Shown in pieces: positions 1-64,000 of a stretch of 64,000 nucleotides of DNA. Positions within the stretch are counted from its first letter, which is position 1. Every line of letters begins with the position of its first letter. Both the position numbers and the translations under genes were made by a program. The notes beneath the pieces are model-generated. The model searched no databases and was not told where the DNA came from. It saw nothing but the letters and a program-made list of their open reading frames with translations. Source of the DNA: Flavobacteriales bacterium (GTDB taxonomy: Bacteria > Bacteroidota > Bacteroidia > Flavobacteriales_D > Sanyastnellaceae); assembly GCA_019694805.1 (NCBI GenBank), contig JAIBBG010000003.1, positions 62,001 to 126,000 on the forward strand, given 5' to 3'.

Positions 1-116
1 AAATCATACATCTTCCTGAAGAAACACAACGCGAATTGCGCAAGGGAAAATCATCTAAAGCCAACACCTTTCATAAAGGCAGAAGTGAAAAGCTTCCCTT
101 CAAAAGGCCCTCGTGA
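1..116 (+). CDS. 3' end of an unidentified gene
   Basis: The third forward frame is open from the left edge to a TGA at 114-116 and encodes 37 residues rich in Lys, Arg and Ser. It starts with a hydrophobic-acidic stretch (IIHLPEE) and ends in a basic tail (KLPFKRPS). Such basic tails are common at the ends of nucleic-acid-binding proteins, but nothing here identifies a family. The first forward frame is also open to about position 170, but its composition looks less protein-like. The call rests only on composition and on the 65-nt gap before the next gene. Sequence left of the window is needed for identification. Confidence 0.4.
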   Translation, partial: IIHLPEETQRELRKGKSSKANTFHKGRSEKLPFKRPS

Positions 117-180
117 AAAAAATGTTAGCCCGGATCACCAGACGCCTTCCTTGTCCATCAACTTTGTATAAAACATTCGA

Positions 181-495
181 ATGAAATCTTTTTTCCTTCC
201 ATTCTTTGCGATGCTATTAACCCTGTCATCAACCGCGCAAAGTGTAAGCATTGAAATGAAAAATGATCACCTGAAATCTGGTGATAAAATCGCTTTTCAA
301 GTTAAATGTGATTCAGAAATAGACCTTGAAATAACAATCTTCAGCGGAGATTGCCTCGTCATTCAGCAAAAATCCCGACTTTCCGCCGATGTTCATTCCT
401 TTGAATTTGATGAAAACCCCTGCAAACCAGGGAAGTACTTTATCCTGATTTCTGGTCCGAAAACCCACGTGGAAAAGGAATTCGTGATAGAATAA
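181..495 (+). CDS. small secreted beta-rich protein
   Basis: A 104-residue protein with a clear Sec signal peptide: Lys near the start, a hydrophobic stretch to about residue 18 and a likely cut after STA-Q. The mature part of about 85 residues alternates hydrophobic and polar residues and ends in a strand-like GKYFILIS...EKEFVIE. This recalls the last strands of Ig-like or T9SS C-terminal folds, but no T9SS tag is convincing. Two Cys could form a periplasmic disulfide. It lies 31 nt upstream of the TlpA-like lipoprotein gene on the same strand, so co-transcription is possible. No specific function can be assigned. Confidence 0.7.
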   Translation: MKSFFLPFFAMLLTLSSTAQSVSIEMKNDHLKSGDKIAFQVKCDSEIDLEITIFSGDCLVIQQKSRLSADVHSFEFDENPCKPGKYFILISGPKTHVEKEFVIE

Positions 496-526
496 CCACT
501 CTGGAGTCCTTGGATCGCCGCATATT

Positions 527-1843
527 ATGCGCATGGTGTGCTACTCGCTGTTACATTTGCGCCGAACCATTTTTAGACCGCCTTTTTTGAACTTAATTAA
601 CCAACTAACCGCTATTGTCACCGCGATAATTGTGTTGACATCATGCAGCGACGTGCAGCAATCAGATGCTCATCCATCCTTAGCTGCCGGAGAATACCTC
701 ATGCAGTTTCAGGTGGGCGAAACAGAAATCCCAGTTAGGCTTACTGTTCATTCCAATAATCAATGGAGCATACACAATTGGACCGAGAGAATAATGCTCG
801 ATTCTGTTACCTTCAATGGCAACAAATTCCATGTGATGATGCCGCTCTTCAACACTTCTCTGGAGGGGATCATTGAATCAGATTCCAGTTTCAAGGGAAG
901 TTGGACAGATCATTCCCGAGACTCTATTTACACCATTCCTTTTGTCGCTAAAGTCGATCATAATTCTGTCCCCATGTCCATGGAAGCTGAAGTAGATACA
1001 CTGATTTATGAGGCTGTATTTTCGCCAGATTCTGAGGAAGATCGTAGCAACGCCATCGGCAAATTCTATATCAAGGGCAATCACGTTGTTGGAACATTTC
1101 TCACTGAATCCGGCGACTACAGATTTCTGGAAGGATCTCATACGGGTGAAAGCCTGCATCTTTCAGCATTCGATGGCACCCATCTTTTTTATTTCTGCGC
1201 CAATGTGAAAGATAACGAATTGACCGATGGACATTTCTACAGTGGAAATCACTGGCAGGAAGATTGGCACGCCAAGCTGAATGACAAAGCCAGGCTGCGC
1301 AATCCAGATAGCCTTACTTACGTGGCCAAAGAAAGGATTCCTTTTGCCTTCCACGTGAAAAATGCTTCCGGTGATTCAGTGCTTTTTGATTCTACTTCCT
1401 TCGCAGGGAAAACAACTGTGGTGCAATTGTTTGGTTCGTGGTGCCCCAATTGTACAGATGAGAGCATATTCCTGAAAGAGCTCTACGGTAAATATCACGA
1501 GAAGGGACTTGAAATTATCCCTGTTGCTTTCGAGCGGACAGAAGAGTTTTCATCTGCGATGACTTTTGTGCAAGAACAATTCAATCAGCTTGGTTTGACA
1601 TATCCTCCATACTTCGGAGGGAAAAAAGGAACTGCCTCTGATATGTTTCCGATGCTGAGTAAAATTCTATCCTATCCAACATTGATCATTGTCGATCACA
1701 ATGGTCGGGTGAGAAAAATACATACTGGTTTCTACGGACCGGGAACCGGAGAAGACTATACGAAAAATTGTGGCGAGTTGTCGCACTTTATTGAAGACCT
1801 CATTTCAGAGAAATCTCTTGAAAACAAAAACGCCGGCTTATAA
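527..1843 (+). CDS. TlpA-like thioredoxin-fold lipoprotein
   Basis: A 438-residue envelope protein. The N-terminus carries Arg residues, a hydrophobic segment and a lipobox LTSC with Cys at residue 40, so a lipid-anchored protein is predicted. Residues about 50-260 are beta-rich and of unknown family. The C-terminal part (about 265-430) is a TlpA/AhpC-type thioredoxin domain: a WCPNC active site begins near residue 305 and a cis-Pro segment SYPTLIIVD lies near residue 390. Members of this class act in periplasmic thiol-disulfide exchange; the CPNC motif suggests a reductase, which is inference. ATG at 533 is an alternative start. The stop codon lies inside the hairpin at 1830-1850, shared with the convergent gene. 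Confidence 0.85.
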   Translation: MRMVCYSLLHLRRTIFRPPFLNLINQLTAIVTAIIVLTSCSDVQQSDAHPSLAAGEYLMQFQVGETEIPVRLTVHSNNQWSIHNWTERIMLDSVTFNGNKFHVMMPLFNTSLEGIIESDSSFKGSWTDHSRDSIYTIPFVAKVDHNSVPMSMEAEVDTLIYEAVFSPDSEEDRSNAIGKFYIKGNHVVGTFLTESGDYRFLEGSHTGESLHLSAFDGTHLFYFCANVKDNELTDGHFYSGNHWQEDWHAKLNDKARLRNPDSLTYVAKERIPFAFHVKNASGDSVLFDSTSFAGKTTVVQLFGSWCPNCTDESIFLKELYGKYHEKGLEIIPVAFERTEEFSSAMTFVQEQFNQLGLTYPPYFGGKKGTASDMFPMLSKILSYPTLIIVDHNGRVRKIHTGFYGPGTGEDYTKNCGELSHFIEDLISEKSLENKNAGL

Positions 1844-1850
1844 CCGGCGT
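1830..1850 (-). terminator. rho-independent terminator of the leftward group
   Basis: The perfect 7-bp stem ACGCCGG/CCGGCGT encloses a 7-nt loop. Read leftward it is followed by a T-rich run (TTTTTGTTTTC), so it terminates the barrel gene ending at 1872. It overlaps the stop codon (1841-1843) of the convergent TlpA-like gene. Read rightward there is no good T-run. Confidence 0.8.
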
Positions 1851-1871
1851 CTTCGTTCTTATTCAAAAATT

Positions 1872-2474
1872 TTACAATTCCAACCAAAGAGCAATGCCTC
1901 CGGTTAAAGTCATGACTTGAGTGTCTCTACGGCTGCTTGCTGCTCTGTCATTAGACATCCAATCTCTGGTGTACAACCCATAACCCAAATAGACGTCCAT
2001 ACTCACATATTTACTCAAAACATGCACGCCAGGTCCTGCACCTACATTGAATCCATTGCACTTCTGCTTGTATTCCACCTGTTGATAGGATGAATAATAG
2101 GGATAATTATTGCTTGGTGCCTGTACTGAATAATAATCACGATTCTCGCGGTACTCGTATTCAATTCCCGCGTGAAGAAACAAATTACCAAAATTGTATT
2201 CTCTCAAGTTCAGATAACCAGTAATACCACCGTTGTAATACTTGTTATCATTGGCCGCTGAAGGAAAAAATGTAACGTGAACACCTGCATCATGCGCCCA
2301 ATAGCGATAACCCAGTCCTTTACCATTGGTAGATGATAACGCAACTCCGATGGCGTGTCCGCTTGGTCCATTAAAGACCTTTTTGGGTTTTTCGTTTTTT
2401 TCTACAGGAGTTTGAGCCTTGGCTCCAATCGACATGGCTACAGCCAAGCCGAGAAAGAAGATTTTCTTTTTCAT
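1872..2474 (-). CDS. small outer-membrane beta-barrel protein
   Basis: A 200-residue protein with a strong signal peptide (MKKKIFFLGLAVAMSIGAKA-Q). The mature part has alternating strands rich in Gly and aromatic residues: HAIGVALSS, LGYRYWAHDAG, NLFLHAGIEYEYRE, VSMDVYLGYGLY and a final VMTLTGGIALWLEL. The last strand ends at the C-terminus, as in small 8-stranded barrels of the porin/OmpX-like group. It is last in a leftward group after rpiB and the M28 peptidase, 38 nt behind the latter. A structural or adhesive surface role is typical for the group; no ligand can be inferred. Confidence 0.75.
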   Translation of the reverse strand: MKKKIFFLGLAVAMSIGAKAQTPVEKNEKPKKVFNGPSGHAIGVALSSTNGKGLGYRYWAHDAGVHVTFFPSAANDNKYYNGGITGYLNLREYNFGNLFLHAGIEYEYRENRDYYSVQAPSNNYPYYSSYQQVEYKQKCNGFNVGAGPGVHVLSKYVSMDVYLGYGLYTRDWMSNDRAASSRRDTQVMTLTGGIALWLEL

Positions 2475-2512
2475 GCTATTAAAGGAATTAGTGAGTCAAA
2501 ATTAAAGAAAAT

Positions 2513-4114
2513 TTATTCATCACCAAAAACATTTTGAACATCCACCTTTAATCTTTCATCGCGATTCGCAACATCCCATGCAGTATGGAACACCAGTTTC
2601 GCAATGGTTTCCATTTTATCAAACATGATTTTTTCTACATCATCTCCAGGTTTGTGGTAATCTTCGTGTACACCTGAAAAATAAAATATCACAGGGATGT
2701 TGTGTTTCGCAAAATTGTAATGGTCGGATCGATAATAGAATCTATTGGGGTCATTAGGATCATTGTAAGTATAATCCAATGCCAGCGACGTGTACTTTCG
2801 ATTACAGTCTTCTGAAATTTGATGCAATGTGGTACTCAATTTATCAGACCCGATTAGATAGACATAACGTCCATCAGGATGTTGTGCGTCTTTTCTTCCA
2901 ATCATATCAATATTAAAATCGCACACCGTACTTTCAAGTGGAAATACCGGAAAATCTGAATACCATTCACTACCCAGCAAACCCTTTTCCTCTCCACTTA
3001 CATTCAATATCAAAATGCTTCGGCGAGGTCCATGACCTGATTTTTTCGCTTCAATAAATGCCTGCGCGAGCTCTAACGTCGCCACCGTGCCACTACCGTC
3101 ATCATCAGCACCATTATTGATTTGTCCATTCACAATACCGATGTGATCATAGTGCGCACTGATCACCACCATTTCTTTCTTCAGCTCTGGATCAGAGCCC
3201 TCGATAAAACACAAAACATTTTCAGCATTCAATTTGCTTTCATCGCGTTCCATATGAAAAACAAGGTCTGTGGCAACGGTCAGGCTTTTTATTTTTTTCT
3301 TCTTCATCAATTGTTCAATCGTCACACCTTGACTCGCTAATATCTCATTCGCCATTTTCATGGATACAAAGACTGTTGCTGGACCTTCATCTTCTTGAGG
3401 ATGCTTCGGATTATCCAATCTCATTGGCGCTTGCTCCAACCAATATCTTACCCTTTCCATATAAGCATCATAATTGATGTTGACCATAACAACATTTTTC
3501 GCACCATGAGATTTGGCCAATTCTGCTTTTAAGCCCGGATCCATGCTCCAATCCGAATAAGAAGTAGTGCCTGTTATTCTGCTCTTGCCTTTTTTATCCA
3601 TGGGTTCACCCATCAGCAACATCACTGTTTTTCCATGGACATTTACATTTTTATAATCATCGTGTTTGCCTTGTGTGATGCCATAACCCACAAAGACAAT
3701 ATCCTGGGCTTCTAAACTTTTTTCATCTGATCCGAAAAAGTAGAAATCCTTGATCATCTCAAATCGATTTGTTTTCATCGTGGCATATGATTTCATATAA
3801 CTCACTCGCTTCAAAGGATATTGCTGAAACCACGACCCATTCACACAAGGTGAAACACCCAATGAGGTATAGTAATCGGCGATGTATTGAGCAGCTTTCT
3901 TTTGTCCCGCCGTACCGGTTTCCCTTCCTTCATATTCATCCGAAGCCAATATGGAAAGGTGGCGTTTTAATTCATCAGCCCGAATACCTTCCGCAGCTTT
4001 CATCCTTGCTTCCTCACTCTGCCCCGAAATTTGATCCACGTGAAAAAAGCTAAGCAGTGTAAAACACAACAGCCACTTCATTTTTATCCTTTCTGAAATA
4101 CGCATATTCTTCAT
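2513..4114 (-). CDS. secreted M28-family zinc aminopeptidase
   Basis: A 533-residue metallopeptidase. A hydrophobic signal segment follows the internal Met at residue 12 (MKWLLCFTLLSFF), so translation may start there. Residues about 40-110 contain the typical M28 lead-in (LSILASDEYEGRETGTAG). A PA-like inserted domain follows at about 130-260. Zinc ligands are all visible: HYDHIG near 322, ADDDGSG near 335, the general base and ligand pair GEEKG near 373, DMIG near 402 and the final His in HEDYHKPGDD near 487. It is probably periplasmic or extracellular and removes N-terminal residues from peptides. It lies 13 nt after rpiB, so co-transcription is likely although the functions are unrelated. 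Confidence 0.92.
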   Translation of the reverse strand: MKNMRISERIKMKWLLCFTLLSFFHVDQISGQSEEARMKAAEGIRADELKRHLSILASDEYEGRETGTAGQKKAAQYIADYYTSLGVSPCVNGSWFQQYPLKRVSYMKSYATMKTNRFEMIKDFYFFGSDEKSLEAQDIVFVGYGITQGKHDDYKNVNVHGKTVMLLMGEPMDKKGKSRITGTTSYSDWSMDPGLKAELAKSHGAKNVVMVNINYDAYMERVRYWLEQAPMRLDNPKHPQEDEGPATVFVSMKMANEILASQGVTIEQLMKKKKIKSLTVATDLVFHMERDESKLNAENVLCFIEGSDPELKKEMVVISAHYDHIGIVNGQINNGADDDGSGTVATLELAQAFIEAKKSGHGPRRSILILNVSGEEKGLLGSEWYSDFPVFPLESTVCDFNIDMIGRKDAQHPDGRYVYLIGSDKLSTTLHQISEDCNRKYTSLALDYTYNDPNDPNRFYYRSDHYNFAKHNIPVIFYFSGVHEDYHKPGDDVEKIMFDKMETIAKLVFHTAWDVANRDERLKVDVQNVFGDE

Positions 4115-4127
4115 TGAAAATATTTGA

Positions 4128-4556
4128 TCAACAATCTATTTTTTGAACCCTATTCAAATGTCGTCCACCATCAAAATCTGTTTCAAGAAACGTCTTTACC
4201 ATTTTTTCCGCTTCTTCCACAGAGATATATCTTGCAGGTAAACAAATGATGTTTGCATCATTGTGAGCTCTGGCCAATGATGCAATTTCTTCCTTCCAAC
4301 ATAGTGCTGCACGCACTCCGGCATGTTTGTTTGCTGTTATAGCAACGCCATTGGCAGATCCACATATCAGTACTCCTCTTTCATGGTGGCTTTGCACCGC
4401 TTTGGCCACTGCATGTGCATAGTCAGGATAATCCACACTTTCCTTCGAAAATGTACCATGATCACTTACGATATACCCGCATTGCGTCAAAAACGCACTC
4501 AGTTTTGCCTTCAGTTCGAATCCGGCATGATCACTACCAATGTGTATTGTCTTCAT
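4128..4556 (-). CDS. rpiB: ribose-5-phosphate isomerase B
   Basis: A 142-residue cytosolic enzyme of the RpiB/LacAB family that interconverts ribose 5-phosphate and ribulose 5-phosphate in the pentose phosphate pathway. The N-terminus has the phosphate-binding GSDHAG (residues 7-12), and YPDYA follows near 43. The catalytic Cys is C65 in GVLICGSANG, with ANKHAGVRAALCW after it. Length is normal for the family. The family motif GTGIG reads GSANG here, a conservative variation. A perfect TAnnTTTG box lies 16 nt upstream. It heads a leftward group with the M28 peptidase and the barrel protein. Confidence 0.95.
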   Translation of the reverse strand: MKTIHIGSDHAGFELKAKLSAFLTQCGYIVSDHGTFSKESVDYPDYAHAVAKAVQSHHERGVLICGSANGVAITANKHAGVRAALCWKEEIASLARAHNDANIICLPARYISVEEAEKMVKTFLETDFDGGRHLNRVQKIDC

Positions 4557-4572
4557 AATTTCTTATTCGCCT

Positions 4573-4580
4573 CAAAATTA
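4573..4580 (-). promoter_or_regulatory. -7 box of the rpiB promoter
   Basis: On the minus strand TAATTTTG matches the Bacteroidota -7 consensus TAnnTTTG and ends 16 nt before the rpiB ATG. I found no TTG at the usual -33 distance. The call rests on the box and its position. Confidence 0.5.
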
Positions 4581-5088
4581 AGGGCTGTGCCACGTGGAAT
4601 TCCACCGTTTGTACAATTCCAATTCCATTTTCCCCATTTATTCACTTTTGGCCTCAAAACGTTTCATATCCTGTTGAACAACTTCTCAATAGTTTATTTG
4701 CATCAGAGCTCACCTTCATGCATTGTAACTTTTAGTGCTGATATCCTAAAACTTTGTCACTTGATTTCAGCTCTGAGTAAACAAGCTTCTTCACTATTCA
4801 CCACTTTTATACACATACAAAATACAAACTACTCCAGTTATACACCTTTGTGTGAAACTCATGAAACACATTCATTCTCAATATGCACAATAAATGATAA
4901 CGTGTTAAGAATTATCCAATGCCCGTGTATAGTATCCAAAGTCAAGACTTCATACCGGTTTCTATTCACCGTTTCAACACCTCTTACTATTTAAAACAAT
5001 ACTATTTTAAAAAATATATATTTATTTTAGTGTTGGTTAGAATGAAAGAGGAGTTATTTCGTTCGGGTCTTACAAGACTTGTTTGAAG
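4581..5088. other. AT-rich divergent intergenic region
   Basis: About 500 nt between the divergent rpiB and MORN-repeat genes. It is AT-rich, especially around 4990-5035, and has no credible short gene on either strand. A long forward reading frame entering it from antisense rpiB has a composition typical of chance. Besides the two promoter boxes at its ends I see no convincing structured RNA, repeat or tRNA. Confidence 0.5.
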
Positions 5089-5096
5089 TAGTTTTG
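5089..5096 (+). promoter_or_regulatory. -7 box upstream of the MORN-repeat gene
   Basis: TAGTTTTG matches TAnnTTTG and ends 11 nt before the ATG at 5108, implying a very short leader. No TTG at the expected -33 spacing was found. Confidence 0.45.
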
Positions 5097-5107
5097 TCAT
5101 CAGTCAA

Positions 5108-6622
5108 ATGAAGAAAATCATTCAAATATCTCTAATTGCATTCGTCCTGATTCTGAACTTACATGGTTTCAGCCAGATAACGCAGTTTCGTTATGAAAAT
5201 GGCGTTGTCAGCAGTGAGGGATTAATGCGTGATGGAAAACCAGACGGATATTGGAAAACGTATTATCCTGATGGTGGTTTGAAGACTGAAGGCAACAGAT
5301 TGAATTTCAAACTGGACTCCACGTGGAAATTCTATCGTGAGGACTCTACATTGGAGCGAATGATCAACTATCGTGAGGATCTGAAAAACGGTTGGGAGAA
5401 GGTGTTCAATGGCAAAAACGTTTTGCTGGAAGAATTTGTGAATGTCAATGGCATTAAGAATGGAGAGGCCCGTTACTATTACGATACAGGAGAATTGAAA
5501 AAGGTATCTCAGTTCATCAACAACAAAGAGGAAGGCAAGGCGATTGAATACGATAAAGATGGAAGAATCATCACGAACCTGGTTTATAAAAGTGGATTTA
5601 TATACTCAGAAGAAAGAATAAACAGGCTGGATCTCAATGGAGATAGAACTGGAATTTGGCGTGATCTATATCCAAATGGTGTCATCAAAGAAGAAGGGAA
5701 TTGGCGTTATGGGAAAAGAAACGGAGTCTTCAAATTTTTCAACAGAAAAGGAGAATTGGATAGACTTGAAAAATATGAAGATGGTGTGTTGGTCATTGAT
5801 GAAGCCTCCACCGCTATACTGGATTTGAGAAGTGAGTATTACGAAACAGGAAAAGTGAAATCAACGGGCCCTTATCGCGAAGGAAAAAAACAGGGTAATT
5901 TTAGAGAGTATGATGAAAACGGACGCGAGACCGGTGGTGCTTTGTTTGACAATGATGTGAAAGTGGGTGAAGGCATGATTGATAGTCTGGGAAGGCGCAT
6001 AGGATCATGGAAATTATTTTACCATGATGGTACGTTGCGTGCGACTGGTGAATACAAAGAAGGATTAAAGGAAGGTCCATGGCAGTATTATTATCAGGAT
6101 GGTAAGACCGAACAAAAAGGTGTTTACAAAGCTGATTTGCCGACCGGTCTCTGGCAATGGTATTTTCCAGATGGTAAGCTGCATCGCGAAGAGAATTATA
6201 GAAAAGGGAAAGAGGATGGTCATGCGGTGGAATATGATCAGAATGGAACGGTTGTCAATGAAGGTGATTTTACAGATGGAAACAAGACGGGCCCTTGGGT
6301 AATGACCATCAACGATCACCACGAAGAAGGAGAATATCTTGATGGAGAACGCAACGGTGTTTGGATTTGGACGTATAACAACGGACAAAAGGCTTTTGAA
6401 GGTGAATTTGAAAGTGGTATTCCCGTGAACAAACACCGATTTTGGTATGCCAATGGACAGCTCTATATGGCTGGCTCATACCAAGGAGGAGAAATGGATG
6501 GGAGATGGGATTATTACAATGAAATTGGTATACTGGAACTCCAGGTTGAATATGAATCTGGCCAGGTGACTAAGATTAACGGAACAAAAATTAAACTACC
6601 GGAAGCTCAAGAGGATAACTAA
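5108..6622 (+). CDS. secreted MORN/YwqK-repeat protein
   Basis: A 504-residue protein with a signal peptide (cut near HGFSQ, residue 22). The rest is almost entirely degenerate 22-24-residue repeats of the MORN/YwqK type, recognisable by G.w..yy.dG.l...G.y..G...G. Clear units include DGYWKTYYPDGGLKTEG, GIWRDLYPNGVIKEEG, GPWQYYYQDGKTEQKG and GVWIWTYNNGQKAFEG. Databases often label such proteins YwqK-family antitoxin; here that name should not be taken as function, since a secreted repeat protein with no partner toxin is more likely a binding scaffold. It lies 10 nt upstream of the sensor kinase gene, suggesting one operon and a possible role in presenting a signal; that link is inference. Confidence 0.85.
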   Translation: MKKIIQISLIAFVLILNLHGFSQITQFRYENGVVSSEGLMRDGKPDGYWKTYYPDGGLKTEGNRLNFKLDSTWKFYREDSTLERMINYREDLKNGWEKVFNGKNVLLEEFVNVNGIKNGEARYYYDTGELKKVSQFINNKEEGKAIEYDKDGRIITNLVYKSGFIYSEERINRLDLNGDRTGIWRDLYPNGVIKEEGNWRYGKRNGVFKFFNRKGELDRLEKYEDGVLVIDEASTAILDLRSEYYETGKVKSTGPYREGKKQGNFREYDENGRETGGALFDNDVKVGEGMIDSLGRRIGSWKLFYHDGTLRATGEYKEGLKEGPWQYYYQDGKTEQKGVYKADLPTGLWQWYFPDGKLHREENYRKGKEDGHAVEYDQNGTVVNEGDFTDGNKTGPWVMTINDHHEEGEYLDGERNGVWIWTYNNGQKAFEGEFESGIPVNKHRFWYANGQLYMAGSYQGGEMDGRWDYYNEIGILELQVEYESGQVTKINGTKIKLPEAQEDN

Positions 6623-6632
6623 AAAGCACACT

Positions 6633-9173
6633 ATGCAACCGCTCATCGCGGAGATATTAAACCACCCTACTGATTTACTGGCCCTTGTCGATCCTGATGA
6701 CTTGAGTCTTATTGTCTGTAACCGAAATCTTGAAGCTTACCTGAATGTCAATACAGAAAAGTTCAAGGGCAAATCACTTTATGCACTCATTGGAAAAAAG
6801 GTTCCCCGTGAAAAAATCAATGCGCTCACGAAGCGATTGAATGAAACTCATTTTCATATTGATAAAGAAACGGACCCGGATAACCACGTTTTTTTTAATG
6901 TGGTCAATTGTGGTGGATCACGCTGCTGTGTGGCCAGATTTAGCAGTCAACGATTGAATCAGTCATTGCTCCAATTCAGACAGCTGTTCGAAAAAAATCT
7001 CGCTGGTGTCTATCAATCAGACATTCATGGCGAACTACTCTCATGCAATCAGGCTTTCGCACAAATTCTGGGTTATAATTCCCCCGAAGAACTCATAGGA
7101 AAAAACACCAGTACTTTATACAAAGACCCGGCATTGCGAGAGAGGTATATTGAACAGCTTCAAATGAAACCCATCCTGATGAATTTCGAACTGGAAGTGG
7201 TGAGAAAGGATGGCACAGTAGCTTGTTGTTTGGAGAATTCATACCTCGATAAATCCAATAGCGGTGTGAGTCTTATTAGCGGTACCCTTATTGATATTAC
7301 TGAAAAAAGGGAAATGGAACAGGCACTGCAGGAAAGTGAGCAACGGTTTAAGTCCATCTCCAGTGTGTCTACCGAAGGTGTTGTCTTTTTTAGTCATGAT
7401 GTAATTCAGGACTGCAATGATCAGTTTGCTAGAATTCTTGGTTATGCTACGGGTGTTGAAGTTATGGGGCGTGAGTTGATCGAATTCATTCACCCTTCAG
7501 ATCTCCAACGTATCAAGACCAGTGTCAATATTTCTTCTGCCAACAAAACGGAGATTCGGATACAGAACAAAGCAGGCAAAACCATCTTCCTTGAAGTGAC
7601 CGGCAGTCACCTGATGTATCAAGGGAAAAACAGCATGGCCATGGTTGTAGTGGATATTACAACCAGAAAAAAAGTTGAACAGGCATTACAACAAAGTGTT
7701 GTGGGTTTTCGCCGACTTCTCGAAAACTCACCGAACGGCGTTATCATTCTCACAGACGAACGCATACGATATCTCAATTTTGCAGCCTGTGAACTGCTCG
7801 GTGTGGATGATGAAGATGAACTTTATGACAAAAGTTTCCTGACATTTTTTGATAAAGAAACCAAACAAACATTGAAGGAAGACCTCACGGAAATTCGCAA
7901 TGGTCAGGAAATAGAATACCGCGAAGTAAGCTTGCGCAACAAGAGAGATGAAATGGTAGACGTTGGTATCAAATCAATACTCACAGTTTATGAAAATAAA
8001 CCTTCCATCCAGGTGACGTTGAATAACGTAAGCACACGTAACCAACTTGTGCAGGAGCAAATGAGAATCAGGCTCATTGAGGAAATCAATACTGCGCTCA
8101 AGGCTGAAATTTCAGGTCACAAACTGACTCAGGAAAAACTTGAAAAGGAACGAAGAAACGCAACAGAACAAAAGGCGAAACTCGAATCCATTTTCAATTC
8201 TACGGAAAACCTGATGATGTGGACACTGGATACAGACTATCACATCACAGTGATGAACAGAAACTTTGCATCGTGGATGAACGACCAGTTTGATGTCAAG
8301 GTGAATGTGGGAGATAATATTCTCAAGGTGCTTGAACCACACCTCGATGAAGATCTATACCAGGGTCAATTGCGCGCATTTGAAAATGGATTTAAAGGCC
8401 GCCCACAACAATTCGAATTTGCCCTAAAGAACCTAAGAAACGAAACCACTTGGCTTCAGGCTTTTCTGAATCCAGTCTACATGGACGACAAACAGGAAGA
8501 ACTCTCGTGTCTGCTTTATGACAATACAGAAAGAAAGGAATTTGATCGCCGAATCAGAGATTCTCTGAAAGAAAAGGAAGTATTGCTGCAGGAAGTACAC
8601 CACAGGGTGAAAAACAACCTTCAAGTCATCTCAAGTATTTTGAATCTTCAATCATCGTATGTAAAGGACGAGAAGACTCTGGAGGTTCTCAGAGAAAGTC
8701 AGCAGCGCATCAAAAGCATGTCTTTCTTACACGAAACCATTTACAGAACGGCGGATTTCAGTAAGCTTGAATTTACAAATTACCTGCGAAGCATTGCCTC
8801 AAACTTGATACAGAGTTACAGAACAAGTGAAACGCAAATCATTTTCGAGGACAATATGGAAACAGTGTTCCTCAATCTGGATCAGTCAATTCCATGCGGT
8901 CTGATTGTGAATGAACTCGTAAGTAATGCGTTGAAATATGCCTTCAAAGGAAGGAAGAAGGGTCGCCTGAAAATCAGCCTGAATGAAACAGACAACATTG
9001 TAAACCTCATGATATCTGATGATGGGGTAGGCTTGCCTAAAGAATTCAATTATGACAAAACAGACTCACTCGGTATTCAGCTTGTCTATGCCTTGATCGA
9101 ACAATTGGACGCTAAGATGGAGGTTACCAATAAAAAGGGTGCGTCATTTTCAATTAGTTTTATGAAGAAATAG
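6633..9173 (+). CDS. soluble multi-PAS sensor histidine kinase (HisKA_2 type)
   Basis: An 846-residue kinase without signal peptide or membrane helix, so it should sense in the cytoplasm. About five PAS modules occupy residues 1-640: PAS-like 5-105, then 110-230, 240-350, 360-470 and, after a coiled linker, 525-640. Several end in the typical DITxR/K...LxxSE connector. The H-box EVHHRVKNNLQ places the phospho-acceptor at about His657, as in the HisKA_2/LytS-like class. The HATPase follows, with NELVSNALKYAFKG (N-box) and DDGVGLP (G1). It lies between a MORN-repeat gene (10 nt) and a LytTR regulator (80 nt), which is its probable partner. The ligand is unknown; PAS domains often bind heme, flavin or small metabolites. 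Confidence 0.92.
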   Translation: MQPLIAEILNHPTDLLALVDPDDLSLIVCNRNLEAYLNVNTEKFKGKSLYALIGKKVPREKINALTKRLNETHFHIDKETDPDNHVFFNVVNCGGSRCCVARFSSQRLNQSLLQFRQLFEKNLAGVYQSDIHGELLSCNQAFAQILGYNSPEELIGKNTSTLYKDPALRERYIEQLQMKPILMNFELEVVRKDGTVACCLENSYLDKSNSGVSLISGTLIDITEKREMEQALQESEQRFKSISSVSTEGVVFFSHDVIQDCNDQFARILGYATGVEVMGRELIEFIHPSDLQRIKTSVNISSANKTEIRIQNKAGKTIFLEVTGSHLMYQGKNSMAMVVVDITTRKKVEQALQQSVVGFRRLLENSPNGVIILTDERIRYLNFAACELLGVDDEDELYDKSFLTFFDKETKQTLKEDLTEIRNGQEIEYREVSLRNKRDEMVDVGIKSILTVYENKPSIQVTLNNVSTRNQLVQEQMRIRLIEEINTALKAEISGHKLTQEKLEKERRNATEQKAKLESIFNSTENLMMWTLDTDYHITVMNRNFASWMNDQFDVKVNVGDNILKVLEPHLDEDLYQGQLRAFENGFKGRPQQFEFALKNLRNETTWLQAFLNPVYMDDKQEELSCLLYDNTERKEFDRRIRDSLKEKEVLLQEVHHRVKNNLQVISSILNLQSSYVKDEKTLEVLRESQQRIKSMSFLHETIYRTADFSKLEFTNYLRSIASNLIQSYRTSETQIIFEDNMETVFLNLDQSIPCGLIVNELVSNALKYAFKGRKKGRLKISLNETDNIVNLMISDDGVGLPKEFNYDKTDSLGIQLVYALIEQLDAKMEVTNKKGASFSISFMKK

Positions 9174-9253
9174 CCCGTTCGGGCGCAAACCCTTGCGTAC
9201 TTTGTGCTTTAGTCGTACATTAGTGCTCAATTCACCCTTAATACACACTCATT

Positions 9254-10003
9254 ATGGCCATCAATATTCTCGTTGTAGAAGACGAAAGCATCGTTCGCAA
9301 AGACATAGAACGTAGTCTTGAAAAATTGGGATACAACGTAGTTGGACATGCAGATAATGGAGAACGCGCTCTTGAAGTTGCGCGCGAAACCAAGCCGGAT
9401 CTGGCTTTGATGGATATCCAGATCAAGGGCAACATGAGTGGGATCGAAACAGCAGAAGCCATCAAGCAGGAAATGGACATTCCTGTGATTTACCTTACTG
9501 CCTATGCTGATGAACCAACGCTAAACAAAGCGAAGCTTACCGAACCACATGGATATATTCTGAAACCATTTAAAGAAGTGGATTTGCACACCACCATTGA
9601 GATGGCCGTGCACAAACACGGTAAGGAACGTGAAGTGAAAGTAGAGAACGAATTGTTGAAGTCACTTACCAATTTCAAATCATCTGCCAATTATCTTTTC
9701 ATCAAACACCAATCGAAATTGGTGAAAGTAAATACCGCCGATGTCTACTACGTGGAAGCGCTGAAAGATTATATGCAAATAGTCACGGCAGACGTGAAAT
9801 ACACCATTCACGCCACCATGAAGGATATTGAAAGAAAACTGCCAAAAACGGTTTTCCAGAGACTGCACCGCTCATTTATTGTGAATATGGACAAGATCTC
9901 ATCTATTTCTGGCAGTGATGTGATACTGGCGGATATTCAAAAAGAAATTCCTGTTGGTGGAAACTACCGAGATGAATTCAGTGAACGCATTAACGTTTTG
10001 TGA
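9254..10003 (+). CDS. LytTR-family response regulator
   Basis: A 249-residue two-domain regulator. The receiver domain spans residues 3-118 with the acidic pocket E9/D10, the phospho-acceptor D54 in DLALMDIQI, a YLTAYAD switch segment and LKPF near 105. The LytTR DNA-binding domain spans about 145-248 (VKVNTADVYYVEALKDYMQI ... FQRLHRSFIVNMDKI ... IPVGGNYRDEF). It follows the HisKA_2 kinase by 80 nt and is very probably its partner. LytTR regulators bind imperfect direct repeats in promoters; none could be assigned here. Its stop codon is 1 nt from the stop of the convergent TonB-receptor gene. Confidence 0.95.
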   Translation: MAINILVVEDESIVRKDIERSLEKLGYNVVGHADNGERALEVARETKPDLALMDIQIKGNMSGIETAEAIKQEMDIPVIYLTAYADEPTLNKAKLTEPHGYILKPFKEVDLHTTIEMAVHKHGKEREVKVENELLKSLTNFKSSANYLFIKHQSKLVKVNTADVYYVEALKDYMQIVTADVKYTIHATMKDIERKLPKTVFQRLHRSFIVNMDKISSISGSDVILADIQKEIPVGGNYRDEFSERINVL

Positions 10004-10004
10004 T

Positions 10005-12452
10005 CTAAAAATCGATTCGATAGAAAAAGACCGGGAGCAATCCGAGCTGATATTCCTTTCTCACAGATTGTGCAGGATCTCCCGACTCATCAGGTGCGTA
10101 TGTTAATGACAACACGTTTTTGGTGTTCAGCAAATTCACAAGATCCAGCCCTATTTCGTGGGTTGTTTTTTCCCGATTCAGTCTCAAGTTGAGTTTCAAA
10201 TCCAATCTGAAATAGGGATCAAACTGTAGGGTATTTCGCAATGAGTCAACATACACGAGTTCGCGTGCAGCATTGCTTGCATGGATATCTGCCGGACCAT
10301 ACCACCTTCCTCCAGCAACAGTCACCTTGGTCCCCACAACAAAAGCGCTACCCTTTTTGATGTTGAATTCTTTGCTTCCTAACGCATTCAGTGCATACCC
10401 TCCATTGAAATCTGTGTTTCTCTCAACGCCATCACTGCCGCGATATGTTGCATTGAACCATGAGCCCGTAAACAGAAACAACCAACCCCGCTGATAGAAT
10501 TTTTCTACGGTAATCTCAGCACCGTAATTCTCACCTCTTCCAGCATTCATGAGTTCGCCCGGAAAAAACCGAGAGAACCCTGCCCCGGTATTCAGGAGAG
10601 AGAATGACGACGAGTCTTTTTCAACAGGAACATGACTCAATTGCTGAAAGTAGATTTCTGAAAGGATACGAATGCCTTTTTTCAAAACAACCTGATAACT
10701 GATCACATAATGAATGCTTCTGGTCAAATCCATTTTATCGTTTAGCGTTGCCCTCTGGGCTCCTAAGGAGTCTGTCAGTGGTACCCGGTAGAAATACATA
10801 TATGCGGGCTGCATGCCGCTATGCATGCCGCAAGCCAAGGCGATGTGCTGACTTTCTTTGAATTCCCACTTGAGGGCAACACGCGGCTCCGCTATTCGTT
10901 GGCTTTGGCTCAGGGTAAAAAATGTAGTATGAATACCCGCATTTAGACTCAGCGCATTGGTCAACTTATATCTCCACTGCACATATGGTTGAATAAGAAA
11001 TGCTGAAGCGTTGCTGTCCCAACGCCTATCCCATTTGTTGTACCATGCAGAAGAATCATCAAGCGAACTTCTCACACTATCCGTCATGATCCACCTGAAA
11101 TAATCAATATTGAATCCAACGCGCACTAGATGTTGCGCTTTGAATTTATGATTAAATACAAGCGCACCAGCGTATTTGTTCTGTCGAAAGCGGTAATCCA
11201 GCAAGGGTTTTAGCGAGTCCACAACATAAGTCGATGTAGTGTCGAGATGTCGATAGACGAGCTCATGGTAACTATCTACCACATCAGACATCGCGGCAAG
11301 AGTAACCTTCAAAAATGATTTTTTGTTGAGAGTTTTGCTCCAGGTTAATCCACCAACACCCATCCCGGATCCAAAATATTGATCACGATCGTTCTGGCCA
11401 TAAATATTCCTTTGATCTGGACTCTTCTGATTACTGATAAGGATATCAACTTGACTTAAGCCACCAATACCCCAAATGGACAAGACGGAGTTGTTTTTCC
11501 CCGGGAAAAACAACCTGAAATTACCATCCTGATAACGCGGTACAGCATCTGTCCCAATGTCGATACCAATTTTTGAAAAGAGGCTAACGGTGCTGTATCT
11601 GTATCCAACGAGATAGCTGCTTCCTTTTTCTTTATTCAATGGCCCCTCTGCCATGAGTTCTGTGCCAAGAAATCCAAACTGACCCGTGAATTCATGCTGG
11701 CTATTGTTGCCATTTCTCAATCGAAGATCAAATACACCTGCGGTGCAATTGCCATATTCTGCAGGAAAAGCTCCTGTGTAGAAATCAGAATTGGCCAAGT
11801 ATTTATTGTTGATGATGCTCACGGGCCCGCCTGTGGTGCCCGGAATATTGAAGTGGTTGGGATTAGGTATGTCAACCCCTTCTACACGCCACAACACACC
11901 CAAAGGCGAATTGCCACGGATCACAATGTCGTTCCTCGAATCATCTGCACCTTGAACACCCGCAAAATTGCTCGCCATGCGCGCAGGATCTCCTCGGCTA
12001 CCCGCATACCTGTTCGTTTCGTTCACACTGAATTGTCTCGAGCTGACTGTCGCCATTTCATTTTGAGACTCTCCTTCTCGGGTTGCACGGATCTCAACTT
12101 CAGCCATCTCCACCACCATGGGCTCTAATTCAATGTTGAAAATGGACTCCTTGCCGCTGCTGATCATCACATCATCCAAAATTTTTTGTTCATAGCCACT
12201 CATGGCAACGACAATTTTTACGCGTCCAACGGGCACACCGTCCATGCGAAAATGACCGGATTCATCCGTTGCTGTTGAGGATTTGAACGATTCTCCTGCG
12301 TTGACCTGAATGACAGCCCAAGGAATGGGAATGTGGGTATCTGATTCTTCAACGATTCCGCGAATGGTTTGTGTAACGAGATTTGTTTGCGCATAGATCG
12401 CGCGTACAAACACACTCAACAATATGGCTATAGTTAATCTGCAATACCGCAT
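10005..12452 (-). CDS. TonB-dependent receptor with carboxypeptidase-like N-terminal domain
   Basis: An outer-membrane receptor of about 815 residues. I place the start at the internal ATG (12452) because MRYCRLTIAILLSVF...YAQ is a good signal peptide; the upstream ATG at 12476 adds only eight residues. After the signal come a carboxypeptidase-regulatory-like domain (about 25-115: RGIVEESDTHIPIPWAVIQV ... IELEP), the plug (about 120-260, with the VIRGNSPLGVLWRVEGVDIPNPNHF region) and a 22-strand-type barrel to the end. No SusD-like lipoprotein is adjacent, so this is a lone receptor and its substrate (siderophore, peptide or vitamin) cannot be told. It follows the giant PKD protein by 24 nt, and an inverted repeat brackets its start codon. 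Confidence 0.9.
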   Translation of the reverse strand: MRYCRLTIAILLSVFVRAIYAQTNLVTQTIRGIVEESDTHIPIPWAVIQVNAGESFKSSTATDESGHFRMDGVPVGRVKIVVAMSGYEQKILDDVMISSGKESIFNIELEPMVVEMAEVEIRATREGESQNEMATVSSRQFSVNETNRYAGSRGDPARMASNFAGVQGADDSRNDIVIRGNSPLGVLWRVEGVDIPNPNHFNIPGTTGGPVSIINNKYLANSDFYTGAFPAEYGNCTAGVFDLRLRNGNNSQHEFTGQFGFLGTELMAEGPLNKEKGSSYLVGYRYSTVSLFSKIGIDIGTDAVPRYQDGNFRLFFPGKNNSVLSIWGIGGLSQVDILISNQKSPDQRNIYGQNDRDQYFGSGMGVGGLTWSKTLNKKSFLKVTLAAMSDVVDSYHELVYRHLDTTSTYVVDSLKPLLDYRFRQNKYAGALVFNHKFKAQHLVRVGFNIDYFRWIMTDSVRSSLDDSSAWYNKWDRRWDSNASAFLIQPYVQWRYKLTNALSLNAGIHTTFFTLSQSQRIAEPRVALKWEFKESQHIALACGMHSGMQPAYMYFYRVPLTDSLGAQRATLNDKMDLTRSIHYVISYQVVLKKGIRILSEIYFQQLSHVPVEKDSSSFSLLNTGAGFSRFFPGELMNAGRGENYGAEITVEKFYQRGWLFLFTGSWFNATYRGSDGVERNTDFNGGYALNALGSKEFNIKKGSAFVVGTKVTVAGGRWYGPADIHASNAARELVYVDSLRNTLQFDPYFRLDLKLNLRLNREKTTHEIGLDLVNLLNTKNVLSLTYAPDESGDPAQSVRKEYQLGLLPVFFYRIDF

Positions 12453-12464
12453 AGGCGTATTGCA
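12440..12464. repeat. inverted repeat around the TonB-receptor start codon
   Basis: Perfect 8-bp arms TGCAATAC and GTATTGCA are separated by 9 nt. On the transcribed minus strand the preferred ATG (12452-12450) lies in the loop. It could be a repressor operator or an mRNA hairpin limiting initiation. Function is inference. Confidence 0.4.
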
Positions 12465-12499
12465 TAAGTACGGCAAGACGATGTAAAATCAAAAAGTGA

Positions 12500-15400
12500 T
12501 CAACGAAGTAGAATTACACTGCCATTGGAGCGTTGGATAGAAACATCAGTAGCTGTGCGCAGTTCAAGGGTCCAGATGTATGAACCATCCTGTGCGGGCT
12601 CGCCTTGATACATCCCGTTCCAGCCTTTGAATGGAACATCCGAAGAAAATACCAACAATCCCCAGCGATCAAAAACCTGAAACTTGTAATGTGTAATATC
12701 AAAACCAGTCACAACAGGATAGAAGACTTCATTATGTCCATTGAGGTCGGGAGTAAATGCTGTGGGTACAAACACAAGTAGTTGTGGATTTACTTTGACA
12801 AGTTTCGAAATGGTGTCTCTGCAACCAAAGCTATTCCAGACACTTTGAGAAATGAAATAATATCCATGATCTTCATAGAAGTGTTCTCCTTCGGGAAACA
12901 TGTCAAACGACTCATCACCAAAATCATAATACCAATCGGTAACATCTTCGCTTGCTGTGTTCATGATGTGGAATACCGGTGAGGTAAAACTGACTTCATC
13001 TTCACAAACGAAACCAGCAACCGGATTCGGATATACTGTAACTCCACCAAAGATGGTCGTATCTGCAGAACATCCATTGTTGGACAACACGGAAAGAGTA
13101 ATATCATAGTTTCCCGGCTCATCCATGATAATTGAAGCATTTTGAGAAGTGCTGGCTTGTGTGGTTTCGATCAACCAATTCCAGGAACTGATGTAAGACG
13201 GAGGATTCACCGAACTCAAATCCAAAAGCTGAATTTCTGTTCCTTCACAAGTTTGTTCATTTGCAATTAGAAAATCAGCGATAGGTATTGGATAGATCGT
13301 GATGCTGTCTGCATATATACTCTGACAACCACTTGAGCTCGTAGCGATGTATGTTACAAGATATTGCCCCTCTGAATCGTAAAGGTTGTCAGCAGTGTTA
13401 CCATATTCATGCGGATGGCTATCGCCAAAGGACCACTCTTCATTCGTGACAATGCCTTCTGAAATGGTTGAGTTTGCTGAAAACATCGACTCAACGCCAA
13501 AACATCCATCTGTTATGTTAACCACAGGAAGAGGTGCAGGGAAAACTTCAAGCGAATGGGTGAGCGTATCATCGCAGCCAAAACTACTTACGGCAATGAG
13601 TGAAAGATCTGTTTGACCTGACGTCAGAAAAGTATAAATCAGCGAGTCTTGAGAAATGATTTCGTTGTTCTCCACCATCCAAATCCATTGGACAATAGAG
13701 TCGCTTGCTATGGTGCTATAATCATAGAAAATTTCTTGTGAGTATTGACATGCATCTTGGTGTGAAAAGACCATTTGCGGCACCGCATGCACCAATACAC
13801 TGGTGTCTCTGGTGGATGTACAACCATAATCGCTTACACAGCTGATGTTGATGTTTTGAATTCCGGGATTCAAAAAATGCACAGCCGGTGGATCGAATGT
13901 CTCAGCGCTAACATCAGGACCTATTTGCCAATTTGTCTCTGCAATGTTGCCTGATTCAATGGTGGTCTCATTGGCAATAACAAAAGGTTCATCATGACAG
14001 ACCTCATCAAAATTCAAAACAATCTCTGGCAAAGGCCTCACTGAAATCGTTGACGTATCACTTGCTGCGCAACCATCTGCATCCACGAATTCATAGATGA
14101 TGTCATACACGCCGGTGCCAGTTTGTGGTGCAAAAAATGTAATGGTGTCTTGTTGTAATGTGTAGATACCGTCTGCAGGAGTACCGCCATCCAGCACGAT
14201 GGTATCGGCATCTAAACACCAATCACCCAGATCTTCAAAAGCCACTTCGGGAAGGGCTTTGATATAAATATTTTGCACAGCAGAATTGACACACAAAAAA
14301 GTATCCGTGTAGGTATATTCTATTGAATAACTCATATTCTCCGTCCAAGAGGGATCAAAATTGGTTGTAGTCACATCGTCAACGGTATACACTCCAGGCG
14401 GTGAAGAAGGCGTACCTGTGGTCAGATCAAATGGATTATCTAGATGGCACACCAGAGGATCTTCATGGATAGTCACCTGCGGTAAATCTTTCACTTCAAT
14501 ATGAATGGTATCGGTGCGAACGCAATCGGCATAATAGCCGGTCAACAAAAAATCGGCATCATCTGCAGGGTGAAGCAGAAATGAATTGCTGGCACCCCCC
14601 AGGGTTATTTCACTCATGTCTTGCCAAACATATGAAGTGGCATTCTCAATCGTTACAAACGCAGTATCCCCGTAACATAGGTACTCAGGTACCGAATAAC
14701 TAAGCAAAAATTCTTCAACCACGATAGAGTCGGTACAACTTACCAAAACAGGACAACCATTTGGATCAGTCATGATCACCGATGGACAGTATGTACCAGG
14801 CACAGTATAGGTGTGTGTGGTGGATGTGTTTCCTGAGGCGTCACCAAAACCATCGTTGAAGTCCCAGAAGTAATCGAAATAAGTATCTGCAGGATTGAAT
14901 GCTGCAATAGATAAATCGAAAGGCGCGCAGACTGCAGTATCCAGAAGTTGAGAGAATGGACCAACCTGATTACCGTAGTTGAGAATATCCGGAATTACCA
15001 ATGTGGCCTCACACCCAAATTGATTCACCACAGTGAGCGACACATCATAAACACCGATGGGATAAGTATGATATGCCATCATACCAAATCCACTTTGCCC
15101 ATCGCCAAAATCCCACTCCGAGTTGACCACTGTTCCGGGTGTTGTGTTATCAAATTGAACGCCGTATAAGCAATTGTTGATACTCGATGTGAAATCAAAT
15201 GACACTTCTGGATCGACAATGTGAACCGCCTGATCATTGCAATAACTGCGAACACAACCGGCACCATTGTCCGCATAAAGGCACACTTCGTAGGTGCCAT
15301 TTTGCGCGTAAATGTGTGACGGCGCAGAAAGGACGCTCGTGTTGTCGGAACTGCTTGGATCACCGAAGTCCCAACTATAGGTGACATTGTCCGGACCATC

Positions 15401-18178
15401 TGAATAATTCACGAACTGAACAGCATCTCCTGCGCAACTCGGATCTGATGCGGCTATGAAATTTACTGTAGGTGGAAGCACAAGATTGATTTCTTGTGTC
15501 ACAGTTGAGGTGCAGCCCAAACTATCTGTTGCTGTGAGCGTGGCGCTGAGCCCTTGATCATAGTTGTATGGAGGAAGAAATGTATGAAATGGATTTTCAC
15601 TGTTGCTAATACTTCCATCGCTGAATATCCATTGCCATGAAACCAAATCCGAAAGGTCTGGCTGGAATCCGAGATTCACCGAATTACACGCATCAATGGT
15701 TGTGGTTTGGAATGATGCAAAATCGGGATTACTCGATACGTGGATAACATCATCATAGATCAATTCGGTAGAACAACCATTGATATCTGTCGTGATGACC
15801 GTTACATCAACAAAACCACCCTCTTCAATCACGACAGATGGCCACCAGAAATAATTGGGGTTTGAAAATGCATAGGTCTGCGCTCCACCATTCCAAGTGT
15901 GAGCAATATGCCAATAGCCCTGATTGGCCATCCAATTGACCACGATATGATCTCCGCTGCTGAAGGTCACGTCCCAATGAGGATTAAACACTTCACAGTG
16001 TAGCGTCACCTCTAATGGTGGACAACCATTGTTAGGTGAAAATGTCATGTTGGCATTTGGAGCGGAAACGGTAATGTCTACCGATTGTGTATCGGGACAA
16101 TCTGATCCATCAGCAAATGCGGAAAGCAGCACTGTGTAGGTGCCAGCCGTTGTATAAACGTGCGTGGGTGTGTGATCATTAATCAGCAATCCTGATCCGT
16201 CACCAAAGTCCCAAACAATGGAATCGGCACCAATGGATATGTCATTGAATGTGGCAGACATTTCACCACACATAACTTGATACTCAAAAACAGCAACCGG
16301 GGGTTCCACATAAATGAGGTTCTCCATGGTTTGTGTGATGTTACAAGCTCCATTGAAAACCGTCAGTGAAACATCAAACCATCCTGTGTCTGGATAATCG
16401 TGAGTAATACACTCTTCTGTGAGCGCCATGATCACCCAACCGCTACCATCATAAAAATTCCAGGAAAATGTGTTGCCGGGTTGTTCATTCACACAAAACT
16501 CAACGGGCTCACCCGCGCATGTTGTTGTAGCAGAAACGGTGAAATTGGCGTCAACTTCAGTCAAAACCTGGATGGCTTGTGGGTTGGTATAAGTGGCTAT
16601 ACAACCCGAATTTGTTTCAATGCTCAGGGTGATGTTGTGAAAGCCAGTACTGGTGTATGCAAATGTTGGAACAAGTCCTTGTGCATCTACAATTCCGTCT
16701 TCATCAAAATCCCAATTGTAAGTTGCCACTGGATCTACTGTATTGACAACGATGTCTGTAACAACGACATTCTGATTCGTGCAAACGGTAAGGCCATTGT
16801 CAAAACTTACAGTGGGTAATTGTATCACGATGTAATCCACCAACTCCATTTCGTTCACACACCCATTAGAACTCGTAGCGACAAGACGAATATCGAATAA
16901 CCCATAGTCATCAAACGTATAGGTTAGATTCTCAGAAGTGCCAACTGACACTCCATCTACAAACCATTCATAACTAATAGATCCTGTTCCGGATGATTGG
17001 TTATCGAATTGCACAGTAAAGGGGAAAGAACATGATGTTGTGGTATCCGCAACAAACGCCATATTGGCGCCCTCTTGTATGGTAATGGATCCGGGTCCTG
17101 TTTGTGAATCCACACATCCGCTGCTGTAGGTAACTTCCAGTGATGGCAAATAATTTCCTGCGTCGGAGAATATGTGGGTCACTGAAAGTCCTGTAGCATC
17201 AGTTGTTCCATCACCATCGAAATCCCACTCTGCAGTGGGTGGTTCGGGTAAGGTTGTACTGGTAAAAGTGAATACTTCTCCTTCACACCCTGTCTGATCA
17301 TTCACCGTGAATGTTGCGTTGGCGGTTGCAAATATTTCAAGTGAATGACAGACTTGATCTGTACATCCAATATCATCGGATACAGTTAAACAAACATCAA
17401 ATAAACCTGTTGAGACGTAATTGTGCGACACCTGTTCCGTTCCGTTAACTTCTAATGTACCCCCATCTCCAAACTCCCACGTGGAAGTCAGCGACGTCTC
17501 ACCAGATGATTCATTGGTCATACTTATATCCAATGGTGGATTACAGTCCAATTGGTTGCTGAGGGTGAATACCGCTTGAGGGAAGTGATCTACTACCTCA
17601 ATGAGTCCGGGTAGAGTAATGTCTGCGAAGCAACCAAATTCGTCCTCAACAGAAAATACAGGTGTAAATACACCAGTTTGATTATAGCAATGCGATGGGT
17701 TTTGTTCAACTGAAGATGATCCATCCCCAAAATCCCAAGACCATTCTACAATGCTTCCTTCGCCTTGAATACTGATGTCGTTGAAGTTAACACACAAAGG
17801 AAAACAACCGGCGTCATCATCAACATTGAATTGCGCCGTTGGTAAGGCGTGTACACTGATGTAGCTTTGAAGGGTCGCAGTTTGTGAGCCGTTGATGGTA
17901 AGGCTTACATCGTAATCTCCAGGAATGGTCAAAATAGCGATGTATTGTGGAGAAGTCGAAGTCAGCACCGATCCCGAGGGCGTTGTAATTTGCCAGAGAT
18001 AACTGGAAATACTGCCCGCCGATGGAGAGGTCACCGAAATGACCACGCCTAAAGGCGCACAGCCATCGGTATTGTTGGCTTGGAATGTTTGTGCATGAAT
18101 TACCGGGGCAGCAGCAAAAAGCAGCGTGGTAGCACAGATCATGCGCCTCAGAAAATTATGCATATGTGGTGAAATCAC
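12500..18178 (-). CDS. giant PKD-repeat cell-surface protein with T9SS type B sorting domain
   Basis: An 1892-residue protein with a signal peptide (MICATTLLFAAAPVIHAQ); ATG at 18163 is an alternative start. The body is a chain of PKD-like Ig domains, about ten of which show the WDFGDG hallmark or a close variant (SWDFGDGSS, EWDFGDGQSG, FWDFNDGFGD, EWSFGDSHPH), mixed with Cys-containing Ig-like modules. The last roughly 90 residues are a gliding/CHU-type C-terminal domain typical of T9SS type B substrates (FVPTAFTPDLNGHNEVF ... FKVFDRWGxxVF-like ... GWNG ... DGSYIWTLEL). It should be exported by T9SS and kept at or released from the surface as an adhesin or binding scaffold. It lies directly upstream of the TonB receptor gene, so joint expression is plausible. 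Confidence 0.93.
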   Translation of the reverse strand: MISPHMHNFLRRMICATTLLFAAAPVIHAQTFQANNTDGCAPLGVVISVTSPSAGSISSYLWQITTPSGSVLTSTSPQYIAILTIPGDYDVSLTINGSQTATLQSYISVHALPTAQFNVDDDAGCFPLCVNFNDISIQGEGSIVEWSWDFGDGSSSVEQNPSHCYNQTGVFTPVFSVEDEFGCFADITLPGLIEVVDHFPQAVFTLSNQLDCNPPLDISMTNESSGETSLTSTWEFGDGGTLEVNGTEQVSHNYVSTGLFDVCLTVSDDIGCTDQVCHSLEIFATANATFTVNDQTGCEGEVFTFTSTTLPEPPTAEWDFDGDGTTDATGLSVTHIFSDAGNYLPSLEVTYSSGCVDSQTGPGSITIQEGANMAFVADTTTSCSFPFTVQFDNQSSGTGSISYEWFVDGVSVGTSENLTYTFDDYGLFDIRLVATSSNGCVNEMELVDYIVIQLPTVSFDNGLTVCTNQNVVVTDIVVNTVDPVATYNWDFDEDGIVDAQGLVPTFAYTSTGFHNITLSIETNSGCIATYTNPQAIQVLTEVDANFTVSATTTCAGEPVEFCVNEQPGNTFSWNFYDGSGWVIMALTEECITHDYPDTGWFDVSLTVFNGACNITQTMENLIYVEPPVAVFEYQVMCGEMSATFNDISIGADSIVWDFGDGSGLLINDHTPTHVYTTAGTYTVLLSAFADGSDCPDTQSVDITVSAPNANMTFSPNNGCPPLEVTLHCEVFNPHWDVTFSSGDHIVVNWMANQGYWHIAHTWNGGAQTYAFSNPNYFWWPSVVIEEGGFVDVTVITTDINGCSTELIYDDVIHVSSNPDFASFQTTTIDACNSVNLGFQPDLSDLVSWQWIFSDGSISNSENPFHTFLPPYNYDQGLSATLTATDSLGCTSTVTQEINLVLPPTVNFIAASDPSCAGDAVQFVNYSDGPDNVTYSWDFGDPSSSDNTSVLSAPSHIYAQNGTYEVCLYADNGAGCVRSYCNDQAVHIVDPEVSFDFTSSINNCLYGVQFDNTTPGTVVNSEWDFGDGQSGFGMMAYHTYPIGVYDVSLTVVNQFGCEATLVIPDILNYGNQVGPFSQLLDTAVCAPFDLSIAAFNPADTYFDYFWDFNDGFGDASGNTSTTHTYTVPGTYCPSVIMTDPNGCPVLVSCTDSIVVEEFLLSYSVPEYLCYGDTAFVTIENATSYVWQDMSEITLGGASNSFLLHPADDADFLLTGYYADCVRTDTIHIEVKDLPQVTIHEDPLVCHLDNPFDLTTGTPSSPPGVYTVDDVTTTNFDPSWTENMSYSIEYTYTDTFLCVNSAVQNIYIKALPEVAFEDLGDWCLDADTIVLDGGTPADGIYTLQQDTITFFAPQTGTGVYDIIYEFVDADGCAASDTSTISVRPLPEIVLNFDEVCHDEPFVIANETTIESGNIAETNWQIGPDVSAETFDPPAVHFLNPGIQNINISCVSDYGCTSTRDTSVLVHAVPQMVFSHQDACQYSQEIFYDYSTIASDSIVQWIWMVENNEIISQDSLIYTFLTSGQTDLSLIAVSSFGCDDTLTHSLEVFPAPLPVVNITDGCFGVESMFSANSTISEGIVTNEEWSFGDSHPHEYGNTADNLYDSEGQYLVTYIATSSSGCQSIYADSITIYPIPIADFLIANEQTCEGTEIQLLDLSSVNPPSYISSWNWLIETTQASTSQNASIIMDEPGNYDITLSVLSNNGCSADTTIFGGVTVYPNPVAGFVCEDEVSFTSPVFHIMNTASEDVTDWYYDFGDESFDMFPEGEHFYEDHGYYFISQSVWNSFGCRDTISKLVKVNPQLLVFVPTAFTPDLNGHNEVFYPVVTGFDITHYKFQVFDRWGLLVFSSDVPFKGWNGMYQGEPAQDGSYIWTLELRTATDVSIQRSNGSVILLR

Positions 18179-18279
18179 CTTGGATCAATAGGGTCCGCAC
18201 TTATACCCTTGAATACATTGAAAGGTTGCGATTCGCTCCGGTTCTGGCGTGTTAACTTTACCGCCTTGATTACTTCGAC

Positions 18280-18909
18280 ATGAAAAACAAATACTTGAGA
18301 AAATTTGTCAGCTATGTGCTGAACGGGCTGGTGATTACTCTTCCTGTTTTTGGCACAGGGTATATCATATACAAGGTCTTCATGTGGTTAGACTCTATTG
18401 TGCCTCGTCTTTGGTACTCCGATGCAGAATTGACGAAAAGAGAGGATGGATTCTCGGGTTGGGGAATTTTAGTCCTCCTCTTCATGCTTTTTTTCATGGG
18501 TTGGCTTGGATCATTATTCATCAATGAACAAATCAAAAACGGATTTGAAAAGCTGATGAACAAAATCCCCGGGGTAAACAATTTGTACAACACGATTTCC
18601 GACATCATGGGAGCATTGGTCGGAAATAAGAAGAAGTTCAATCAACCGGTGTTGGTCAAGGTGAGCGATCAACTCGATCTGGAAATGATTGGATTCATCA
18701 CTGACACCGATTTATCTCAGCTCGGTGACATTTCAGGCAAAGTAGCTGTTTATTTTCCGATGAGCTACAGCTTTGCCGGACACCTGATGATTGTTCCTGT
18801 GAGACACATCAAACGCATTGAAAGAAACGCCGTCGACATCATGAAATACGCTGTAAGCGGGGGAATTGTGGAATTAGATCATGAAGATGAAAAGCACAAG
18901 GGCCACTAA
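18280..18909 (+). CDS. DUF502-family inner-membrane protein
   Basis: A 209-residue protein. Helix 1 covers about residues 12-33 (YVLNGLVITLPVFGTGYIIYKVF) and helix 2 about 62-84 (WGILVLLFMLFFMGWLGSLF). A cytosolic part of about 120 residues follows, with the family-typical IPGVNNLYNTISDIMGAL, the VLVKV strand and YFPMSYSFAGHLMIVP. DUF502 proteins are widespread and have no settled function. Its 3' end overlaps the start of the EamA permease by 29 nt, so the two are translated from one message. Confidence 0.88.
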   Translation: MKNKYLRKFVSYVLNGLVITLPVFGTGYIIYKVFMWLDSIVPRLWYSDAELTKREDGFSGWGILVLLFMLFFMGWLGSLFINEQIKNGFEKLMNKIPGVNNLYNTISDIMGALVGNKKKFNQPVLVKVSDQLDLEMIGFITDTDLSQLGDISGKVAVYFPMSYSFAGHLMIVPVRHIKRIERNAVDIMKYAVSGGIVELDHEDEKHKGH

Positions 18910-19765
18910 TCTTCTTCTGCTTCACGCACTGGTTTTTATCTGGGGGTTTACGGGTATTTTGGGATATGAAATCAGTCTATCAGCTGTGCCGCTGGTTTGG
19001 TGGAGGGTTGCTATTGCTTCGGTTTCCCTTGGTTTGTTTGGTGCCATCGCTCGCAAATCCATCAGGGCGCGCACCCAAGAAATCCTTCAATTTTTCGGCG
19101 TCGGTATTGTCATAGCGCTTCATTGGCTTTGCTTTTTTGGAAGCATTAAAGAGTCGACCATTTCAGTAGCGCTCGTGGTCATCAGCACAACGGCATTTTT
19201 TGTATCTCTCATCGCCCCGATTCTGCGTAAAGAAAAATTTCACTATTACGAATTGCTTCTTGGCGTCATGGTTGTTATCGGCCTTGCTGTCATTTTCAGG
19301 TTTGAAAGCCAATACACTACAGGGATCATCCTATCGCTTTTATCGGCCCTATTTGCTGCAACGTTTTCTACCTTCAATTCAATGCTGATTTCCAAACACA
19401 GCGCGATCAAAATTGCCTTTTGGGAAATCCTGTCAGCATGCGTTGCCATCACGACTTACCTCATGTTCACGGGAAATCTTGAATCCACATTAACCAATAT
19501 AAGCGGCTACAACTTTTCACTTCTTCTCGTACTGGGCGTTGTTTGCACCGGATTCGCCTTCGTGGCTGCAATAGAAGTGATGAAGGTGTTGTCGCCATTT
19601 ACTTGTGCACTTGCCATCAATTTGGAACCGATTTATACCATTGTTTTTGCTTTGTGGATTTATGGTGAAAGTGAATACATGAGCTTACAGTTCTATTTGG
19701 GCGCTTTAATCATCTTGTCCACATTATTCGTTGAAGCCTGGATGAAAAAGAAGGAGTTGAAATAA
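18881..19765 (+). CDS. EamA/DMT-superfamily permease
   Basis: A 294-residue protein with ten predicted hydrophobic helices arranged as two EamA repeats: residues about 8-140 (LLLHALVFIWGFTGILG ... VALVVISTTAFFVSLIAPIL) and about 150-288 (GIILSLLSALFAATFSTFNSML ... CALAINLEPIYTIVFALWIYGE). The second repeat carries the typical NLEP motif of DMT exporters. It probably moves a small metabolite or amino acid across the inner membrane; the substrate is not predictable. ATG at 18887 is an alternative start. It overlaps the DUF502 gene by 29 nt and is followed at once by a terminator. Confidence 0.9.
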   Translation: MKMKSTRATNLLLLHALVFIWGFTGILGYEISLSAVPLVWWRVAIASVSLGLFGAIARKSIRARTQEILQFFGVGIVIALHWLCFFGSIKESTISVALVVISTTAFFVSLIAPILRKEKFHYYELLLGVMVVIGLAVIFRFESQYTTGIILSLLSALFAATFSTFNSMLISKHSAIKIAFWEILSACVAITTYLMFTGNLESTLTNISGYNFSLLLVLGVVCTGFAFVAAIEVMKVLSPFTCALAINLEPIYTIVFALWIYGESEYMSLQFYLGALIILSTLFVEAWMKKKELK

Positions 19766-19792
19766 AAAAACCGCCCTATTCGAGCGGTTTTT
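19766..19792 (+). terminator. rho-independent terminator after the EamA gene
   Basis: The 9-bp stem AAAAACCGC/GCGGTTTTT encloses a 9-nt loop, and the T-run lies in the right arm. It follows the EamA stop codon directly. The A-rich left arm lets it also work for leftward transcripts. Confidence 0.75.
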
Positions 19793-19863
19793 CCAACCTA
19801 TAACCTATTTGAGCAACCGGTTTGAATGCGTTGGTTAGTGCATGTGAACCGGGTTATTTAGGA

Positions 19864-20010
19864 TTATTTTCCGGAAGTAATCTGAATCATTTGCATTTTC
19901 AGGTCGTTCAGACTGACCAATTTTGCGAGATAGGCATTGATGTTTCCGTGTTGCATATTTTCAATCGCCTGTTGTTTCATCGCGAAATATTTATTCTTGA
20001 GTTCGTTCAT
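19864..20010 (-). CDS. 48-residue conserved-looking small protein
   Basis: The minus strand encodes a 48-residue peptide, ATG at 20010 and TAA at 19864. It starts MNELKNKYFAMKQQAIENM, continues with a GNINAYLAKLVSLNDL middle and ends MIQITSGK. It looks like two amphipathic helices with charged and hydrophobic residues spaced as in real proteins, and the whole open stretch is filled. It lies 114 nt after nadD on the same strand, so it may be the last gene of the gmk-nadD group. I recognise no family. A 68-codon forward frame over the same bases is poorer in composition and is rejected. Confidence 0.6.
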   Translation of the reverse strand: MNELKNKYFAMKQQAIENMQHGNINAYLAKLVSLNDLKMQMIQITSGK

Positions 20011-20124
20011 CGCTTTAGGTTTTTATAGTTGAACATTTTTGTTTGATGCAAACTGCATTTTCAACCACCGTGCCAAAAAAGCGAGGCGTCATGAAAGCCT
20101 TATCGAATAAGGAATTTGGAATGA

Positions 20125-20709
20125 TTAGAGATAGAGTTGGTGATCTTGAATATACCCGACAACCACATCCGGTGTGAGGAATCGAATATCTCTTCCGGCA
20201 TTTATTTCTGCCCGGATGTATGTCGAGGAGATGCCGATTTGCGGAGCATCAATGACTTGTACCTGAAAAGCTGACCAGTTCACAGGACTATCCTCCATCC
20301 AGCTATTGGCGCGGGGATAAAACAAAATCCTGTAATGCTGTAGAATCCACTCATACTCTTTCCATTGGTGAAACTTGGATTGGTTGTCTTCACCAAGAAC
20401 AATGGAAAATTCAAAGCCGGGATGGGATTCGGCAAGTTCACGCAACGTATTTGCCGTAAAAGATGGCCGCGCAAGTGAAAACTCTATATCACACGCCAAC
20501 AAACCCGGTGTACCCTCTATGGCGCATTTTACCATGTTGTAGCGATGGGATTCCGCGGCCAGTTCATCTTGTTTCTTGAACGGATTTTGTGGGCTAATCA
20601 CGAACCACAACTCATTTACTCCTCCATGTTGAAGCACATAATTGGCAACGATGAGATGTCCGATGTGTATCGGGTTGAATGATCCGAAATAGAGCGCGAC
20701 CTTTTTCAA
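20125..20709 (-). CDS. nadD: nicotinate-nucleotide adenylyltransferase
   Basis: A 194-residue nucleotidyltransferase that joins ATP to nicotinate mononucleotide in NAD synthesis. The N-terminus has the HxGH-class motif in FGSFNPIHIGHL (residues 8-19) and the C-terminus has the second signature ISSTYIRAEINAG. VLGEDNQSKFHQWKEYEWI in the middle is typical of NadD. Length is normal. Its ATG overlaps the gmk stop by 4 nt (ATGA), so the two are translationally coupled. The cluster yicC-gmk-nadD is a familiar arrangement in Bacteroidota. Confidence 0.96.
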   Translation of the reverse strand: MKKVALYFGSFNPIHIGHLIVANYVLQHGGVNELWFVISPQNPFKKQDELAAESHRYNMVKCAIEGTPGLLACDIEFSLARPSFTANTLRELAESHPGFEFSIVLGEDNQSKFHQWKEYEWILQHYRILFYPRANSWMEDSPVNWSAFQVQVIDAPQIGISSTYIRAEINAGRDIRFLTPDVVVGYIQDHQLYL

Positions 20710-21290
20710 TGGTTCAAGAATTCTCTGACATGACGTTCGGCCTGAATGAACGCGTCTTCCAGAATATCATTGACAATGACCACATCGAAACGCGGTTCGT
20801 ATGACAATTCGTGTTGAGCCTTTTCAATGCGCATAGCAATTTTCTCAGCCGTTTCTGTGCTTCTGTTACGCAAACGGAAACGCAGCGCTTCAATGCTCGG
20901 GGGCTTCACGAAAACCGAAAGAGCACGATCACCAAAGATCTTTTTCAAATTAAGACCTCCCAACACATCCAGATCAAAAATGACGTTTTGGCCATTGGCC
21001 CAGATTTTTTCAATCTCGGACTTCAGAGTTCCATAGTACTGTCCCTGATAAACCTCTTCCCATTCGAGGAATTCTCCGTTTTTGGCGCGCACAAGAAATT
21101 CTTCTGGTTGAATAAAATGATAGTCTTTGCCGTCAACTTCGTGTACCCGTTTTTGGCGTGTTGTGGCGGAAACCGAGAAGGCGAGTTTCAGGTCAGGAAT
21201 ATCCAGCAGGTGATGAACGATGGTCGTCTTACCAGCGCCGCTTGGAGCGGAAAAAATGATGGCCTTACCCTGATGCATAGAAGTGGGCAA
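20706..21290 (-). CDS. gmk: guanylate kinase
   Basis: A 194-residue enzyme phosphorylating GMP to GDP. The P-loop SAPSGAGKTTI lies at about residues 14-24. GMP-binding segments follow: SVSATTRQKRVHEVDGKDYHF and the EEFLVRAKNGEFLEWEEVYQGQYYGT region. The lid and adenine part has RLRNRSTETAEKIAMRI. The ORF starts MPTSMHQGKAIIFSAPSG; Met5 is an alternative start. It sits between yicC (40-nt gap) and nadD (4-nt overlap). Confidence 0.96.
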   Translation of the reverse strand: MPTSMHQGKAIIFSAPSGAGKTTIVHHLLDIPDLKLAFSVSATTRQKRVHEVDGKDYHFIQPEEFLVRAKNGEFLEWEEVYQGQYYGTLKSEIEKIWANGQNVIFDLDVLGGLNLKKIFGDRALSVFVKPPSIEALRFRLRNRSTETAEKIAMRIEKAQHELSYEPRFDVVIVNDILEDAFIQAERHVREFLNH

Positions 21291-21330
21291 ATATCGTAAG
21301 AATAGGACTTTCTTAAATGTATTCCGAAAC

Positions 21331-22200
21331 TCAGAGCACGTTGTTGATCTGTTCTTTGATCTTTTCGAGCTCGTCCTTCATTTTGACAACCAGACGTTGC
21401 ATTTCAGCGTCGTTAGCCTTGCTTCCGATGGTATTGATTTCACGGCCTATTTCCTGAGAAATAAACCCGAGTTTTTTCCCTTGTGACTCGCCGCCTAATT
21501 CATCTCGAAAATGTGCACAATTGGTTTCCAGACGCTGATATTCTTCGCTGATGTCTAAGCGCTCTAAGTAATAAATCAATTCTTGTTCAAATCGGTTAGG
21601 ATCAATTTTGTCCACAGGAATCAACTCTTCCAAACTATTGCGAAGCTTTTCCCGGATTTTTTCATTGCGAATTTTTATGGGTTCATTCAACTCATTTCTC
21701 AAGCTCATGATGAGCTCTATGCGCATCTTGAAATCATCACGGAGCTTTTCTCCTTCGATTCTGCGGTATGAATCAAACCGGTGATACGCATCTTTGATCA
21801 ACGCCATAAGACTATTCCACTCTTCTTCATCTAACTCGGTGGATTCTGGCTTCAAAACATCCGGGATGCGGATGAGGGCATTCAAAAAATCACCACCAGG
21901 CATGCCCACCTGATCAGCCACCTCTTTCAAATCCTGATAGTAGGCGGCCATCAACGGCTTATTGAACGACATGCGTTTTTCTGCTTCAAGGCTTTCATAA
22001 TAGATCAAAAAATCAGCCTTACCACGCTGAATATTCTCACTCAGCCAAGATCGGAGTTCAAGCTCTTTTTCACGATAGGCGCTCGGAATACGCATGTTCA
22101 AATCAAGCTGTTTGCTATTCAGCGACCTGAGTTCAATGGTGAATTTTTTATTACCTACAGTGCCTTCGGTTTTACCGAAGCCAGTCATGGATCGTAGCAT
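21331..22200 (-). CDS. yicC: YicC-family endoribonuclease-like protein
   Basis: A 289-residue protein with both YicC parts: the N-terminal MLRSMTGFGKTEG followed by IELRSLNSKQLDLNMRIP, and the C-terminal DUF1732 (DKIDPNRFEQELIYYLERLDISEEYQRLETNCAHF ... GKKLGFISQEIGREINTIGSKANDAEMQRLVVKMKDELEKIKEQINNVL). YicC of E. coli is a divalent-metal-dependent endoribonuclease linked to stress and sRNA turnover; that role is assumed here by family. The gene lies 17 nt after the carboxylase beta subunit and 40 nt before gmk, within one leftward group. Confidence 0.93.
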   Translation of the reverse strand: MLRSMTGFGKTEGTVGNKKFTIELRSLNSKQLDLNMRIPSAYREKELELRSWLSENIQRGKADFLIYYESLEAEKRMSFNKPLMAAYYQDLKEVADQVGMPGGDFLNALIRIPDVLKPESTELDEEEWNSLMALIKDAYHRFDSYRRIEGEKLRDDFKMRIELIMSLRNELNEPIKIRNEKIREKLRNSLEELIPVDKIDPNRFEQELIYYLERLDISEEYQRLETNCAHFRDELGGESQGKKLGFISQEIGREINTIGSKANDAEMQRLVVKMKDELEKIKEQINNVL

Positions 22201-22217
22201 GTTGTGTCGTTTGATGA

Positions 22218-23759
22218 TTATAGTGGCATATTGCTGTGCTTCTTTCTTGGCATGCTGTCAACTTTGTTTTCAAGCATGGCGAAAGCGCGGATCAGTTTTT
22301 CTCTTGTTTGCGATGGCAGAATCACCTCATCAACATATCCGCGCTCTGCAGCACTGTATGGATTTGCAAATAGCTCAGCGTATTCTGCCTCTTTCTCTTT
22401 CCACTTTGCTTCTGGGTTGGATGATTCTGAGATCTCTTTTTTGAAAATGATTTCCGCCGCACCTTTTGCTCCCATTACGGCAATCTCTGCTGTAGGCCAT
22501 GCATAGTTCATGTCGGCACCAATGTGTTTTGAATTCATCACATCATAAGCACCACCATAGGCTTTTCTCGTTATCACAGTTACACGTGGAACTGTCGCCT
22601 CGCTAAATGCATATAGAAGTTTGGCTCCATTCGAAATGATGCCATTCCACTCTTGATCCGTTCCAGGCAGAAAACCCGGCACATCTTCAAATACCAAAAG
22701 AGGAATATTGAATGCATCGCAGAAGCGAACAAAACGCGCACCCTTCGCCGAAGACTTGATGTCTAGAACACCAGCGAGATATGCGGGTTGATTAGCTACA
22801 ATGCCAACACTTCTTCCAGCAATTCTTGAAAACCCTGTGATGATATTTTCAGCGTAATCTTTATGAACTTCAAACCACGTACCCTCATCAATCACTTGTG
22901 TGATCACCTCATGCATATCATACGGTTGATTGGGATTTGCTGGAATGATATGGTCTAATGAAGGCCTGGTTTCGGTCGATGCTGAATAGGTGTTTCTTGG
23001 CGCTTCTTCTTCACAATTCTGCGGCATGTAGCTCAGCAACACACGGATTTTTTTCAAGCAATCGATATCGTTTTCGGCAGTGAAATGTGTCACACCGCTT
23101 TTGGTAGAATGAGTTGATGCTCCCCCAAGTTCTTCGCTGGTTACTTCTTCGTGTGTCACCGTCTTCACCACATTGGGGCCGGTAACAAACATGTAACTGG
23201 TATTCTCTACCATCATGATAAAATCCGTGAGCGCTGGTGAATAAACAGCACCTCCGGCACATGGCCCCATGATTGCGCTGATCTGCGGAACTACGCCGCT
23301 GGCTTGAACATTTCTGTAGAAAATATCAGCATATGCACCAAGAGATACAACACCTTCCTGAATGCGAGCGCCTCCGCTATCATTCAGACCAATCACAGGT
23401 GCGCCATTTTTCATCGCAAGGTCCATGATGCGACAAATTTTCTCTGCATGGGCTTCTGCAAGTGATCCCCCTAAAACTGTGAAGTCTTGTGAAAAAACAT
23501 ATACCAAACGCCCATTGATTTTTCCATAACCGGTCACAACACCATCACCAAGATAGATGTCTTTGTCTAATCCAAAGTTGGTGGAGCGATGAGTAACCAA
23601 CATTCCGAGTTCTTCGAAAGTGTTTTCATCCAACAGAAAGTGAATCCTTTCTCTTGCGGTTAACTTTCCCTTCTTGTGTTGTGCGTCAATCCTTTTTTGA
23701 CCTCCGCCAAGGTGTGCCTCGGCTGTTTTTTTCTGAAGTGTAGCAACTCTGTCTTGCAT
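22218..23759 (-). CDS. acyl-CoA carboxylase carboxyltransferase (beta) subunit
   Basis: A 513-residue cytosolic carboxyltransferase with two crotonase-like halves. Residues about 20-260 hold [27 protein letters not shown] and the oxyanion and acyl-CoA site region [14 protein letters not shown] and [12 protein letters not shown]. Residues 290-500 hold [29 protein letters not shown] and [20 protein letters not shown]. This pattern fits propionyl-CoA carboxylase beta or the methylmalonyl-CoA decarboxylase alpha subunit, which cannot be separated here. A biotin-carrier and a biotin-carboxylase gene are not adjacent, so the complex is encoded elsewhere. It heads the leftward yicC-gmk-nadD group, with a TAnnTTTG box 22 nt upstream. 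Confidence 0.93.
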
Positions 23760-23780
23760 ATTCGCTTATTGGTTGGCGGC

Positions 23781-23788
23781 CAAAGGTA
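23781..23788 (-). promoter_or_regulatory. -7 box of the carboxylase-yicC-gmk-nadD promoter
   Basis: TACCTTTG on the minus strand matches TAnnTTTG and ends 21 nt before the carboxylase ATG at 23759. No TTG is at the -33 position. Confidence 0.5.
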
Positions 23789-23910
23789 GAGCATGAAAGA
23801 TACTTCAGCTATCTGCACGCCGCTTTTCAAGTTCTTTTGAGAGGAACATTAGATTTTTTCCCTTCTGTGTAGTGGAAAATCCACGCGAATAAAATCGATA
23901 AAGACAAGTG

Positions 23911-25608
23911 TTAAAAGCCTCCAGGGATGGCTTGTATGAGCTTTTTGGTATACTCATTTTGTGGATGATAGAAGACCTGATCGGCCGTTCCGCTTTCTAC
24001 TATCATTCCCTTTTGCATCACCATGATTCTGTCGCTCATGTAGTACACCACATTCAAATCGTGTGAAATGAATAGATATGTCAATCCAAAATCCTGTTTC
24101 AACTCATTCAATAAATTCAAAACTTGCGCTTGCACGGAAACGTCAAGCGCACTCACACTTTCATCGCAAACGATGAAAGAAGGTTCACACGCCAATGCTC
24201 GAGCAATCACAATGCGTTGTCTTTGACCTCCGCTGAATTCGTGAGGATATCTGTTGAAGTGCTCTGGCTTAAGTCCAACTCTTTCCAATAACTCAAGCGC
24301 TCGCTTTTTTCTTCCGGCATGATTGTAATGAAGGCCATATACACCCATGGGCTCTGTAATCGCATGGCCAATGGTATGTTTAGGATTTAATGCTGAATAT
24401 GGATCTTGAAAGACGATTTGAATTTTTTTTCGCAGGGCCTTCACTGCAGGCTTACCACCATTTTCAATGATGAAGTTTTGGTTGGAAAATGAATAAACAA
24501 TTCTACCATCGGATGGTGCAATCAAGCCAAGCAACATGCGACTCAATGTTGTTTTTCCGCACCCGCTTTCTCCCACCAATCCAATAGTTTCTCCCTTCTG
24601 GATATCGAACGATACGTCATCAACCGCGCGCTTTTCAATTCGTTTTTGAAAGACACCCGCACGCAAGCTATATGTTTTGGTGAGTCTTTGTACCGAAAGA
24701 ATTTTCTCATCATGAATACTGTGGGTACTCATATCAAATGGACGGGCTACACGGTCCTGTAGTGTAGGTAGCCACTGGTTCTTATGAGATGGTGATGGCT
24801 TGCACGCAAGTAGTCCACGTGTATACTCATGTTGAGGATTATCAAGCACTTTAGCAGCCTCGCCGGCTTCAACAACAATTCCGCGACACATCACCACAAT
24901 ATCATCCGCAATTTCTTTTACAATGCCTAAGTCATGCGTAATGAAAATCATCGCCATTCCATGTTTCTGCTGAAGATTTCGAAGCAACTCTAATACTTCA
25001 TGTTGCACAGTGACATCGAGTGCCGTCGTGGGTTCATCTGCGATCAACACCTTAGGATTGCACGAAATTGCCATGGCTATCATGACGCGTTGTCGTTGAC
25101 CACCACTTAATTCAAATGGATATTTATTGGGGATGAGCTCTGGATCAGGCAGCAACACCTCCTTGAAAAGCGCAATGCATCGCTTCATGGCCTCGTCCCT
25201 GTCCATGCCTAAATGGTGTCGCAACATTTCAATCATCTGATCACCACACGTCATGACAGGATTGAGCGACGTCATGGGTTCCTGAAAAACCATAGCCATG
25301 CCTGCGCCTCTAACTCGTTTGAAAATGTTGTCGCCAGGAGCGAATGTTTCTGTTGAATCTTCTCTTCCCGCAGCAATGTCCTGGCTGAGGTAAATAGTGC
25401 CTGATTCATAAACAGCAACTCGCTCATCGAGCAATCCCATGAGACAGAGTGAAGAAACGGTTTTACCACTACCCGACTCGCCAACTATGGCCAATGTTTT
25501 TCCGCTCCGCAATACAATATTTACATCACGAACCGCAGGAACTACCTCGTCTCCGGATCGAAAGGAAATACTAAGCGCATGAGTTTGTAGTGCGACTTTG
25601 CTGGTCAT
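23911..25608 (-). CDS. ABC transporter with two fused ATPase domains (oligopeptide type)
   Basis: A 565-residue protein joining two OppD/OppF-like nucleotide-binding domains. Domain 1 (about residues 5-265) has Walker A GESGSGKT, signature LSGGQRQRVMIA, Walker B VLIADEPTTALD and an ITHDLGIV switch. Domain 2 (about 310-562) has GESGCGKT, FSGGQRQRIVIARA, FIVCDESVSALD and FISHDLNVV. The fused layout resembles YejF and GsiA, which power import of peptides or glutathione. No permease or binding-protein gene is nearby, so the transporter is encoded in pieces. Its ATG overlaps the stop of the upstream lipoprotein gene by 4 nt. Confidence 0.93.
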   Translation of the reverse strand: MTSKVALQTHALSISFRSGDEVVPAVRDVNIVLRSGKTLAIVGESGSGKTVSSLCLMGLLDERVAVYESGTIYLSQDIAAGREDSTETFAPGDNIFKRVRGAGMAMVFQEPMTSLNPVMTCGDQMIEMLRHHLGMDRDEAMKRCIALFKEVLLPDPELIPNKYPFELSGGQRQRVMIAMAISCNPKVLIADEPTTALDVTVQHEVLELLRNLQQKHGMAMIFITHDLGIVKEIADDIVVMCRGIVVEAGEAAKVLDNPQHEYTRGLLACKPSPSHKNQWLPTLQDRVARPFDMSTHSIHDEKILSVQRLTKTYSLRAGVFQKRIEKRAVDDVSFDIQKGETIGLVGESGCGKTTLSRMLLGLIAPSDGRIVYSFSNQNFIIENGGKPAVKALRKKIQIVFQDPYSALNPKHTIGHAITEPMGVYGLHYNHAGRKKRALELLERVGLKPEHFNRYPHEFSGGQRQRIVIARALACEPSFIVCDESVSALDVSVQAQVLNLLNELKQDFGLTYLFISHDLNVVYYMSDRIMVMQKGMIVESGTADQVFYHPQNEYTKKLIQAIPGGF

Positions 25609-26108
25609 TGAGTTTCATTGAAAATTACGCGTAAACAAGGTCTTGGAGACTCAGAAATGGTGTCTGTTAGTGTAATGCTAACAATATGGCCATTGGCGGT
25701 CATGGTGCGCCATTGACAGTATCCATCATTGTATTTGCAATCACCATACTTCGTGATGTAGTATGAGATGAATTCATTCTTTAACTCACTGAGTCCACTA
25801 TCTGATTTTGGAAAAATATCCATGCTGATGTCATAAAGTCCTTGTTGATTGAAGTTGTATGATATTTCATACCATGTCGAATCTTCATGGTCGTCACCGA
25901 TGCGATAAACCAACTCGTCCGGCATGCTATAAACTGTTGCGCCCGTTTCCATTTTGATCACATCATCTCTGTTGTCACCAATATTGACCCCACGAAAGTC
26001 ACCTCCTGCCGAATGGCGGAGAATTTTTTCTGTTGAGGTTTCCTTTTCTGCGTGATTACAACATAAAAGTGAAAGCAACAGCATCAAATACCGGGAGGGC
26101 TTCATCAC
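25605..26108 (-). CDS. small secreted protein or lipoprotein of unknown family
   Basis: A 167-residue protein starting MMKPSRYLMLLLSLLCCNHAE, a short signal with Cys at residues 16 and 17 that could act as a weak lipobox. The mature part has FRGVNIGDNRDDVIKMETG, reminiscent of SmpA/BamE-like small lipoproteins in which a G-x-xxxDV helix follows the signal, then a beta-rich region (DSTWYEISYNFNQQGLYDISMDIF) and CQWRTM. The likeness is only suggestive. It overlaps the ABC ATPase gene by 4 nt and so is co-translated with it, but no functional link is visible. Confidence 0.7.
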   Translation of the reverse strand: MMKPSRYLMLLLSLLCCNHAEKETSTEKILRHSAGGDFRGVNIGDNRDDVIKMETGATVYSMPDELVYRIGDDHEDSTWYEISYNFNQQGLYDISMDIFPKSDSGLSELKNEFISYYITKYGDCKYNDGYCQWRTMTANGHIVSITLTDTISESPRPCLRVIFNETQ

Positions 26109-26272
26109 TCGTGGCTATTCGAAACAAAGATGACTTGAAAACCGAGACGTTGTCGCGTTGCTATCATAGAAACAATGATCGTGTTGGTGTTGATATCCAT
26201 GAAGCGATAGACTAAATCAATATGGAATGCAATAATGGAAGAAGATTTCTAGTTATCCATGCTCCAAAACCA

Positions 26273-27760
26273 ATGCAGGAAATGAAATCGAAAGTGATCC
26301 TATTTTCTGCTACCATTGCTACTCTGTCATGTTTGTACCTGCTTAGACTCGACGACAAGGTTGTTGAGTTTACGAATCCTACTATTCTAGCTTCTGATGA
26401 GGTGAAAAATGATGTCATTGCGAATACTACTGCTGTTCTGGAAAAAAGTGAAGATTCCTGGAAGCCGATTGTTTCCAGGCATGTTCTTCGCCCCGACCGA
26501 GAAAACACAGTAAAAGGAAGGAAGGGAACCGAACTCGTTTTTCCGCCCAATGTGTTTGTTGATGAAAACGGTTTTACCACGAGTGGATCAGTAGTTCTGA
26601 CATTGGAAGAGTGTTACTCCATTCCGGAAATATTGCAGGCAAAACTCTCAACTACCAGCAATGACAAAATACTCGAAACAGCGGGAATGATTAAGCTTAC
26701 CGCCAAAGCCGATGGCAAGGAACTTCACATCGCGGAAGGAAAGGACTACACCATTAAATTCCCCAAAAACGGTAACCCGAAAGATGATTTTGTTCTCTTT
26801 TATGGAGAAAGAAATGACGACGGAATCATGAATTGGACTCTCGCCGAAAACAATGAGCTTCCACAAGACGAGGAAAACACTGGAGATGAAGATGAACCAA
26901 TGACCGCCAACTTGAGCGATGCTCCGGAGAATTGTTTCATCGCCATCACCAACAGCTACCTGCGCCGTGATTTGAAAATTAGTGAAATGGACTATTTCAA
27001 TTGGCAACTCACAAATGGTGAAGGGCTGAATGAATGGTTTGTGGCAGGGTTTAACCCAGACCTGCAAATGGTCAATGATTTCTGCAATAACAAATTGGAG
27101 TGTCAAGTCACGTTTAAAGTAAATGACGCCGGGGAGTTTGATTCATATTACATCTCACACACTGCAGGCGACGCATATGATAATGTCGTTGTAGAATTTC
27201 TGCGCACCATGCCGCCGTTAGATCTGGAAGTTCTGATGCCGAAATACACTTACGAGCATGCATGTATTCTCACTTTCGGAAGTCACATAGGAAGAACCCA
27301 AAATGAAATTGCAGCTAAGTTTAAAAGCCAATTCAAAAAGAACCCCGAAGCGGACATGGCCAATGTCAAACAGTCGGAACTGGACTTCTATGTGCTCACG
27401 TCAAGCGAACTTGGCTGGATCAATTGCGACAGATTTTATGAAGAGGATTCTGAGCGGGTTGATTTTTATGTGGATCACAATTCGGCCAACGATTGTTCTG
27501 TGAGCTTGGTTTTCGAAGACATCAATAGTGTTTTGAAGGGAGTGACTGAAGGCAATCGAACGCATTTCGCTGATATTCCATCAGGCATGAAAGTTAGAAT
27601 TGTATCCATCGAAGACCGCAACGGAACACCTCAAATGGCGGTACAAAGCGCAAATACAAGCGATGAGGTTGTTAGAATGAAAAACTATGATCGGTTTTCC
27701 ATTGTAGAGCTTGATCAGCAATTTTCAAGAAAAAGGCCCACGACTGGTGTAGTGATGTAG
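26273..27760 (+). CDS. membrane-anchored or secreted beta-rich protein of unknown function
   Basis: About 495 residues from the start chosen here (ATG at 26273; 26282 is an alternative; the first in-frame ATG at 26222 would put about 20 polar residues before the signal). The hydrophobic segment KVILFSATIATLSCLYLLRL acts as signal anchor. Residues about 85-185 form a module common in Bacteroidota secreted proteins: GTELVFPPNVFVDENGF, SGSVVLTLEECYS, an ILETAGMIKLTAKADGK strand pair, then YTIKFPKNG. It resembles ZU5-like strand order, which is inference. The rest alternates strands and acidic loops. No enzyme motif was seen, and neighbours give no context. Confidence 0.75.
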   Translation: MQEMKSKVILFSATIATLSCLYLLRLDDKVVEFTNPTILASDEVKNDVIANTTAVLEKSEDSWKPIVSRHVLRPDRENTVKGRKGTELVFPPNVFVDENGFTTSGSVVLTLEECYSIPEILQAKLSTTSNDKILETAGMIKLTAKADGKELHIAEGKDYTIKFPKNGNPKDDFVLFYGERNDDGIMNWTLAENNELPQDEENTGDEDEPMTANLSDAPENCFIAITNSYLRRDLKISEMDYFNWQLTNGEGLNEWFVAGFNPDLQMVNDFCNNKLECQVTFKVNDAGEFDSYYISHTAGDAYDNVVVEFLRTMPPLDLEVLMPKYTYEHACILTFGSHIGRTQNEIAAKFKSQFKKNPEADMANVKQSELDFYVLTSSELGWINCDRFYEEDSERVDFYVDHNSANDCSVSLVFEDINSVLKGVTEGNRTHFADIPSGMKVRIVSIEDRNGTPQMAVQSANTSDEVVRMKNYDRFSIVELDQQFSRKRPTTGVVM

Positions 27761-27767
27761 AGCGGTC

Positions 27768-28541
27768 TTACTGCACGATATGCAGGATACTGTCGGCCCA
27801 GATTTGATAGGCTATTGGTGACAAATGCACGCCATCGGTGGTGTATTGTTTTTCAAGTGTGCCTTCTTGATCTGTAAGCACGGTGTTGAGATCTATGTAT
27901 GCCGCACCATGATCAAACGCCATTTGACGCAGTTCAACATTGTATGATTGAACAAGTGTATTTACTTCACGGTATTCTTCGCGTCCATTTTCGTGACTAC
28001 CAGCATCTGCGGAAACGGCGACTATGGAAGTCAGAATGGGTTTGGCGCCGACCAATTGGGACATGTGTATTATTTCGAGAAAGCACTGAATAATGGTATC
28101 GTGTGAATAAATCTGAAGATCATTGATACCGGATTCGATGACCCAATATCGACTCTTACCCGGGGGAAGTAGTCGACTTCGTTCGCGAGTGCATGGCAAC
28201 TCATCGCCACCGAGTCCCCAATTCACTACCTGATGATTGGGGAGTAATTCTTTCCAATTTCCCCGTGAAACAAGTGAATTACCGATTAGAATTACATCGG
28301 CTGAATCGTTCAATGGTTGATCAAGAAGCTGTTTGATTTGATGGACTGAATATCGACAGTTGAATGTGTTTGCTGTGGGCTGGCTCTCATTTTTGTGCTG
28401 ACACGAAACCGCAACGATAAGAATTGAAAATGGGAAGAAGAACAGGCGCGTGGAACGAATGAAAGCTATTACTGAAGCGCACGTTTTAAGGCATCTATGG
28501 TCCTCTGCTTTTCTTGTGATTTGGTGATAATTCTTCCGCAA
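27768..28541 (-). CDS. SGNH/GDSL-family hydrolase, probable lipoprotein
   Basis: The SGNH core is clear: block I VILIGNSLVSRG (the usual GDS replaced by GNS), block III ESGINDL (GxND class) and block V DGVHLS with Asp and His. These enzymes are esterases, lipases or carbohydrate deacetylases. A hydrophobic segment (LFFFPFSILIVAVSC) ends in a good lipobox VAVSC, suggesting a lipoprotein. The start is uncertain: no ATG lies between the lipobox and 28637, and an ATG there would overlap the divergent dehydrogenase start by 54 nt. I chose the TTG at 28541; a rare start nearer the signal, or an altered 5' end, is also possible. The substrate is unknown. Confidence 0.8.
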   Translation of the reverse strand: MRKNYHQITRKAEDHRCLKTCASVIAFIRSTRLFFFPFSILIVAVSCQHKNESQPTANTFNCRYSVHQIKQLLDQPLNDSADVILIGNSLVSRGNWKELLPNHQVVNWGLGGDELPCTRERSRLLPPGKSRYWVIESGINDLQIYSHDTIIQCFLEIIHMSQLVGAKPILTSIVAVSADAGSHENGREEYREVNTLVQSYNVELRQMAFDHGAAYIDLNTVLTDQEGTLEKQYTTDGVHLSPIAYQIWADSILHIVQ

Positions 28542-28583
28542 TTTTCGATGAGTGGAATGTAATTTCGCGCTAAAATAATTCTT

Positions 28584-30143
28584 ATGCAAAACGTGGCGAC
28601 AAATTCTCAGGTGAACATGGAATCTGAATTGCTTCAATTGGGATTGAAGCAGGTTAATCTTGGAACATCAACCGGAATGGAATTTTTTGCCTCCGGAGGT
28701 GAGTTGTCATCGTATTCGCCGGTGGACGGATCTCTCATTGGTGTGGTAAAAATGACTACCGCGGAAGACTATGAACGGGTTATCGAACAAGCTCAAAAGG
28801 CATTCAAATACTGGAGACAGGTTCCTGCTCCTAAGCGTGGTGAAATTGTAAGACAATTCGGAGAAAAGCTTCGCCAGCATAAGCAGTCTTTGGGAAAACT
28901 CGTTTCCTATGAAATGGGAAAATCTTTGCAGGAGGGTCTGGGTGAAGTTCAGGAAATGATTGACATCTGCGATTTCGCAGTAGGTTTATCAAGACAACTT
29001 TATGGCTTGACCATGCATAGTGAGCGCCCTGGTCACAGAATGTATGAGCAATGGCATCCACTCGGGCTGGTGGGCATCATTTCGGCTTTCAATTTTCCGG
29101 TAGCTGTTTGGAGCTGGAATAGCGCGTTGGCGTGGATTTGCGGAGACGTGTGTATTTGGAAAGGATCAGAAAAAACCCCACTTTGTGCGGTTGCTTGTCA
29201 AAATATTTGGAACGAAGTGGCGAAAGAAAATAATTTGCCAGAAGGTATTTCATCTGTGATTACCGGGGGTGCGGATATTGGTGAAATGATGGTCACTGAT
29301 ACTCGGGTGCCATTGATAAGCGCAACCGGCAGCACAAGAATGGGTCGCATTGTGGGCGCGAAAGTGGCGGAGAGATTTGGTAAGAGCCTATTGGAATTGG
29401 GCGGAAATAACGCCATCATCGTTACGGAAAATGCTGATTTGAAGATGACCATTATTGGAGCTGTCTTTGGCGCATGTGGAACAGCGGGTCAGCGTTGCAC
29501 GACGACGCGGAGGCTGATCATACATGAAAGTATTTTCGACGAGGTTAAATCAAAAATTTCAGCCGCTTATGGTCAACTGAAAATTGGAAACCCATTGAAT
29601 GAGAATAACCATGTGGGTCCTCTGATTGATAAAGACGCCGTGCGTTTGTACCTCAACAGCATTGAAGAAGCTAAAATGCAGGGTGGTAAAATCGTGGTTG
29701 AAGGCGGCGTTTTACAAGGTGAGGGCTATGAAAGTGGATGCTATGTGAAACCATGCGTTATAGAGGTGAAAGACAGTAGTTTACCTATTGTACAACATGA
29801 AACCTTCGCTCCAATTCTCTACATTATGAAATACAGCGACCTGGACGAAGCTATTTCAATGCAAAACGGTGTGGTACAGGGACTTAGTAGTAGTATTATG
29901 ACGACCAATATGCGCCAGGCTGAGAAATTCCTTTCTTGTGAGGGAAGTGATTGTGGTATCGCAAACGTAAACATTGGTACTTCTGGTGCAGAGATTGGTG
30001 GCGCTTTCGGTGGTGAAAAGGAAACTGGAGGTGGCAGGGAATCCGGTTCTGACGCCTGGAGAAATTACATGAGAAGGCAAACGAATACCATCAACTATAG
30101 CACGAGCTTACCTCTCGCACAAGGCATCAAATTCGACCTGTAA
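28584..30143 (+). CDS. ALDH7-type aldehyde dehydrogenase (aminoadipate semialdehyde class)
   Basis: A 519-residue NAD(P)-dependent dehydrogenase. Cofactor-binding VGIISAFNFPVAVWSWNSALAW lies near 150-175 and TGSTRMGRIVGAKVAERFG near 248-266. The general base is the Glu in LLELGGNNA, and the catalytic Cys is in GTAGQRCTTTRRL. The last feature and the end RESGSDAWRNYMRRQT match the antiquitin/ALDH7 branch, whose bacterial members oxidise alpha-aminoadipate semialdehyde or piperideine-6-carboxylate in lysine breakdown. The precise substrate is inferred by family. ATG at 28617 is an alternative start. The promoter area overlaps the 5' end of the divergent SGNH gene. Confidence 0.93.
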   Translation: MQNVATNSQVNMESELLQLGLKQVNLGTSTGMEFFASGGELSSYSPVDGSLIGVVKMTTAEDYERVIEQAQKAFKYWRQVPAPKRGEIVRQFGEKLRQHKQSLGKLVSYEMGKSLQEGLGEVQEMIDICDFAVGLSRQLYGLTMHSERPGHRMYEQWHPLGLVGIISAFNFPVAVWSWNSALAWICGDVCIWKGSEKTPLCAVACQNIWNEVAKENNLPEGISSVITGGADIGEMMVTDTRVPLISATGSTRMGRIVGAKVAERFGKSLLELGGNNAIIVTENADLKMTIIGAVFGACGTAGQRCTTTRRLIIHESIFDEVKSKISAAYGQLKIGNPLNENNHVGPLIDKDAVRLYLNSIEEAKMQGGKIVVEGGVLQGEGYESGCYVKPCVIEVKDSSLPIVQHETFAPILYIMKYSDLDEAISMQNGVVQGLSSSIMTTNMRQAEKFLSCEGSDCGIANVNIGTSGAEIGGAFGGEKETGGGRESGSDAWRNYMRRQTNTINYSTSLPLAQGIKFDL

Positions 30144-30545
30144 TCAGGCTTTCTTTTGTTTATTCTACCTTCTACCTTTGGATTGTTTTCAATGGGCGGG
30201 TGGATTTATCCAATGAAAATTCACGTGGAACGGTATAATCGTTCCCTAATAGTGGATGTTTCGTCAAGTATTGAGCTTGTTTTTGATTGAAGACAGCCGA
30301 ATGAGTGTGATATTGAACGCATCACACCAATCTTAGATCCAGATTATGTAGTGCTTTCGTTAATGAGATTCAAAAACCTTCATTACCGGTTTGCTCGCGT
30401 GTGTTTCGAGCGCGCAAGCGTCGTCAGTATTACGGAGTGTACTCGAAGCGAGCAAAACCAGTCCCGATCAATTGGGAAGCGCAAATTCACGAGGATTTTG
30501 AGTGGTCATGAAAATGCACTGAATTATCTAGCTTAGAGGTCGTCA
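30144..30545. other. convergent intergenic region with palindromes and gene-like remnants
   Basis: This 402-nt gap lies between the 3' ends of the dehydrogenase and mnmG genes. It contains a 6-bp hairpin (GGAACG/CGTTCC, 30227-30245) without a good T-run and the larger palindrome at 30388-30459. Two forward frames are open over part of it (30291-30536 and 30317-30513) without a credible start, and both look protein-like for short stretches. It may be a decayed gene or a dispersed repeat; neither can be settled here. Confidence 0.45.
30388..30459. repeat. 72-nt imperfect palindrome, REP/MITE-like
   Basis: Outer arms GGTTTGCTCGC (30388-30398) and GCGAGCAAAACC (30448-30459) pair with one bulged base. 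A second pair, TTCGAG (30405-30410) and CTCGAA (30442-30447), lies just inside. The element is in a convergent intergenic gap, where dispersed palindromic repeats often lie. Copies elsewhere cannot be checked from this window. Confidence 0.45.
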
Positions 30546-32420
30546 TCACCTTCCTATGTGAAGGAGCAAGACACTAATATCCGAAGGATTTACTCCACTA
30601 ATTCTGGATGCCTGACCTATGGTTTCTGGTCTGATTTTTTTCAGCTTTTGCCGTGATTCGGTGCTTAGGTTAACGACTTTATCGTAATCAAAATCAACCG
30701 GCAGAATCAAATGTTCCAAGCGAAGCATTTTATCAGCAAGTTCCTTCTCTTTCGAAAGATAACCGCTGTACTTCACTTCTATCTCGACTTGTTCCAGTAT
30801 ATCTTCCTGACTCACGTTGAATTCACCGGACAATTGGCTTATTTCTGGGTATAGAGGCGTTAAATCCGATAAATTGAGTTCGGGACGTCCGAGAATACCA
30901 ATGGCCTTGACTTTTTGCGTTATTGGGGAGCTATTGCGTTTTTCCAGAACAGGATTGATGTCATCGGGCGAAACAGACAAGGTCTCTAAGAATTTGCGGA
31001 CGCTAGTTTTACCTTCCCGCTTCTGTTCCACATGAAACATGCGTGCATCTGAAGCAAGTCCAATACTGTGAGAGAGTGGTGTAAGCCTTTCGTCAGCATT
31101 ATCCTGTCGAAGTAATGTTCTGAATTCAGCCCTGCTGGTGAACATGCGATAAGGCTCTTCTGTTCCCTTGGTAATGAGATCGTCGATCAATACGCCGATG
31201 TACGCCTGATCTCTGGTTAAAACGAATGGATCTCTTTCTTGCGCCCAAAGCGCAGCATTGATCCCGGCAATAAGTCCTTGGCAAGCGGCCTCTTCATATC
31301 CAGTGGTCCCGTTGATCTGTCCGGCCATGAAAAGTCCGGGAATAGCCTTGGTTTCAAGTGTGTGCTTGAGTTGTTCTGGTGGAAAATAATCATACTCTAT
31401 CGCGTAACCTGGACGAAACATTTTTGCGTTTTCAAAGCCTGGAATGAGCCTCAATGCCTTCAATTGCACATCGTCTGGAAGACTCGTTGAGAAACCATTG
31501 ACATAAATTTCAATTGTGCTCCAGCCCTCAGGTTCAGCAAATATTTGGTGGCGGTCTTTATCCGCAAATCTGGTGATTTTGTCCTCAATGGATGGACAGT
31601 ATCGTGGTCCGACTCCCTGTATTCTCCCCGCATACATGGGACTTTTTTCGAATCCTGTTGCTAAGATGTCGTGAACCTGCTGGTTGGTATATGTAATCCA
31701 ACATGATTTCTGCATCTTGAGTTTTTGGGTGTCTGAAAAGCTGAATTTGCCCGGCTTTTCATCGCCCAGTTGTTCCTCCATTTTGCTGTAATCCAGTGAG
31801 CGGCCATCAATTCTTGGTGGAGTTCCAGTTTTCATTCTACCACTTCGAAATCCGAGTGAATTCAACTGTTCTGTGAGGCCTTCTGCCCTCTTTTCGCCGA
31901 TTCTTCCACCTCTAAATTGTTTCTCACCAATATGGATTACTCCGTTGAGGAAGGTGCCGCTTGTGATGATGACCGAGCGACAATCAAAGCGTATCCCCAT
32001 ACCTGTGATAACACCCTCAATGCGGTTGTTATTGATGACGATTTCTTTGACCATATCCTGCCAAAAGTCAACATTCTCAATGGATTCCAAAGTGTTTCTC
32101 CATTCTTCAGCAAAACGCATTCTGTCGTTCTGAGTCCGTGGACTCCACATGGCTGGGCCTTTCGAACGATTCAGCATACGGAATTGTATAGCAGATTTAT
32201 CTGAAACAATTCCTGAGTAACCTCCCAGTGCATCGATCTCTCGAACTATTTGACCTTTGGCTATACCGCCCATGGCCGGATTGCAACTCATTTGTCCTAT
32301 CTTATTCATATCCATTGTAATAAGAAGGACTTTGGCACCAAGATTAGCTGCTGAAGCTGCGGCTTCGTTGCCCGCGTGACCAGCACCGACAACCACTATA
32401 TCATATGAAGTATATCCCAT
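30546..32420 (-). CDS. mnmG: tRNA uridine-5-carboxymethylaminomethyl modification enzyme MnmG
   Basis: About 624 residues starting at [21 protein letters not shown]; the upstream GTG at 32447 would add nine residues the family lacks. With MnmE it installs the cmnm group on U34 of certain tRNAs. The FAD-binding GxGxxG is in [12 protein letters not shown], and family signatures [36 protein letters not shown] and [15 protein letters not shown] are present. The C-terminal helical domain ends [19 protein letters not shown]. Length is normal. A parS-like palindrome lies just upstream, and ybeY precedes it by 36 nt on the same strand. Confidence 0.97.
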
Positions 32421-32439
32421 TTTACTGACCTTTACGAAA

Positions 32440-32456
32440 TGTTCCACGTGGAAACA
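32440..32456. promoter_or_regulatory. parS-like palindrome upstream of mnmG
   Basis: TGTTCCACGTGGAAACA contains the perfect 12-bp palindrome TTCCACGTGGAA (32442-32453), close to the ParB-binding parS consensus TGTTTCACGTGAAACA. It lies in the 36-nt gap between ybeY and mnmG. parS sites often lie near mnmG (gidA) and parAB in other bacteria, but parAB is not in this window. Confidence 0.4.
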
Positions 32457-32885
32457 CTATTTGAGTTTGTTTTGAAGTTTTTTGAGGTAGAAATCTTCCA
32501 TTTTCCGCATCAAAATTTGATCTGATTTTTTCTTATCTTTATATCCACACAGATGCATAACACCGTGAATTATAACACGTTGTATTTCGTTTTCTTGAGA
32601 AACTTCATTTTCTTGAGCATTCTCTTTTACTCTATCGATACTGATGAATAAGTCACCTGATATGCTGTTTTCCTGACTGTAGTCGAAAGTGATGATGTCA
32701 GTGTAATAATCGTGTTGGAGGAACCGCTGATTAACGTCCAAAAGGTGGTTATCACTACAAAAAACGATTGTAATGGCCCCAGGAACGAGTTTTTCCCTTC
32801 TTATGGCATCATGTATCCACTCGCGGAGGATTCGTTTGTTTTTGAGCCGGTATTTGACATCGATTTGATGGAACGAGATTGTCAT
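32457..32885 (-). CDS. ybeY: endoribonuclease YbeY, 16S rRNA maturation
   Basis: A 142-residue metal-dependent endoribonuclease acting in 16S rRNA 3'-end maturation and ribosome quality control. The metal site is IIHGVMHLCGYKDK near residues 105-120. The usual third His of HxxxHxxxxxH is replaced by Asp (HGVMHLCGYKD), a form I recall from other Bacteroidota members, so it need not be inactive. The preceding YTDIITFDYSQ and ISGDLFISIDRV segments are typical. A TAnnTTTG box lies only 4 nt upstream of the ATG. It lies 36 nt before mnmG on the same strand. Confidence 0.94.
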   Translation of the reverse strand: MTISFHQIDVKYRLKNKRILREWIHDAIRREKLVPGAITIVFCSDNHLLDVNQRFLQHDYYTDIITFDYSQENSISGDLFISIDRVKENAQENEVSQENEIQRVIIHGVMHLCGYKDKKKSDQILMRKMEDFYLKKLQNKLK

Positions 32886-32889
32886 GCGG

Positions 32890-32897
32890 CAAAATTA
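32890..32897 (-). promoter_or_regulatory. promoter of ybeY-mnmG
   Basis: On the minus strand TAATTTTG (-7 box) is preceded by a TTG with a 17-nt spacer, the best complete TTG/TAnnTTTG pair in the window. It ends 4 nt before the ybeY ATG, so the message would be nearly leaderless. Confidence 0.55.
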
Positions 32898-33191
32898 GCC
32901 CTTGTGGTTATCAACAAGTGTTTATAAATGTGATTTTCGATTGAATAGAATGATGACCAGTGAAAAGAAGTGCACTTGAGAAATAGATTCAGTGCAATCA
33001 AAGGGCTTGCGGATGCCATCAAGCGCGTTCTCCCGGTTTTGTGGTCATATTGGAGTGTTTGGATTAGAATTCGCGCTACACAAGAAGTTTGAAACAAACG
33101 TTTGCCTTCAGTTTATACTGATCAAAATGCGCTTGGCTTCACAGGAATTTCCCGTGAAACGAAAACAAATAAAGAGTTGAGATTGGAGGTG
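32898..33191. other. noncoding gap between the RsbW-like gene and ybeY
   Basis: About 300 nt with no convincing gene on either strand. It holds the ybeY promoter at its left end and a TTATCAACA sequence one base from a DnaA box, which alone means little. I see no terminator with a clear T-run after the RsbW-like gene. Confidence 0.4.
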
Positions 33192-33626
33192 TTATTCAGT
33201 TACCACACCGTCGTTTGCCAAAACGGCAAAATCCAGGATCACTACTCGGCCATTGTCCAAAAATTCACATTGATCGGCAAGTTTTCGCATGAGAAATACA
33301 CCGCGGCCATGAGGTTTTTCAATGTTTTCTGGAGCAGTAGGATCTGGAAGATTATTGTAATCGAAACCAGGGCCCTCGTCTTCGACAGTGAAGCGCATAA
33401 GACGATCATCAACTACATCGAAGGTTAGCGTTACCTGTTTGTTTGGGTTGAGTTTATTGCCATGCACAATTGCGTTGTTGACCGCCTCTGTCATAGCAAT
33501 GAGCAATTCACCGTAGTAGTCTTCTTTTACAGCATACTCAGCAAAAACGTCATCAATCAGCTTTTCAGCGAGGTGAATGTTTTCCAGAATGGAAGGAAAC
33601 TTAAGTGTTCGTTTTGCAGCAGCCAT
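33192..33626 (-). CDS. RsbW-like serine kinase/ATPase (anti-sigma regulatory factor type)
   Basis: A 144-residue single-domain protein of the GHKL fold. Motifs are TEAVNNAIVHGN (N-box, about 45-56), EDEGPGFDYNNLP (G1, about 76-88) and GRGVFLMRKLAD (G2, about 100-111). Family members phosphorylate anti-sigma antagonists or bind sigma factors in partner-switching systems. No STAS-domain antagonist or sigma factor gene is adjacent, so partners are unknown. It lies 14 nt after the DUF4175 gene on the same strand, indicating joint transcription. Confidence 0.9.
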   Translation of the reverse strand: MAAAKRTLKFPSILENIHLAEKLIDDVFAEYAVKEDYYGELLIAMTEAVNNAIVHGNKLNPNKQVTLTFDVVDDRLMRFTVEDEGPGFDYNNLPDPTAPENIEKPHGRGVFLMRKLADQCEFLDNGRVVILDFAVLANDGVVTE

Positions 33627-33640
33627 GGAATGTTGCAGGA

Positions 33641-36600
33641 TTATTTCGCGCCTAATTTATTAAAATACGAATTTACCTTGTCCTTGTAATATGGTTTCAG
33701 GGAAGGTGGAACAGTTTTCAACAGTTCAGTTTCTTGTTGTTTTTTGCGCATGTACTCCGCATACTTCATTGGATTGGAGGTAGGATAATCCTGCGCTTCA
33801 TTGCTTTTGCGCTCGTTGTCTTTATCGCGTGTCCGCTCTGCCTCTTCTGCTTTAAGCAGACGAATTTCAATATCTCGTTGTCTGCGTATGGTCTCCTCAT
33901 CGATTTGATTGTTCACAATGTCGCGCTGCAACTCTTCCATTTCTTTGGCAATTTGTTTCAGTTCATTGCCGTTGCCACTGCCATCCTGATTGAGCTCTGC
34001 AGCCTTTTCTTCTACTGCTTTGCGAATAGCCGCCTGCTTTGCAGCCATTTCAGCGAGCTGTTGACTCATACTTTGACCTTGACCTTTGCTTTCTCCTTTG
34101 TTTTTGCCTTGCTTTTTGAGCTCTTCAAGTTGTTTTGCAAGACCCTCTTGCATTTTTTTGATCTGTCCCGCGCTGGGTTTCGGTTTGCTGCCATTGCCCC
34201 CCGGTTTGTTGCAACTACCGCTACCCGGTTTGCTATTGGCTGATTGTTGTTGCATTTGTCGCAGTGCTTCATCCAACATCAACGCAAGATTGTTGAAGCT
34301 GGTCATCACATACTGCTGTGAAGTAGTGATCTCAGCGGTTTTGTGATCCGGAATGCCAGTCAGCGCTTTCTCCATGTATTCGTTCACCAGATTAATTTCA
34401 TGATTAACGGCAGCGCTTATTTGTGGTACTCTTTTGCTTAACGCGAAAAGCGAATCTTCGACCATTTTAGAATCATCCTTGAGTTTTCGTTGCGTATGAC
34501 CAAGGTTCTTATAGTTCGGATCTTTGTGATCAATGGTTTGAAATTTTGACATCACTTCCTCTTGATCAAAACTCAGCGTAATGATGTTCTCAAGCAACGC
34601 ACGCAAAGCGGCCATATCTTCCTCTTGCTGCTCTTGCTCACCAGATTCCATGGCCAGCTCCATCTGCGCGGCCATTTGCTTCATTTTTTGAGATGCACTT
34701 TTTTGTGATTTCGAAGCGTTGCTTTTTTTGTTCTTACTCAATTCATCAGAACTTTTTTGCTGCTCTTGCTCAATCTCCTTCTGTTGTTCTTCCGTTTCGG
34801 GCATCCCATTTGGATTTTCAAGTTCCTGATTGAGTTTTTCTAGCTCATCCAGTTCCTTTTCCATTTCTTTGAATTCCTCGTTAAGTCTTTCCTGTTCCTT
34901 CTTCAGCTCTTCGCTATCTGCATTTTTTTGCTCACTTTGCTCTGATAATTTTTCCTGTTCATCGGCGAGTTTTTCGAGTTTTTCAATCGCCTTTTCCATC
35001 TTCTGTTCAAACTCGAGTTGTTTGAATTGTTCCAATGCCCGATCCAATTCCTTTTCAAGATCTTCATTCGAAAGATCCATTTTATCCAACTCTTTCTGAA
35101 TTTCATCTTTATTCAACTCTTCCATCAGGCGCTGCATTTCGTCCATGAGCTTTTGAAGCTCTGGGGTCATCACCTCATTCATCAGCTCTTCAAGTTGTTT
35201 TTGTTTTTCCTTGAGCTGCTCATTAGGCTGATTGAATTCGTTTTCCTGTTGGTTCTTTTCCTGATTTTCTTGTTGAATTTCCTCAACCTGCTTTTGCAAT
35301 TCTTCCTGGCGCTTCATCAACTCTTCAAGTTTCTTTTTATCCTGCCAGTTCATTTCTTTTTTGTCCAACAGTTGTCTTTGGAGTTCTTCAAGTTGTTTCT
35401 CGAGTTCTTTAGCATCTTTTACACTCTCTTCGAGTTTGTCTTTGATGTTTTCGTTTTTCTGATCAATTCGTTCTTCAAGCTCTTCAGCAGTGGGAACGGC
35501 ATATTCGCGAATACCGGTGGTTGCAGATTTGGAGCCGTTGAAACCGTCATTATCCCATACCTCGAAGAAGTACGAAATTTTATCTCCTGGTGAAACGTTT
35601 AGGGGGCGTAAATCCCAACTATGGAAGAATTCGTCGGTGATGTTTTCATGTGAAACAGGAAGTTCTAGCGTGTGTAGTTGATCATCCGTATTACCATTTT
35701 CCTGATGTGTAAAACGATAATTGAAGGTTAGTCTTTTAAAGCCATAATCGTCATGCACATTTCCTGTGAAATACATCTCTAAAAGCGAGGCGCTGTCATG
35801 AGCCTCTTCAACATTGATAGATGGATGAACATCAGGAATCACTTGAATTCTGTAACTCATGCTGTCTCCAGAAGGCATATATTGATTGCTTGTTCTAAGT
35901 GCATACATCAATGAGTTCACAGCGGTCTGTGAGAAAGAAGACTCATCATCGCCAGAAGGAATGGAGTATGTGCTATCGCCGAACTGAATGTTCAACAAGT
36001 CTGTATTTCTGGTTGAGAAATTCCAGCTGATTTTTGTGCCCTGTGGCACAACAAGATCGCCAGTATTGGAGATCATCTCGTCCTGACGTTTGATGTATGA
36101 GGGGAAGTTGAGTTCAACATCGAAGTCGATCAACCGCGGTGCAGGAAGAACCAACAATTCAAATTGATCAGAATAATAGCCAGAAGCGAAAAAAGCAAAC
36201 GGAACATCCTCTTGCACGTTCCTGAAAGTATAGCTGAAACTGGCCATGGAGTCGCGGTCAGTCACGAATTGTTGCGAACCGATGACGATATAGATCTTAT
36301 CTGGAATTTCTTTTCCAGTCACATTAAATCGAAAGGTGTAATCAGAATTCTCCGGAGTGGTGGGATGTTCTTCGACAGCGATGATGTGAAACGGAGCTTC
36401 ATCAGGAATGATTTGGCCGTGACGAATGAGTCGGTCTGTTGGATTGGTTATGACACTCGGAGCAGCGAATAACAATATGAGAATTACAGCCAAAGGAGGG
36501 AGTACCCATTTGATGTATTTTTTATTTTCCCGAAGATCAATGGCACTGCTGAATGGAACCGGTCGTAGTTCCCGCATTTTCTGATTGATACTTGCTTCGA

Positions 36601-36997
36601 GAAGTGAATTGTCCGTGGTGTCGGCTTCAAGATCCTTAAGTTGAAGGGTATTGAGCAACTTGTCTTGTACATTGGGAAAATGCCGACCAATGATTTCGGC
36701 CGCTTGATTGTGCGAAATCACTTTTCCGAGATGGAACATTTTCGCAATGGGGATCACAAAGAATCGGATGAGCACGAAAGCCGCGGAAGCGATAAACAAC
36801 CAAAAAAGGAAGGTTCTCATAACGATGCTGAACCGCCCGAAATATTCCAGCAAAATGACAATAAGATATGTAGCAAGGATGAGAGAGAGACCATACATGG
36901 CTCCCCGTATCATTTTGTTTTTGTAATACTTACGGATAAACTGATCCAGTTTCTGAATCAAAAGGGTGTATTCCGCATGATTAGACTTCATCTCCAT
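33641..36997 (-). CDS. DUF4175-family large coiled-coil membrane protein
   Basis: An 1118-residue protein. Three hydrophobic helices lie at about residues 32-52, 62-85 and 165-183 in the N-terminal part, followed by a beta-rich periplasmic-type region to about 500. A very long Lys/Glu/Gln-rich coiled coil (about 500-780, heptads such as LEKELDRALEQFKQLEFEQKMEKAIEKL) comes next, and then a Gln/Ser/Gly/Lys-rich segment (about 900-1040) to the end. DUF4175 is a familiar Bacteroidota and Alphaproteobacteria family without settled function; the shape suggests an envelope scaffold. A TACTTTTG box at 37077-37084 probably starts the transcript, which continues into the RsbW-like gene. Confidence 0.88.
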   Translation of the reverse strand: MEMKSNHAEYTLLIQKLDQFIRKYYKNKMIRGAMYGLSLILATYLIVILLEYFGRFSIVMRTFLFWLFIASAAFVLIRFFVIPIAKMFHLGKVISHNQAAEIIGRHFPNVQDKLLNTLQLKDLEADTTDNSLLEASINQKMRELRPVPFSSAIDLRENKKYIKWVLPPLAVILILLFAAPSVITNPTDRLIRHGQIIPDEAPFHIIAVEEHPTTPENSDYTFRFNVTGKEIPDKIYIVIGSQQFVTDRDSMASFSYTFRNVQEDVPFAFFASGYYSDQFELLVLPAPRLIDFDVELNFPSYIKRQDEMISNTGDLVVPQGTKISWNFSTRNTDLLNIQFGDSTYSIPSGDDESSFSQTAVNSLMYALRTSNQYMPSGDSMSYRIQVIPDVHPSINVEEAHDSASLLEMYFTGNVHDDYGFKRLTFNYRFTHQENGNTDDQLHTLELPVSHENITDEFFHSWDLRPLNVSPGDKISYFFEVWDNDGFNGSKSATTGIREYAVPTAEELEERIDQKNENIKDKLEESVKDAKELEKQLEELQRQLLDKKEMNWQDKKKLEELMKRQEELQKQVEEIQQENQEKNQQENEFNQPNEQLKEKQKQLEELMNEVMTPELQKLMDEMQRLMEELNKDEIQKELDKMDLSNEDLEKELDRALEQFKQLEFEQKMEKAIEKLEKLADEQEKLSEQSEQKNADSEELKKEQERLNEEFKEMEKELDELEKLNQELENPNGMPETEEQQKEIEQEQQKSSDELSKNKKSNASKSQKSASQKMKQMAAQMELAMESGEQEQQEEDMAALRALLENIITLSFDQEEVMSKFQTIDHKDPNYKNLGHTQRKLKDDSKMVEDSLFALSKRVPQISAAVNHEINLVNEYMEKALTGIPDHKTAEITTSQQYVMTSFNNLALMLDEALRQMQQQSANSKPGSGSCNKPGGNGSKPKPSAGQIKKMQEGLAKQLEELKKQGKNKGESKGQGQSMSQQLAEMAAKQAAIRKAVEEKAAELNQDGSGNGNELKQIAKEMEELQRDIVNNQIDEETIRRQRDIEIRLLKAEEAERTRDKDNERKSNEAQDYPTSNPMKYAEYMRKKQQETELLKTVPPSLKPYYKDKVNSYFNKLGAK

Positions 36998-37076
36998 CGG
37001 TGATCAATCGGTTTCCGGTACGTTTATCTGGCTGAAAAGTTCATCGGAACATGATGCCCAAACGGGCCGGACGTTT

Positions 37077-37084
37077 CAAAAGTA
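37077..37084 (-). promoter_or_regulatory. -7 box of the DUF4175 promoter
   Basis: TACTTTTG on the minus strand matches TAnnTTTG, in the gap after the PhyH-like gene, about 80 nt upstream of the DUF4175 start. Confidence 0.45.
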
Positions 37085-37148
37085 TGCAACACGGCACTGT
37101 GAATTGCGGTAAGTGGTAAATGTTTAAGAAATTTTACGATGTGATAAA

Positions 37149-38090
37149 TCAAAATTGTCGAATCAATGCTGGTCTTTGGGTGATTTCATGATAACAGATA
37201 ACACCCTCAGCGAAATAATGAAACACCATACTTTTCCGGGTTTTTGATTTGTTGGTGTGGGCTTCCCCACCGTGAAACAGGTTGGCGTGCCAGATGAGCA
37301 GATCTCCGGCATTTGCTGTGAATACTTCTTTCTGAATGCCGTGTTCGGCTATTTTTTTTTGTATAAAATCCTCGTACTCGGTATAGGTTTTCGCACCAGT
37401 GAACAAAGCGTTTCCTTCGTTACCGTAGTCGCTATTGAGGTAGTAAGGAAGTTTGTGGCTTCCTGGGTAATAGTGAAGAGCCCCTTGTTCCGCTGAGATA
37501 TCTTCCAACGCGAGCCAACATGCACACAATCCACCAAGAGGATAGGTTGTCATGTGAATGGAGTCGCTATGTGTTCGTTGTTGACTTCCATTGAGAAAAT
37601 TAATGCTTTGAAACAGGATCGCCCGCCTTCCCATGAGGGCAGAAAGCAAATCGAGTAAATGCGGATGGTTGCCAACGCTTCTCAGCAATGCTGACTGGTG
37701 AATGGCAAACATGATTTTATTCTGATACTTAAAATTGATCTTTCCAGAAGATAACAGTTTTTCTATTTCACCATTGATTTCTTCAATTTTATCCTTGGAA
37801 AAAAATCCTCTTAAAATGACAAAACCATTTTTATCAAAATCACGAACAGCGTTTTTGTTTTCTTCTGACAAGTCCTTGAATGCTGGCATTTTTTCAAGAG
37901 CCACGATATCAACGGAGTCACTCAAGTCCTGATTTTTCAATTGGCGGAAATCTGCACTGGAAACTGGGGAAAAGTATGCTTTACCAATTCCGTACTTCTT
38001 GTACAATGCCGTATTGTGCGACAGTTGTGAAGGGTGAAACAAGTTGTAGAGTGCGTATGCGGGTTTTAGCCGTCGGATCAAATTGAGCAT
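37149..38090 (-). CDS. PhyH-like Fe(II)/2-oxoglutarate dioxygenase
   Basis: A 313-residue enzyme of the phytanoyl-CoA dioxygenase superfamily. The iron ligands fit HSD in QRTHSDSIHM (near residue 185) and the distal His in LLIWHANLFHGGEAH (near 270); Arg in KTRKSMVFHYF binds 2-oxoglutarate in the family. FVILRGFFSKDKIEEIN near residue 92 is the usual lead-in. Such enzymes hydroxylate diverse small molecules, lipids or peptides; the substrate is unknown. It is last in a three-gene leftward operon after a T9SS protein and an 86-residue protein, 2 nt behind the latter. A biosynthetic or surface-modification role is possible but unproven. Confidence 0.88.
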   Translation of the reverse strand: MLNLIRRLKPAYALYNLFHPSQLSHNTALYKKYGIGKAYFSPVSSADFRQLKNQDLSDSVDIVALEKMPAFKDLSEENKNAVRDFDKNGFVILRGFFSKDKIEEINGEIEKLLSSGKINFKYQNKIMFAIHQSALLRSVGNHPHLLDLLSALMGRRAILFQSINFLNGSQQRTHSDSIHMTTYPLGGLCACWLALEDISAEQGALHYYPGSHKLPYYLNSDYGNEGNALFTGAKTYTEYEDFIQKKIAEHGIQKEVFTANAGDLLIWHANLFHGGEAHTNKSKTRKSMVFHYFAEGVICYHEITQRPALIRQF

Positions 38091-38092
38091 GT

Positions 38093-38353
38093 TCAGGATT
38101 TGAATTCAGCATAGTTCCAAATTCCAACCATCTGTTCCCGAATAAAATCTCTGGATTTCTGATAAACATCGTCCTGATTTTTAAACCAAATGATTTTGTA
38201 AAGATTGGATTCTGCTTGGAGTCTGGTGAGTTTTACCACCTCAATACCATGTATTGGCGCTTGCACCGACTCAAGCAAATCGATGTAATCAAGGCACTCT
38301 TGCTTGTCGCGATAAATGGTACCGTTACGATCTGTTACTGCAAGTCTTCTCAA
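38093..38353 (-). CDS. 86-residue protein of unknown family
   Basis: A short cytosolic-looking protein with no signal peptide or membrane segment. The beginning MRRLAVTDRNGTIYRDKQECLDYIDLLES and middle GIEVVKLTRLQAESNLYKIIWFKNQDDVYQ suggest an alpha/beta fold of about 80 residues. Its ATG overlaps the stop of the upstream T9SS gene by 4 nt, and it ends 2 nt before the PhyH-like gene. This tight packing argues that it is real and acts with the dioxygenase. No family is recognised. Confidence 0.7.
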   Translation of the reverse strand: MRRLAVTDRNGTIYRDKQECLDYIDLLESVQAPIHGIEVVKLTRLQAESNLYKIIWFKNQDDVYQKSRDFIREQMVGIWNYAEFKS

Positions 38354-40083
38354 GCCTTGATGAATCTGATTCGTTGATGATTTACTTCGGCGAAATAGAT
38401 CCCTGGTGCGAGTGAGGAAACATCAATTGACTTCGTGCCAGCTATGGTCATGATGGATTGATTACAAATCACCCGGCCGGTGAGATCATAAATATTTACT
38501 GATGATTGTCCTTGGTTGGCGTCGATATTCAAATACAGTATTCTGCCTGCGGGGTTTGGATATACTGTCATCAACTTTGTTGGTTCTTCACTTATCGCAA
38601 GATCAACAGTAAGTACTTCGCTTGACATATCACAACCATACGTGGTTGTTACCTGCACGGCATAGTTTCCTGATTCAGTGATGGGCAAATAGGAAGATGT
38701 TGCGTTATCGACGGCCAATCCGTTGAAGTACCATTGGTAAGAAGAATAGATGTCCGGAACAGAAACTTCCATGGCGTTGACATCGAACTCTACGGTAAAT
38801 TCTGGACAGTAAAGAATGGTTTCACTCACAGCAGAACATCCAAATTGATTTGCAACTTCGGCGTAATACTGACCACCATCTGTCATGGTATAAGAAGAGC
38901 TATTAACATCCTGAATTGGCACACCATTCTGATACCATGTGAAAGTGGTTAAAGAAGGATCTGCAAACGAAAGTGTTGTCCCGGTTTGTGAAATGGTAGC
39001 ATCAGGTATTGGCAGCACTGATACAGTAATGCTGTCCATGAATACATTGGATTCCGTGAGCATCACGTTGAATATTCCCGTAGTGCCGTTTCCTGTGTCG
39101 AAGAAATTGGCGCCATCTAATAATTCGATATTTGCTGATCCAAGGTCGTCATCAGCGGTAATGTCGTCGTCATCTAAGAATTGAAGAACATAAGGTGGAT
39201 TAGACAATTGAAGCCCGAGTGCATTCCAGCTGGTATTGGTGGTGTTGTCCTGTGTTGCTGAGGCATACACCAAATTTCCATCGCCATCGAAAATTTGAAA
39301 GTAAGGATCTGCGGTACTGATGAGATCGTCCAAATCACCGCTCCAATTGTCGTTCAAGGTAGAGACTGTTACCACATCGAGATACCAATCCGAAACTGTT
39401 GTCGTGAGCACGACTTCATAGTCACCAATTTCATCATAAAAAATCGTTGAGGGATATTGTTCAGTGCTTGTCTGTCCATTGCCAAAATCCCATGAATACG
39501 AAACAACAGAAGGAGATGGAACCTCGACAAGTGCATCATAGTTGACGTATAGTCCACCACAGTCAGCCATGTTATCAAAACTGAATGAATTGGCAGAGCC
39601 TTCGCCTGGATCAACAATGAGTACAGATTCGAATGATTCTACTTGTGTCACTTCAAAACCTAACGCGCTCACAAGCGCAGATACGGTGATGACAACACTA
39701 TATGTGCCTGAAAGCAAAGGTGTACCGCAGATAGTTGCACAGCCATAATTTTCACCATTCACGGGAGAATAAGTTGCGTCCGGATCATTGAGTGTAAACT
39801 CCAAACCATAAGGCAAACCTGTTGCCGAAGTGATTGTAACAGAAAGTAGCGTTGCGTTGATACCAGACCCCGGATCTGTGATTTCTGTTGGCATATAAAA
39901 CGTCAATTGCTCTTCGTAATATGAACCCGCTACGGCGTTGGGTTGGACAGCTGGACAAACAGCCGGCAAACCATTGGCGCTTGTGCATGTTTCATCTGGA
40001 ATACATGTTGGACACTGAGCAGAAGCGACCATGCTCATGCTCAACAGCAAGGCGCATAGTATAATGGGTAAAAAATATTTCAT
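38350..40083 (-). CDS. T9SS-exported Ig/PKD-domain protein
   Basis: A 577-residue secreted protein with a signal peptide (ILCALLLSMSMVASA-Q). Residues about 20-45 are Cys-rich (CPTCIPDETC). A PKD domain with VSYSWDFGNGQTS lies near 190-235, and Ig-like modules with repeated SYQWYFNG- and FTWYQNG-type strands follow to about 490. The last roughly 75 residues are a T9SS type A sorting domain (MTVYPNPAGRILYLNI ... VNIYDLTGRVICNQ ... LAPGIYFAEV). It should be secreted by T9SS and attached at the surface. It is first in the operon with the 86-residue protein and the PhyH-like dioxygenase. Confidence 0.92.
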   Translation of the reverse strand: MKYFLPIILCALLLSMSMVASAQCPTCIPDETCTSANGLPAVCPAVQPNAVAGSYYEEQLTFYMPTEITDPGSGINATLLSVTITSATGLPYGLEFTLNDPDATYSPVNGENYGCATICGTPLLSGTYSVVITVSALVSALGFEVTQVESFESVLIVDPGEGSANSFSFDNMADCGGLYVNYDALVEVPSPSVVSYSWDFGNGQTSTEQYPSTIFYDEIGDYEVVLTTTVSDWYLDVVTVSTLNDNWSGDLDDLISTADPYFQIFDGDGNLVYASATQDNTTNTSWNALGLQLSNPPYVLQFLDDDDITADDDLGSANIELLDGANFFDTGNGTTGIFNVMLTESNVFMDSITVSVLPIPDATISQTGTTLSFADPSLTTFTWYQNGVPIQDVNSSSYTMTDGGQYYAEVANQFGCSAVSETILYCPEFTVEFDVNAMEVSVPDIYSSYQWYFNGLAVDNATSSYLPITESGNYAVQVTTTYGCDMSSEVLTVDLAISEEPTKLMTVYPNPAGRILYLNIDANQGQSSVNIYDLTGRVICNQSIMTIAGTKSIDVSSLAPGIYFAEVNHQRIRFIKA

Positions 40084-40209
40084 CCTTGAAATTTTCTGAC
40101 GAAGGTAAACACTCAGTGAGAATTATTGCATCATTCGGATGAAATGTCAAATGGAATAAAAAATTCCAATTATGGCATGCCGTATATGAATCAGGAATGA
40201 GAACAAGTC

Positions 40210-40800
40210 ATGAGCAGCCATTACATTCGCAACATGAATGAAATCCGAAAACATTTCGAAGAAGCCAACACATTGCTTCATCAGATTTTGGAAGACGAGC
40301 GCTTCATAGCAAACATTACATCGGCGGGAAGCCTAATGGTCGACCGTCTGAAGGGCGGAGGCAAAATTATCACCTGTGGCAATGGTGGTAGCATGTGTGA
40401 TGCCATGCATTTTGCCGAGGAGCTTACAGGAAGATATCGCGATAACCGCCCATCTATTGCAGCAGTGAGCATAAGTGATCCTTCGCATATCACCTGCGTG
40501 GGAAATGACTATGGATTTGATTATGTTTTTTCGAGATATGTTGAAGGCGTGGGCAAAGAAGGAGATGTTCTTTTGGGCATTTCCACAAGTGGAAACTCGT
40601 CCAATGTGATAGAGGCTGCAAGGGTTGCGCGATCTAAAGGCATTGCAGTGATAGGCTTAACGGGTAAGGATGGCGGGAATCTTGCGGCTCTATGTGATGC
40701 CGAAGTCCGTGTGCCGTGGTTTCAATATGCAGATAGAATTCAAGAGATACATATCAAGGTGATACATTCCTGGATAGACTACATTGAAAGGAACGCGTAG
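40210..40800 (+). CDS. gmhA: sedoheptulose-7-phosphate isomerase
   Basis: A 196-residue SIS-domain enzyme converting sedoheptulose 7-phosphate to manno-heptose 7-phosphate for lipopolysaccharide heptose. [23 protein letters not shown] (about 55-77) and [15 protein letters not shown] (about 118-132) are the phosphate-binding and SIS signatures. Other parts are [23 protein letters not shown] near the C-terminus. ATG at 40234 is an alternative start that fits family length better. It implies the organism makes heptose-containing LPS core or S-layer sugars. It lies 28 nt upstream of the YifB gene. Confidence 0.94.
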
Positions 40801-40828
40801 AAGACAATAAACAACACAACCTTTAACC

Positions 40829-42367
40829 ATGCTGATCAAAACTTTTGGCAGCGCCGTTTTCGGCGTGAATGCTGCTACCATTATCATAGAAGTCAATGTA
40901 GACCGAGGCGCACAGATTTCGATTGTTGGCCTTCCAGATTCTGCTATTAAGGAAGCACAACAGCGGATTAAAGCAGCATTATCGAATTGCCAATATGAAC
41001 TGCCTGTCAGAAACATTACCATCAACCTTGCTCCGGCAGATATTCGCAAAGAAGGAACTGCTTATGATCTGCCTTTGGCAATTGGATTATTGGCGGCTAC
41101 TGAACAACTCAAGTCCGATTCGTTGGAAGAGTTTATCATCATGGGGGAGCTATCATTGGATGGAAGTCTTCGACCAATCAAAGGTGTTCTTCCCATTGCT
41201 ATTCAGGCTAAAAAGGAAGGCTTTCGCGGGATGATTATACCATCGCAAAACGCACGAGAAGCGGCAATTGTAAGTGATTTGGAAGTATATGGCGTAGACA
41301 CCATTCAACAGGTTGTCAAATTTTTTGAGGATCCCAGCACGTTGACACGAACCATAGTGAATGCTCGTGAAGAATTTAGTCAGAAACTCAATCATTTTCC
41401 GGTTGACTTTTCTGATGTTAAAGGGCAGGAGAACATCAAACGGGCATTTGAAATTGCGGCAGCAGGAGGGCACAACGTCATCTTGATTGGCCCGCCTGGT
41501 GCGGGAAAAACCATGCTTGCCAAGAGACTTCCAACGATATTACCTCCGATGAATTTACAAGAAGCGCTTGAAACAACAAAGATTCATAGCGTTGCAGGTA
41601 AACTCCGAAAAGAGGACTCGCTGATAAGTGTAAGACCGTTTCGGGCACCACATCATACGATTAGTGATGTGGCATTGGTGGGAGGGGGAAGTTTTCCTCA
41701 ACCCGGAGAAATATCATTGGCGCATCATGGTGTTTTGTTTCTCGATGAATTGCCGGAGTTTAAACGAACTGTTTTGGAGGTGATGCGACAACCTTTGGAA
41801 GATCGATATATCACCATTTCTCGTAGTAAATTTTCGATTGAGTATCCCGCAAGTTTCATGTTGATTGCGAGTATGAACCCTTGTCCATGTGGATTTTTCA
41901 ATCATCCGGAAAAGGAATGTGTTTGTGGAGCTGGCGTTGTTCAGAAATATTTGAATAAAGTAAGTGGGCCTCTTTTGGATAGAATTGATATACACATTGA
42001 AGTGACTCCGGTGAGTTATGATATGTTGAGTGAGCGCAGAGTAGGCGAGGGCAGTGAGCCAATCAGACAACGTGTGATCGAAGCACGCAGGGTGCAAGAG
42101 AAACGATATGAAAAAAGGTCAACGATTCATTGTAATGCCCAAATGGACAGTAAGACACTGAAAGAAATTTGCGTGATTGATGATGCGGGCAACAAATTGT
42201 TGCGTGCAGCAATGGATCGACTGAAACTTTCGGCACGAGCATATGATCGCATTTTAAAAGTCTCCCGAACCATAGCTGATTTGGCGGGTTCTGAAAATAT
42301 CAAAACCGAACATTTAGCAGAAGCGATTCATTATCGAAGTTTGGATAGAGAGAATTGGGCGGGTTGA
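40829..42367 (+). CDS. YifB/ComM-family Mg-chelatase-like AAA ATPase
   Basis: A 512-residue protein. An N-terminal ribosomal-S5-like ChlI domain covers about 10-140 (VNVDRGAQISIVGLPDSAIKEA ... LPLAIGLLAA). The AAA module covers about 190-400, with Walker A GPPGAGKTMLAKRLP and Walker B VLFLDELPEF, plus a Cys pattern CPCGFF...C.C near 345-360 typical of YifB. The C-terminal lid lies near 420-510. ComM, the best-known member, is a hexameric helicase promoting branch migration during transformation. The gene follows gmhA by 28 nt; the association is probably incidental. Confidence 0.95.
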   Translation: MLIKTFGSAVFGVNAATIIIEVNVDRGAQISIVGLPDSAIKEAQQRIKAALSNCQYELPVRNITINLAPADIRKEGTAYDLPLAIGLLAATEQLKSDSLEEFIIMGELSLDGSLRPIKGVLPIAIQAKKEGFRGMIIPSQNAREAAIVSDLEVYGVDTIQQVVKFFEDPSTLTRTIVNAREEFSQKLNHFPVDFSDVKGQENIKRAFEIAAAGGHNVILIGPPGAGKTMLAKRLPTILPPMNLQEALETTKIHSVAGKLRKEDSLISVRPFRAPHHTISDVALVGGGSFPQPGEISLAHHGVLFLDELPEFKRTVLEVMRQPLEDRYITISRSKFSIEYPASFMLIASMNPCPCGFFNHPEKECVCGAGVVQKYLNKVSGPLLDRIDIHIEVTPVSYDMLSERRVGEGSEPIRQRVIEARRVQEKRYEKRSTIHCNAQMDSKTLKEICVIDDAGNKLLRAAMDRLKLSARAYDRILKVSRTIADLAGSENIKTEHLAEAIHYRSLDRENWAG

Positions 42368-42443
42368 TATCGGTGCCTGAACTGAATTCATACAAGGCAA
42401 CGGTCGATCTTCCTCCGGTGTCTTTGTATCAAATACCATTACA

Positions 42444-43304
42444 ATGAACAAGATCTGCGTCTTTGTCTTTTTGATTTCATGTTTCTCGCATTCAATCTAT
42501 AGTCAATATCACCCAACATTACTTGAGAGCCAAGTTTGGAAAGGAGTGACATATGGCTGGGGCGTTTTTGATTTTTACCAAAAAGTACAAGGCGATTCTT
42601 TGATTGGCGAAGAGTACTATATGAAAATTTATTCCGGTCAAGGAGAAGACCAAATGGACTACATGGTTGGTCTGCTTCGTGAAGATGAGGCGGAGCAACG
42701 CATTTATATCTGGACGGGAAGTGAAGAACACCTCATCTACGACTTTGATGTTGAGGCCGGCGACGTGGTGTCCAGTTGGGGAGTTGGCACGGAACAGAAC
42801 ATTACAGTGACCAGCGTAGAAACTTTAACCATTGATGGCACCTCGCGAAAAAAAATCAACTTCAATGATCAGTGGGGTGCTGCTTATTGGATTGAAGGAA
42901 TGGGTTCTATTTATGGACTCATTGACGGCGCATTGGGCAATATTGTTGACTATAACCCGGTGATGACCTGTTTGTATCAAAACAATAATTTGATTTGGGA
43001 TAATCCTTTGGATGAAGGCAATTGCGACGCAACATTATCCATTGATGAAACCAGGTTGTCAACCATGGACTATTATCCAAATCCATTCACCACAAACATG
43101 AGGATCAATTTCAACGGACCAACTGTTGGCGGTAATGCATACTTACGCGTTTATGATGTGATGGGAGTGTTGGTATTTGAAATGAATGTGAATTCAAGTA
43201 TGCTTGAGATGGATGGACTTACTTTTCTTTCATCGGGATTATATACGATGTCGTGGATTCAGAACGGAAATCACGTAGCTTCGGGTCGGATAATGAAACT
43301 CTGA
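42444..43304 (+). CDS. T9SS-exported protein of unknown function
   Basis: A 286-residue protein with a signal peptide (FVFLISCFSHSIYS-Q). Residues 20-195 form a beta-rich domain with acidic and aromatic residues (VWKGVTYGWGVFDFYQKVQ, AYWIEGMGSIYGLIDG), resembling a domain that often precedes sorting tags in this phylum. The last roughly 80 residues are a T9SS type A sorting domain: MDYYPNPFTTNMRINF, YLRVYDVMGVLVFE and LSSGLYTMSW. It should be exported through T9SS and cleaved. Its stop TGA shares one base with the ATG of the next gene. Confidence 0.88.
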   Translation: MNKICVFVFLISCFSHSIYSQYHPTLLESQVWKGVTYGWGVFDFYQKVQGDSLIGEEYYMKIYSGQGEDQMDYMVGLLREDEAEQRIYIWTGSEEHLIYDFDVEAGDVVSSWGVGTEQNITVTSVETLTIDGTSRKKINFNDQWGAAYWIEGMGSIYGLIDGALGNIVDYNPVMTCLYQNNNLIWDNPLDEGNCDATLSIDETRLSTMDYYPNPFTTNMRINFNGPTVGGNAYLRVYDVMGVLVFEMNVNSSMLEMDGLTFLSSGLYTMSWIQNGNHVASGRIMKL

Positions 43305-43867
43305 TGCGCGCAACCATTCAATCTTATTTACCGCTCCTTGCTTTAACGGTTGGAATTTTTTTGTTGAGTTGTATTTCGGGCAAAAAGAAGAACTCATCAA
43401 CAGATGAATTATACAAAGTGGAGGTGATGGTTACACAAACCTCATCATACTGCGGTGGTGCAAGACCAAGCGAAGAAATGCTTCAAGAGTTGAACACCTT
43501 GAAGCCGGCATCTGGGTTGACTATTTACATAGGCAAGGGGAATTCGAATCACGGGGTGGATTTTGTGGTTTCATCGAAGACCGACGAGCTCGGCAAGGTG
43601 AGTGTTGAACTATCTGAAGGTATTTATTACATTGTTTTTGATAACAAGACTGCCGCTTATAAAGAAAGTCTGCTTACGACCTACGGCACGGAAACAAAAG
43701 ACTATTCAGCCATTGACATTACTTGTCTTGAGTCTTGGTTTGCGACACCAGAAATCACATTTCATGTGCAGAAGAACAATCTTAGAACTATTGTGTTAAA
43801 TCATCACATTCCGTGCAGTTGGAGCGCCATCCCTTGTGTCAACTACAGGGGACCATTACCTCCGTGA
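43304..43867 (+). CDS. lipoprotein of unknown family
   Basis: About 187 residues from ATG 43304, which shares a base with the preceding stop (TGATG); the frame is open upstream to 43253 but that start lies inside the neighbour. The signal MRATIQSYLPLLALTVGIFLLSC ends in a good lipobox (LLSC). The mature part has VEVMVTQTSSYCGGARPSEEML, then an Ig-like beta region (TYGT ... KDYSAIDITCLESWFATPEITFHV) and a Pro/Gly-rich end. The CGGA...E pattern followed by short strands recalls small Bacteroidota lipoproteins of a carboxypeptidase-regulatory type, but no firm assignment is possible. Confidence 0.75.
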   Translation: MRATIQSYLPLLALTVGIFLLSCISGKKKNSSTDELYKVEVMVTQTSSYCGGARPSEEMLQELNTLKPASGLTIYIGKGNSNHGVDFVVSSKTDELGKVSVELSEGIYYIVFDNKTAAYKESLLTTYGTETKDYSAIDITCLESWFATPEITFHVQKNNLRTIVLNHHIPCSWSAIPCVNYRGPLPP

Positions 43868-43877
43868 AAAAGCAAAA

Positions 43878-43895
43878 GCCGCAAATTCATGCGGC
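43878..43895 (-). terminator. terminator of the YceI gene
   Basis: The 5-bp stem GCCGC/GCGGC with an 8-nt loop is followed leftward by TTTTGCTTTTT. It lies 28 nt after the YceI stop codon. Confidence 0.65.
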
Positions 43896-43922
43896 CTCTG
43901 GTTTCAAAATTTTTTCTTGGAA

Positions 43923-44555
43923 TTATTTCTTAGCGAGAACGTCGAATTCGAGGTTGATGTCATCAGCGAGGATGAGATCTTTCACTGGCATTGCGAAAGC
44001 CACGCCATATTTCTGACGATCGAAAGTGAGTTTTCCTTTCAGACGAACATTGTCACCTTCGAGAGCGATAGATGATACCTCTACTGTTTCCGGATTTGAT
44101 TTACCGCGGATTGTAAGATTGCCGCTGATGCTATTGCCATTAGCTGATGTTACTGCGAAAGTAGCAGTTGGGTTATTGGCAATATCGAAAAAGTCTGGAG
44201 AAGAAAGGTGGCCGATCAGGTCAGCAGCAGTGTGTCCTTGTTCTGTTGTATAGTTAGCATCAGTTGGTTTGATTGAGTTCATATCAATGGTAAGGCTACC
44301 ACCAACCACTTTACCTTCTTTCAATTCAATAGTACCTGCTGAAATATTGATATTACCACTGTGGGCATAGCTTTTTGTTCCTGTCATGTTACCACTCCAG
44401 ATCACGTTGCTTGCCGCTGCATCAACGGTAAGCTTGGCATCACCTTGTAAAGCAGTGAGTGGAGCAGCTGGGGCTGGAGTTTCTGTTTTTGTTTCACCGC
44501 AAGAAGCAAAGATGACTGATGCGGCTACGAATGCGATCAAAAGATTTTTTTTCAT
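43923..44555 (-). CDS. YceI-family lipocalin-like lipoprotein
   Basis: A 210-residue protein with signal MKKNLLIAFVAASVIFASCG and lipobox FASC. The mature domain is a YceI/lipocalin-like barrel: DAAASNVIWSGNMTGTKSYAHSG (typical first strand), ELKEGKVVGGSLTIDMNS, HLSSPDFFDIANNPTATFAVTS, and ISGNLTIRGKSNPETVEVSSIALEGDNVRLKGKLTFDRQKYGVAF. YceI proteins bind isoprenoid or polyprenoid lipids in the periplasm; the ligand is inferred from family. It is transcribed alone and followed by a hairpin. Confidence 0.93.
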   Translation of the reverse strand: MKKNLLIAFVAASVIFASCGETKTETPAPAAPLTALQGDAKLTVDAAASNVIWSGNMTGTKSYAHSGNINISAGTIELKEGKVVGGSLTIDMNSIKPTDANYTTEQGHTAADLIGHLSSPDFFDIANNPTATFAVTSANGNSISGNLTIRGKSNPETVEVSSIALEGDNVRLKGKLTFDRQKYGVAFAMPVKDLILADDINLEFDVLAKK

Positions 44556-44643
44556 TTGTGGTTTGTTTTTGTAGAAATTTTGGTGTGCAAAAGTGTGTAA
44601 TAGTCGAAGCCAGAGACTATGATGTGTATCAACAACGTGCGGA

Positions 44644-44662
44644 GATGTGCTTGATGCACATC
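44644..44662. repeat. inverted repeat in the YceI / carbonic-anhydrase intergenic region
   Basis: Perfect 7-bp arms GATGTGC and GCACATC with a 5-nt centre lie between the divergent YceI and gamma-class genes. It may be an operator for either gene, or chance. Confidence 0.3.
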
Positions 44663-44761
44663 AATGAATCTTTGATCTATGGATGGCTGCATGTTTCAAC
44701 TTTCTGGTGGAGTTGCATGAGAAGTTGGGATATTTGTGATTTAGTTCAATTATAGAAGCCT

Positions 44762-45277
44762 ATGGCATTGATTAAGAAAGTAAACGGCCTTGAGCCGCGA
44801 TTTGGAAAAAACTGTTTTATAGCTGAAAACGCGACCATTGTTGGTGACGTACAGATGGGTGATGAATGCAGCGTTTGGTTCACAGCAGTCATCCGGGGCG
44901 ATGTCCACTATATCAGGATCGGAAATAAGGTCAATGTACAGGATGGTGCTATCCTGCATTGCACCTATCAGAAGGCGCCATTGAATATTGGCAACAATGT
45001 TTCTATTGGTCATCGGGCGATGGTTCATGGCTGCACCATTCACGACAATGTATTGATTGGCATGGGCAGCATCGTGATGGATGGTTGTGTAGTAGAAAGC
45101 AATAGCATTGTTGCTGCTGGTGCGGTATTATTGGAGGGCACCCATGTGACTTCGGGAAGTGTGTATGCAGGCATTCCCGCTAAAAAGGTGAAAGAGGTGA
45201 GTCAAGATTTGTTCGAAGGAGAAATTCAACGAATCGCAAACAATTATGTGATGTATTCTTCTTGGTTTAATCAATAA
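44762..45277 (+). CDS. gamma-class carbonic anhydrase family protein
   Basis: A 171-residue left-handed beta-helix protein. Hexapeptide turns run through most of it. The zinc site is formed by His in DGAILHCTY, and in VSIGHRAMVHGCTI (two His), as in the YrdA/PaaY/CaiE branch. Arg and Asp residues of the active region (RGDVHYIRIG, NVQDG) are present. The family holds both true anhydrases and acyltransferase-like or structural members, so activity is not certain. It shares a stop/start base with the next gene. Confidence 0.92.
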   Translation: MALIKKVNGLEPRFGKNCFIAENATIVGDVQMGDECSVWFTAVIRGDVHYIRIGNKVNVQDGAILHCTYQKAPLNIGNNVSIGHRAMVHGCTIHDNVLIGMGSIVMDGCVVESNSIVAAGAVLLEGTHVTSGSVYAGIPAKKVKEVSQDLFEGEIQRIANNYVMYSSWFNQ

Positions 45278-45714
45278 TGTTGATCAACATGTCAAGTATT
45301 GAAGGTGCCAAATTGGTTGTCGTGTTTTTTTTCGTGGGGATTGTTATCGTTTATGTTTTGTATCTGAACTCGTTGCGCAAAACCATTATTGAAATTAGTC
45401 CGGAAAACAGAAGAGTTCGTCCTGGAGAGGTTTGGCTTATGCTCATCCCTTTGTTTTCGTTGGCGTGGCAGTTTGTCCTCGTCGCCAAAATTGCTGATTC
45501 GTTGCTGGCAGAATACCGAAGCCGGGGCATGACACCTTCTGAATCAAGACCCGGTTATCAGTTGGGGTTAACGATGTCGGTGTGCTTTGTGTCCTCATTG
45601 CTTCCACTGCTTGGAAGTATTATCGCCCTTATCGGATTCATTTGTTGGATCTTGTATTGGAATAAAATGAACAGCTACCGCCAAGAATTAGAAAACATGA
45701 ATTCGGTTTTATAG
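45277..45714 (+). CDS. DUF4328-like membrane protein
   Basis: A 145-residue protein with about four hydrophobic helices (residues 12-30, 51-70, about 95-115 and 116-133). A positively charged loop (LRKTIIEISPENRRVRPGEVWLM) and WLMLIPLFSLAWQFVLVAKIADSL match the DUF4328-like pattern common in Bacteroidota. Met5 is another possible start. The ATG overlaps the preceding stop by one base, so translation is coupled. Its stop is 2 nt from that of the convergent hemH gene. Function unknown. Confidence 0.8.
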   Translation: MLINMSSIEGAKLVVVFFFVGIVIVYVLYLNSLRKTIIEISPENRRVRPGEVWLMLIPLFSLAWQFVLVAKIADSLLAEYRSRGMTPSESRPGYQLGLTMSVCFVSSLLPLLGSIIALIGFICWILYWNKMNSYRQELENMNSVL

Positions 45715-45716
45715 CA

Positions 45717-46751
45717 TCATATGCGCGGCAACAATATTTGATGCAGGGCCTCGATCCAATCATCACCGTCGTTGAGTGAAGGTACCAGTTGAATTTTTTT
45801 TCCGCCATGTTCTTCAAAAAGCTCTTGGTACTCTTCACCGATTTCAATGATGGTTTCGAGGCAATCGGCGACAAAGGCAGGAGAATAGACCAGTAGGTTT
45901 TTTTTCCCCTCTTTGGCCAGTCTGATAATGACATCATCACTAAACGGTTCGATCCAGCCCTTTCCAAGACGTGATTGAAAGCAAACAGTGTACTGGTCTT
46001 CACGAAGTCCCAATCGCGAGGCTATTTCGCGTGAAGTCCCATAACAAGTGGCTTTATAGCAAAATTTGTTTTCATCATTGATTTCCGATTCACATGAATG
46101 GTTCGTGCACTTTCTGTCATCATATACTTTATCTACTTGACGCTCTGGTAATCCATGGTAGCTAAAAAGCACGTGATCAAATTGATCGAGTTGAAATGTT
46201 TTTCCCCGATTGGCAAATGCATTCAGGTATGCTGGGTGGTCCCAGAATTGTGATACGAATGTCACTTCAGGAAACACCCACAGATCACGCATCATGCGCA
46301 AGCATTTATCAATGACCGAACCCGTTGTAGCTGATGCATATTGGGGGAAAAGCGGCAGTACAATGACTTTATCTGCGTTCCATTTTCGAATAGCAGTGAT
46401 GGCAGATTCCAAGGATGGATTTTGGTACCTCATGGCGAGAAAAACCTTCAGGTCAGTTTTTTCATTCGCATCAAATTTTTTCTGTAACAACTCACAGGTT
46501 CTTTTACCATAGTGAATTAACGGGGAACCGTTTTCTGTCCATAGTTTCTCGTACACCCTGGCGCTCTTGCGATGCCTAAAAGGCACGATGATGCCATTAA
46601 CAAGTATTTTCCTACCAAGCCAATTGATGTCAATAACCCTTGGGTCGTTGAGGAATTCGGTAAGATACCGATATACGTCTTTCGGTTTTGGACTATCGGG
46701 TGAACCGAGGTTTACCAGAAGTATTGCCGTTTTTTTTTTCAGATAGGACAT
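45717..46751 (-). CDS. hemH: ferrochelatase
   Basis: About 344 residues from the chosen start MSYLKKKTAILLVNLGSP; an ATG at 46787, 7 nt after the ftsX stop, would add twelve residues. The enzyme inserts Fe(II) into protoporphyrin IX. Family motifs are LVNLGSPDSPKPKDVYRYL, IVPFRHRKSARVYEKLW, LPLFPQYASATTGSVID, the metal-site His in FSYHGLPERQV, and LLVYSPAFVADCLETIIEIGEEYQELF with a catalytic Glu. A Cys-containing stretch (CTNHSCESEI...CYKATCYG) lies between these. It is probably cytosolic and membrane-associated. It lies 43 nt after ftsX and tail-to-tail with the DUF4328-like gene. Confidence 0.96.
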   Translation of the reverse strand: MSYLKKKTAILLVNLGSPDSPKPKDVYRYLTEFLNDPRVIDINWLGRKILVNGIIVPFRHRKSARVYEKLWTENGSPLIHYGKRTCELLQKKFDANEKTDLKVFLAMRYQNPSLESAITAIRKWNADKVIVLPLFPQYASATTGSVIDKCLRMMRDLWVFPEVTFVSQFWDHPAYLNAFANRGKTFQLDQFDHVLFSYHGLPERQVDKVYDDRKCTNHSCESEINDENKFCYKATCYGTSREIASRLGLREDQYTVCFQSRLGKGWIEPFSDDVIIRLAKEGKKNLLVYSPAFVADCLETIIEIGEEYQELFEEHGGKKIQLVPSLNDGDDWIEALHQILLPRI

Positions 46752-46794
46752 GGAAGCAAGGCGCATTACGTGCGCAAGAGTAAACAAGAAATTC

Positions 46795-47667
46795 TCAATA
46801 AAGTTTTGCCGCTTCTGTTTTCAAGAAACGTGTAACGGCATAAGCTGTTGCGAGCCAGGAGATAATAAGGCCTACGGCAAAGACGCCGCCAATCAGGATA
46901 AGCAGACGTGATTTTTCTTTCATCACATCAATAATATCCGCGAAATCAGCGCGGAAGTAATACAAAACACCGAATAAGGCAGCGAGTGCAAAAACGGCGG
47001 AGATGAATCCATACCACAAGCCTCTTCGCAGAAATGGCTTCTGAATAAACCACCTTGTAGCACCAACCAGTTGCATGCTTTTAATCAAAAAGCGCTGCGA
47101 AAAAATGGCGAGCTGTATGGTATTAACAATGAGAACAACTGCAATGACAAGCAGCAATGCACCGATAACAACAATGGCCAAGCTCCATTTGCTAAGGTTT
47201 GCATTCATTTGTTGCAACAGGTCTTTTTGATAAACTACTTCCCGCACAAGGCTATTGTTTTGTAGGTCAGTAATTAGAGAATTAAGACCTTCTTGCTGAT
47301 TGAATTCTGGGTTGAGTCTGATATCGATAGAAGCTGGCAGTGGATTGTATCCTAAAAAATCGACAAACTCTTCACCAAGTTCTTCCTGCATGATGCGTGC
47401 AGCTTCTTCCTTCGATGTGTATTTCGCCGATGCTGTGAAGGATTCTGCCTCGAGTTGTTTTTTAAGTTGGAGCACCTCAGATTCAGGAACATCTTCATTC
47501 ATCATTACTTGAATGACTACTTGACCGCGGTAGTGATCACTTAAAGAAGACGCGAGCAGTGCAACGGTAAGCAGGATGCCTACCATGATCAACACCAAAG
47601 TTATTCCAATCACCGTGGAGAAAGATGAAATCGCGCTTCCGTTGGTTTTAAAAAGTGATCTTGACAT
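46795..47667 (-). CDS. ftsX: cell-division protein FtsX
   Basis: A 290-residue FtsX/permease. N-terminal cytosolic part to about residue 17, helix about 18-41, periplasmic domain about 42-165 (MNEDVPESEVLQLKKQLEAES and KYTSKEEAARIMQEELGEEFVDFLGYNPLPASIDIRL, which matches the FtsX extracellular domain), then three helices at about 170-190, 215-235 and 255-280. FtsEX recruits and activates peptidoglycan hydrolases at the division site. FtsE is not adjacent. It lies 43 nt upstream of hemH and 92 nt after the SlyD-like gene. Confidence 0.93.
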   Translation of the reverse strand: MSRSLFKTNGSAISSFSTVIGITLVLIMVGILLTVALLASSLSDHYRGQVVIQVMMNEDVPESEVLQLKKQLEAESFTASAKYTSKEEAARIMQEELGEEFVDFLGYNPLPASIDIRLNPEFNQQEGLNSLITDLQNNSLVREVVYQKDLLQQMNANLSKWSLAIVVIGALLLVIAVVLIVNTIQLAIFSQRFLIKSMQLVGATRWFIQKPFLRRGLWYGFISAVFALAALFGVLYYFRADFADIIDVMKEKSRLLILIGGVFAVGLIISWLATAYAVTRFLKTEAAKLY

Positions 47668-47758
47668 CTGTTGGTGCGAAATAAGGAAGAATCCGTTGCC
47701 ACATCAAGGCAGAAAAGAAGGCGTTGTTAACATGAGGAGATTGATTTTGGCAATGCGC

Positions 47759-48205
47759 TTATGAGACCGCAATGACTTCGCCTTCGAAGTAAAGGTCTTC
47801 ACCGGCCAATGGGTGATTGAAATCGAGAACGATCGAGTTAAGTTTCACTTCACAAACGACACCTTCAACCACTTCGCCATCTGGTGTTTCCATTGGCACG
47901 ATTTCTCCTTCTTCAAAAATTTCATCTGCGAGTTCCCCATCTTCGATGAAATCGCTCTTTGGGAACTCCACGAAAAGTTTTTCATCTTCTTCGCCATAAG
48001 CGTCAGCGGCCACAATGCTGATGGTGAATTTTTCACCAGCTTGAAGACCCATGAGTGCTTGTTCAAAGCGAGGTATCATAGGATCTTCACCCATAATAAA
48101 TTCCATGGGTTCATCGGCACGTGTTTCTTCGATGAGTTCGCCATCTGGGCCATCAGCATGCAGTCTATAGTGGAGGGCGATTTTTGATCCTTTTGTAATT
48201 TTCAT
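47759..48205 (-). CDS. SlyD-like FKBP-type peptidyl-prolyl isomerase
   Basis: A 148-residue protein with an FKBP fold and inserted flap: residues 1-65 (KIALHYRLHADGPDGELIEETRADEPMEFIMG, FEQALMGLQAGEKFTISI), an IF-like insertion (about 72-115) and the return IVLDFNHPLAGEDLYFEGEV, a SlyD signature. It catalyses cis-trans isomerisation before proline and has chaperone activity. The His/Cys-rich metal tail of E. coli SlyD is absent. It has no signal peptide, so it is cytosolic. A short palindrome lies 20 nt upstream. Confidence 0.94.
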   Translation of the reverse strand: MKITKGSKIALHYRLHADGPDGELIEETRADEPMEFIMGEDPMIPRFEQALMGLQAGEKFTISIVAADAYGEEDEKLFVEFPKSDFIEDGELADEIFEEGEIVPMETPDGEVVEGVVCEVKLNSIVLDFNHPLAGEDLYFEGEVIAVS

Positions 48206-48224
48206 ATTGGTACTAACAATGAGG

Positions 48225-48237
48225 GCGCAAGTTGCGC
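48225..48237. repeat. short palindrome upstream of the SlyD-like gene
   Basis: GCGCAA-G-TTGCGC, a perfect 6-bp inverted repeat, lies 20 nt upstream of the start codon. It may be an operator or chance. Confidence 0.25.
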
Positions 48238-48369
48238 ATGAAGTCAGTTCGAATTACAAAAAAGAATGAGAATTATTCCGGCATATATTTCATAAACACA
48301 TAAACGGAATTTTTTATACCAGTAAATCAGACTATACATTGCGCAATAAATCAAAAAAGGCAGAGAAGC

Positions 48370-49539
48370 ATGCGATTGCTCAAGATGTTTTTAAAAGGGC
48401 TTTTGGGCCTGTTGTTGCTGGCCGTTGTGGCGCTCTATGTAACCGGTAACGGCCACGTATTACGCGGCGTTCGATGCACCTATCTCGTTGGAAAGTCGAA
48501 ACCCGACATCGATGATTTGCCATATTTCGATGTGAGTAAAATGGCTGCCACGCAGCCTGTTTCCTGGCCAGTTCACGCCAAATACAATCTTGGAAGAATA
48601 CCACAGGAGTTCGATCAACAGCTTGATTCCCTCAGCACCACCGCTTTTTTGGTATTCAGAAACGACTCATTATTATTTGAGCAATACTGGAAAAAATTTG
48701 ATGAAAACACGGTCGGCAATTCCTTCTCCATGGCCAAGAGTTTTACTGCGATGTTGGTGGGAAGGGCCATTGATGACGGTTTTTTGAAGAGTTTGGATGA
48801 ACCGGTTGGTCATTATCTACCGGAATTCAACGAAGGAAAAAACGCGGGCTTAACCATCAGGCACTTGTTACAAATGTCCAGCGGAATTCCATTTGGAGAG
48901 AGCTACAGCAGCCCGTTTGGCTTCATGGCCAGAGCATATTACGGTGATGAATTGGAAGAAGAGACCATGAAATTCAGGGTGGAGAAAGATCCGGGAACAT
49001 TCTGGACCTATGAGGGTGGAAATACCATTTTACTTGGTTTGATCTTGAAGAAAGCTACAGGAAAAACGCCCAGTGACTATTTTATGGAGTCGTTCTGGGG
49101 GCCAATGAATGCGGAGCATGAAGCTTACTGGAACTTGGATCATGAAGGAGGATTGGAAAAAACCTTTACCGGATTTTATGCGACAGCCAGAGATTTTGGC
49201 CGAATTGGAAAACTTTTCATGCATGATGGAGTATGGGAAGGAGACACGTTGCTTTCGCCAGAATTTGTGAAGAACAGTTTGCAGCCGAATATGATACCCG
49301 ACGAGACAGGCGAAGCCTGCTCATGGTATGGGTTACATTGGTGGCTTGGTGAGCAGCACGGGCAAAAGTTCTTCTCTTGTCGCGGTTTGCGTGGCCAATA
49401 CATCATTGGCATACCGGAAGCGAATTTGGTGATTGTTAGGCTTGGCCATTTGCAACGCAAAGACAGAACAGCACACATGCCTCCTGATCTTTTCATGTAT
49501 ATGGACATTGCCCGTTCGATTGCAGCACAAACGAATTGA
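48370..49539 (+). CDS. class C beta-lactamase-like serine hydrolase
   Basis: A 389-residue protein with one N-terminal helix (about residues 8-27), probably a membrane anchor facing the periplasm. The fold is of penicillin-binding protein/beta-lactamase type: SMAKS (SxxK, near residue 122), GLTIRHLLQMSSGIPFGE (typical block 2), YEGGN in place of YxN (near 219) and GLRGQYIIG in place of the third KTG/HxG motif near 342. Such proteins are esterases, D-aminopeptidases or peptidoglycan hydrolases; no antibiotic role is implied. Its stop is 7 nt from the next gene. Confidence 0.92.
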   Translation: MRLLKMFLKGLLGLLLLAVVALYVTGNGHVLRGVRCTYLVGKSKPDIDDLPYFDVSKMAATQPVSWPVHAKYNLGRIPQEFDQQLDSLSTTAFLVFRNDSLLFEQYWKKFDENTVGNSFSMAKSFTAMLVGRAIDDGFLKSLDEPVGHYLPEFNEGKNAGLTIRHLLQMSSGIPFGESYSSPFGFMARAYYGDELEEETMKFRVEKDPGTFWTYEGGNTILLGLILKKATGKTPSDYFMESFWGPMNAEHEAYWNLDHEGGLEKTFTGFYATARDFGRIGKLFMHDGVWEGDTLLSPEFVKNSLQPNMIPDETGEACSWYGLHWWLGEQHGQKFFSCRGLRGQYIIGIPEANLVIVRLGHLQRKDRTAHMPPDLFMYMDIARSIAAQTN

Positions 49540-49546
49540 GATCAAC

Positions 49547-49951
49547 ATGAAAAAGGATATTCAGATAGAAGAAGTGACCAATGTTGGAATAGCTATTATT
49601 CCAGAGCATCCGGAATCGGAACAAACGGAGTGGTCGGTTTATTTTCTCAATATGAAAGACACCGAGATCACCAGTGTTCTGATCAATGCAGAGGCGCGTG
49701 GTATGGTAGGCGGAGAAGAAAAGCACACCGCTACGTTGCGCTTTTTTCTCAAGGACGTGGCAGCGAAAAGTTTCAAGAAATTTGAATTGGTCTTGCCGGA
49801 TACGTTTGCATTAAACAATCAGTATTGGGTGAGCTTTTATGAAGAAGGAAAAATATTTGACAAGAAATACATTTTTGCGGCGAATTCGATCAGTCAGGAT
49901 AGACTGGTGATGATTCCGCTATTAAACAAGCCAGGCGTATTGGTTCAATAA
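49547..49951 (+). CDS. 134-residue protein of unknown family
   Basis: Starts at MKKDIQIEEVTNVGIAI; the frame is open further upstream to 49433 but that region overlaps the hydrolase gene. No signal peptide or helix. The sequence is alternating and soluble: IPEHPESEQTEWSVYFLNMKDTEI, MVGGEEKHTATLRFFLKDVAAKSFKKFELVLP, VSFYEEGKIFDKKYIFAANS. It resembles a small conserved Bacteroidota protein sometimes mislabelled a tRNA synthetase subunit. Located 7 nt after the hydrolase gene and 37 nt before the exonuclease gene, suggesting one transcript. Confidence 0.7.
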   Translation: MKKDIQIEEVTNVGIAIIPEHPESEQTEWSVYFLNMKDTEITSVLINAEARGMVGGEEKHTATLRFFLKDVAAKSFKKFELVLPDTFALNNQYWVSFYEEGKIFDKKYIFAANSISQDRLVMIPLLNKPGVLVQ

Positions 49952-49988
49952 TCCTGGCAAGTTCAACCCACATTAAACCTTTCATCGT

Positions 49989-50714
49989 ATGTTACACAAC
50001 CTCACCCTCGGAGAGGTTTTGTTTCTTGATATAGAAACAGTCTCCGCGTATCACACCCTTGAAGAATTGTCTGATTTTGAACAGCAACTTTGGGAAGAAA
50101 AGTCCACCTATTACCGTGATCGAAAACAAATCGGCCTGAGTGAAAGTTACCGCCAGGCTGGGATTCACGCTGAATTTGGTAAAATTGTTTGCATCAGTGT
50201 TGGTTATTTTCATCAAGGTCCAGAGACGAGAGAGTTTCGAACACATTCATTTTATGGACATGATGAAAAGCGATTGCTTACAGAGTTTGTGGGATTATGG
50301 GATAAACATCAGCGTAAGAAATTCAAATTGCTTTGTGCACACAACGGAAAGGAGTTTGATTTCCCATACATTGCAAGAAGGCTGCTGATCAACGGCATTG
50401 CATTACCGGAAATCCTGGATATTGCAGGACGCAAACCGTGGGAAATTGCGCATCTTGATACTATGGAACTGTGGAAATTTGGGGACTACAAGCACTATAC
50501 TTCACTTAAACTACTGGCCCATGTTTTCGGCATTCCCACACCAAAGGATGACATAGATGGCAGTGAAGTGCACGATGTTTATTACGAAGAAAAAAATCTT
50601 CAGCGCATTGAGTTGTATTGTCGAAAGGATGTTGTTACGGTTGCTCAATTGTTTTTGGCGTATCGGGGTGAGACGTTACTTGTTCGGGATGAAATTTTGC
50701 TGGATGCTGAATAA
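49989..50714 (+). CDS. DEDDy 3'-5' exonuclease (RNase H-like)
   Basis: A 241-residue protein with the four acidic DEDDy ligands: FLDIETVSAY (Exo I, near residue 13), HNGKEFDFPYIARRL (Exo II, near 125) and YCRKDVVTVAQLF (Exo III, YxxxD, near 213). The length fits the predicted PolB-like 3'-5' exonuclease family seen in Bacteroidota. It probably degrades DNA or RNA ends in repair or processing; the substrate is not set. It is last in a group with the serine hydrolase and the 134-residue protein. A perfect 14-bp hairpin follows 2 nt after the stop. Confidence 0.9.
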   Translation: MLHNLTLGEVLFLDIETVSAYHTLEELSDFEQQLWEEKSTYYRDRKQIGLSESYRQAGIHAEFGKIVCISVGYFHQGPETREFRTHSFYGHDEKRLLTEFVGLWDKHQRKKFKLLCAHNGKEFDFPYIARRLLINGIALPEILDIAGRKPWEIAHLDTMELWKFGDYKHYTSLKLLAHVFGIPTPKDDIDGSEVHDVYYEEKNLQRIELYCRKDVVTVAQLFLAYRGETLLVRDEILLDAE

Positions 50715-50715
50715 A

Positions 50716-50746
50716 AACAGCGGCTTCCATCATGGAAGCCGCTGTT
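50716..50746 (-). terminator. perfect 14-bp hairpin terminator
   Basis: AACAGCGGCTTCCA/TGGAAGCCGCTGTT with a 3-nt loop. Read leftward it is followed by TTTTTATT, so it best terminates the barrel gene ending at 50815. Rightward it is followed by A-rich bases, so it is weaker for the exonuclease gene. Confidence 0.85.
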
Positions 50747-50814
50747 GAAAAAACCTTCGTTTTGTAATCGCCTGTCCGATTGTCTACGAAGTACGACAAA
50801 CGGATGCTTTCATA

Positions 50815-51648
50815 TTAAAAGGGAACTATTTGGAATCCGACAGTTACCGGATACACTTCTGGTCCTTTGTTTTTTTGGAACAATGGTGTGAGTCCATAAG
50901 TTGCGAAAACCGTGAAGTTTCTATATCCTAATCGCGCGGTTGCATCGAGGGTAAAAGGAGAGAAATTGTAATCTGCTTTGTTGCGGTATTGGTGTTTTTC
51001 TCCATTCGACTCCCATTTTTGTTTCGAGATGCTACCCATTTTCCAACCACCAATGACGCCGGCAGCTAGGTGGAATGATTTATCGTTGTCATCACTGGTG
51101 TTAAATTCCAACATAACAGGAACGTTCACATAGGTTGCGCGGAGCTTGTTTTTCGAAAATGTCATCAGTGTATCGGGGATGGTTACTGCGTAAGTAGCGG
51201 AACTATCTTCAGTGAACACGCGCACATTGTTTTTCAGTCCGTAGCTGTTGTAGGTCAAACCTGCACCTACGATTAGCCCAACATAATCCTTATAGAATCT
51301 AATTTTTTCTTCGAAGATGTTGAATCTCCAGCTGAAGGATCTGCTGTAGTCAAGGTCGAGCCATTGTGAAGCAGAATCCATGGTCATGCTGCCATTTTTG
51401 GTAAGCAGCATATTTACTCCGAGGTCAATACCGTCCCAATGGGTGAGTGTGTATTTATCGGTTGATTCGTCATAAATGGAATCGTTGGAGTTGACGCTAA
51501 CGGAGTTCAGAGAGTCTTTATCTGTTTTGGGTTCAATCACCAGGATCTGTTTATCACCAAGCATGATGTTGGTGGTATCCTTTTCTGTTTGCGCAAAACC
51601 CAAAGTGATGGTTAGGATTGCGGCGAATGTCATGCTCAGCTTTTTCAT
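50815..51648 (-). CDS. outer-membrane beta-barrel protein, PorT-like
   Basis: A 277-residue protein with signal MKKLSMTFAAILTITLGFAQ. The N-terminal acidic part (DTTNIMLGDKQILVIEPKTDKDS) is a linker, followed by about eight strands: WDGIDLGVNMLLTKNG, RSFSWRFNIFEEKIRF, YVGLIVGAGLTYNSYG, RATYVNVPVMLEFNTS, FHLAAGVIGGWKMGS, FTLDATARLGYRNFTVFATYGLTPLF and a final strand near the C-terminus (YPVTVGFQIVPF). It resembles the PorT/outer-membrane-barrel group; whether it serves T9SS is not shown. Transcribed alone. Confidence 0.82.
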   Translation of the reverse strand: MKKLSMTFAAILTITLGFAQTEKDTTNIMLGDKQILVIEPKTDKDSLNSVSVNSNDSIYDESTDKYTLTHWDGIDLGVNMLLTKNGSMTMDSASQWLDLDYSRSFSWRFNIFEEKIRFYKDYVGLIVGAGLTYNSYGLKNNVRVFTEDSSATYAVTIPDTLMTFSKNKLRATYVNVPVMLEFNTSDDNDKSFHLAAGVIGGWKMGSISKQKWESNGEKHQYRNKADYNFSPFTLDATARLGYRNFTVFATYGLTPLFQKNKGPEVYPVTVGFQIVPF

Positions 51649-51712
51649 ATTACGTGTTTTATGTTGAACTTTCTTATTAAGCGATGTTTTCAGGAATAGG
51701 ACGACACGGTTA

Positions 51713-51727
51713 CCTGTAAGTTACAGG
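51713..51727. repeat. inverted repeat in the barrel / TonB-like intergenic region
   Basis: CCTGTAA-G-TTACAGG, perfect 7-bp arms with a 1-nt centre, lies in a 294-nt divergent gap. Short spacing favours a protein-binding site over a hairpin. It could serve either flanking gene. Confidence 0.35.
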
Positions 51728-51942
51728 CTCATTGAATTTTTTTTCATTGTTGTTCTCCGGCTTCTGGATGTTCGGTTTAATCACATGGCGATCATTGTTT
51801 TTGGATGAAGATGTTCCGGATTCCGATAATTTGACCGCTTAACAAAAATTCTAACCATTTGTGAAATGTGATACAGGTGACCGGGTATCTATATGTAACT
51901 TCACGCGGTGAGTAAACGTCGTAACTGAAAACCACCTTTTCA

Positions 51943-52278
51943 ATGAAACGAAATTGGACAAAACTGATATTTGGAGCATTACTCTGCGTGGCTTCACTAT
52001 CGGCATTTTCGTCTCCACAGTCATTCGATCAGGATAATAACCGCAGAGGCGTAGAAAAAAATGATGCTGAGGAGCAAGAGCCGAATCTGGATGGTGTTGT
52101 TGAAGTGAGTTTTAAAATTGATCAAATGGGCAAGGTTCAGATTCTGAACATCAATTCTACCAGCCCACAATTGTCAGAGTATGTGATCAAAAAGCTCTCG
52201 AAGATCCAATTGGAAGAGGGAAATTCACAAGTGGGAAAGGTGATTAAGTACCGATTCGTCTTTAAAAAGCAAGCCTAA
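51943..52278 (+). CDS. small secreted TonB-C-terminal-like protein 1
   Basis: A 111-residue secreted protein: signal LIFGALLCVASLSAFS, then a short acidic linker, then GVVEVSFKIDQMGKVQILNIN followed by a LSEYVIKKLSKIQLEE helix and VIKYRFVFKKQ. The order of two strands, helix and strand, with GKV in the first hairpin, resembles the C-terminal domain of TonB energy transducers, but there is no N-terminal helix anchor. First of three related genes here (51943, 52518, 53082). It may be a free domain that binds receptor or envelope partners; this is inference. Confidence 0.72.
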   Translation: MKRNWTKLIFGALLCVASLSAFSSPQSFDQDNNRRGVEKNDAEEQEPNLDGVVEVSFKIDQMGKVQILNINSTSPQLSEYVIKKLSKIQLEEGNSQVGKVIKYRFVFKKQA

Positions 52279-52517
52279 ATTTTATTCTGATATCCATTTG
52301 TCTGTTGAGTTCTATCAACAGAACACGTGCCTGTTGCCCTTTGAACGCGTTTGGCACTTTCTATACCCCGTTGATATAGCCTTTTGATAAGCCGCCTCAT
52401 TGGTGCTCGAGGAGAATTGATGTTTGCGTGGATGTATTTAAGGAATTTTTACAATGTGGCTGTAACAAAACACAACTCGTTATCGCCTCATGACAAAACA
52501 AGCAAAAACCAAACAAC

Positions 52518-52883
52518 ATGAAAGCGCTCGCCATCTCCCTTCTTCTGATGATATCTGTCATGCAGGTTAACGCAGGAGTATTGACATCCGACAAAAGAAA
52601 ACCAAGGGAAGTCAACAAAGAACAGACACTCAAAAATGCATTAGACAAGCAAGTAAGCAGACACATTTACTATCCGTCTCAAGAGGAATCAATGGAAGGT
52701 AAAGCCGACGTGATGCTACAAATGATGCCAGAGGGAGATGTTCAAGTTGTGTTGATTCAAACAGCGAATCCCTTGATGAAAAAATTCATCGAGAGACAAG
52801 CGAAGAAAATGAAAGTGGACAAACAAGATGCGGTTGCAGGTCAGATTTTCAGATACCGCATTGTTTTCATTGCAAAGAATTAA
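52518..52883 (+). CDS. small secreted TonB-C-terminal-like protein 2
   Basis: A 121-residue protein with signal MKALAISLLLMISVMQVNAG. The body has the same layout as the gene before it: a linker with TLKNALDKQVSRHIYYPSQEESMEG, the strands KADVMLQMMPEGDVQVVLIQTANP, helix LMKKFIERQAKKMK and a final strand IFRYRIVFIAKN. A good terminator follows 43 nt after the stop, so it is expressed apart from gene 3. No anchor, receptor or ExbB/D gene is adjacent. Confidence 0.72.
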   Translation: MKALAISLLLMISVMQVNAGVLTSDKRKPREVNKEQTLKNALDKQVSRHIYYPSQEESMEGKADVMLQMMPEGDVQVVLIQTANPLMKKFIERQAKKMKVDKQDAVAGQIFRYRIVFIAKN

Positions 52884-52925
52884 AGAAGCAAGTAGTTATC
52901 AATAAACAGGTCTAAGAATCAAATG

Positions 52926-52962
52926 CCGCAGACAAAAAGTTGTCTGCGGTTTTTGTTTGTTT
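52926..52962 (+). terminator. rho-independent terminator
   Basis: The 8-bp stem CCGCAGAC/GTCTGCGG with an 8-nt loop is followed by TTTTTGTTTGTTT. It ends the transcript of TonB-like gene 2. Confidence 0.85.
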
Positions 52963-53081
52963 CCATATGAATCGTGTGTTAACACCTTTCAACAAATCCT
53001 TCACGTTTTTTCAATGATTAAATTGTAACACCTTCATATGCGCTATCGTTTTTTGCAGTGAAAAACAAAACCAATCGTATC

Positions 53082-53426
53082 ATGAAAATCACACTCGCAT
53101 TTTTCATTGCATTATTCAGTATTCAGAACACTTTCGCCGGCCACGGCGATGACACAGGTGAGAAGACCAGAAGCGCTATTGCCGCGGAAATTGGTCGCCA
53201 ACTTAGTTATCATGAATTATCGGATTCATTCCGAGGGGGCGTTGCGTTTGCAGAAGTGAGGGTATTAGAATCGGGCATGATGGAAGTAATGAATGTGAAT
53301 GCTGCCACACAGCGTCAACGGGAAATTATTGAGCGAGAAATCGAATCAATTCAACTCAACTTGCCATCTAACGCTACAGGGAAAACATTTGCATTTCGTT
53401 TTCATTTTGTACAACGAAACGCTTAA
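53082..53426 (+). CDS. small secreted TonB-C-terminal-like protein 3
   Basis: About 114 residues from ATG 53082 (an upstream in-frame GTG at 53058 adds eight residues). Signal MKITLAFFIALFSIQNTFAG, then KTRSAIAAEIGRQLSYHEL, a strand pair GVAFAEVRVLESGMMEVMNVN, helix QREIIEREIESIQ and strand KTFAFRFHFVQRNA. It is diverged from genes 1 and 2 but keeps the layout, so the three look like one family amplified locally. It ends 22 nt before the rlmN -7 box. Confidence 0.7.
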   Translation: MKITLAFFIALFSIQNTFAGHGDDTGEKTRSAIAAEIGRQLSYHELSDSFRGGVAFAEVRVLESGMMEVMNVNAATQRQREIIEREIESIQLNLPSNATGKTFAFRFHFVQRNA

Positions 53427-53448
53427 GCAAATACAGGCGTTGCGGGGT

Positions 53449-53456
53449 TATCTTTG
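53449..53456 (+). promoter_or_regulatory. -7 box of the rlmN promoter
   Basis: TATCTTTG matches TAnnTTTG exactly and ends 8 nt before the ATG at 53465, so the leader would be very short. No clear -33 element. Confidence 0.5.
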
Positions 53457-53464
53457 CCTCGCAA

Positions 53465-54541
53465 ATGACCGCGAATAGGAAGGACATAAGAAGCCTCACG
53501 GCAGAGGAGTTAACGGAATTTTTTATTCTCCATGGGGAGAAAAAATTTCGAGCGAAACAGGTACAGGATTGGTTGTGGAAGCGCGCTGCCGGTTCATTTG
53601 ACGAGATGTCTAATCTTTCAATCGACACCAGAAAATTATTAGCTGATCATTTTGATCTGCACAAGATCAAACTTTCCGACCAACAAATTAGCGGTGACAA
53701 GACCATCAAATGTGCTTTTGAGGTTGAACCCGGTAAGATTGTGGAAGGTGTTCTCATTCCGACCACCTCCAGGATGACGGCGTGTATTTCATCGCAGGTT
53801 GGATGTAGTCTTGCTTGTAAATTTTGTGCAACGGGAAGATTGAAGATGATGAGAAATCTGACCGCTGGAGAAATCTATGATCAGGTCGTTTATTTAAAGA
53901 ACGAGGCAGAAACGCGATACAATATTCCATTGTCGAATATTGTGTATATGGGCATGGGCGAGCCATTGCTCAATTATAAAAACGTAATGTCTTCGGTTGA
54001 AAAAATTACTTCACCAGATGGTTTAGGCATGTCGCCTCAGCGCATCACTGTGAGCACGGCAGGAGTTGCGAAAATGATTATGAAGCTCGGCGATGATCAG
54101 GCAAAATTCAATCTTGCGCTATCGTTGCATGCTGCGAATGATGAAAAGCGGAATAAGATTATGGACATCAACGAGTCTAATCATCTGGAGTCTTTAGCAC
54201 ATGCGCTGAGCTATTTCTATCAAAAGACAGGATCACGTGTTACATTCGAATACATCATCTTCAAGGATTTTAATGACTCTATCAAGGACGCTCACGAATT
54301 GGCAAATTATTGCAAGCGATTGCCAGTGAAGATTAACATCATTGAATACAATCCCATCGATGATGGCGAATACCAGCAGGCATCTCCTGAGCGGGTTGAT
54401 GCTTTCGCGAAATTTCTCGAGTCGAAAAACCTCATCGTCAATGTGAGAAGATCGCGAGGAAAGGACATCGATGCCGCATGCGGTCAGTTAGCGAATAAGA
54501 ATACTGCGATCTTGAAAGACGAGCGGGTTTTGAAGCGTTGA
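53465..54541 (+). CDS. rlmN: 23S rRNA (adenine2503-C2) / tRNA-A37 methyltransferase RlmN
   Basis: A 358-residue radical-SAM enzyme. The iron-sulfur triad is CSLACKFC (near residue 118-125) and the methyl-carrier Cys pair is completed by AACGQLANK near 343. SAM and substrate segments include GMGEPLLNYKNVMSSVEK, RITVSTAGVAKMI and LSLHAANDEKRNKIMDIN. It methylates A2503 of 23S rRNA and A37 of certain tRNAs, affecting decoding accuracy. Length is typical. Confidence 0.96.
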   Translation: MTANRKDIRSLTAEELTEFFILHGEKKFRAKQVQDWLWKRAAGSFDEMSNLSIDTRKLLADHFDLHKIKLSDQQISGDKTIKCAFEVEPGKIVEGVLIPTTSRMTACISSQVGCSLACKFCATGRLKMMRNLTAGEIYDQVVYLKNEAETRYNIPLSNIVYMGMGEPLLNYKNVMSSVEKITSPDGLGMSPQRITVSTAGVAKMIMKLGDDQAKFNLALSLHAANDEKRNKIMDINESNHLESLAHALSYFYQKTGSRVTFEYIIFKDFNDSIKDAHELANYCKRLPVKINIIEYNPIDDGEYQQASPERVDAFAKFLESKNLIVNVRRSRGKDIDAACGQLANKNTAILKDERVLKR

Positions 54542-54588
54542 GTTTTTTACCGAACTGATCTTACCTTGGCAACCTTCATATTCGCCCC

Positions 54589-55836
54589 ATGACGAAATCA
54601 AACAAATTGACACTTTGGATTTTTGTAGCTCTGGTACTAGGAGTCATCACTGGTATTTTGCTTAACGCATTTTATCTACCTGGCGCTGATAACACCGCAA
54701 ATCCAGAGTTAGCACCGATTTTAGACAACATCACCATATTTACTGACGTATTTCTACGATTGATCAAAATGATCATTGCGCCGTTGGTGTTTTCTACGCT
54801 GGTAGTTGGTGTGGCAAAACTTGGTGACATCAAAGCCGTAGGTAGAATTGGTGGTAAGACCATGCTATGGTTCATCACGGCATCATTTGTTTCTCTCCTA
54901 TTGGGATGTCTGCTGGTGAATATTTTCCAACCCGGAACAATCATGCATCTTGAATTGCCTCCGGCTGATGCGGCCACGGGTGTGGATAAGGCGGCTATGA
55001 CTTTGAAAGGTTTTATCACACACATTTTCCCCAAAAGTGTCATTGAGGCCATGGCCACCAATGAAATACTTCAAATCGTCATTTTCTCGTTGTTTTTTGG
55101 CGTAGCCACGGCATCGATGGGTGATCATGGGGAAGTGATCATCAAGTTTTTAGATGCGGTCGGACATGTTATGCTCAAGATAACGGGCTATGTGATGAAT
55201 TTCGCTCCATTCGCAGTCTTTTCGGCGATGACGGCCGTTGTAGCCAAGAAAGGGGGAGGGGTGCTGATTACATATGGCGTTTTCATAGGCGAGTTTTATG
55301 CCGGTCTAATTTTGTTATGGATTGTATTGATGATTGCAGCTTGGTTCTTGGTGAAGAATCGCATTTGGACTTTAATCAAAAGGATCAAAGAACCTTTATT
55401 GCTTGCTTTCTCTACTGCTAGCAGTGAGGCTGCATACCCAAAAACAATGGAGGAGCTGGAGCGTTTTGGTTGTAAGAACAGAATAGTAAGCTTTGTGCTA
55501 CCTCTGGGGTACTCCTTCAATCTGGACGGGTCTATGATGTACATGACTTTTGCCAGTCTTTTCATTGCACAGAGTTATGGCATTCACATGAGTTTTGATC
55601 AGCAGTTGTCCATGTTACTTGTGCTCATGATCACGAGTAAAGGCATAGCTGGCGTGCCAAGGGCTTCTTTGGTCGTCATTGCGGGTACTCTTTCGTCGTT
55701 CAATATCCCCGAAGCTGGACTTCTTCTTCTATTAGGGGTTGATCATTTGCTGGACATGGGGCGAAGCGCAACCAATGTCGTTGGTAATGCGGTAGCAACA
55801 GTTGCTGTAAGCAAATGGGAAAAGAGCCTGGAATGA
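54589..55836 (+). CDS. dicarboxylate/amino-acid:cation symporter (DAACS family)
   Basis: A 415-residue transporter of the GltP/DctA type with eight membrane helices plus two re-entrant loops. Signatures: STASSEAAYPKTMEELERFG (HP1-type serine-rich motif), FVLPLGYSFNLDGSMMYMTFASLFIAQ (TM7/NMDGT-equivalent NLDGS), MITSKGIAGVPRASLVVIAGTL (HP2) and DHLLDMGRSATNVVGNAVATV (TM8). It takes up glutamate, aspartate or C4-dicarboxylates with Na+ or H+; substrate and ion are not set. It lies 47 nt after rlmN; no clear promoter of its own. Confidence 0.94.
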   Translation: MTKSNKLTLWIFVALVLGVITGILLNAFYLPGADNTANPELAPILDNITIFTDVFLRLIKMIIAPLVFSTLVVGVAKLGDIKAVGRIGGKTMLWFITASFVSLLLGCLLVNIFQPGTIMHLELPPADAATGVDKAAMTLKGFITHIFPKSVIEAMATNEILQIVIFSLFFGVATASMGDHGEVIIKFLDAVGHVMLKITGYVMNFAPFAVFSAMTAVVAKKGGGVLITYGVFIGEFYAGLILLWIVLMIAAWFLVKNRIWTLIKRIKEPLLLAFSTASSEAAYPKTMEELERFGCKNRIVSFVLPLGYSFNLDGSMMYMTFASLFIAQSYGIHMSFDQQLSMLLVLMITSKGIAGVPRASLVVIAGTLSSFNIPEAGLLLLLGVDHLLDMGRSATNVVGNAVATVAVSKWEKSLE

Positions 55837-55967
55837 TCTGTTGGCAGACTCTTCTAAGAGTAATGTCGAGAACTTGTCGAGTCCAAATTTCCTTGGATGA
55901 GAAATGTTGTTGTTATTGAAACACAAGTTGTCGAAAAAGCCTGCTGTACTTGAATCCTCTAAATCGC

Positions 55968-55975
55968 TAAATTTG
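55968..55975 (+). promoter_or_regulatory. -7 box of the purQ promoter
   Basis: TAAATTTG matches TAnnTTTG and ends 19 nt before the purQ ATG. A TTG lies upstream with a 15-nt spacer, slightly short. Confidence 0.5.
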
Positions 55976-55994
55976 TCCACCAAAACCCCTCCAC

Positions 55995-56687
55995 ATGAAG
56001 TTTGGTGTTGTAGTATTTCCCGGTAGCAACTGCGATGAAGATCTTGTTTATGTCCTGCGCGATGTTTTGCATCAGGATGTAGTGAAACTTTGGCACAAAG
56101 ACCACGATCTGCAGGGTGCGGATTTTGTTTTTCTGCCGGGAGGATTTTCTTACGGTGATTACCTCCGCAGCGGCGCTATTGCTCGCTTTTCACCCATTAT
56201 GCAGGAAGTTGTTGCTCATGCCAACAAGGGAGGTTTTGTGATGGGTATCTGCAACGGGTTTCAAATTTTGTGCGAAGCGAAACTTTTACCAGGAGCGCTC
56301 ATGCACAACGAATCAAGAAAATTCATTTGTAAAAATGTTTATTTGAAGCCAGTTTCTAAAAGTGCGCTTCCGACTAAAAATTTAGATTTTGATAAGGCGT
56401 ATAAAGTGCCCATCGCGCACGGAGAAGGAAACTTTTTTGCTGGTGATGAGGAGCGCAAACAAATTATTCAGAATGATCAGATTTTATTCCGTTACTGCAA
56501 CGCTGAAGGTGAAACGACGGAAGAATCGAATCCCAATGGCTCAATGCTCAATATTGCCGGCATTACGAATAAAACCAAAAACGTATTCGGCATGATGCCT
56601 CACCCAGAGAGGGCTGCAGATTTTGAGCTTGAAAACACCGATGGTCGGGAAATTTTTGAGAGTATTCTTGCTTTGGTGAATGCCTGA
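55995..56687 (+). CDS. purQ: phosphoribosylformylglycinamidine synthase, glutaminase subunit
   Basis: A 230-residue class I glutamine amidotransferase that delivers ammonia for purine step four. The nucleophile Cys is in GICNGFQIL (near residue 86) and the His-Glu pair is in MMPHPERA (near residue 199). LPGGFSYGDYLRSGAIARFSPI and the N-terminal VVFPGSNCDEDLV are PurQ signatures. A free PurQ implies the organism uses the small PurL plus PurS arrangement instead of the fused large PurL. Those genes are not in this window. Confidence 0.96.
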   Translation: MKFGVVVFPGSNCDEDLVYVLRDVLHQDVVKLWHKDHDLQGADFVFLPGGFSYGDYLRSGAIARFSPIMQEVVAHANKGGFVMGICNGFQILCEAKLLPGALMHNESRKFICKNVYLKPVSKSALPTKNLDFDKAYKVPIAHGEGNFFAGDEERKQIIQNDQILFRYCNAEGETTEESNPNGSMLNIAGITNKTKNVFGMMPHPERAADFELENTDGREIFESILALVNA

Positions 56688-56818
56688 TTCCAGGTGTCAT
56701 AAAATTCACTAATGTCAAAATTTTGCCTTCCGGCGAACGATTGTAAAGCCGGAGTTACGAACTTTGCGGGGCAGTGATTGTTTATCACTTGACGTAGCAA
56801 AGCTCCTTCTACTTACGA

Positions 56819-58756
56819 ATGGCAAATCAATACACACCCGGACCACTTCTGGCTAGCATCAACAGCCCGGAAGAACTTAGGTCTAAGATCAACGAAGATC
56901 AACTTGTTCAATTGAGCAAGGAGCTGCGTCAATACATTGTCGATATTGTATCGGAGAAGGGTGGGCATTTTGGTGCAAGCCTTGGAGTGGTTGAAATGAC
57001 GGTTGCACTGCATTACGTATTTAATACACCGTTTGATCAGTTGATATGGGATGTTGGACATCAGGCTTATGGCCATAAGATTCTGACGGGTCGTCGTGAT
57101 GTTTTTCATACCAATAGAAAATACAAAGGAATTAGTGGATTTCCGAAACGCAGCGAAAGCGAATATGATACTTTCGGTGTAGGGCATTCATCCACATCGA
57201 TCAGCGCAGCGGTGGGAATGGCCGTGGCTTCGAAATTGAAAAAGGAAGAAGACAGACAGATTGTTGCTGTAATTGGCGATGGAGCGATGACGGCGGGTCT
57301 TGCTTTTGAGGGATTGAATCATGGTGGCACTTCAGATGCGAATATTCTGGTAGTGCTCAACGACAATTGCATGAGCATTGATCCTAATGTTGGTGCGCTC
57401 AAAGAATACCTCACCGATATCACCACTTCACACACCTACAATAAGGTGAAAGAAGAAGTGTGGAATATGTTAGGCAAGCTTTCGAAGTTTGGTTCAAGTG
57501 CTCAAACGATTGCGCATAAAATTTCTGAATCTTTAAAAGGCTCCTTGGTTAAAGAGAGTAATCTTTTCGAGTCCTTGAAGTGGCGTTATTTCGGTCCGAT
57601 TGACGGCCACGATGTGGAATACATGACTAAAGTATTGCGTGATCTGAAGGATATTCCTGGTCCGAAAATTCTTCACTGTGTCACCATGAAAGGAAAGGGC
57701 TATGAGCCTGCGGAGAAGGGAAGTCCAACCAAATGGCACGCACCGGGGATTTTCAATAAGGAAACCGGAGAAATCGTCAAAGTGATTCCCAAGTCACCAC
57801 AACCACCATTGTACCAGGATGTATTTGGATATACGATCATTGAGCTGGCTGAAAAGAATGAAAAAATAGTTGGCGTTACACCCGCTATGCCAACAGGTTG
57901 TTCATTGAAGTATATGATGGAAGCTATGCCAAACAGGGCTTTTGATGTGGGCATAGCAGAACAACACGCGGTAACATTTAGCGCAGGCATGGCGACCCAA
58001 GGGTTGATACCGTTTTGTAACATTTACTCTTCGTTCATGCAGCGTGCCTATGATCAGGTGATACACGACGTTGCCATGCAAAAATTGCAGGTTGTGTTTT
58101 GTTTGGATCGTGGTGGGTTGGTAGGCGCCGATGGCTATACACACCACGGTGCGTATGATCTCGCATACATGAGATGTGTTCCCAATATGATTGTGAGCTC
58201 ACCCATGAATGAGAGCGAACTCCGCAATTTGATGTATTCCGCACAGGCAGAGAATACCGGCCCATATTCAATCAGGTATCCACGTGGAAATGGTGTCATG
58301 ACTGATTGGAAAACCCCACTTCAGTATATCGCTCCCGGCTCAGGTCGTAAATTGAGAAGTGGTAATGATATTGCCATTCTCACCATCGGCCCGATGGGTA
58401 ATTTTGCGCTTGAGGCATGCGAGGAACTTGAATCCAAAGGAATATCTGCAGCACATTACGATATGCGTTTTGTGAAGCCCATAGATGAAATATTACTTCA
58501 TGAAGTATTCTCCAAATTCAAAATGGTGATTACGGTTGAGGACGGATGTATCCAAGGAGGAATGGGATCAGCCGTGCTCGAATTCATGGCAGACAATGGA
58601 TATGTGTCTCAAGTACGTCGACTTGGTATTCCTGATAAGTTAGTCGAACACGGAACGCAAGAGGAGCTTTGGGCAGAGTGCCATTACGATAAGGCCTCCA
58701 TTATATCAACAGCTACTGAGATGGTGGGAGAAAAACGCAGCATGAAAACTGCATAG
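56819..58756 (+). CDS. dxs: 1-deoxy-D-xylulose-5-phosphate synthase
   Basis: A 645-residue thiamine-diphosphate enzyme making DXP from pyruvate and glyceraldehyde 3-phosphate, the first step of the MEP isoprenoid pathway. GHFGASLGVVEMTVALHYVF, DVGHQAYGHKILTGRR and SISAAVGMAVASK cover the N-terminal part. The ThDP metal motif is GDGAMTAGLAFEGLNHGG...VLNDNCMSI (near 156-190), the catalytic Glu in DVGIAEQHAVTFSAGMA (near 385), and YTHHGAYDLAYMR follows. Length is normal. No clear promoter was found in the 130-nt gap after purQ. Confidence 0.97.
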   Translation: MANQYTPGPLLASINSPEELRSKINEDQLVQLSKELRQYIVDIVSEKGGHFGASLGVVEMTVALHYVFNTPFDQLIWDVGHQAYGHKILTGRRDVFHTNRKYKGISGFPKRSESEYDTFGVGHSSTSISAAVGMAVASKLKKEEDRQIVAVIGDGAMTAGLAFEGLNHGGTSDANILVVLNDNCMSIDPNVGALKEYLTDITTSHTYNKVKEEVWNMLGKLSKFGSSAQTIAHKISESLKGSLVKESNLFESLKWRYFGPIDGHDVEYMTKVLRDLKDIPGPKILHCVTMKGKGYEPAEKGSPTKWHAPGIFNKETGEIVKVIPKSPQPPLYQDVFGYTIIELAEKNEKIVGVTPAMPTGCSLKYMMEAMPNRAFDVGIAEQHAVTFSAGMATQGLIPFCNIYSSFMQRAYDQVIHDVAMQKLQVVFCLDRGGLVGADGYTHHGAYDLAYMRCVPNMIVSSPMNESELRNLMYSAQAENTGPYSIRYPRGNGVMTDWKTPLQYIAPGSGRKLRSGNDIAILTIGPMGNFALEACEELESKGISAAHYDMRFVKPIDEILLHEVFSKFKMVITVEDGCIQGGMGSAVLEFMADNGYVSQVRRLGIPDKLVEHGTQEELWAECHYDKASIISTATEMVGEKRSMKTA

Positions 58757-58821
58757 TCGTCAATGATCAATTAAACGTTAAGGATAAGCGAGTGAGGTCA
58801 CATGAAGGTTCCTTTGTGTGC

Positions 58822-59598
58822 ATGAAAAACGCTTGTATCCGGATATGTTTTTTTCTTTTCGTTTTGCCATTGTGCGCGCAGGACAGTAAACAGTTGTTCC
58901 GGCATCAAATAGATTTAAATAAGTCGAATGATGATTTTCCTTTGATTTACCTAGGAATGAACAACGCTTTCCACGTTCTTCAGTACGAATTGTTGGATTC
59001 GCTTGAGTTGATTGCCGACAGTCTTTTTGTGCTATCAAATAAACAATCCGGGGATTACAACATTGAGTCACCAAGGTATTTCTCCTTGCTACCCGCGTTA
59101 CCGGGTGATATGTCCCTTATAGCCCATTTCAAAAATGGACCGGCAAAAATGATTCAATTGCGCGCCGCTTATATACCACCAGTTCAAGTGTCGGTTTATT
59201 TGGATGATCATTGTATCAATGATGAATTTATTCCAGACAGTGTTTATTCGTGCGATAGAATTCAAACACGGGCAAAATTGATTTATCCCGAACATGTCCA
59301 TGGATACATGAGGTTTAGAGGCGTGCACGAGGCCGCCATTTTCGCCGGTAATAAGAGTATTGCAGGAATCGTTGGATGGTACGATGCGGGGGATAACTCG
59401 CAAGTGTATAATCTGCCGAGCATCCAAGAGGAAATGGAATTAATCATCTTAGAGGATAAGTTAAAATGTCTTGCATTTGGTCCTGTATTTGGCAATGGGC
59501 AAAAGACTCTCATTTATTTGACTTCAACAACTCCGCGGAAAATTCGCATGAGAAAAAAAGGACACTGGTTGAAGAATCATCTACACCATTTTTTATGA
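58822..59598 (+). CDS. secreted protein of unknown family
   Basis: About 258 residues from ATG 58822 (the ATG at 58792 puts ten residues before the signal). Signal MKNACIRICFFLFVLPLCAQ. FPLIYLGMNNAFHVLQYELLD near residue 40 resembles the YVGVDNPI-type segment of GldM-like domains, which is weak evidence. The rest is beta-rich with two Cys (HCINDEFIPDSVYSC). The final 30 or so residues, ending KGHWLKNHLHHFL, are basic and are read opposite to the 3' end of the truncated OmpA-like gene, so they may be a recent extension. Confidence 0.68.
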   Translation: MKNACIRICFFLFVLPLCAQDSKQLFRHQIDLNKSNDDFPLIYLGMNNAFHVLQYELLDSLELIADSLFVLSNKQSGDYNIESPRYFSLLPALPGDMSLIAHFKNGPAKMIQLRAAYIPPVQVSVYLDDHCINDEFIPDSVYSCDRIQTRAKLIYPEHVHGYMRFRGVHEAAIFAGNKSIAGIVGWYDAGDNSQVYNLPSIQEEMELIILEDKLKCLAFGPVFGNGQKTLIYLTSTTPRKIRMRKKGHWLKNHLHHFL

Positions 59599-59854
59599 GA
59601 AAATCAAGAACAGATAGCGCTCTTTGCTGAGAGAGTTTTTCATTGAGCGGCTTTGGGCCGACGTCGTCTGTGTGACCCGCAATGGACCATTCAGTTTCTA
59701 TTGTACTGTTGGAAGCAATCAAATTCAATAGATCAACCTTTGATTGTTCATTGAGTGCATATTGACCATTTTCAAAAAGAATGGTGAGTGATTGTGCAAA
59801 TACTGCAGCGTGCAACAGCATGCCTGCAGCAAAAAATGAAATTACCTTTTTCAT
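59510..59854 (-). pseudogene. truncated OmpA-like protein
   Basis: A 114-residue frame with signal MKKVISFFAAGMLLHAAVFA-Q, then the first part of an OmpA-C-terminal (peptidoglycan-binding) domain: LTILFENGQYALNEQS, the Asp-containing GHTDDVGPKPLNEKLSQQRALSVLDFL. About residue 90 the similarity stops and the last 23 residues (DDSSTSVLFFSC...) do not resemble the family; the closing GYGE.xP...NRRVEF part is missing. This foreign end is read opposite to the 3' end of the convergent 58822-59598 gene over 89 nt. A deletion that joined the two genes would explain this. The Asp and Arg of the binding site remain but the fold is incomplete. Confidence 0.6.
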
Positions 59855-59925
59855 GATAAATGGAGTTTAATGAATTAGAAAAAGGTAAAATTTTCTACAT
59901 GTTGATCTTATTTGGAAGGTGAAAA

Positions 59926-61572
59926 TTATTTGAAGAAATACCCAATAGCGCATCTGATGTAGGGCATGGTATATCTATGGTCAAAGTCTTTATTCCAACT
60001 GTACATATTACGTTTGAGGCCTGCACCAATTGCAATAGACAAGTTGTTTATTCCTGGTCTGTATTGTAACTCAAGGTTTGCGGCTCCATTGATCATCATT
60101 TTGCGGTATCCGTCGAAAGTGTCAATAGAAGCGATGTCTTGTTGATCGGTCCTTAAGTAACTGGCTTTAGCACTCACTCTGTAGTCCGCCTCAAGGCCGA
60201 TACCGGCACTTAGACAAAGTTTGTTTTTTTGTATGAAGCGATATTGATATGTAATAGGAACAGTGATGTGATGAATTTTGGTGATACCGTTTTTTGCAGA
60301 AATTTTCTTGTTTTCGGAAGTGAATGAAGTGGAATCGATTTGTTGGATCAGGGTAGAATCTGAATGAGCAACAACATACGTCGTGTCATAGTTGATGATA
60401 CCACCGGATGGTGATGCGTCAACAATTTGCAGTACATAAGTCCTGTAATCCCACACAATTGTAGTATCGTATTCCTGTGTGGTGCTTTTTCCAGAATATA
60501 CGATTTTCTCCCCAGATTGATAATATCCTAACCCGAACAATACCGAAGATCGGCCCAATGATCGAGCGATTCCCGCATCAAAACCATAAGAGATAATTTC
60601 TGACTCCTGTTCGTTGCGTTGTGAGATATAGTTACGTTGTTCTTCTTGATTGCTCTTCAACATGCCATTGTTTTGAATCATGCACATTCCAATAAAGAAC
60701 TGACTGTTCGTTTTTGTTGGCAACAATTCGATTAGAGGCTCATTGTTCTCTAGCGTTTTTTGATCCTGGGCTAACGAATCTTCAAGGGTGGTGACATCAT
60801 GAGAAATCTCGTTAACAATATTCGTCGAATCCTTTATCTCGATAGGAATAATGGGAAAGATTGCTTTCGATTGAACATTCTTTGTAGAATCTGATTGGTT
60901 TATTTCTTGAATAGCATCAACATCCTTCATCAACGTTTCGGGCGCATTTATTTGGATATTAGATGTACCAACTTTCTCGAGTGTACTTTGGTTTATGCTC
61001 GTATGAATGGGACTGTTGTTGTTGATTGCTTTCGCATCTTTGACTTCGTTCAAAGAAGTCTCAAAACACTCTTGAGGTTCAAGCAGTGTAATCGACTTGG
61101 GGTTTGATGATGATTTTAAATGGGCCGGCGTTGATTCATCGTGGTTTTCTGGAGTAAAGGGCTCCATGTGATTATTCTGAGGTATATCATCTGAAGATAA
61201 TGTTTCACCCACAGCGGCCTCAGTTGTGTTGTTTGTCTTTTCTAAGTGTTCTGGAGATTCGGTGTTATCAATTGGAGTGTTGTTTTCAGCAACTGCATTG
61301 GATTCGTTTCGAATGGCCGAAGGGCTTTCTGACGTTGTTGCGTTCTGTTCGGAATGCTCGTCACGACGGAATAATAATAGAATGCATGACAAGACGATCA
61401 CGGCGACAAAAGAGAACAGGAACGCGAAACGTTTTCTTTTTTTGGAAGCGATAGCGCTATCTTCAGCAATGAGTAATTCCATCGCTTTCTCCGCAGCATT
61501 CGCATCCAATTCCGCCTCTCTGCCGAAGAGTTGTTCACGGAACAATTGATCTATTTCTTCTCTTTCTTTCAT
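59926..61572 (-). CDS. candidate dual membrane-spanning anti-sigma factor with outer-membrane barrel
   Basis: A 548-residue protein with four parts. Residues 1-48 are cytosolic, acidic then basic (...KKRKR), likely the sigma-binding part. Residues 49-68 are a strong helix (FAFLFSFVAVIVLSCILLLF). Residues about 70-290 are a low-complexity, Ser/Asn/Glu/Thr-rich periplasmic linker. Residues about 290-548 look like an outer-membrane barrel: FFIGMCMIQNNG, SYGFDAGIARSLGRSSVLFGLGYYQSGE, THHITVPITYQYRF, LCLSAGIGLEADYRV, NLELQYRP, LSIAIGAGLKRNMY and a final aromatic strand YTMPYIRCAIGYFFK. The ECF sigma gene ends 2 nt upstream, so both are co-translated. This resembles the Dma class of regulators in Bacteroides, which link the outer membrane to a cytosolic sigma factor. 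Confidence 0.8.
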   Translation of the reverse strand: MKEREEIDQLFREQLFGREAELDANAAEKAMELLIAEDSAIASKKRKRFAFLFSFVAVIVLSCILLLFRRDEHSEQNATTSESPSAIRNESNAVAENNTPIDNTESPEHLEKTNNTTEAAVGETLSSDDIPQNNHMEPFTPENHDESTPAHLKSSSNPKSITLLEPQECFETSLNEVKDAKAINNNSPIHTSINQSTLEKVGTSNIQINAPETLMKDVDAIQEINQSDSTKNVQSKAIFPIIPIEIKDSTNIVNEISHDVTTLEDSLAQDQKTLENNEPLIELLPTKTNSQFFIGMCMIQNNGMLKSNQEEQRNYISQRNEQESEIISYGFDAGIARSLGRSSVLFGLGYYQSGEKIVYSGKSTTQEYDTTIVWDYRTYVLQIVDASPSGGIINYDTTYVVAHSDSTLIQQIDSTSFTSENKKISAKNGITKIHHITVPITYQYRFIQKNKLCLSAGIGLEADYRVSAKASYLRTDQQDIASIDTFDGYRKMMINGAANLELQYRPGINNLSIAIGAGLKRNMYSWNKDFDHRYTMPYIRCAIGYFFK

Positions 61573-61574
61573 CT

Positions 61575-62132
61575 TCAGGCCGTCGCAATTTTTTGTTTTG
61601 AAGCGATCATTTTTTGTAATTCTTCCCGGGCTTTACTCACGTGCCACTTGCTTGTGCCGTCGCTGATGCCCAACATTTCAGCTATTTCTGCGTGTGAGTA
61701 ACCTTCGATGGCAAAGAGGTTAAACACGAGTCGTGTTGCTTCCGGAAGAGCAAGCAGCATGATCTCCAATTGCTCTGAGGTAAACTTTTCTTCCGTTTCA
61801 TTGAGCGTGTGAAGTCTGGATATTGATGTTACATCTTCTCTCAACTGTAGCACTTCATGCCGCTTTTTGTTTTTTCTATATTCATCAATGATGGTGTTTG
61901 TCATGATTTTTCTGCACCATGCTTCGAATGCACCATCATGCTCATTAGTGCCGAGCGATCTGATCAATTTGATGAAGGCGTTATTCACAAGCATTGTTGC
62001 ATCATCATAGTTCACCACATATCTTCTACACATTCCCATCATCACCGGAAACACGATGCTGTACAACTCCGTCTGCGATCGACGATCGCTTTTGACGCAT
62101 TGCTGTATGAGTTTCCGTGATACTTCTTTCAT
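61575..62132 (-). CDS. ECF-type sigma-70 factor
   Basis: A 185-residue sigma factor. Region 2 spans about residues 20-95 (ELYSIVFPVMMGMCRRYVVNYDDATMLVNNAFIKLIRSLG ... AFEAWCRKIMTNTIIDEYRKNKK, containing the promoter-melting and -10-binding parts), and region 4 about 120-180 (QLEIMLLALPEATRLVFNLFAIEGYSHAEIAEMLGISDGTSKWHVSKAREELQKMI, with a helix-turn-helix). It is followed at 2 nt by the candidate dual membrane-spanning anti-sigma factor, its probable partner. Targets cannot be listed without the binding motif. A hairpin precedes the gene. Confidence 0.94.
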   Translation of the reverse strand: MKEVSRKLIQQCVKSDRRSQTELYSIVFPVMMGMCRRYVVNYDDATMLVNNAFIKLIRSLGTNEHDGAFEAWCRKIMTNTIIDEYRKNKKRHEVLQLREDVTSISRLHTLNETEEKFTSEQLEIMLLALPEATRLVFNLFAIEGYSHAEIAEMLGISDGTSKWHVSKAREELQKMIASKQKIATA

Positions 62133-62135
62133 TGT

Positions 62136-62176
62136 ACAAAACCGCTGGCCGACATTGATAAATGTACGACCAGCGG
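62136..62176 (-). terminator. hairpin between the T9SS gene and the sigma gene
   Basis: Arms CCGCTGG (62142-62148) and CCAGCGG (62170-62176) extend inwards with one mismatch and one bulge to about 14 pairs. Read leftward it is followed by TTTTG, so it may terminate the transcript of the T9SS gene (62259-63197) or act in the sigma leader. The T-run is short. Confidence 0.55.
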
Positions 62177-62258
62177 AGTTATATTCATGGTTGCATCACC
62201 GCGCATTGCTGATCGTTGGTTTCATCATCAATCCGCAATGCATCGGTGCTGCATAGGA

Positions 62259-63197
62259 TTATTTCGCGATCTGGATGCTCACGGCGTGGCCGGCTTCGTC
62301 CACCAATCGCACGAAGTAGTTACCAGAAGAAAGCTGATCTTGAGGAAGTGCCACGCTATTTGAGCCTTTGCTGATCTGAACTTGTAATGCGTGGATCTGC
62401 TGTCCCATGGTATTATAGATCTGCAAATTCGCTTTGAATGACTGATCTGCATTTACATTTAGTACAGATTGTTCATTCACAGGATTCGGGTATACTGAAA
62501 CCGAAGCAGGAATGCTGCTCAATTCATTGACATCAATGGTGATTTCAGCAACAACGTTCAGGGTGAAGCCCAGTTGAGCTGCACCAGCCCCGTTGAACAC
62601 TCCCGCATCATCCACAGAGAATGTCATGCATTGTGTGTCTTCGCAATCTGTGCTGCTTACAGTGAGGCAAATGGTGTATTGACCGGTTGTTTCATAGTAA
62701 TGATTGGGATATGGTTCTGTGGAGGTTGATCCATCACCAAAATCCCATAGGTATGAAATATCAGTGCCTGTCGATTCATTGATGATGTAAATCATGAATG
62801 GATCTATGTTGATGCTGTCTGCAGGTATAGAATCATTCCATGCCCAGAAACTGGCATCACAATCGTCAATCGGGTTGACATCACAATAAATGAATTCGAA
62901 ATAGAGGTTGAGGTTGGCCTGATCATAGCCCTGAATATCAGAATCTACAATCATGCCCTGACATGGCACTTGTACTTGAACGAATCCGCTGTCAGCAGTA
63001 ACAGTCGTGTTATAGAAGAATGTTCCTGAAGGATCGGTTAGTACAGTAACACTGGTGGTGTTATCAACGGTGATGATTACTGGAACAGAACCATTGGCGC
63101 CTACAACGAGACCGTTGACGATCAGGTTTCCTTGTGCCAATGCAGTAAGGCCAAATGTCGAGAGCAAGAGAAATAGTGAGTAACGAATAGCTTTCAT
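62259..63197 (-). CDS. T9SS-exported PKD-domain protein
   Basis: A 312-residue protein with signal MKAIRYSLFLLLSTFGLTALAQ. A first beta domain (about 22-105) has the layout of a carboxypeptidase-regulatory-like fold (GSVPVIITVDNTTSVTVLTDPSGTFFYNTTV). A PKD domain follows with ISYLWDFGDGSTSTEPYPNHYY near 145-195. The last roughly 80 residues are a T9SS type A sorting domain (VSVYPNPVNEQSVLNV, LQIYNTMGQQIHA and LSSGNYFVRLVD). It should be exported and attached at the cell surface. It is transcribed leftward, towards the sigma factor, and separated from it by a hairpin. Confidence 0.93.
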   Translation of the reverse strand: MKAIRYSLFLLLSTFGLTALAQGNLIVNGLVVGANGSVPVIITVDNTTSVTVLTDPSGTFFYNTTVTADSGFVQVQVPCQGMIVDSDIQGYDQANLNLYFEFIYCDVNPIDDCDASFWAWNDSIPADSINIDPFMIYIINESTGTDISYLWDFGDGSTSTEPYPNHYYETTGQYTICLTVSSTDCEDTQCMTFSVDDAGVFNGAGAAQLGFTLNVVAEITIDVNELSSIPASVSVYPNPVNEQSVLNVNADQSFKANLQIYNTMGQQIHALQVQISKGSNSVALPQDQLSSGNYFVRLVDEAGHAVSIQIAK

Positions 63198-63403
63198 AAT
63201 CTTATTTTTTTAATTGGTTTAAACATCTACACGAATGTCAACCGAGAAAGGTTGGGTAACATCAGGATTTTTTATTTTTTCTCTTGGATATGCTGAATAT
63301 CCAGTGCGGCAAACAATTCTGACCCGCAATTATTCCAAGATCGTGTATAAAAGGCCTAACAATGGAATGACGAGAGGTGCGTTTTGGCAGAAACCTGTAA
63401 ACA

Positions 63404-64000
63404 ATGGCCGAAATTGTTCCCAACACCTCGGACAGAAACCTGAGAGGAGTTTCGCGAAAGCGACCCGTGATCGATATGACACCTATGGTTGATCTGGCTT
63501 TTTTATTGCTGACATTTTTTGTCCTTGCCGCGACATTGACCAAGCCTAAGGTGATAGAAATAATCTACCCCGAAGTTTCACCAATACCAACACCCATCGA
63601 GAGCAAAAACGCCATCACCCTGTTGTTGGGTAAGGATATCGGCGAAACATATTACTATGAGGGAATATTCAAAGGTGATAGCACACGGCTTATTCAAACC
63701 ACATTTTCTCCGAAGGAGTTTAGGTCCGTTTTATTGCATCGTAATGCTTCAGTAATTGCTGATATCAGCACATTGCGCGATGACTTTCAGGCCCAACGTA
63801 TTGATGAGGCGACATATCGAAATCAATATGTAGGTATTGTTTCTTCACGAAATGCCCCAATGGTCATTGTCAAAACTCAGGATAAAACGCCATATGAAAG
63901 GATTATTTCTGCAATGGATGAACTGAATATAACCGAAGTAAGAAAGCGCGCTGTTCAGCGGATGACGAAAGAAGAACAATTACTATTGGAAGAGAGAAAG
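63404..64000 (+). CDS. ExbD/TolR-family biopolymer transport protein, 3' end outside the window
   Basis: The frame starts at ATG 63404 and stays open to the right edge, giving at least 199 residues. An N-terminal cytosolic part with basic residues (DRNLRGVSRKRPVIDMTPMVDLAFLLLTFFVLAATL) contains the single helix with the conserved membrane Asp of the ExbD/TolR family. A periplasmic part follows with NAITLLLG, YYYEGIFKG, VIADISTLRDD and IISAMDELNITEV. With ExbB and TonB it would couple proton flow to outer-membrane receptors; ExbB is not visible here. Bacteroidota often carry tandem ExbD genes, so a second copy may lie to the right. Confidence 0.85.
   Translation, partial: MAEIVPNTSDRNLRGVSRKRPVIDMTPMVDLAFLLLTFFVLAATLTKPKVIEIIYPEVSPIPTPIESKNAITLLLGKDIGETYYYEGIFKGDSTRLIQTTFSPKEFRSVLLHRNASVIADISTLRDDFQAQRIDEATYRNQYVGIVSSRNAPMVIVKTQDKTPYERIISAMDELNITEVRKRAVQRMTKEEQLLLEERK

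Follow-up and report, generated by a model that had tools for sequence, protein, structure and literature searches.

Three consecutive small genes in the analyzed window (the whole 64,000-nucleotide stretch of Flavobacteriales DNA) most likely encode free-standing TonB-C-terminal-type domains that are predicted to be periplasmic. Judging by a promoter element that they share, these proteins are most likely periplasmic members of the regulon of the ECF sigma factor P0004, acting together with an outer-membrane beta-barrel that is encoded divergently from the first of them. The comparative evidence suggests that the three genes and the barrel gene are parts of one envelope-signalling module, not stray TonB fragments. 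In the reading that we consider reasonably probable, this module comprises sigma factor, anti-sigma factor, barrel, and TonB-CTD-like proteins, and the small proteins would bind tip peptides of their partners and thereby tune or end the signal.

Three small exported proteins are encoded in an array

The genes lie on the forward strand at positions 51943 to 52278 (gene 1, 111 amino acids), 52518 to 52883 (gene 2, 121 amino acids), and 53082 to 53426 (gene 3, 114 amino acids), where the initial annotation had placed a run of three successive open reading frames (ORFs). For gene 3, the ATG at 53082 was used as the start; a GTG at 53058 is an alternative. Read by eye, the N terminus of each protein carries a single hydrophobic stretch with a signal-peptidase-I-like site at its end, with cleavage-like positions between VNA and G in gene 2 and between TFA and G in gene 3. 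No recognizable membrane anchor was seen in this reading of the N termini, and a proline-rich periplasmic spacer is absent from all three sequences, as had been proposed. Gene 2 is followed by an intrinsic terminator of its own (52925 to 52950, forward strand), an 11-pair stem with a T run, which bears out another of the earlier observations.

Judged by their relatives in other genomes, the three ORFs represent real genes. A relative of gene 1 at an E value of ≤1e-8 occurs in 24 of the 36 relatives from the same taxonomic family, gene 2 has orthologues in five genomes (G014, G017, G027, G033, and G036), and gene 3 gives weak matches, the best of them outside its own genome at an E value of 4.6e-5, and none of 60 relatives has a clear orthologue of it. 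In searches of their own genome, the three genes detect one another at E values of 5e-5 to 3.4e-3. A search of further genome contigs returned six loci, in Flavobacteriales or Crocinitomicaceae metagenome-assembled genomes (MAGs).

In the phylogenetic tree, genes 1 and 2 fall into two distinct old clades, and several genera have members of both (support for the gene 2 clade, 98/99), and gene 3 forms a long branch without firm placement. A recent tandem duplication was considered as the origin of the array and was rejected for genes 1 and 2 on account of these separate clades. The local multiplication suggested by the initial annotation is thus not a fresh tandem event, and a fourth co-regulated TonB-CTD-like paralogue, P0005, is found on another contig of the same genome (G000 C36; L193, 3015 to 5478). 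P0005 precedes genes for PadR and a PspC-domain protein. In G025 (L112), a homologue with the element described below is followed, by eye, by a similar PspC-like protein.

The small proteins resemble TonB C-terminal domains

Gene 1 matches the Pfam family TonB_C (PF03544) at an E value of 6e-4 and with a score of 20.6 bits, below the cutoff of 24.6, and genes 2 and 3 gave no useful Pfam match. PF03544 is matched by 17 of the 32 members of the family alignment. When the family profile was compared with solved sequences, the nine best of 19 rows in all at an E value of ≤1 were all TonB C-terminal domains (CTDs), the best with an E value of 0.0012. AlphaFold2 models of gene 1 (core pLDDT of about 95) and gene 3 both display the order strand-strand-helix-strand, which is the core common to the TonB CTD (PF03544) and TolA domain III.

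Foldseek searches of the PDB with these two models ranked TonB and TolA-III domains first, although none of the E values was below 0.001, and the fold claim is therefore based on the ranking order, the probabilities, the gap in VIA-align Z scores, and the independent sequence profile. VIA-align matched the gene 1 model to FusB (Z of 7.5 over 64 residues; rmsd, 2.1) and E. coli TonB (Z of 7.4), with unrelated structures from a Z of 4.0, while the HasB CTD scored low (Z of 2.9). The gene 3 model was matched to TolA-III (Z of 8.3 over 86 residues; rmsd, 3.0) and FusB (Z of 7.5), with unrelated structures from a Z of 4.5. These comparisons support the assignment of the modeled proteins, genes 1 and 3, to the TonB C-terminal type. 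Gene 2 is tied to the fold by its alignment and its homology to gene 1, on sequence only.

The resemblance to TonB CTDs claimed in the initial annotation is hence borne out by the profile and by the models of genes 1 and 3, which resemble TonB CTDs as well as each other. The common layout that it described stands for the signal-peptide-like start and for the strand-strand-helix-strand order, seen in the models of genes 1 and 3 and in the alignment of gene 2. It does not extend to the N-terminal helix, which gene 3 keeps and gene 1 lacks. In the family alignment, gene 2 aligns to this helix region with a YP motif (YYP), and the YP-containing region is missing from gene 1 and its nearest relatives, so that gene 1 consists of the core only.

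The lack of a proline-rich spacer, and of an anchor recognizable by eye, sets genes 1 to 3 apart from TonB transducers, for which free TonB-type domains are readily mistaken. No exbB or exbD was seen by eye among the neighboring genes. One could imagine that such soluble TonB mimics serve as decoys, occupying the TonB boxes of receptors while the sigma factor is active and so cutting transport through a stressed outer membrane. Periplasmic TonB fragments are inhibitory when overproduced, and the small proteins combine a modeled TonB-CTD fold with the lack of a recognizable anchor, which would preclude energy coupling. The TonB box is bound by beta augmentation to strand 3 of TonB, according to the accessible part of a review (PMC11658791), which also describes binding of soluble TonB fragments. 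However, the neighboring and co-occurring partner is a small OMP_b-brl_2 barrel rather than a TonB-dependent receptor, and gene 1 no longer has the helix region with the YP motif; we regard the decoy function as unlikely.

A structural role, with the domains stabilizing the envelope by attachment to peptidoglycan or lipoproteins, as TolA domain III and further periplasmic tethers do, appears rather improbable. It would fit the gene 3 model, which aligns with both TonB and TolA domain III, the position of the co-regulated paralogue P0005 in front of the PadR and PspC genes, and the apparent lipid anchoring of two relatives (LSSC and TSC motifs, by eye), but the Z scores of the TonB and TolA structures lie too close together for a choice. 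The reading that we prefer, a signalling role alongside the barrel, draws on the fold, the promoters, the gene linkage, and the conserved tips of the partner proteins.

A common ECF-type promoter element precedes the array and a divergent barrel gene

Two features were absent from the initial annotation, namely, a common ECF promoter and a divergent barrel gene. The latter (50815 to 51648, reverse strand) is divergent from gene 1 and encodes an outer-membrane beta-barrel of 277 amino acids (Pfam OMP_b-brl_2; E value, 2e-9). The pattern TGTAAC-N16/17-CG[TC][TC] occurs four times in the window, compared to a mean of 0.67 in 30 mononucleotide shuffles, and the four matches precede genes 1, 2, and 3 and the barrel gene, one each. 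The predicted promoters of the barrel gene (51700 to 51725, reverse strand; TGTAAC-N16-CGTC, 77 nucleotides before the start codon) and gene 1 (51894 to 51920, forward strand; TGTAAC-N17-CGTC, 49 nucleotides before the start codon) fit the strict pattern. Those of gene 2 (52461 to 52487, forward strand; TGTAAC-N17-CGCC, with a weaker -10 box) and gene 3 (53024 to 53050, forward strand; TGTAAC-N17-CGTT) require the relaxed -10.

Genome-wide, the strict pattern has seven matches versus 16 for the reversed pattern, and there is no overall excess. Five of the seven are intergenic and lie 49 to 77 nucleotides 5' of a start codon, which applies to none of the 16 reversed-pattern matches (Fisher P = 6e-4). 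The five stand before the barrel gene, gene 1, an ECF sigma gene, P0005, and a gene for an exported 160-amino-acid protein; the other two are located possibly before a re-annotated start and inside an ORF, respectively. The relaxed pattern yields 31 matches genome-wide against 71 in the control; 30 of the 31 were inspected, leaving out one without a locus. The exported 160-amino-acid protein (L126, 1568 to 2050) has no Pfam match, and its strict element is situated 67 nucleotides upstream.

Across 20 syntenic loci around family members, the element is found at most 200 nucleotides upstream of 11 of the 211 ORFs of at least 100 amino acids, and these 11 are five barrels and six family members, with nothing else. 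Among 38 upstream regions of the protein family (35 relatives plus the three window genes), the strict element is found in 20 and the relaxed one in 24, and 23 of 34 barrel homologues have the element upstream. Start codons in these upstream scans were chosen by script and some are wrong: the scripted family count missed gene 1 of G018, whose element was found in the pattern scan, and the G023 barrel was truncated at its start. The element is absent upstream of five homologues of the small proteins from other families of the order.

P0004 is the probable sigma factor of the module

The ECF sigma gene with a strict match, P0004 (G000:C87:146607-147095), is located about 33 kb from the array on the same contig. 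It is followed by a gene for a single-pass anti-sigma-like protein, P0007, of 523 amino acids with a single membrane helix by hydropathy. The pattern [TA]GTAAC-N16/17-CGT[CT] is found 36 to 86 nucleotides 5' of all 30 P0004 orthologues examined, the window genome's own copy included. Because of this constant association, the element very probably represents the promoter specificity of P0004 itself, and the promoter comparisons argue well for one ECF sigma factor driving both the barrel and the small proteins. The other ECF gene of the window (61575 to 62132) was considered as a controller and rejected, as no element match lies in front of it.

The distribution of the element and of close P0004 orthologues is not uniform. 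Seven barrels in sister MAGs of the same genus have no element, and a close ECF orthologue was not found in those MAGs. G010, G024, and G029 contain gene 1 and neither the element nor a close ECF orthologue, and G025 has the element and no close ECF orthologue. The alternative that the element is served by another ECF sigma factor and is connected to P0004 by chance would accord with G025, with the 21 first-look ECF candidates of the genome, and with the AAC and CGT boxes that ECF promoters have in common, but it is quite unlikely given that P0004 is the only ECF gene among the seven strict matches, that all 30 of its examined orthologues are preceded by the element, and that the barrel adjoins a P0004-type ECF gene in other families.

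The best NCBIfam match of P0004 is NF058625 (PG0214/GFO_1088 family), at 111.2 bits and thus below the cutoff of 130. In Porphyromonas gingivalis, unlike in the P0004 cluster, the genes listed after PG0214 are those of DUF4252 and hypothetical proteins. We take PG0214 to be SigCH (PGN_0319) of that species. In the accessible text of PMC5607195, SigCH is reported to regulate cdhR and hmuYR, and PG_0215, which adjoins PG_0214, is termed a putative anti-sigma factor in that of PMC10101095.

The barrel and the sigma factor co-occur with gene 1

By eye, the syntenic order of a serine hydrolase, a 134-amino-acid protein, an exonuclease-like protein, the divergent barrel, gene 1, and rlmN is kept, and the barrel adjoins gene 1 across the family. 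With thresholds chosen post hoc, shared descent ignored, and many of the genomes being drafts, gene 1 occurs in 24 of the 26 family genomes that have the barrel (E value of ≤1e-25) versus 1 of 11 that lack it (Fisher P = 2e-6), and in 15 of 15 genomes with a close ECF orthologue (E value of ≤1e-50) versus 10 of 22 others (P = 4e-4). Counted by genus, the latter contrast equals 11 of 11 versus 3 of 10. It is weaker at the looser ECF threshold of 1e-25 (18 of 22 versus 7 of 15; P = 0.04).

Other families of the order have a cluster in which the barrel comes third, after the ECF and anti-sigma genes. The anti-sigma factor (P0007) and the barrel (P0006) are encoded separately. Cluster barrels have an element of their own in L194, L195, L196, L197, L201, and L202 and lack it in L203 and L204.

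Barrel and anti-sigma factor carry conserved tip peptides

Directly after its signal peptide, the barrel protein has a conserved segment, DTTxIxLGDxxIxxI. Within the motif D-T-T-x-hydrophobic-x-hydrophobic-G, D24 and T25 are each kept in 34 of 35 sequences and the G in 29 of 35. The mean entropy of this N-terminal segment (1.74) is close to that of the barrel itself (1.77), compared to 3.01 for the acidic linker after the segment.

The anti-sigma factor ends in a C-terminal tip of the form hydrophobic-K/R-hydrophobic-G-K-F-x-hydrophobic followed by basic residues, the conserved stretch continuing as x-R. This pattern, defined after the tails were seen, is located in the last 35 residues of 38 of 41 anti-sigma factors, where 1.2 would be expected in shuffled tails; neither of the two windows before these residues gives a match in any of the 41. 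P0007 is one of the three misses, its tip, with the stretch RIKLGPFSI, being farther from the end than the last 35 residues. The set of 41 leaves out the L133 copy, which is cut by the locus edge, and contains P0007 in place of the cut L132 copy. Net charge is basic over the last 15 residues in 39 of 41 anti-sigma factors and acidic over the barrel linker in 33 of 35 cases.

Conservation of both tips extends to cases in which a co-regulated TonB-CTD-like gene was not found, and the TonB-CTD-like proteins therefore cannot be essential to the pathway.

A possible trans-envelope pathway and its relation to known systems

The accessible part of PMC13088901 describes the Dma proteins of Bacteroides, in which an anti-sigma domain, a membrane helix, a disordered tether, and a barrel form one chain. 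The present system shares with it a Bacteroidota ECF sigma factor and an anti-sigma factor linked to an outer-membrane beta-barrel. It differs in that two separate proteins with tip peptides take the place of the single polypeptide, and in the additional TonB-CTD-like proteins. The anti-sigma tip and the N-terminal segment of the barrel are conserved beta-like peptides, which suggests a Dma-type anti-sigma factor split into two proteins.

In the corresponding scheme, sigma factor, anti-sigma factor, barrel, and TonB-CTD-like proteins would form an envelope-response module. The N-terminal segment of the barrel would meet the C-terminal tip of the anti-sigma factor in the periplasm as a non-covalent counterpart of Dma, a step proposed because of the parallel with the fused chain. 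Once the anti-sigma factor lets go, P0004 would transcribe the barrel and TonB-CTD-like genes. A TonB-CTD-like protein might then bind one of the tip peptides by strand addition, and this binding might tune or terminate the signal. The strand-addition step is proposed because this fold class binds such peptides in that manner, as TonB does with TonB boxes; from this analogy, the small proteins could conceivably bind the tips in this way and modulate the signal. The most specific version is doubtful: a Flavobacteriales trans-envelope pathway in which the inner-membrane anti-sigma factor and the barrel touch through conserved beta-strand tips, and TonB-CTD-like proteins made under the same sigma factor bind these tips, acting as adaptors or in feedback control.

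A conserved ECF module with a barrel would offer a concrete route for reporting the state of the outer membrane to transcription without a fused Dma, and it would give TonB-like domains a role outside transport. Among known promoters, the SM6 ECF-type promoters of Flavobacterium psychrophilum, as given in the accessible part of PMC9723704, are alike in having a CGT box at -10 and in including an outer-membrane protein along with a sigma/anti-sigma pair of the ECF type; they differ in that the listed genes center on type IX secretion. The accessible parts of PMC12611786 and PMC12045153 contain no sigma response relevant to this module, and that of PMC5378342 goes no further than listing these sigma factors as increased in biofilm. 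Both small TonB_C proteins and systems of the ECF/anti-sigma/barrel type are already known. Their combination, with the paired tip peptides, was not found described in the open-access literature searched.

The rlmN gene borders the array

The gene downstream of the array, named rlmN by eye (53465 to 54541, forward strand), starts 38 nucleotides past the end of gene 3. Because of this short distance, gene 3 and rlmN may be co-transcribed. In most syntenic loci (the window and L100 to L118), the gene directly 5' of rlmN is a TonB-CTD-like one in the same orientation, for which reason rlmN may be transcribed from the ECF promoter. The family member that adjoins rlmN varies, being gene 1 in some loci, gene 2 in others, and gene 3 here. 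In L116, L117, and L118, which represent three genera, a response-regulator-like gene separates the barrel from gene 1, and a further ECF gene lies beyond rlmN and lepA.

Follow-up and report, generated by a model that had tools for sequence, protein, structure and literature searches.

Background

The closest described systems are the Dma proteins, in which a head, a transmembrane helix, a disordered tether and a C-terminal barrel succeed one another in one polypeptide, and whose genes adjoin a gene for an ECF21 sigma factor (PMC13088901). In Bacteroides thetaiotaomicron the phenotype of a dma2 deletion requires das2, and induction of NigD1 is a hallmark of Dma1 (PMC13088901). In a pair of similar description, M0N98_03760/03761 of P. 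vulgatus, a sigma gene adjoins that of an anti-sigma factor which, by prediction, crosses the periplasm and ends in an outer-membrane barrel; the sigma gene is upregulated 33-fold upon treatment with the envelope-damaging toxin BcpT, and the sigma regulon is switched on when the partner is lost through transposon insertion (PMC9308784). The Dma layout has so far been studied in gut Bacteroidales. The locus reported here extends it to another lineage of the Bacteroidota, in which it is common.

A sigma factor gene and its single-pass partner

The window, by which we mean the whole 64,000-nucleotide stretch of Flavobacteriales DNA that was analysed, contains the following elements near its end:

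61575-62132, minus strand: ECF sigma factor, 185 aa (Pfam and TIGR02937)
59926-61572, minus strand: partner protein, 548 aa, with a C-terminal barrel (ORF, Pfam, alignment of relatives, AlphaFold2, Foldseek, profile comparison)
61429-61572, minus strand: head of the partner, residues 1-48, predicted to be cytosolic, charged, with two helices (4-15 and from 24) and a basic KKRKR ahead of the membrane; the part proposed to bind the sigma factor (head profile, AlphaFold2)
61366-61428, minus strand: predicted inner-membrane helix, residues 49-69 (hydropathy 2.96; AlphaFold2 helix 24-69)
60715-61365, minus strand: predicted acidic, disordered periplasmic linker, residues 70-286 (pLDDT below 50 for 73-282; composition)
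59932-60714, minus strand: predicted eight-stranded outer-membrane barrel, residues 287-547, with a long surface loop at 360-426 (PF13568, AlphaFold2, Foldseek)
62133-62258, minus strand: intergenic stretch before the sigma gene, with two strong hairpins (fold z -7.6)

The sigma factor matches the Pfam models Sigma70_r2 (E 3e-9) and Sigma70_r4_2 (E 9e-14) and scores 85 bits against TIGR02937 (cut-off 43); against TIGR02985 (Sig70_bacteroi1) it reaches 80.9 bits, under the cut-off of 126.4. Its TGA stop codon is followed by AG and then by the ATG of the partner gene, so that the two genes are spaced by 2 nt on the minus strand. The original prediction, which had paired an ECF sigma gene with the protein that follows it, is thereby confirmed with exact coordinates.

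The partner has a single strongly hydrophobic segment, starting at residue 49, with a mean hydropathy of 2.96, and AlphaFold2 places a helix at residues 4-15 and a long helix at 24-69, in keeping with the 48-residue head and one inner-membrane helix first proposed. As KKRKR precedes the hydrophobic segment, the positive-inside rule points to an N-in/C-out orientation. The low-complexity linker, earlier put at roughly 220 residues, comes out at about 215; it is acidic (12% E, 12% N, 11% S and 10% T, with a net charge of -27, over residues 71-284) and is modelled with pLDDT below 50 over 73-282. A Pfam scan of the partner recovered neither a known anti-sigma domain in the head nor a FecR domain. 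An anti-sigma domain of the zinc type was rejected, as residues 1-48 contain no cysteine and give no Pfam match.

The two hairpins upstream of the sigma gene fold with -59.8 kcal/mol (z -7.6), and the second ends about 10 nt from the sigma start codon and is followed by UUUU. A repeat origin was rejected, as the stretch occurs in a single copy in the genome. On the other side of the pair, 71 bp 3' of the barrel gene, lies a gene for a small secreted OmpA-domain protein of 114 aa (59510-59854, minus strand), which matches 77 of 98 model positions, lacks the C-terminal part and overlaps a convergent gene. Its role as a third operon gene or conserved partner was rejected, as no homologue occurs at the other loci.

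The predicted C-terminal barrel

In the AlphaFold2 model, computed from the partner aligned with 27 relatives, the C-terminal half forms eight barrel strands (residues 287-304, 323-339, 342-359, 427-448, 452-473, 492-504, 511-524 and 531-547), with pLDDT of 82-96 in most 10-residue blocks outside the loop 360-426; within this loop, 372-379 and 390-414 are of low confidence. A Foldseek search of the PDB with this model returned 64 matches below 1e-3, headed by the OmpA transmembrane domain (9fzc, E 1.7e-6) and also including NspA (1p4t, TM-score on target 0.72), OmpX and OmpW. Three turns on one side of the barrel span 2-6 residues and the loops on the other side up to 67, an asymmetry that, in the model, runs in the direction typical of outer-membrane barrels. 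The protein ends in YIRCAIGYFFK. Pfam PF13568 (OMP_b-brl_2) matches residues 416-506 with 29.5 bits, just above the cut-off of 27, and a sequence search of the PDB with the family profile gave matches at chance level only, mostly on the low-complexity linker. The barrel-like half surmised at the outset is thus borne out by the eight predicted strands, the structural matches and the Pfam hit, and the soluble fold for residues 290-548 that would have spoken against it is not what AlphaFold2 and Foldseek return.

Distribution of the pair and conservation of the head

Homologous sigma genes were found in 59 of 60 related genomes. Next to the closest sigma matches, the following gene nearly always overlaps or abuts the sigma gene and encodes a single-pass protein with head and linker. 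Dozens of genomes have this layout 3' of a homologous sigma gene, which indicates that it is not a product of chance. With a conservative profile, the barrel type was detected in 159 of the 299 genomes from this order, so that the type is common in the lineage, and in 105 of 296 genomes across the phylum, mostly of the same class. The 548-aa protein, used as a single query sequence, retrieved no relative from 39 related genomes, and only profile or sigma-anchored searches succeeded; the window copy is therefore divergent. About six such sigma pairs, with varied C-termini, seem to be present in one genome. We also observed loci at which the head appears tandemly duplicated ahead of the membrane helix (L062, L073, L170), and others (L060/L019, at about 857-859 kb of G037:C3, and L068) at which the barrel protein is split by a frame change or stop into a head-linker ORF and a barrel ORF, reflecting sequencing error, decay or real separation. 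Short partners of 180-245 aa, in which no folded C-terminal domain was recognised, accompany members of the same sigma clade at L006, L035, L039, L043, L144, L145 and L187.

A profile of the head, built from barrel proteins of the same order, matched 72 of 84 proteins encoded downstream of the sigma genes as against none of 572 N-termini of other ORFs (E<=0.01, Z=1000; best decoy 0.012); the 84 test proteins came mostly from named genomes, and a few of them are near-copies of training rows. The proteins encoded downstream of the other, unrelated ECF factors of the source genome did not match the head profile. Hydrophobic residues at positions 7, 11, 15, 27, 30 and 34 (window numbering) are kept in 93-99% of 138 heads. 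At position 27 the window head carries Ala in place of the Trp found in 68% of heads, which is a point against placing it with Dma/Das. Comparison with Bacteroidales heads revealed a weak but detectable likeness, with E-values from 0.0006 to 0.15 at Z=1000.

Across 137 pairs, sigma distances correlate with head distances (Mantel r 0.69), a value reached by 0 of 999 shuffles. In the barrel-type subset the correlation with sigma distances is 0.80 for the head, 0.90 for the barrel and 0.20 for the linker. By these sequence distances, sigma and partner appear to diverge together as the tether drifts, though plain co-inheritance of the gene pair would also yield correlated distances.

Relationship to Dma/Das and other sigma-regulating systems

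The window locus shares with Dma1/Das1 and Dma2/Das2 of Bacteroides thetaiotaomicron the order of an ECF sigma gene followed by a head, one helix, a long disordered tether and a barrel; the adjacent sigma gene, the single transmembrane helix after the head, the disordered tether and the barrel are all recovered here, by prediction. For a comparison beyond layout, we assembled a set of Bacteroidales Dma-type proteins from pairs of Parabacteroides distasonis, Bacteroides finegoldii and Phocaeicola massiliensis chosen by layout. One of the B. finegoldii pairs adjoins a divergent NigD-like gene and is presumably of the Dma1 type. When the profile of the window family was aligned with that of this set (hhalign), residues 322-526 of the window protein, in the barrel region, matched with a probability of 98.9% (E 3.6e-17); the heads of the two groups are weakly alike.

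The sigma factors set the limit of this likeness. A mixture-model tree separates all 61 sigmas of the clade, Bacteroidales included, from two other ECF factors of the source genome with 99% support, and within the clade it places the window sigma among 21 barrel-linked sigmas that form a well-separated group with 98% support, to which those of Bacteroides, Phocaeicola and Parabacteroides do not belong. Orthology to Dma1 was accordingly rejected, as the sigmas of B. finegoldii and P. massiliensis fall outside this group, and the function described in Bacteroides must not be transferred to a sigma of another subclade than the Dma1 type. Also unlike Dma1/Das1 and Dma2/Das2, the window locus displays no NigD-like gene and no polysaccharide-utilisation context. 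The assignment as a Dma/Das-like pair, originally proposed from the layout, is supported at the level of kind by the barrel fold, the hhalign match, the sigma-clade-specific head and the Mantel correlation, with a separate subclade for the window pair, which is ordinary for its lineage and a further member of a design already described.

The P. vulgatus pair M0N98_03760/03761 resembles the window pair by its description (PMC9308784), but stems from a different order and is induced by BcpT. In FecI/FecR/TonB-dependent receptor systems an outer-membrane signal likewise reaches an ECF sigma factor, as we propose for the window pair; there, however, receptor, FecR transducer and sigma factor are separate proteins, whereas the window partner is one polypeptide without a FecR domain. 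Membership in this group was rejected in view of the missing FecR match, of the absence of a receptor-sized gene in 56-64 kb and of the TIGR02985 score below cut-off. The source genome has a FecR-like case elsewhere, judging by N-terminal sequence (L012).

Proposed mechanism and alternative explanations

It is very probable that the two genes encode a sigma/anti-sigma pair of the Dma/Das kind, in which an event at the outer membrane is relayed to the sigma factor via one polypeptide. The gene pair, the domain order, the barrel fold, the presence of the head across the sigma clade and the homology to Bacteroidales Dma-type proteins were computed here; we infer sigma inhibition, cellular topology, a proteolytic step, a trigger and a regulon as follows. 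Anchored in the inner membrane, the 548-residue protein would keep the ECF sigma factor bound to its head on the cytosolic side; its disordered tether would cross the periplasm, and its barrel would be inserted in the outer membrane by the BAM machinery. The trigger might be an outer-membrane event such as a barrel that fails to assemble, damage to the envelope or a ligand bound by the surface loops. The signal would then pass along the single polypeptide, in our own reading most likely because the exposed tether is cleaved by a protease and the head is then released, and the freed sigma might transcribe an envelope-related regulon, perhaps including its own operon.

An inhibitory role is ascribed to the window partner because the published pairs of the same layout act as sigma and anti-sigma factors (PMC13088901, PMC9308784). 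The partner might conversely help the sigma factor, recruiting, stabilising or activating it when the barrel senses its signal, and a head of just about 48 residues without a known Pfam anti-sigma domain would be compatible with such a role. This is nonetheless unlikely, given that in B. thetaiotaomicron and P. vulgatus the sigma regulon becomes active once the partner is missing (PMC13088901, PMC9308784) and that the window copy has both barrel and head homology to Dma-type proteins.

Two further explanations concern the topology of the partner. Cys-63 follows a weak lipobox-like VLSC (residues 60-63), and were the hydrophobic segment a cleaved or lipoprotein signal, the product would be a free barrel with a disordered N-terminus and the sigma factor would be controlled otherwise. 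We consider this very improbable: the hydrophobic stretch runs on past Cys-63 (ILLLF), this cysteine is not conserved in the aligned relatives, the 48 preceding residues far exceed the n-region of a signal peptide, and a conserved head ahead of the segment would make no sense if it were removed. Slightly less probable still is a soluble periplasmic domain in place of a membrane barrel, to which the Pfam score barely above the cut-off would lend itself; the eight strands in AlphaFold2, the OmpA-headed Foldseek matches and the arrangement of short turns on one side and long loops on the other, as in outer-membrane barrels, all argue against it.

T9SS-tagged partners in the same sigma clade

The head is also joined to modules other than the barrel. 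Among about 137 head-linked partners, 24, two of them in the source genome, end in PKD and/or T9SS type B domains and have no barrel, and some other partners of the same sigma clade consist of the linker only. The source-genome example examined most closely is:

L007:3007-4128, source-genome contig C87, about 174.5-175.6 kb: L007 partner, PKD and T9SS type B sorting domain (TIGR04131/CHU_C; Pfam, TIGRFAM)

This partner matches Pfam CHU_C with 2.7e-16. Its match to TIGR04131 is borderline, with 35.9 bits in the genome search (G000:C87:175364-175627) and 32.9 in the protein scan on either side of the cut-off of 35; its relatives reach up to 48.5 bits and keep the FTPNGDGxND motif. In the AlphaFold2 model of the source-genome T9SS-tagged copy, the two head helices recur, the PKD domain and the C-terminal domain are predicted with confidence, and a membrane helix at 63-78 has low confidence. 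Further PKD and type B partners in the same sigma clade are found at L024, L044, L126, L151 (Crocinitomix catalasitica), L165, L167 and L168.

A type B domain is normally preceded by a cleavable signal peptide and works with a PorP/SprF-like shuttle (PMC12618676), whereas these partners start with a predicted membrane anchor. The source genome encodes some 40 other type B proteins. The literature searched yielded no anti-sigma factor bearing a T9SS type B signal; the nearest published case comes from P. gingivalis, where PorA, which is a separate CTD protein, lies upstream of PorXY-SigP (PMC7712824). The T9SS-tagged partners represent a sister architecture, apparently unreported, and might be T9SS-reporting anti-sigma factors. 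Such a version, if real, would connect a secretion system straight to a sigma factor.

The barrel and the type B module each depend on a machine of the outer membrane (BAM and T9SS, respectively), and so delivery itself may be what is read. The sigma clade as a whole could then be a general read-out of outer-membrane export, with head and helix joined to a BAM barrel or a T9SS type B module and the anti-sigma factor releasing its sigma when the hand-over fails or is disturbed; we regard this as a speculative and rather doubtful generalisation. The use of the same head with different outer-membrane modules makes a clean comparison of what is sensed possible. On the FastTree sigma tree the barrel label has to change 13 times, but the well-supported branches of the mixture-model tree force just one change; repeated swapping of C-terminal modules is at most suggested by these sequence-based trees. 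In Crocinitomicaceae, a gene for a secreted protein of about 735-785 aa with an N-terminal 'YYTLDGS'-like motif regularly comes next after the T9SS-tagged anti-sigma gene, and this three-gene unit recurs at L131, L151, L163, L165, L167 and L185.
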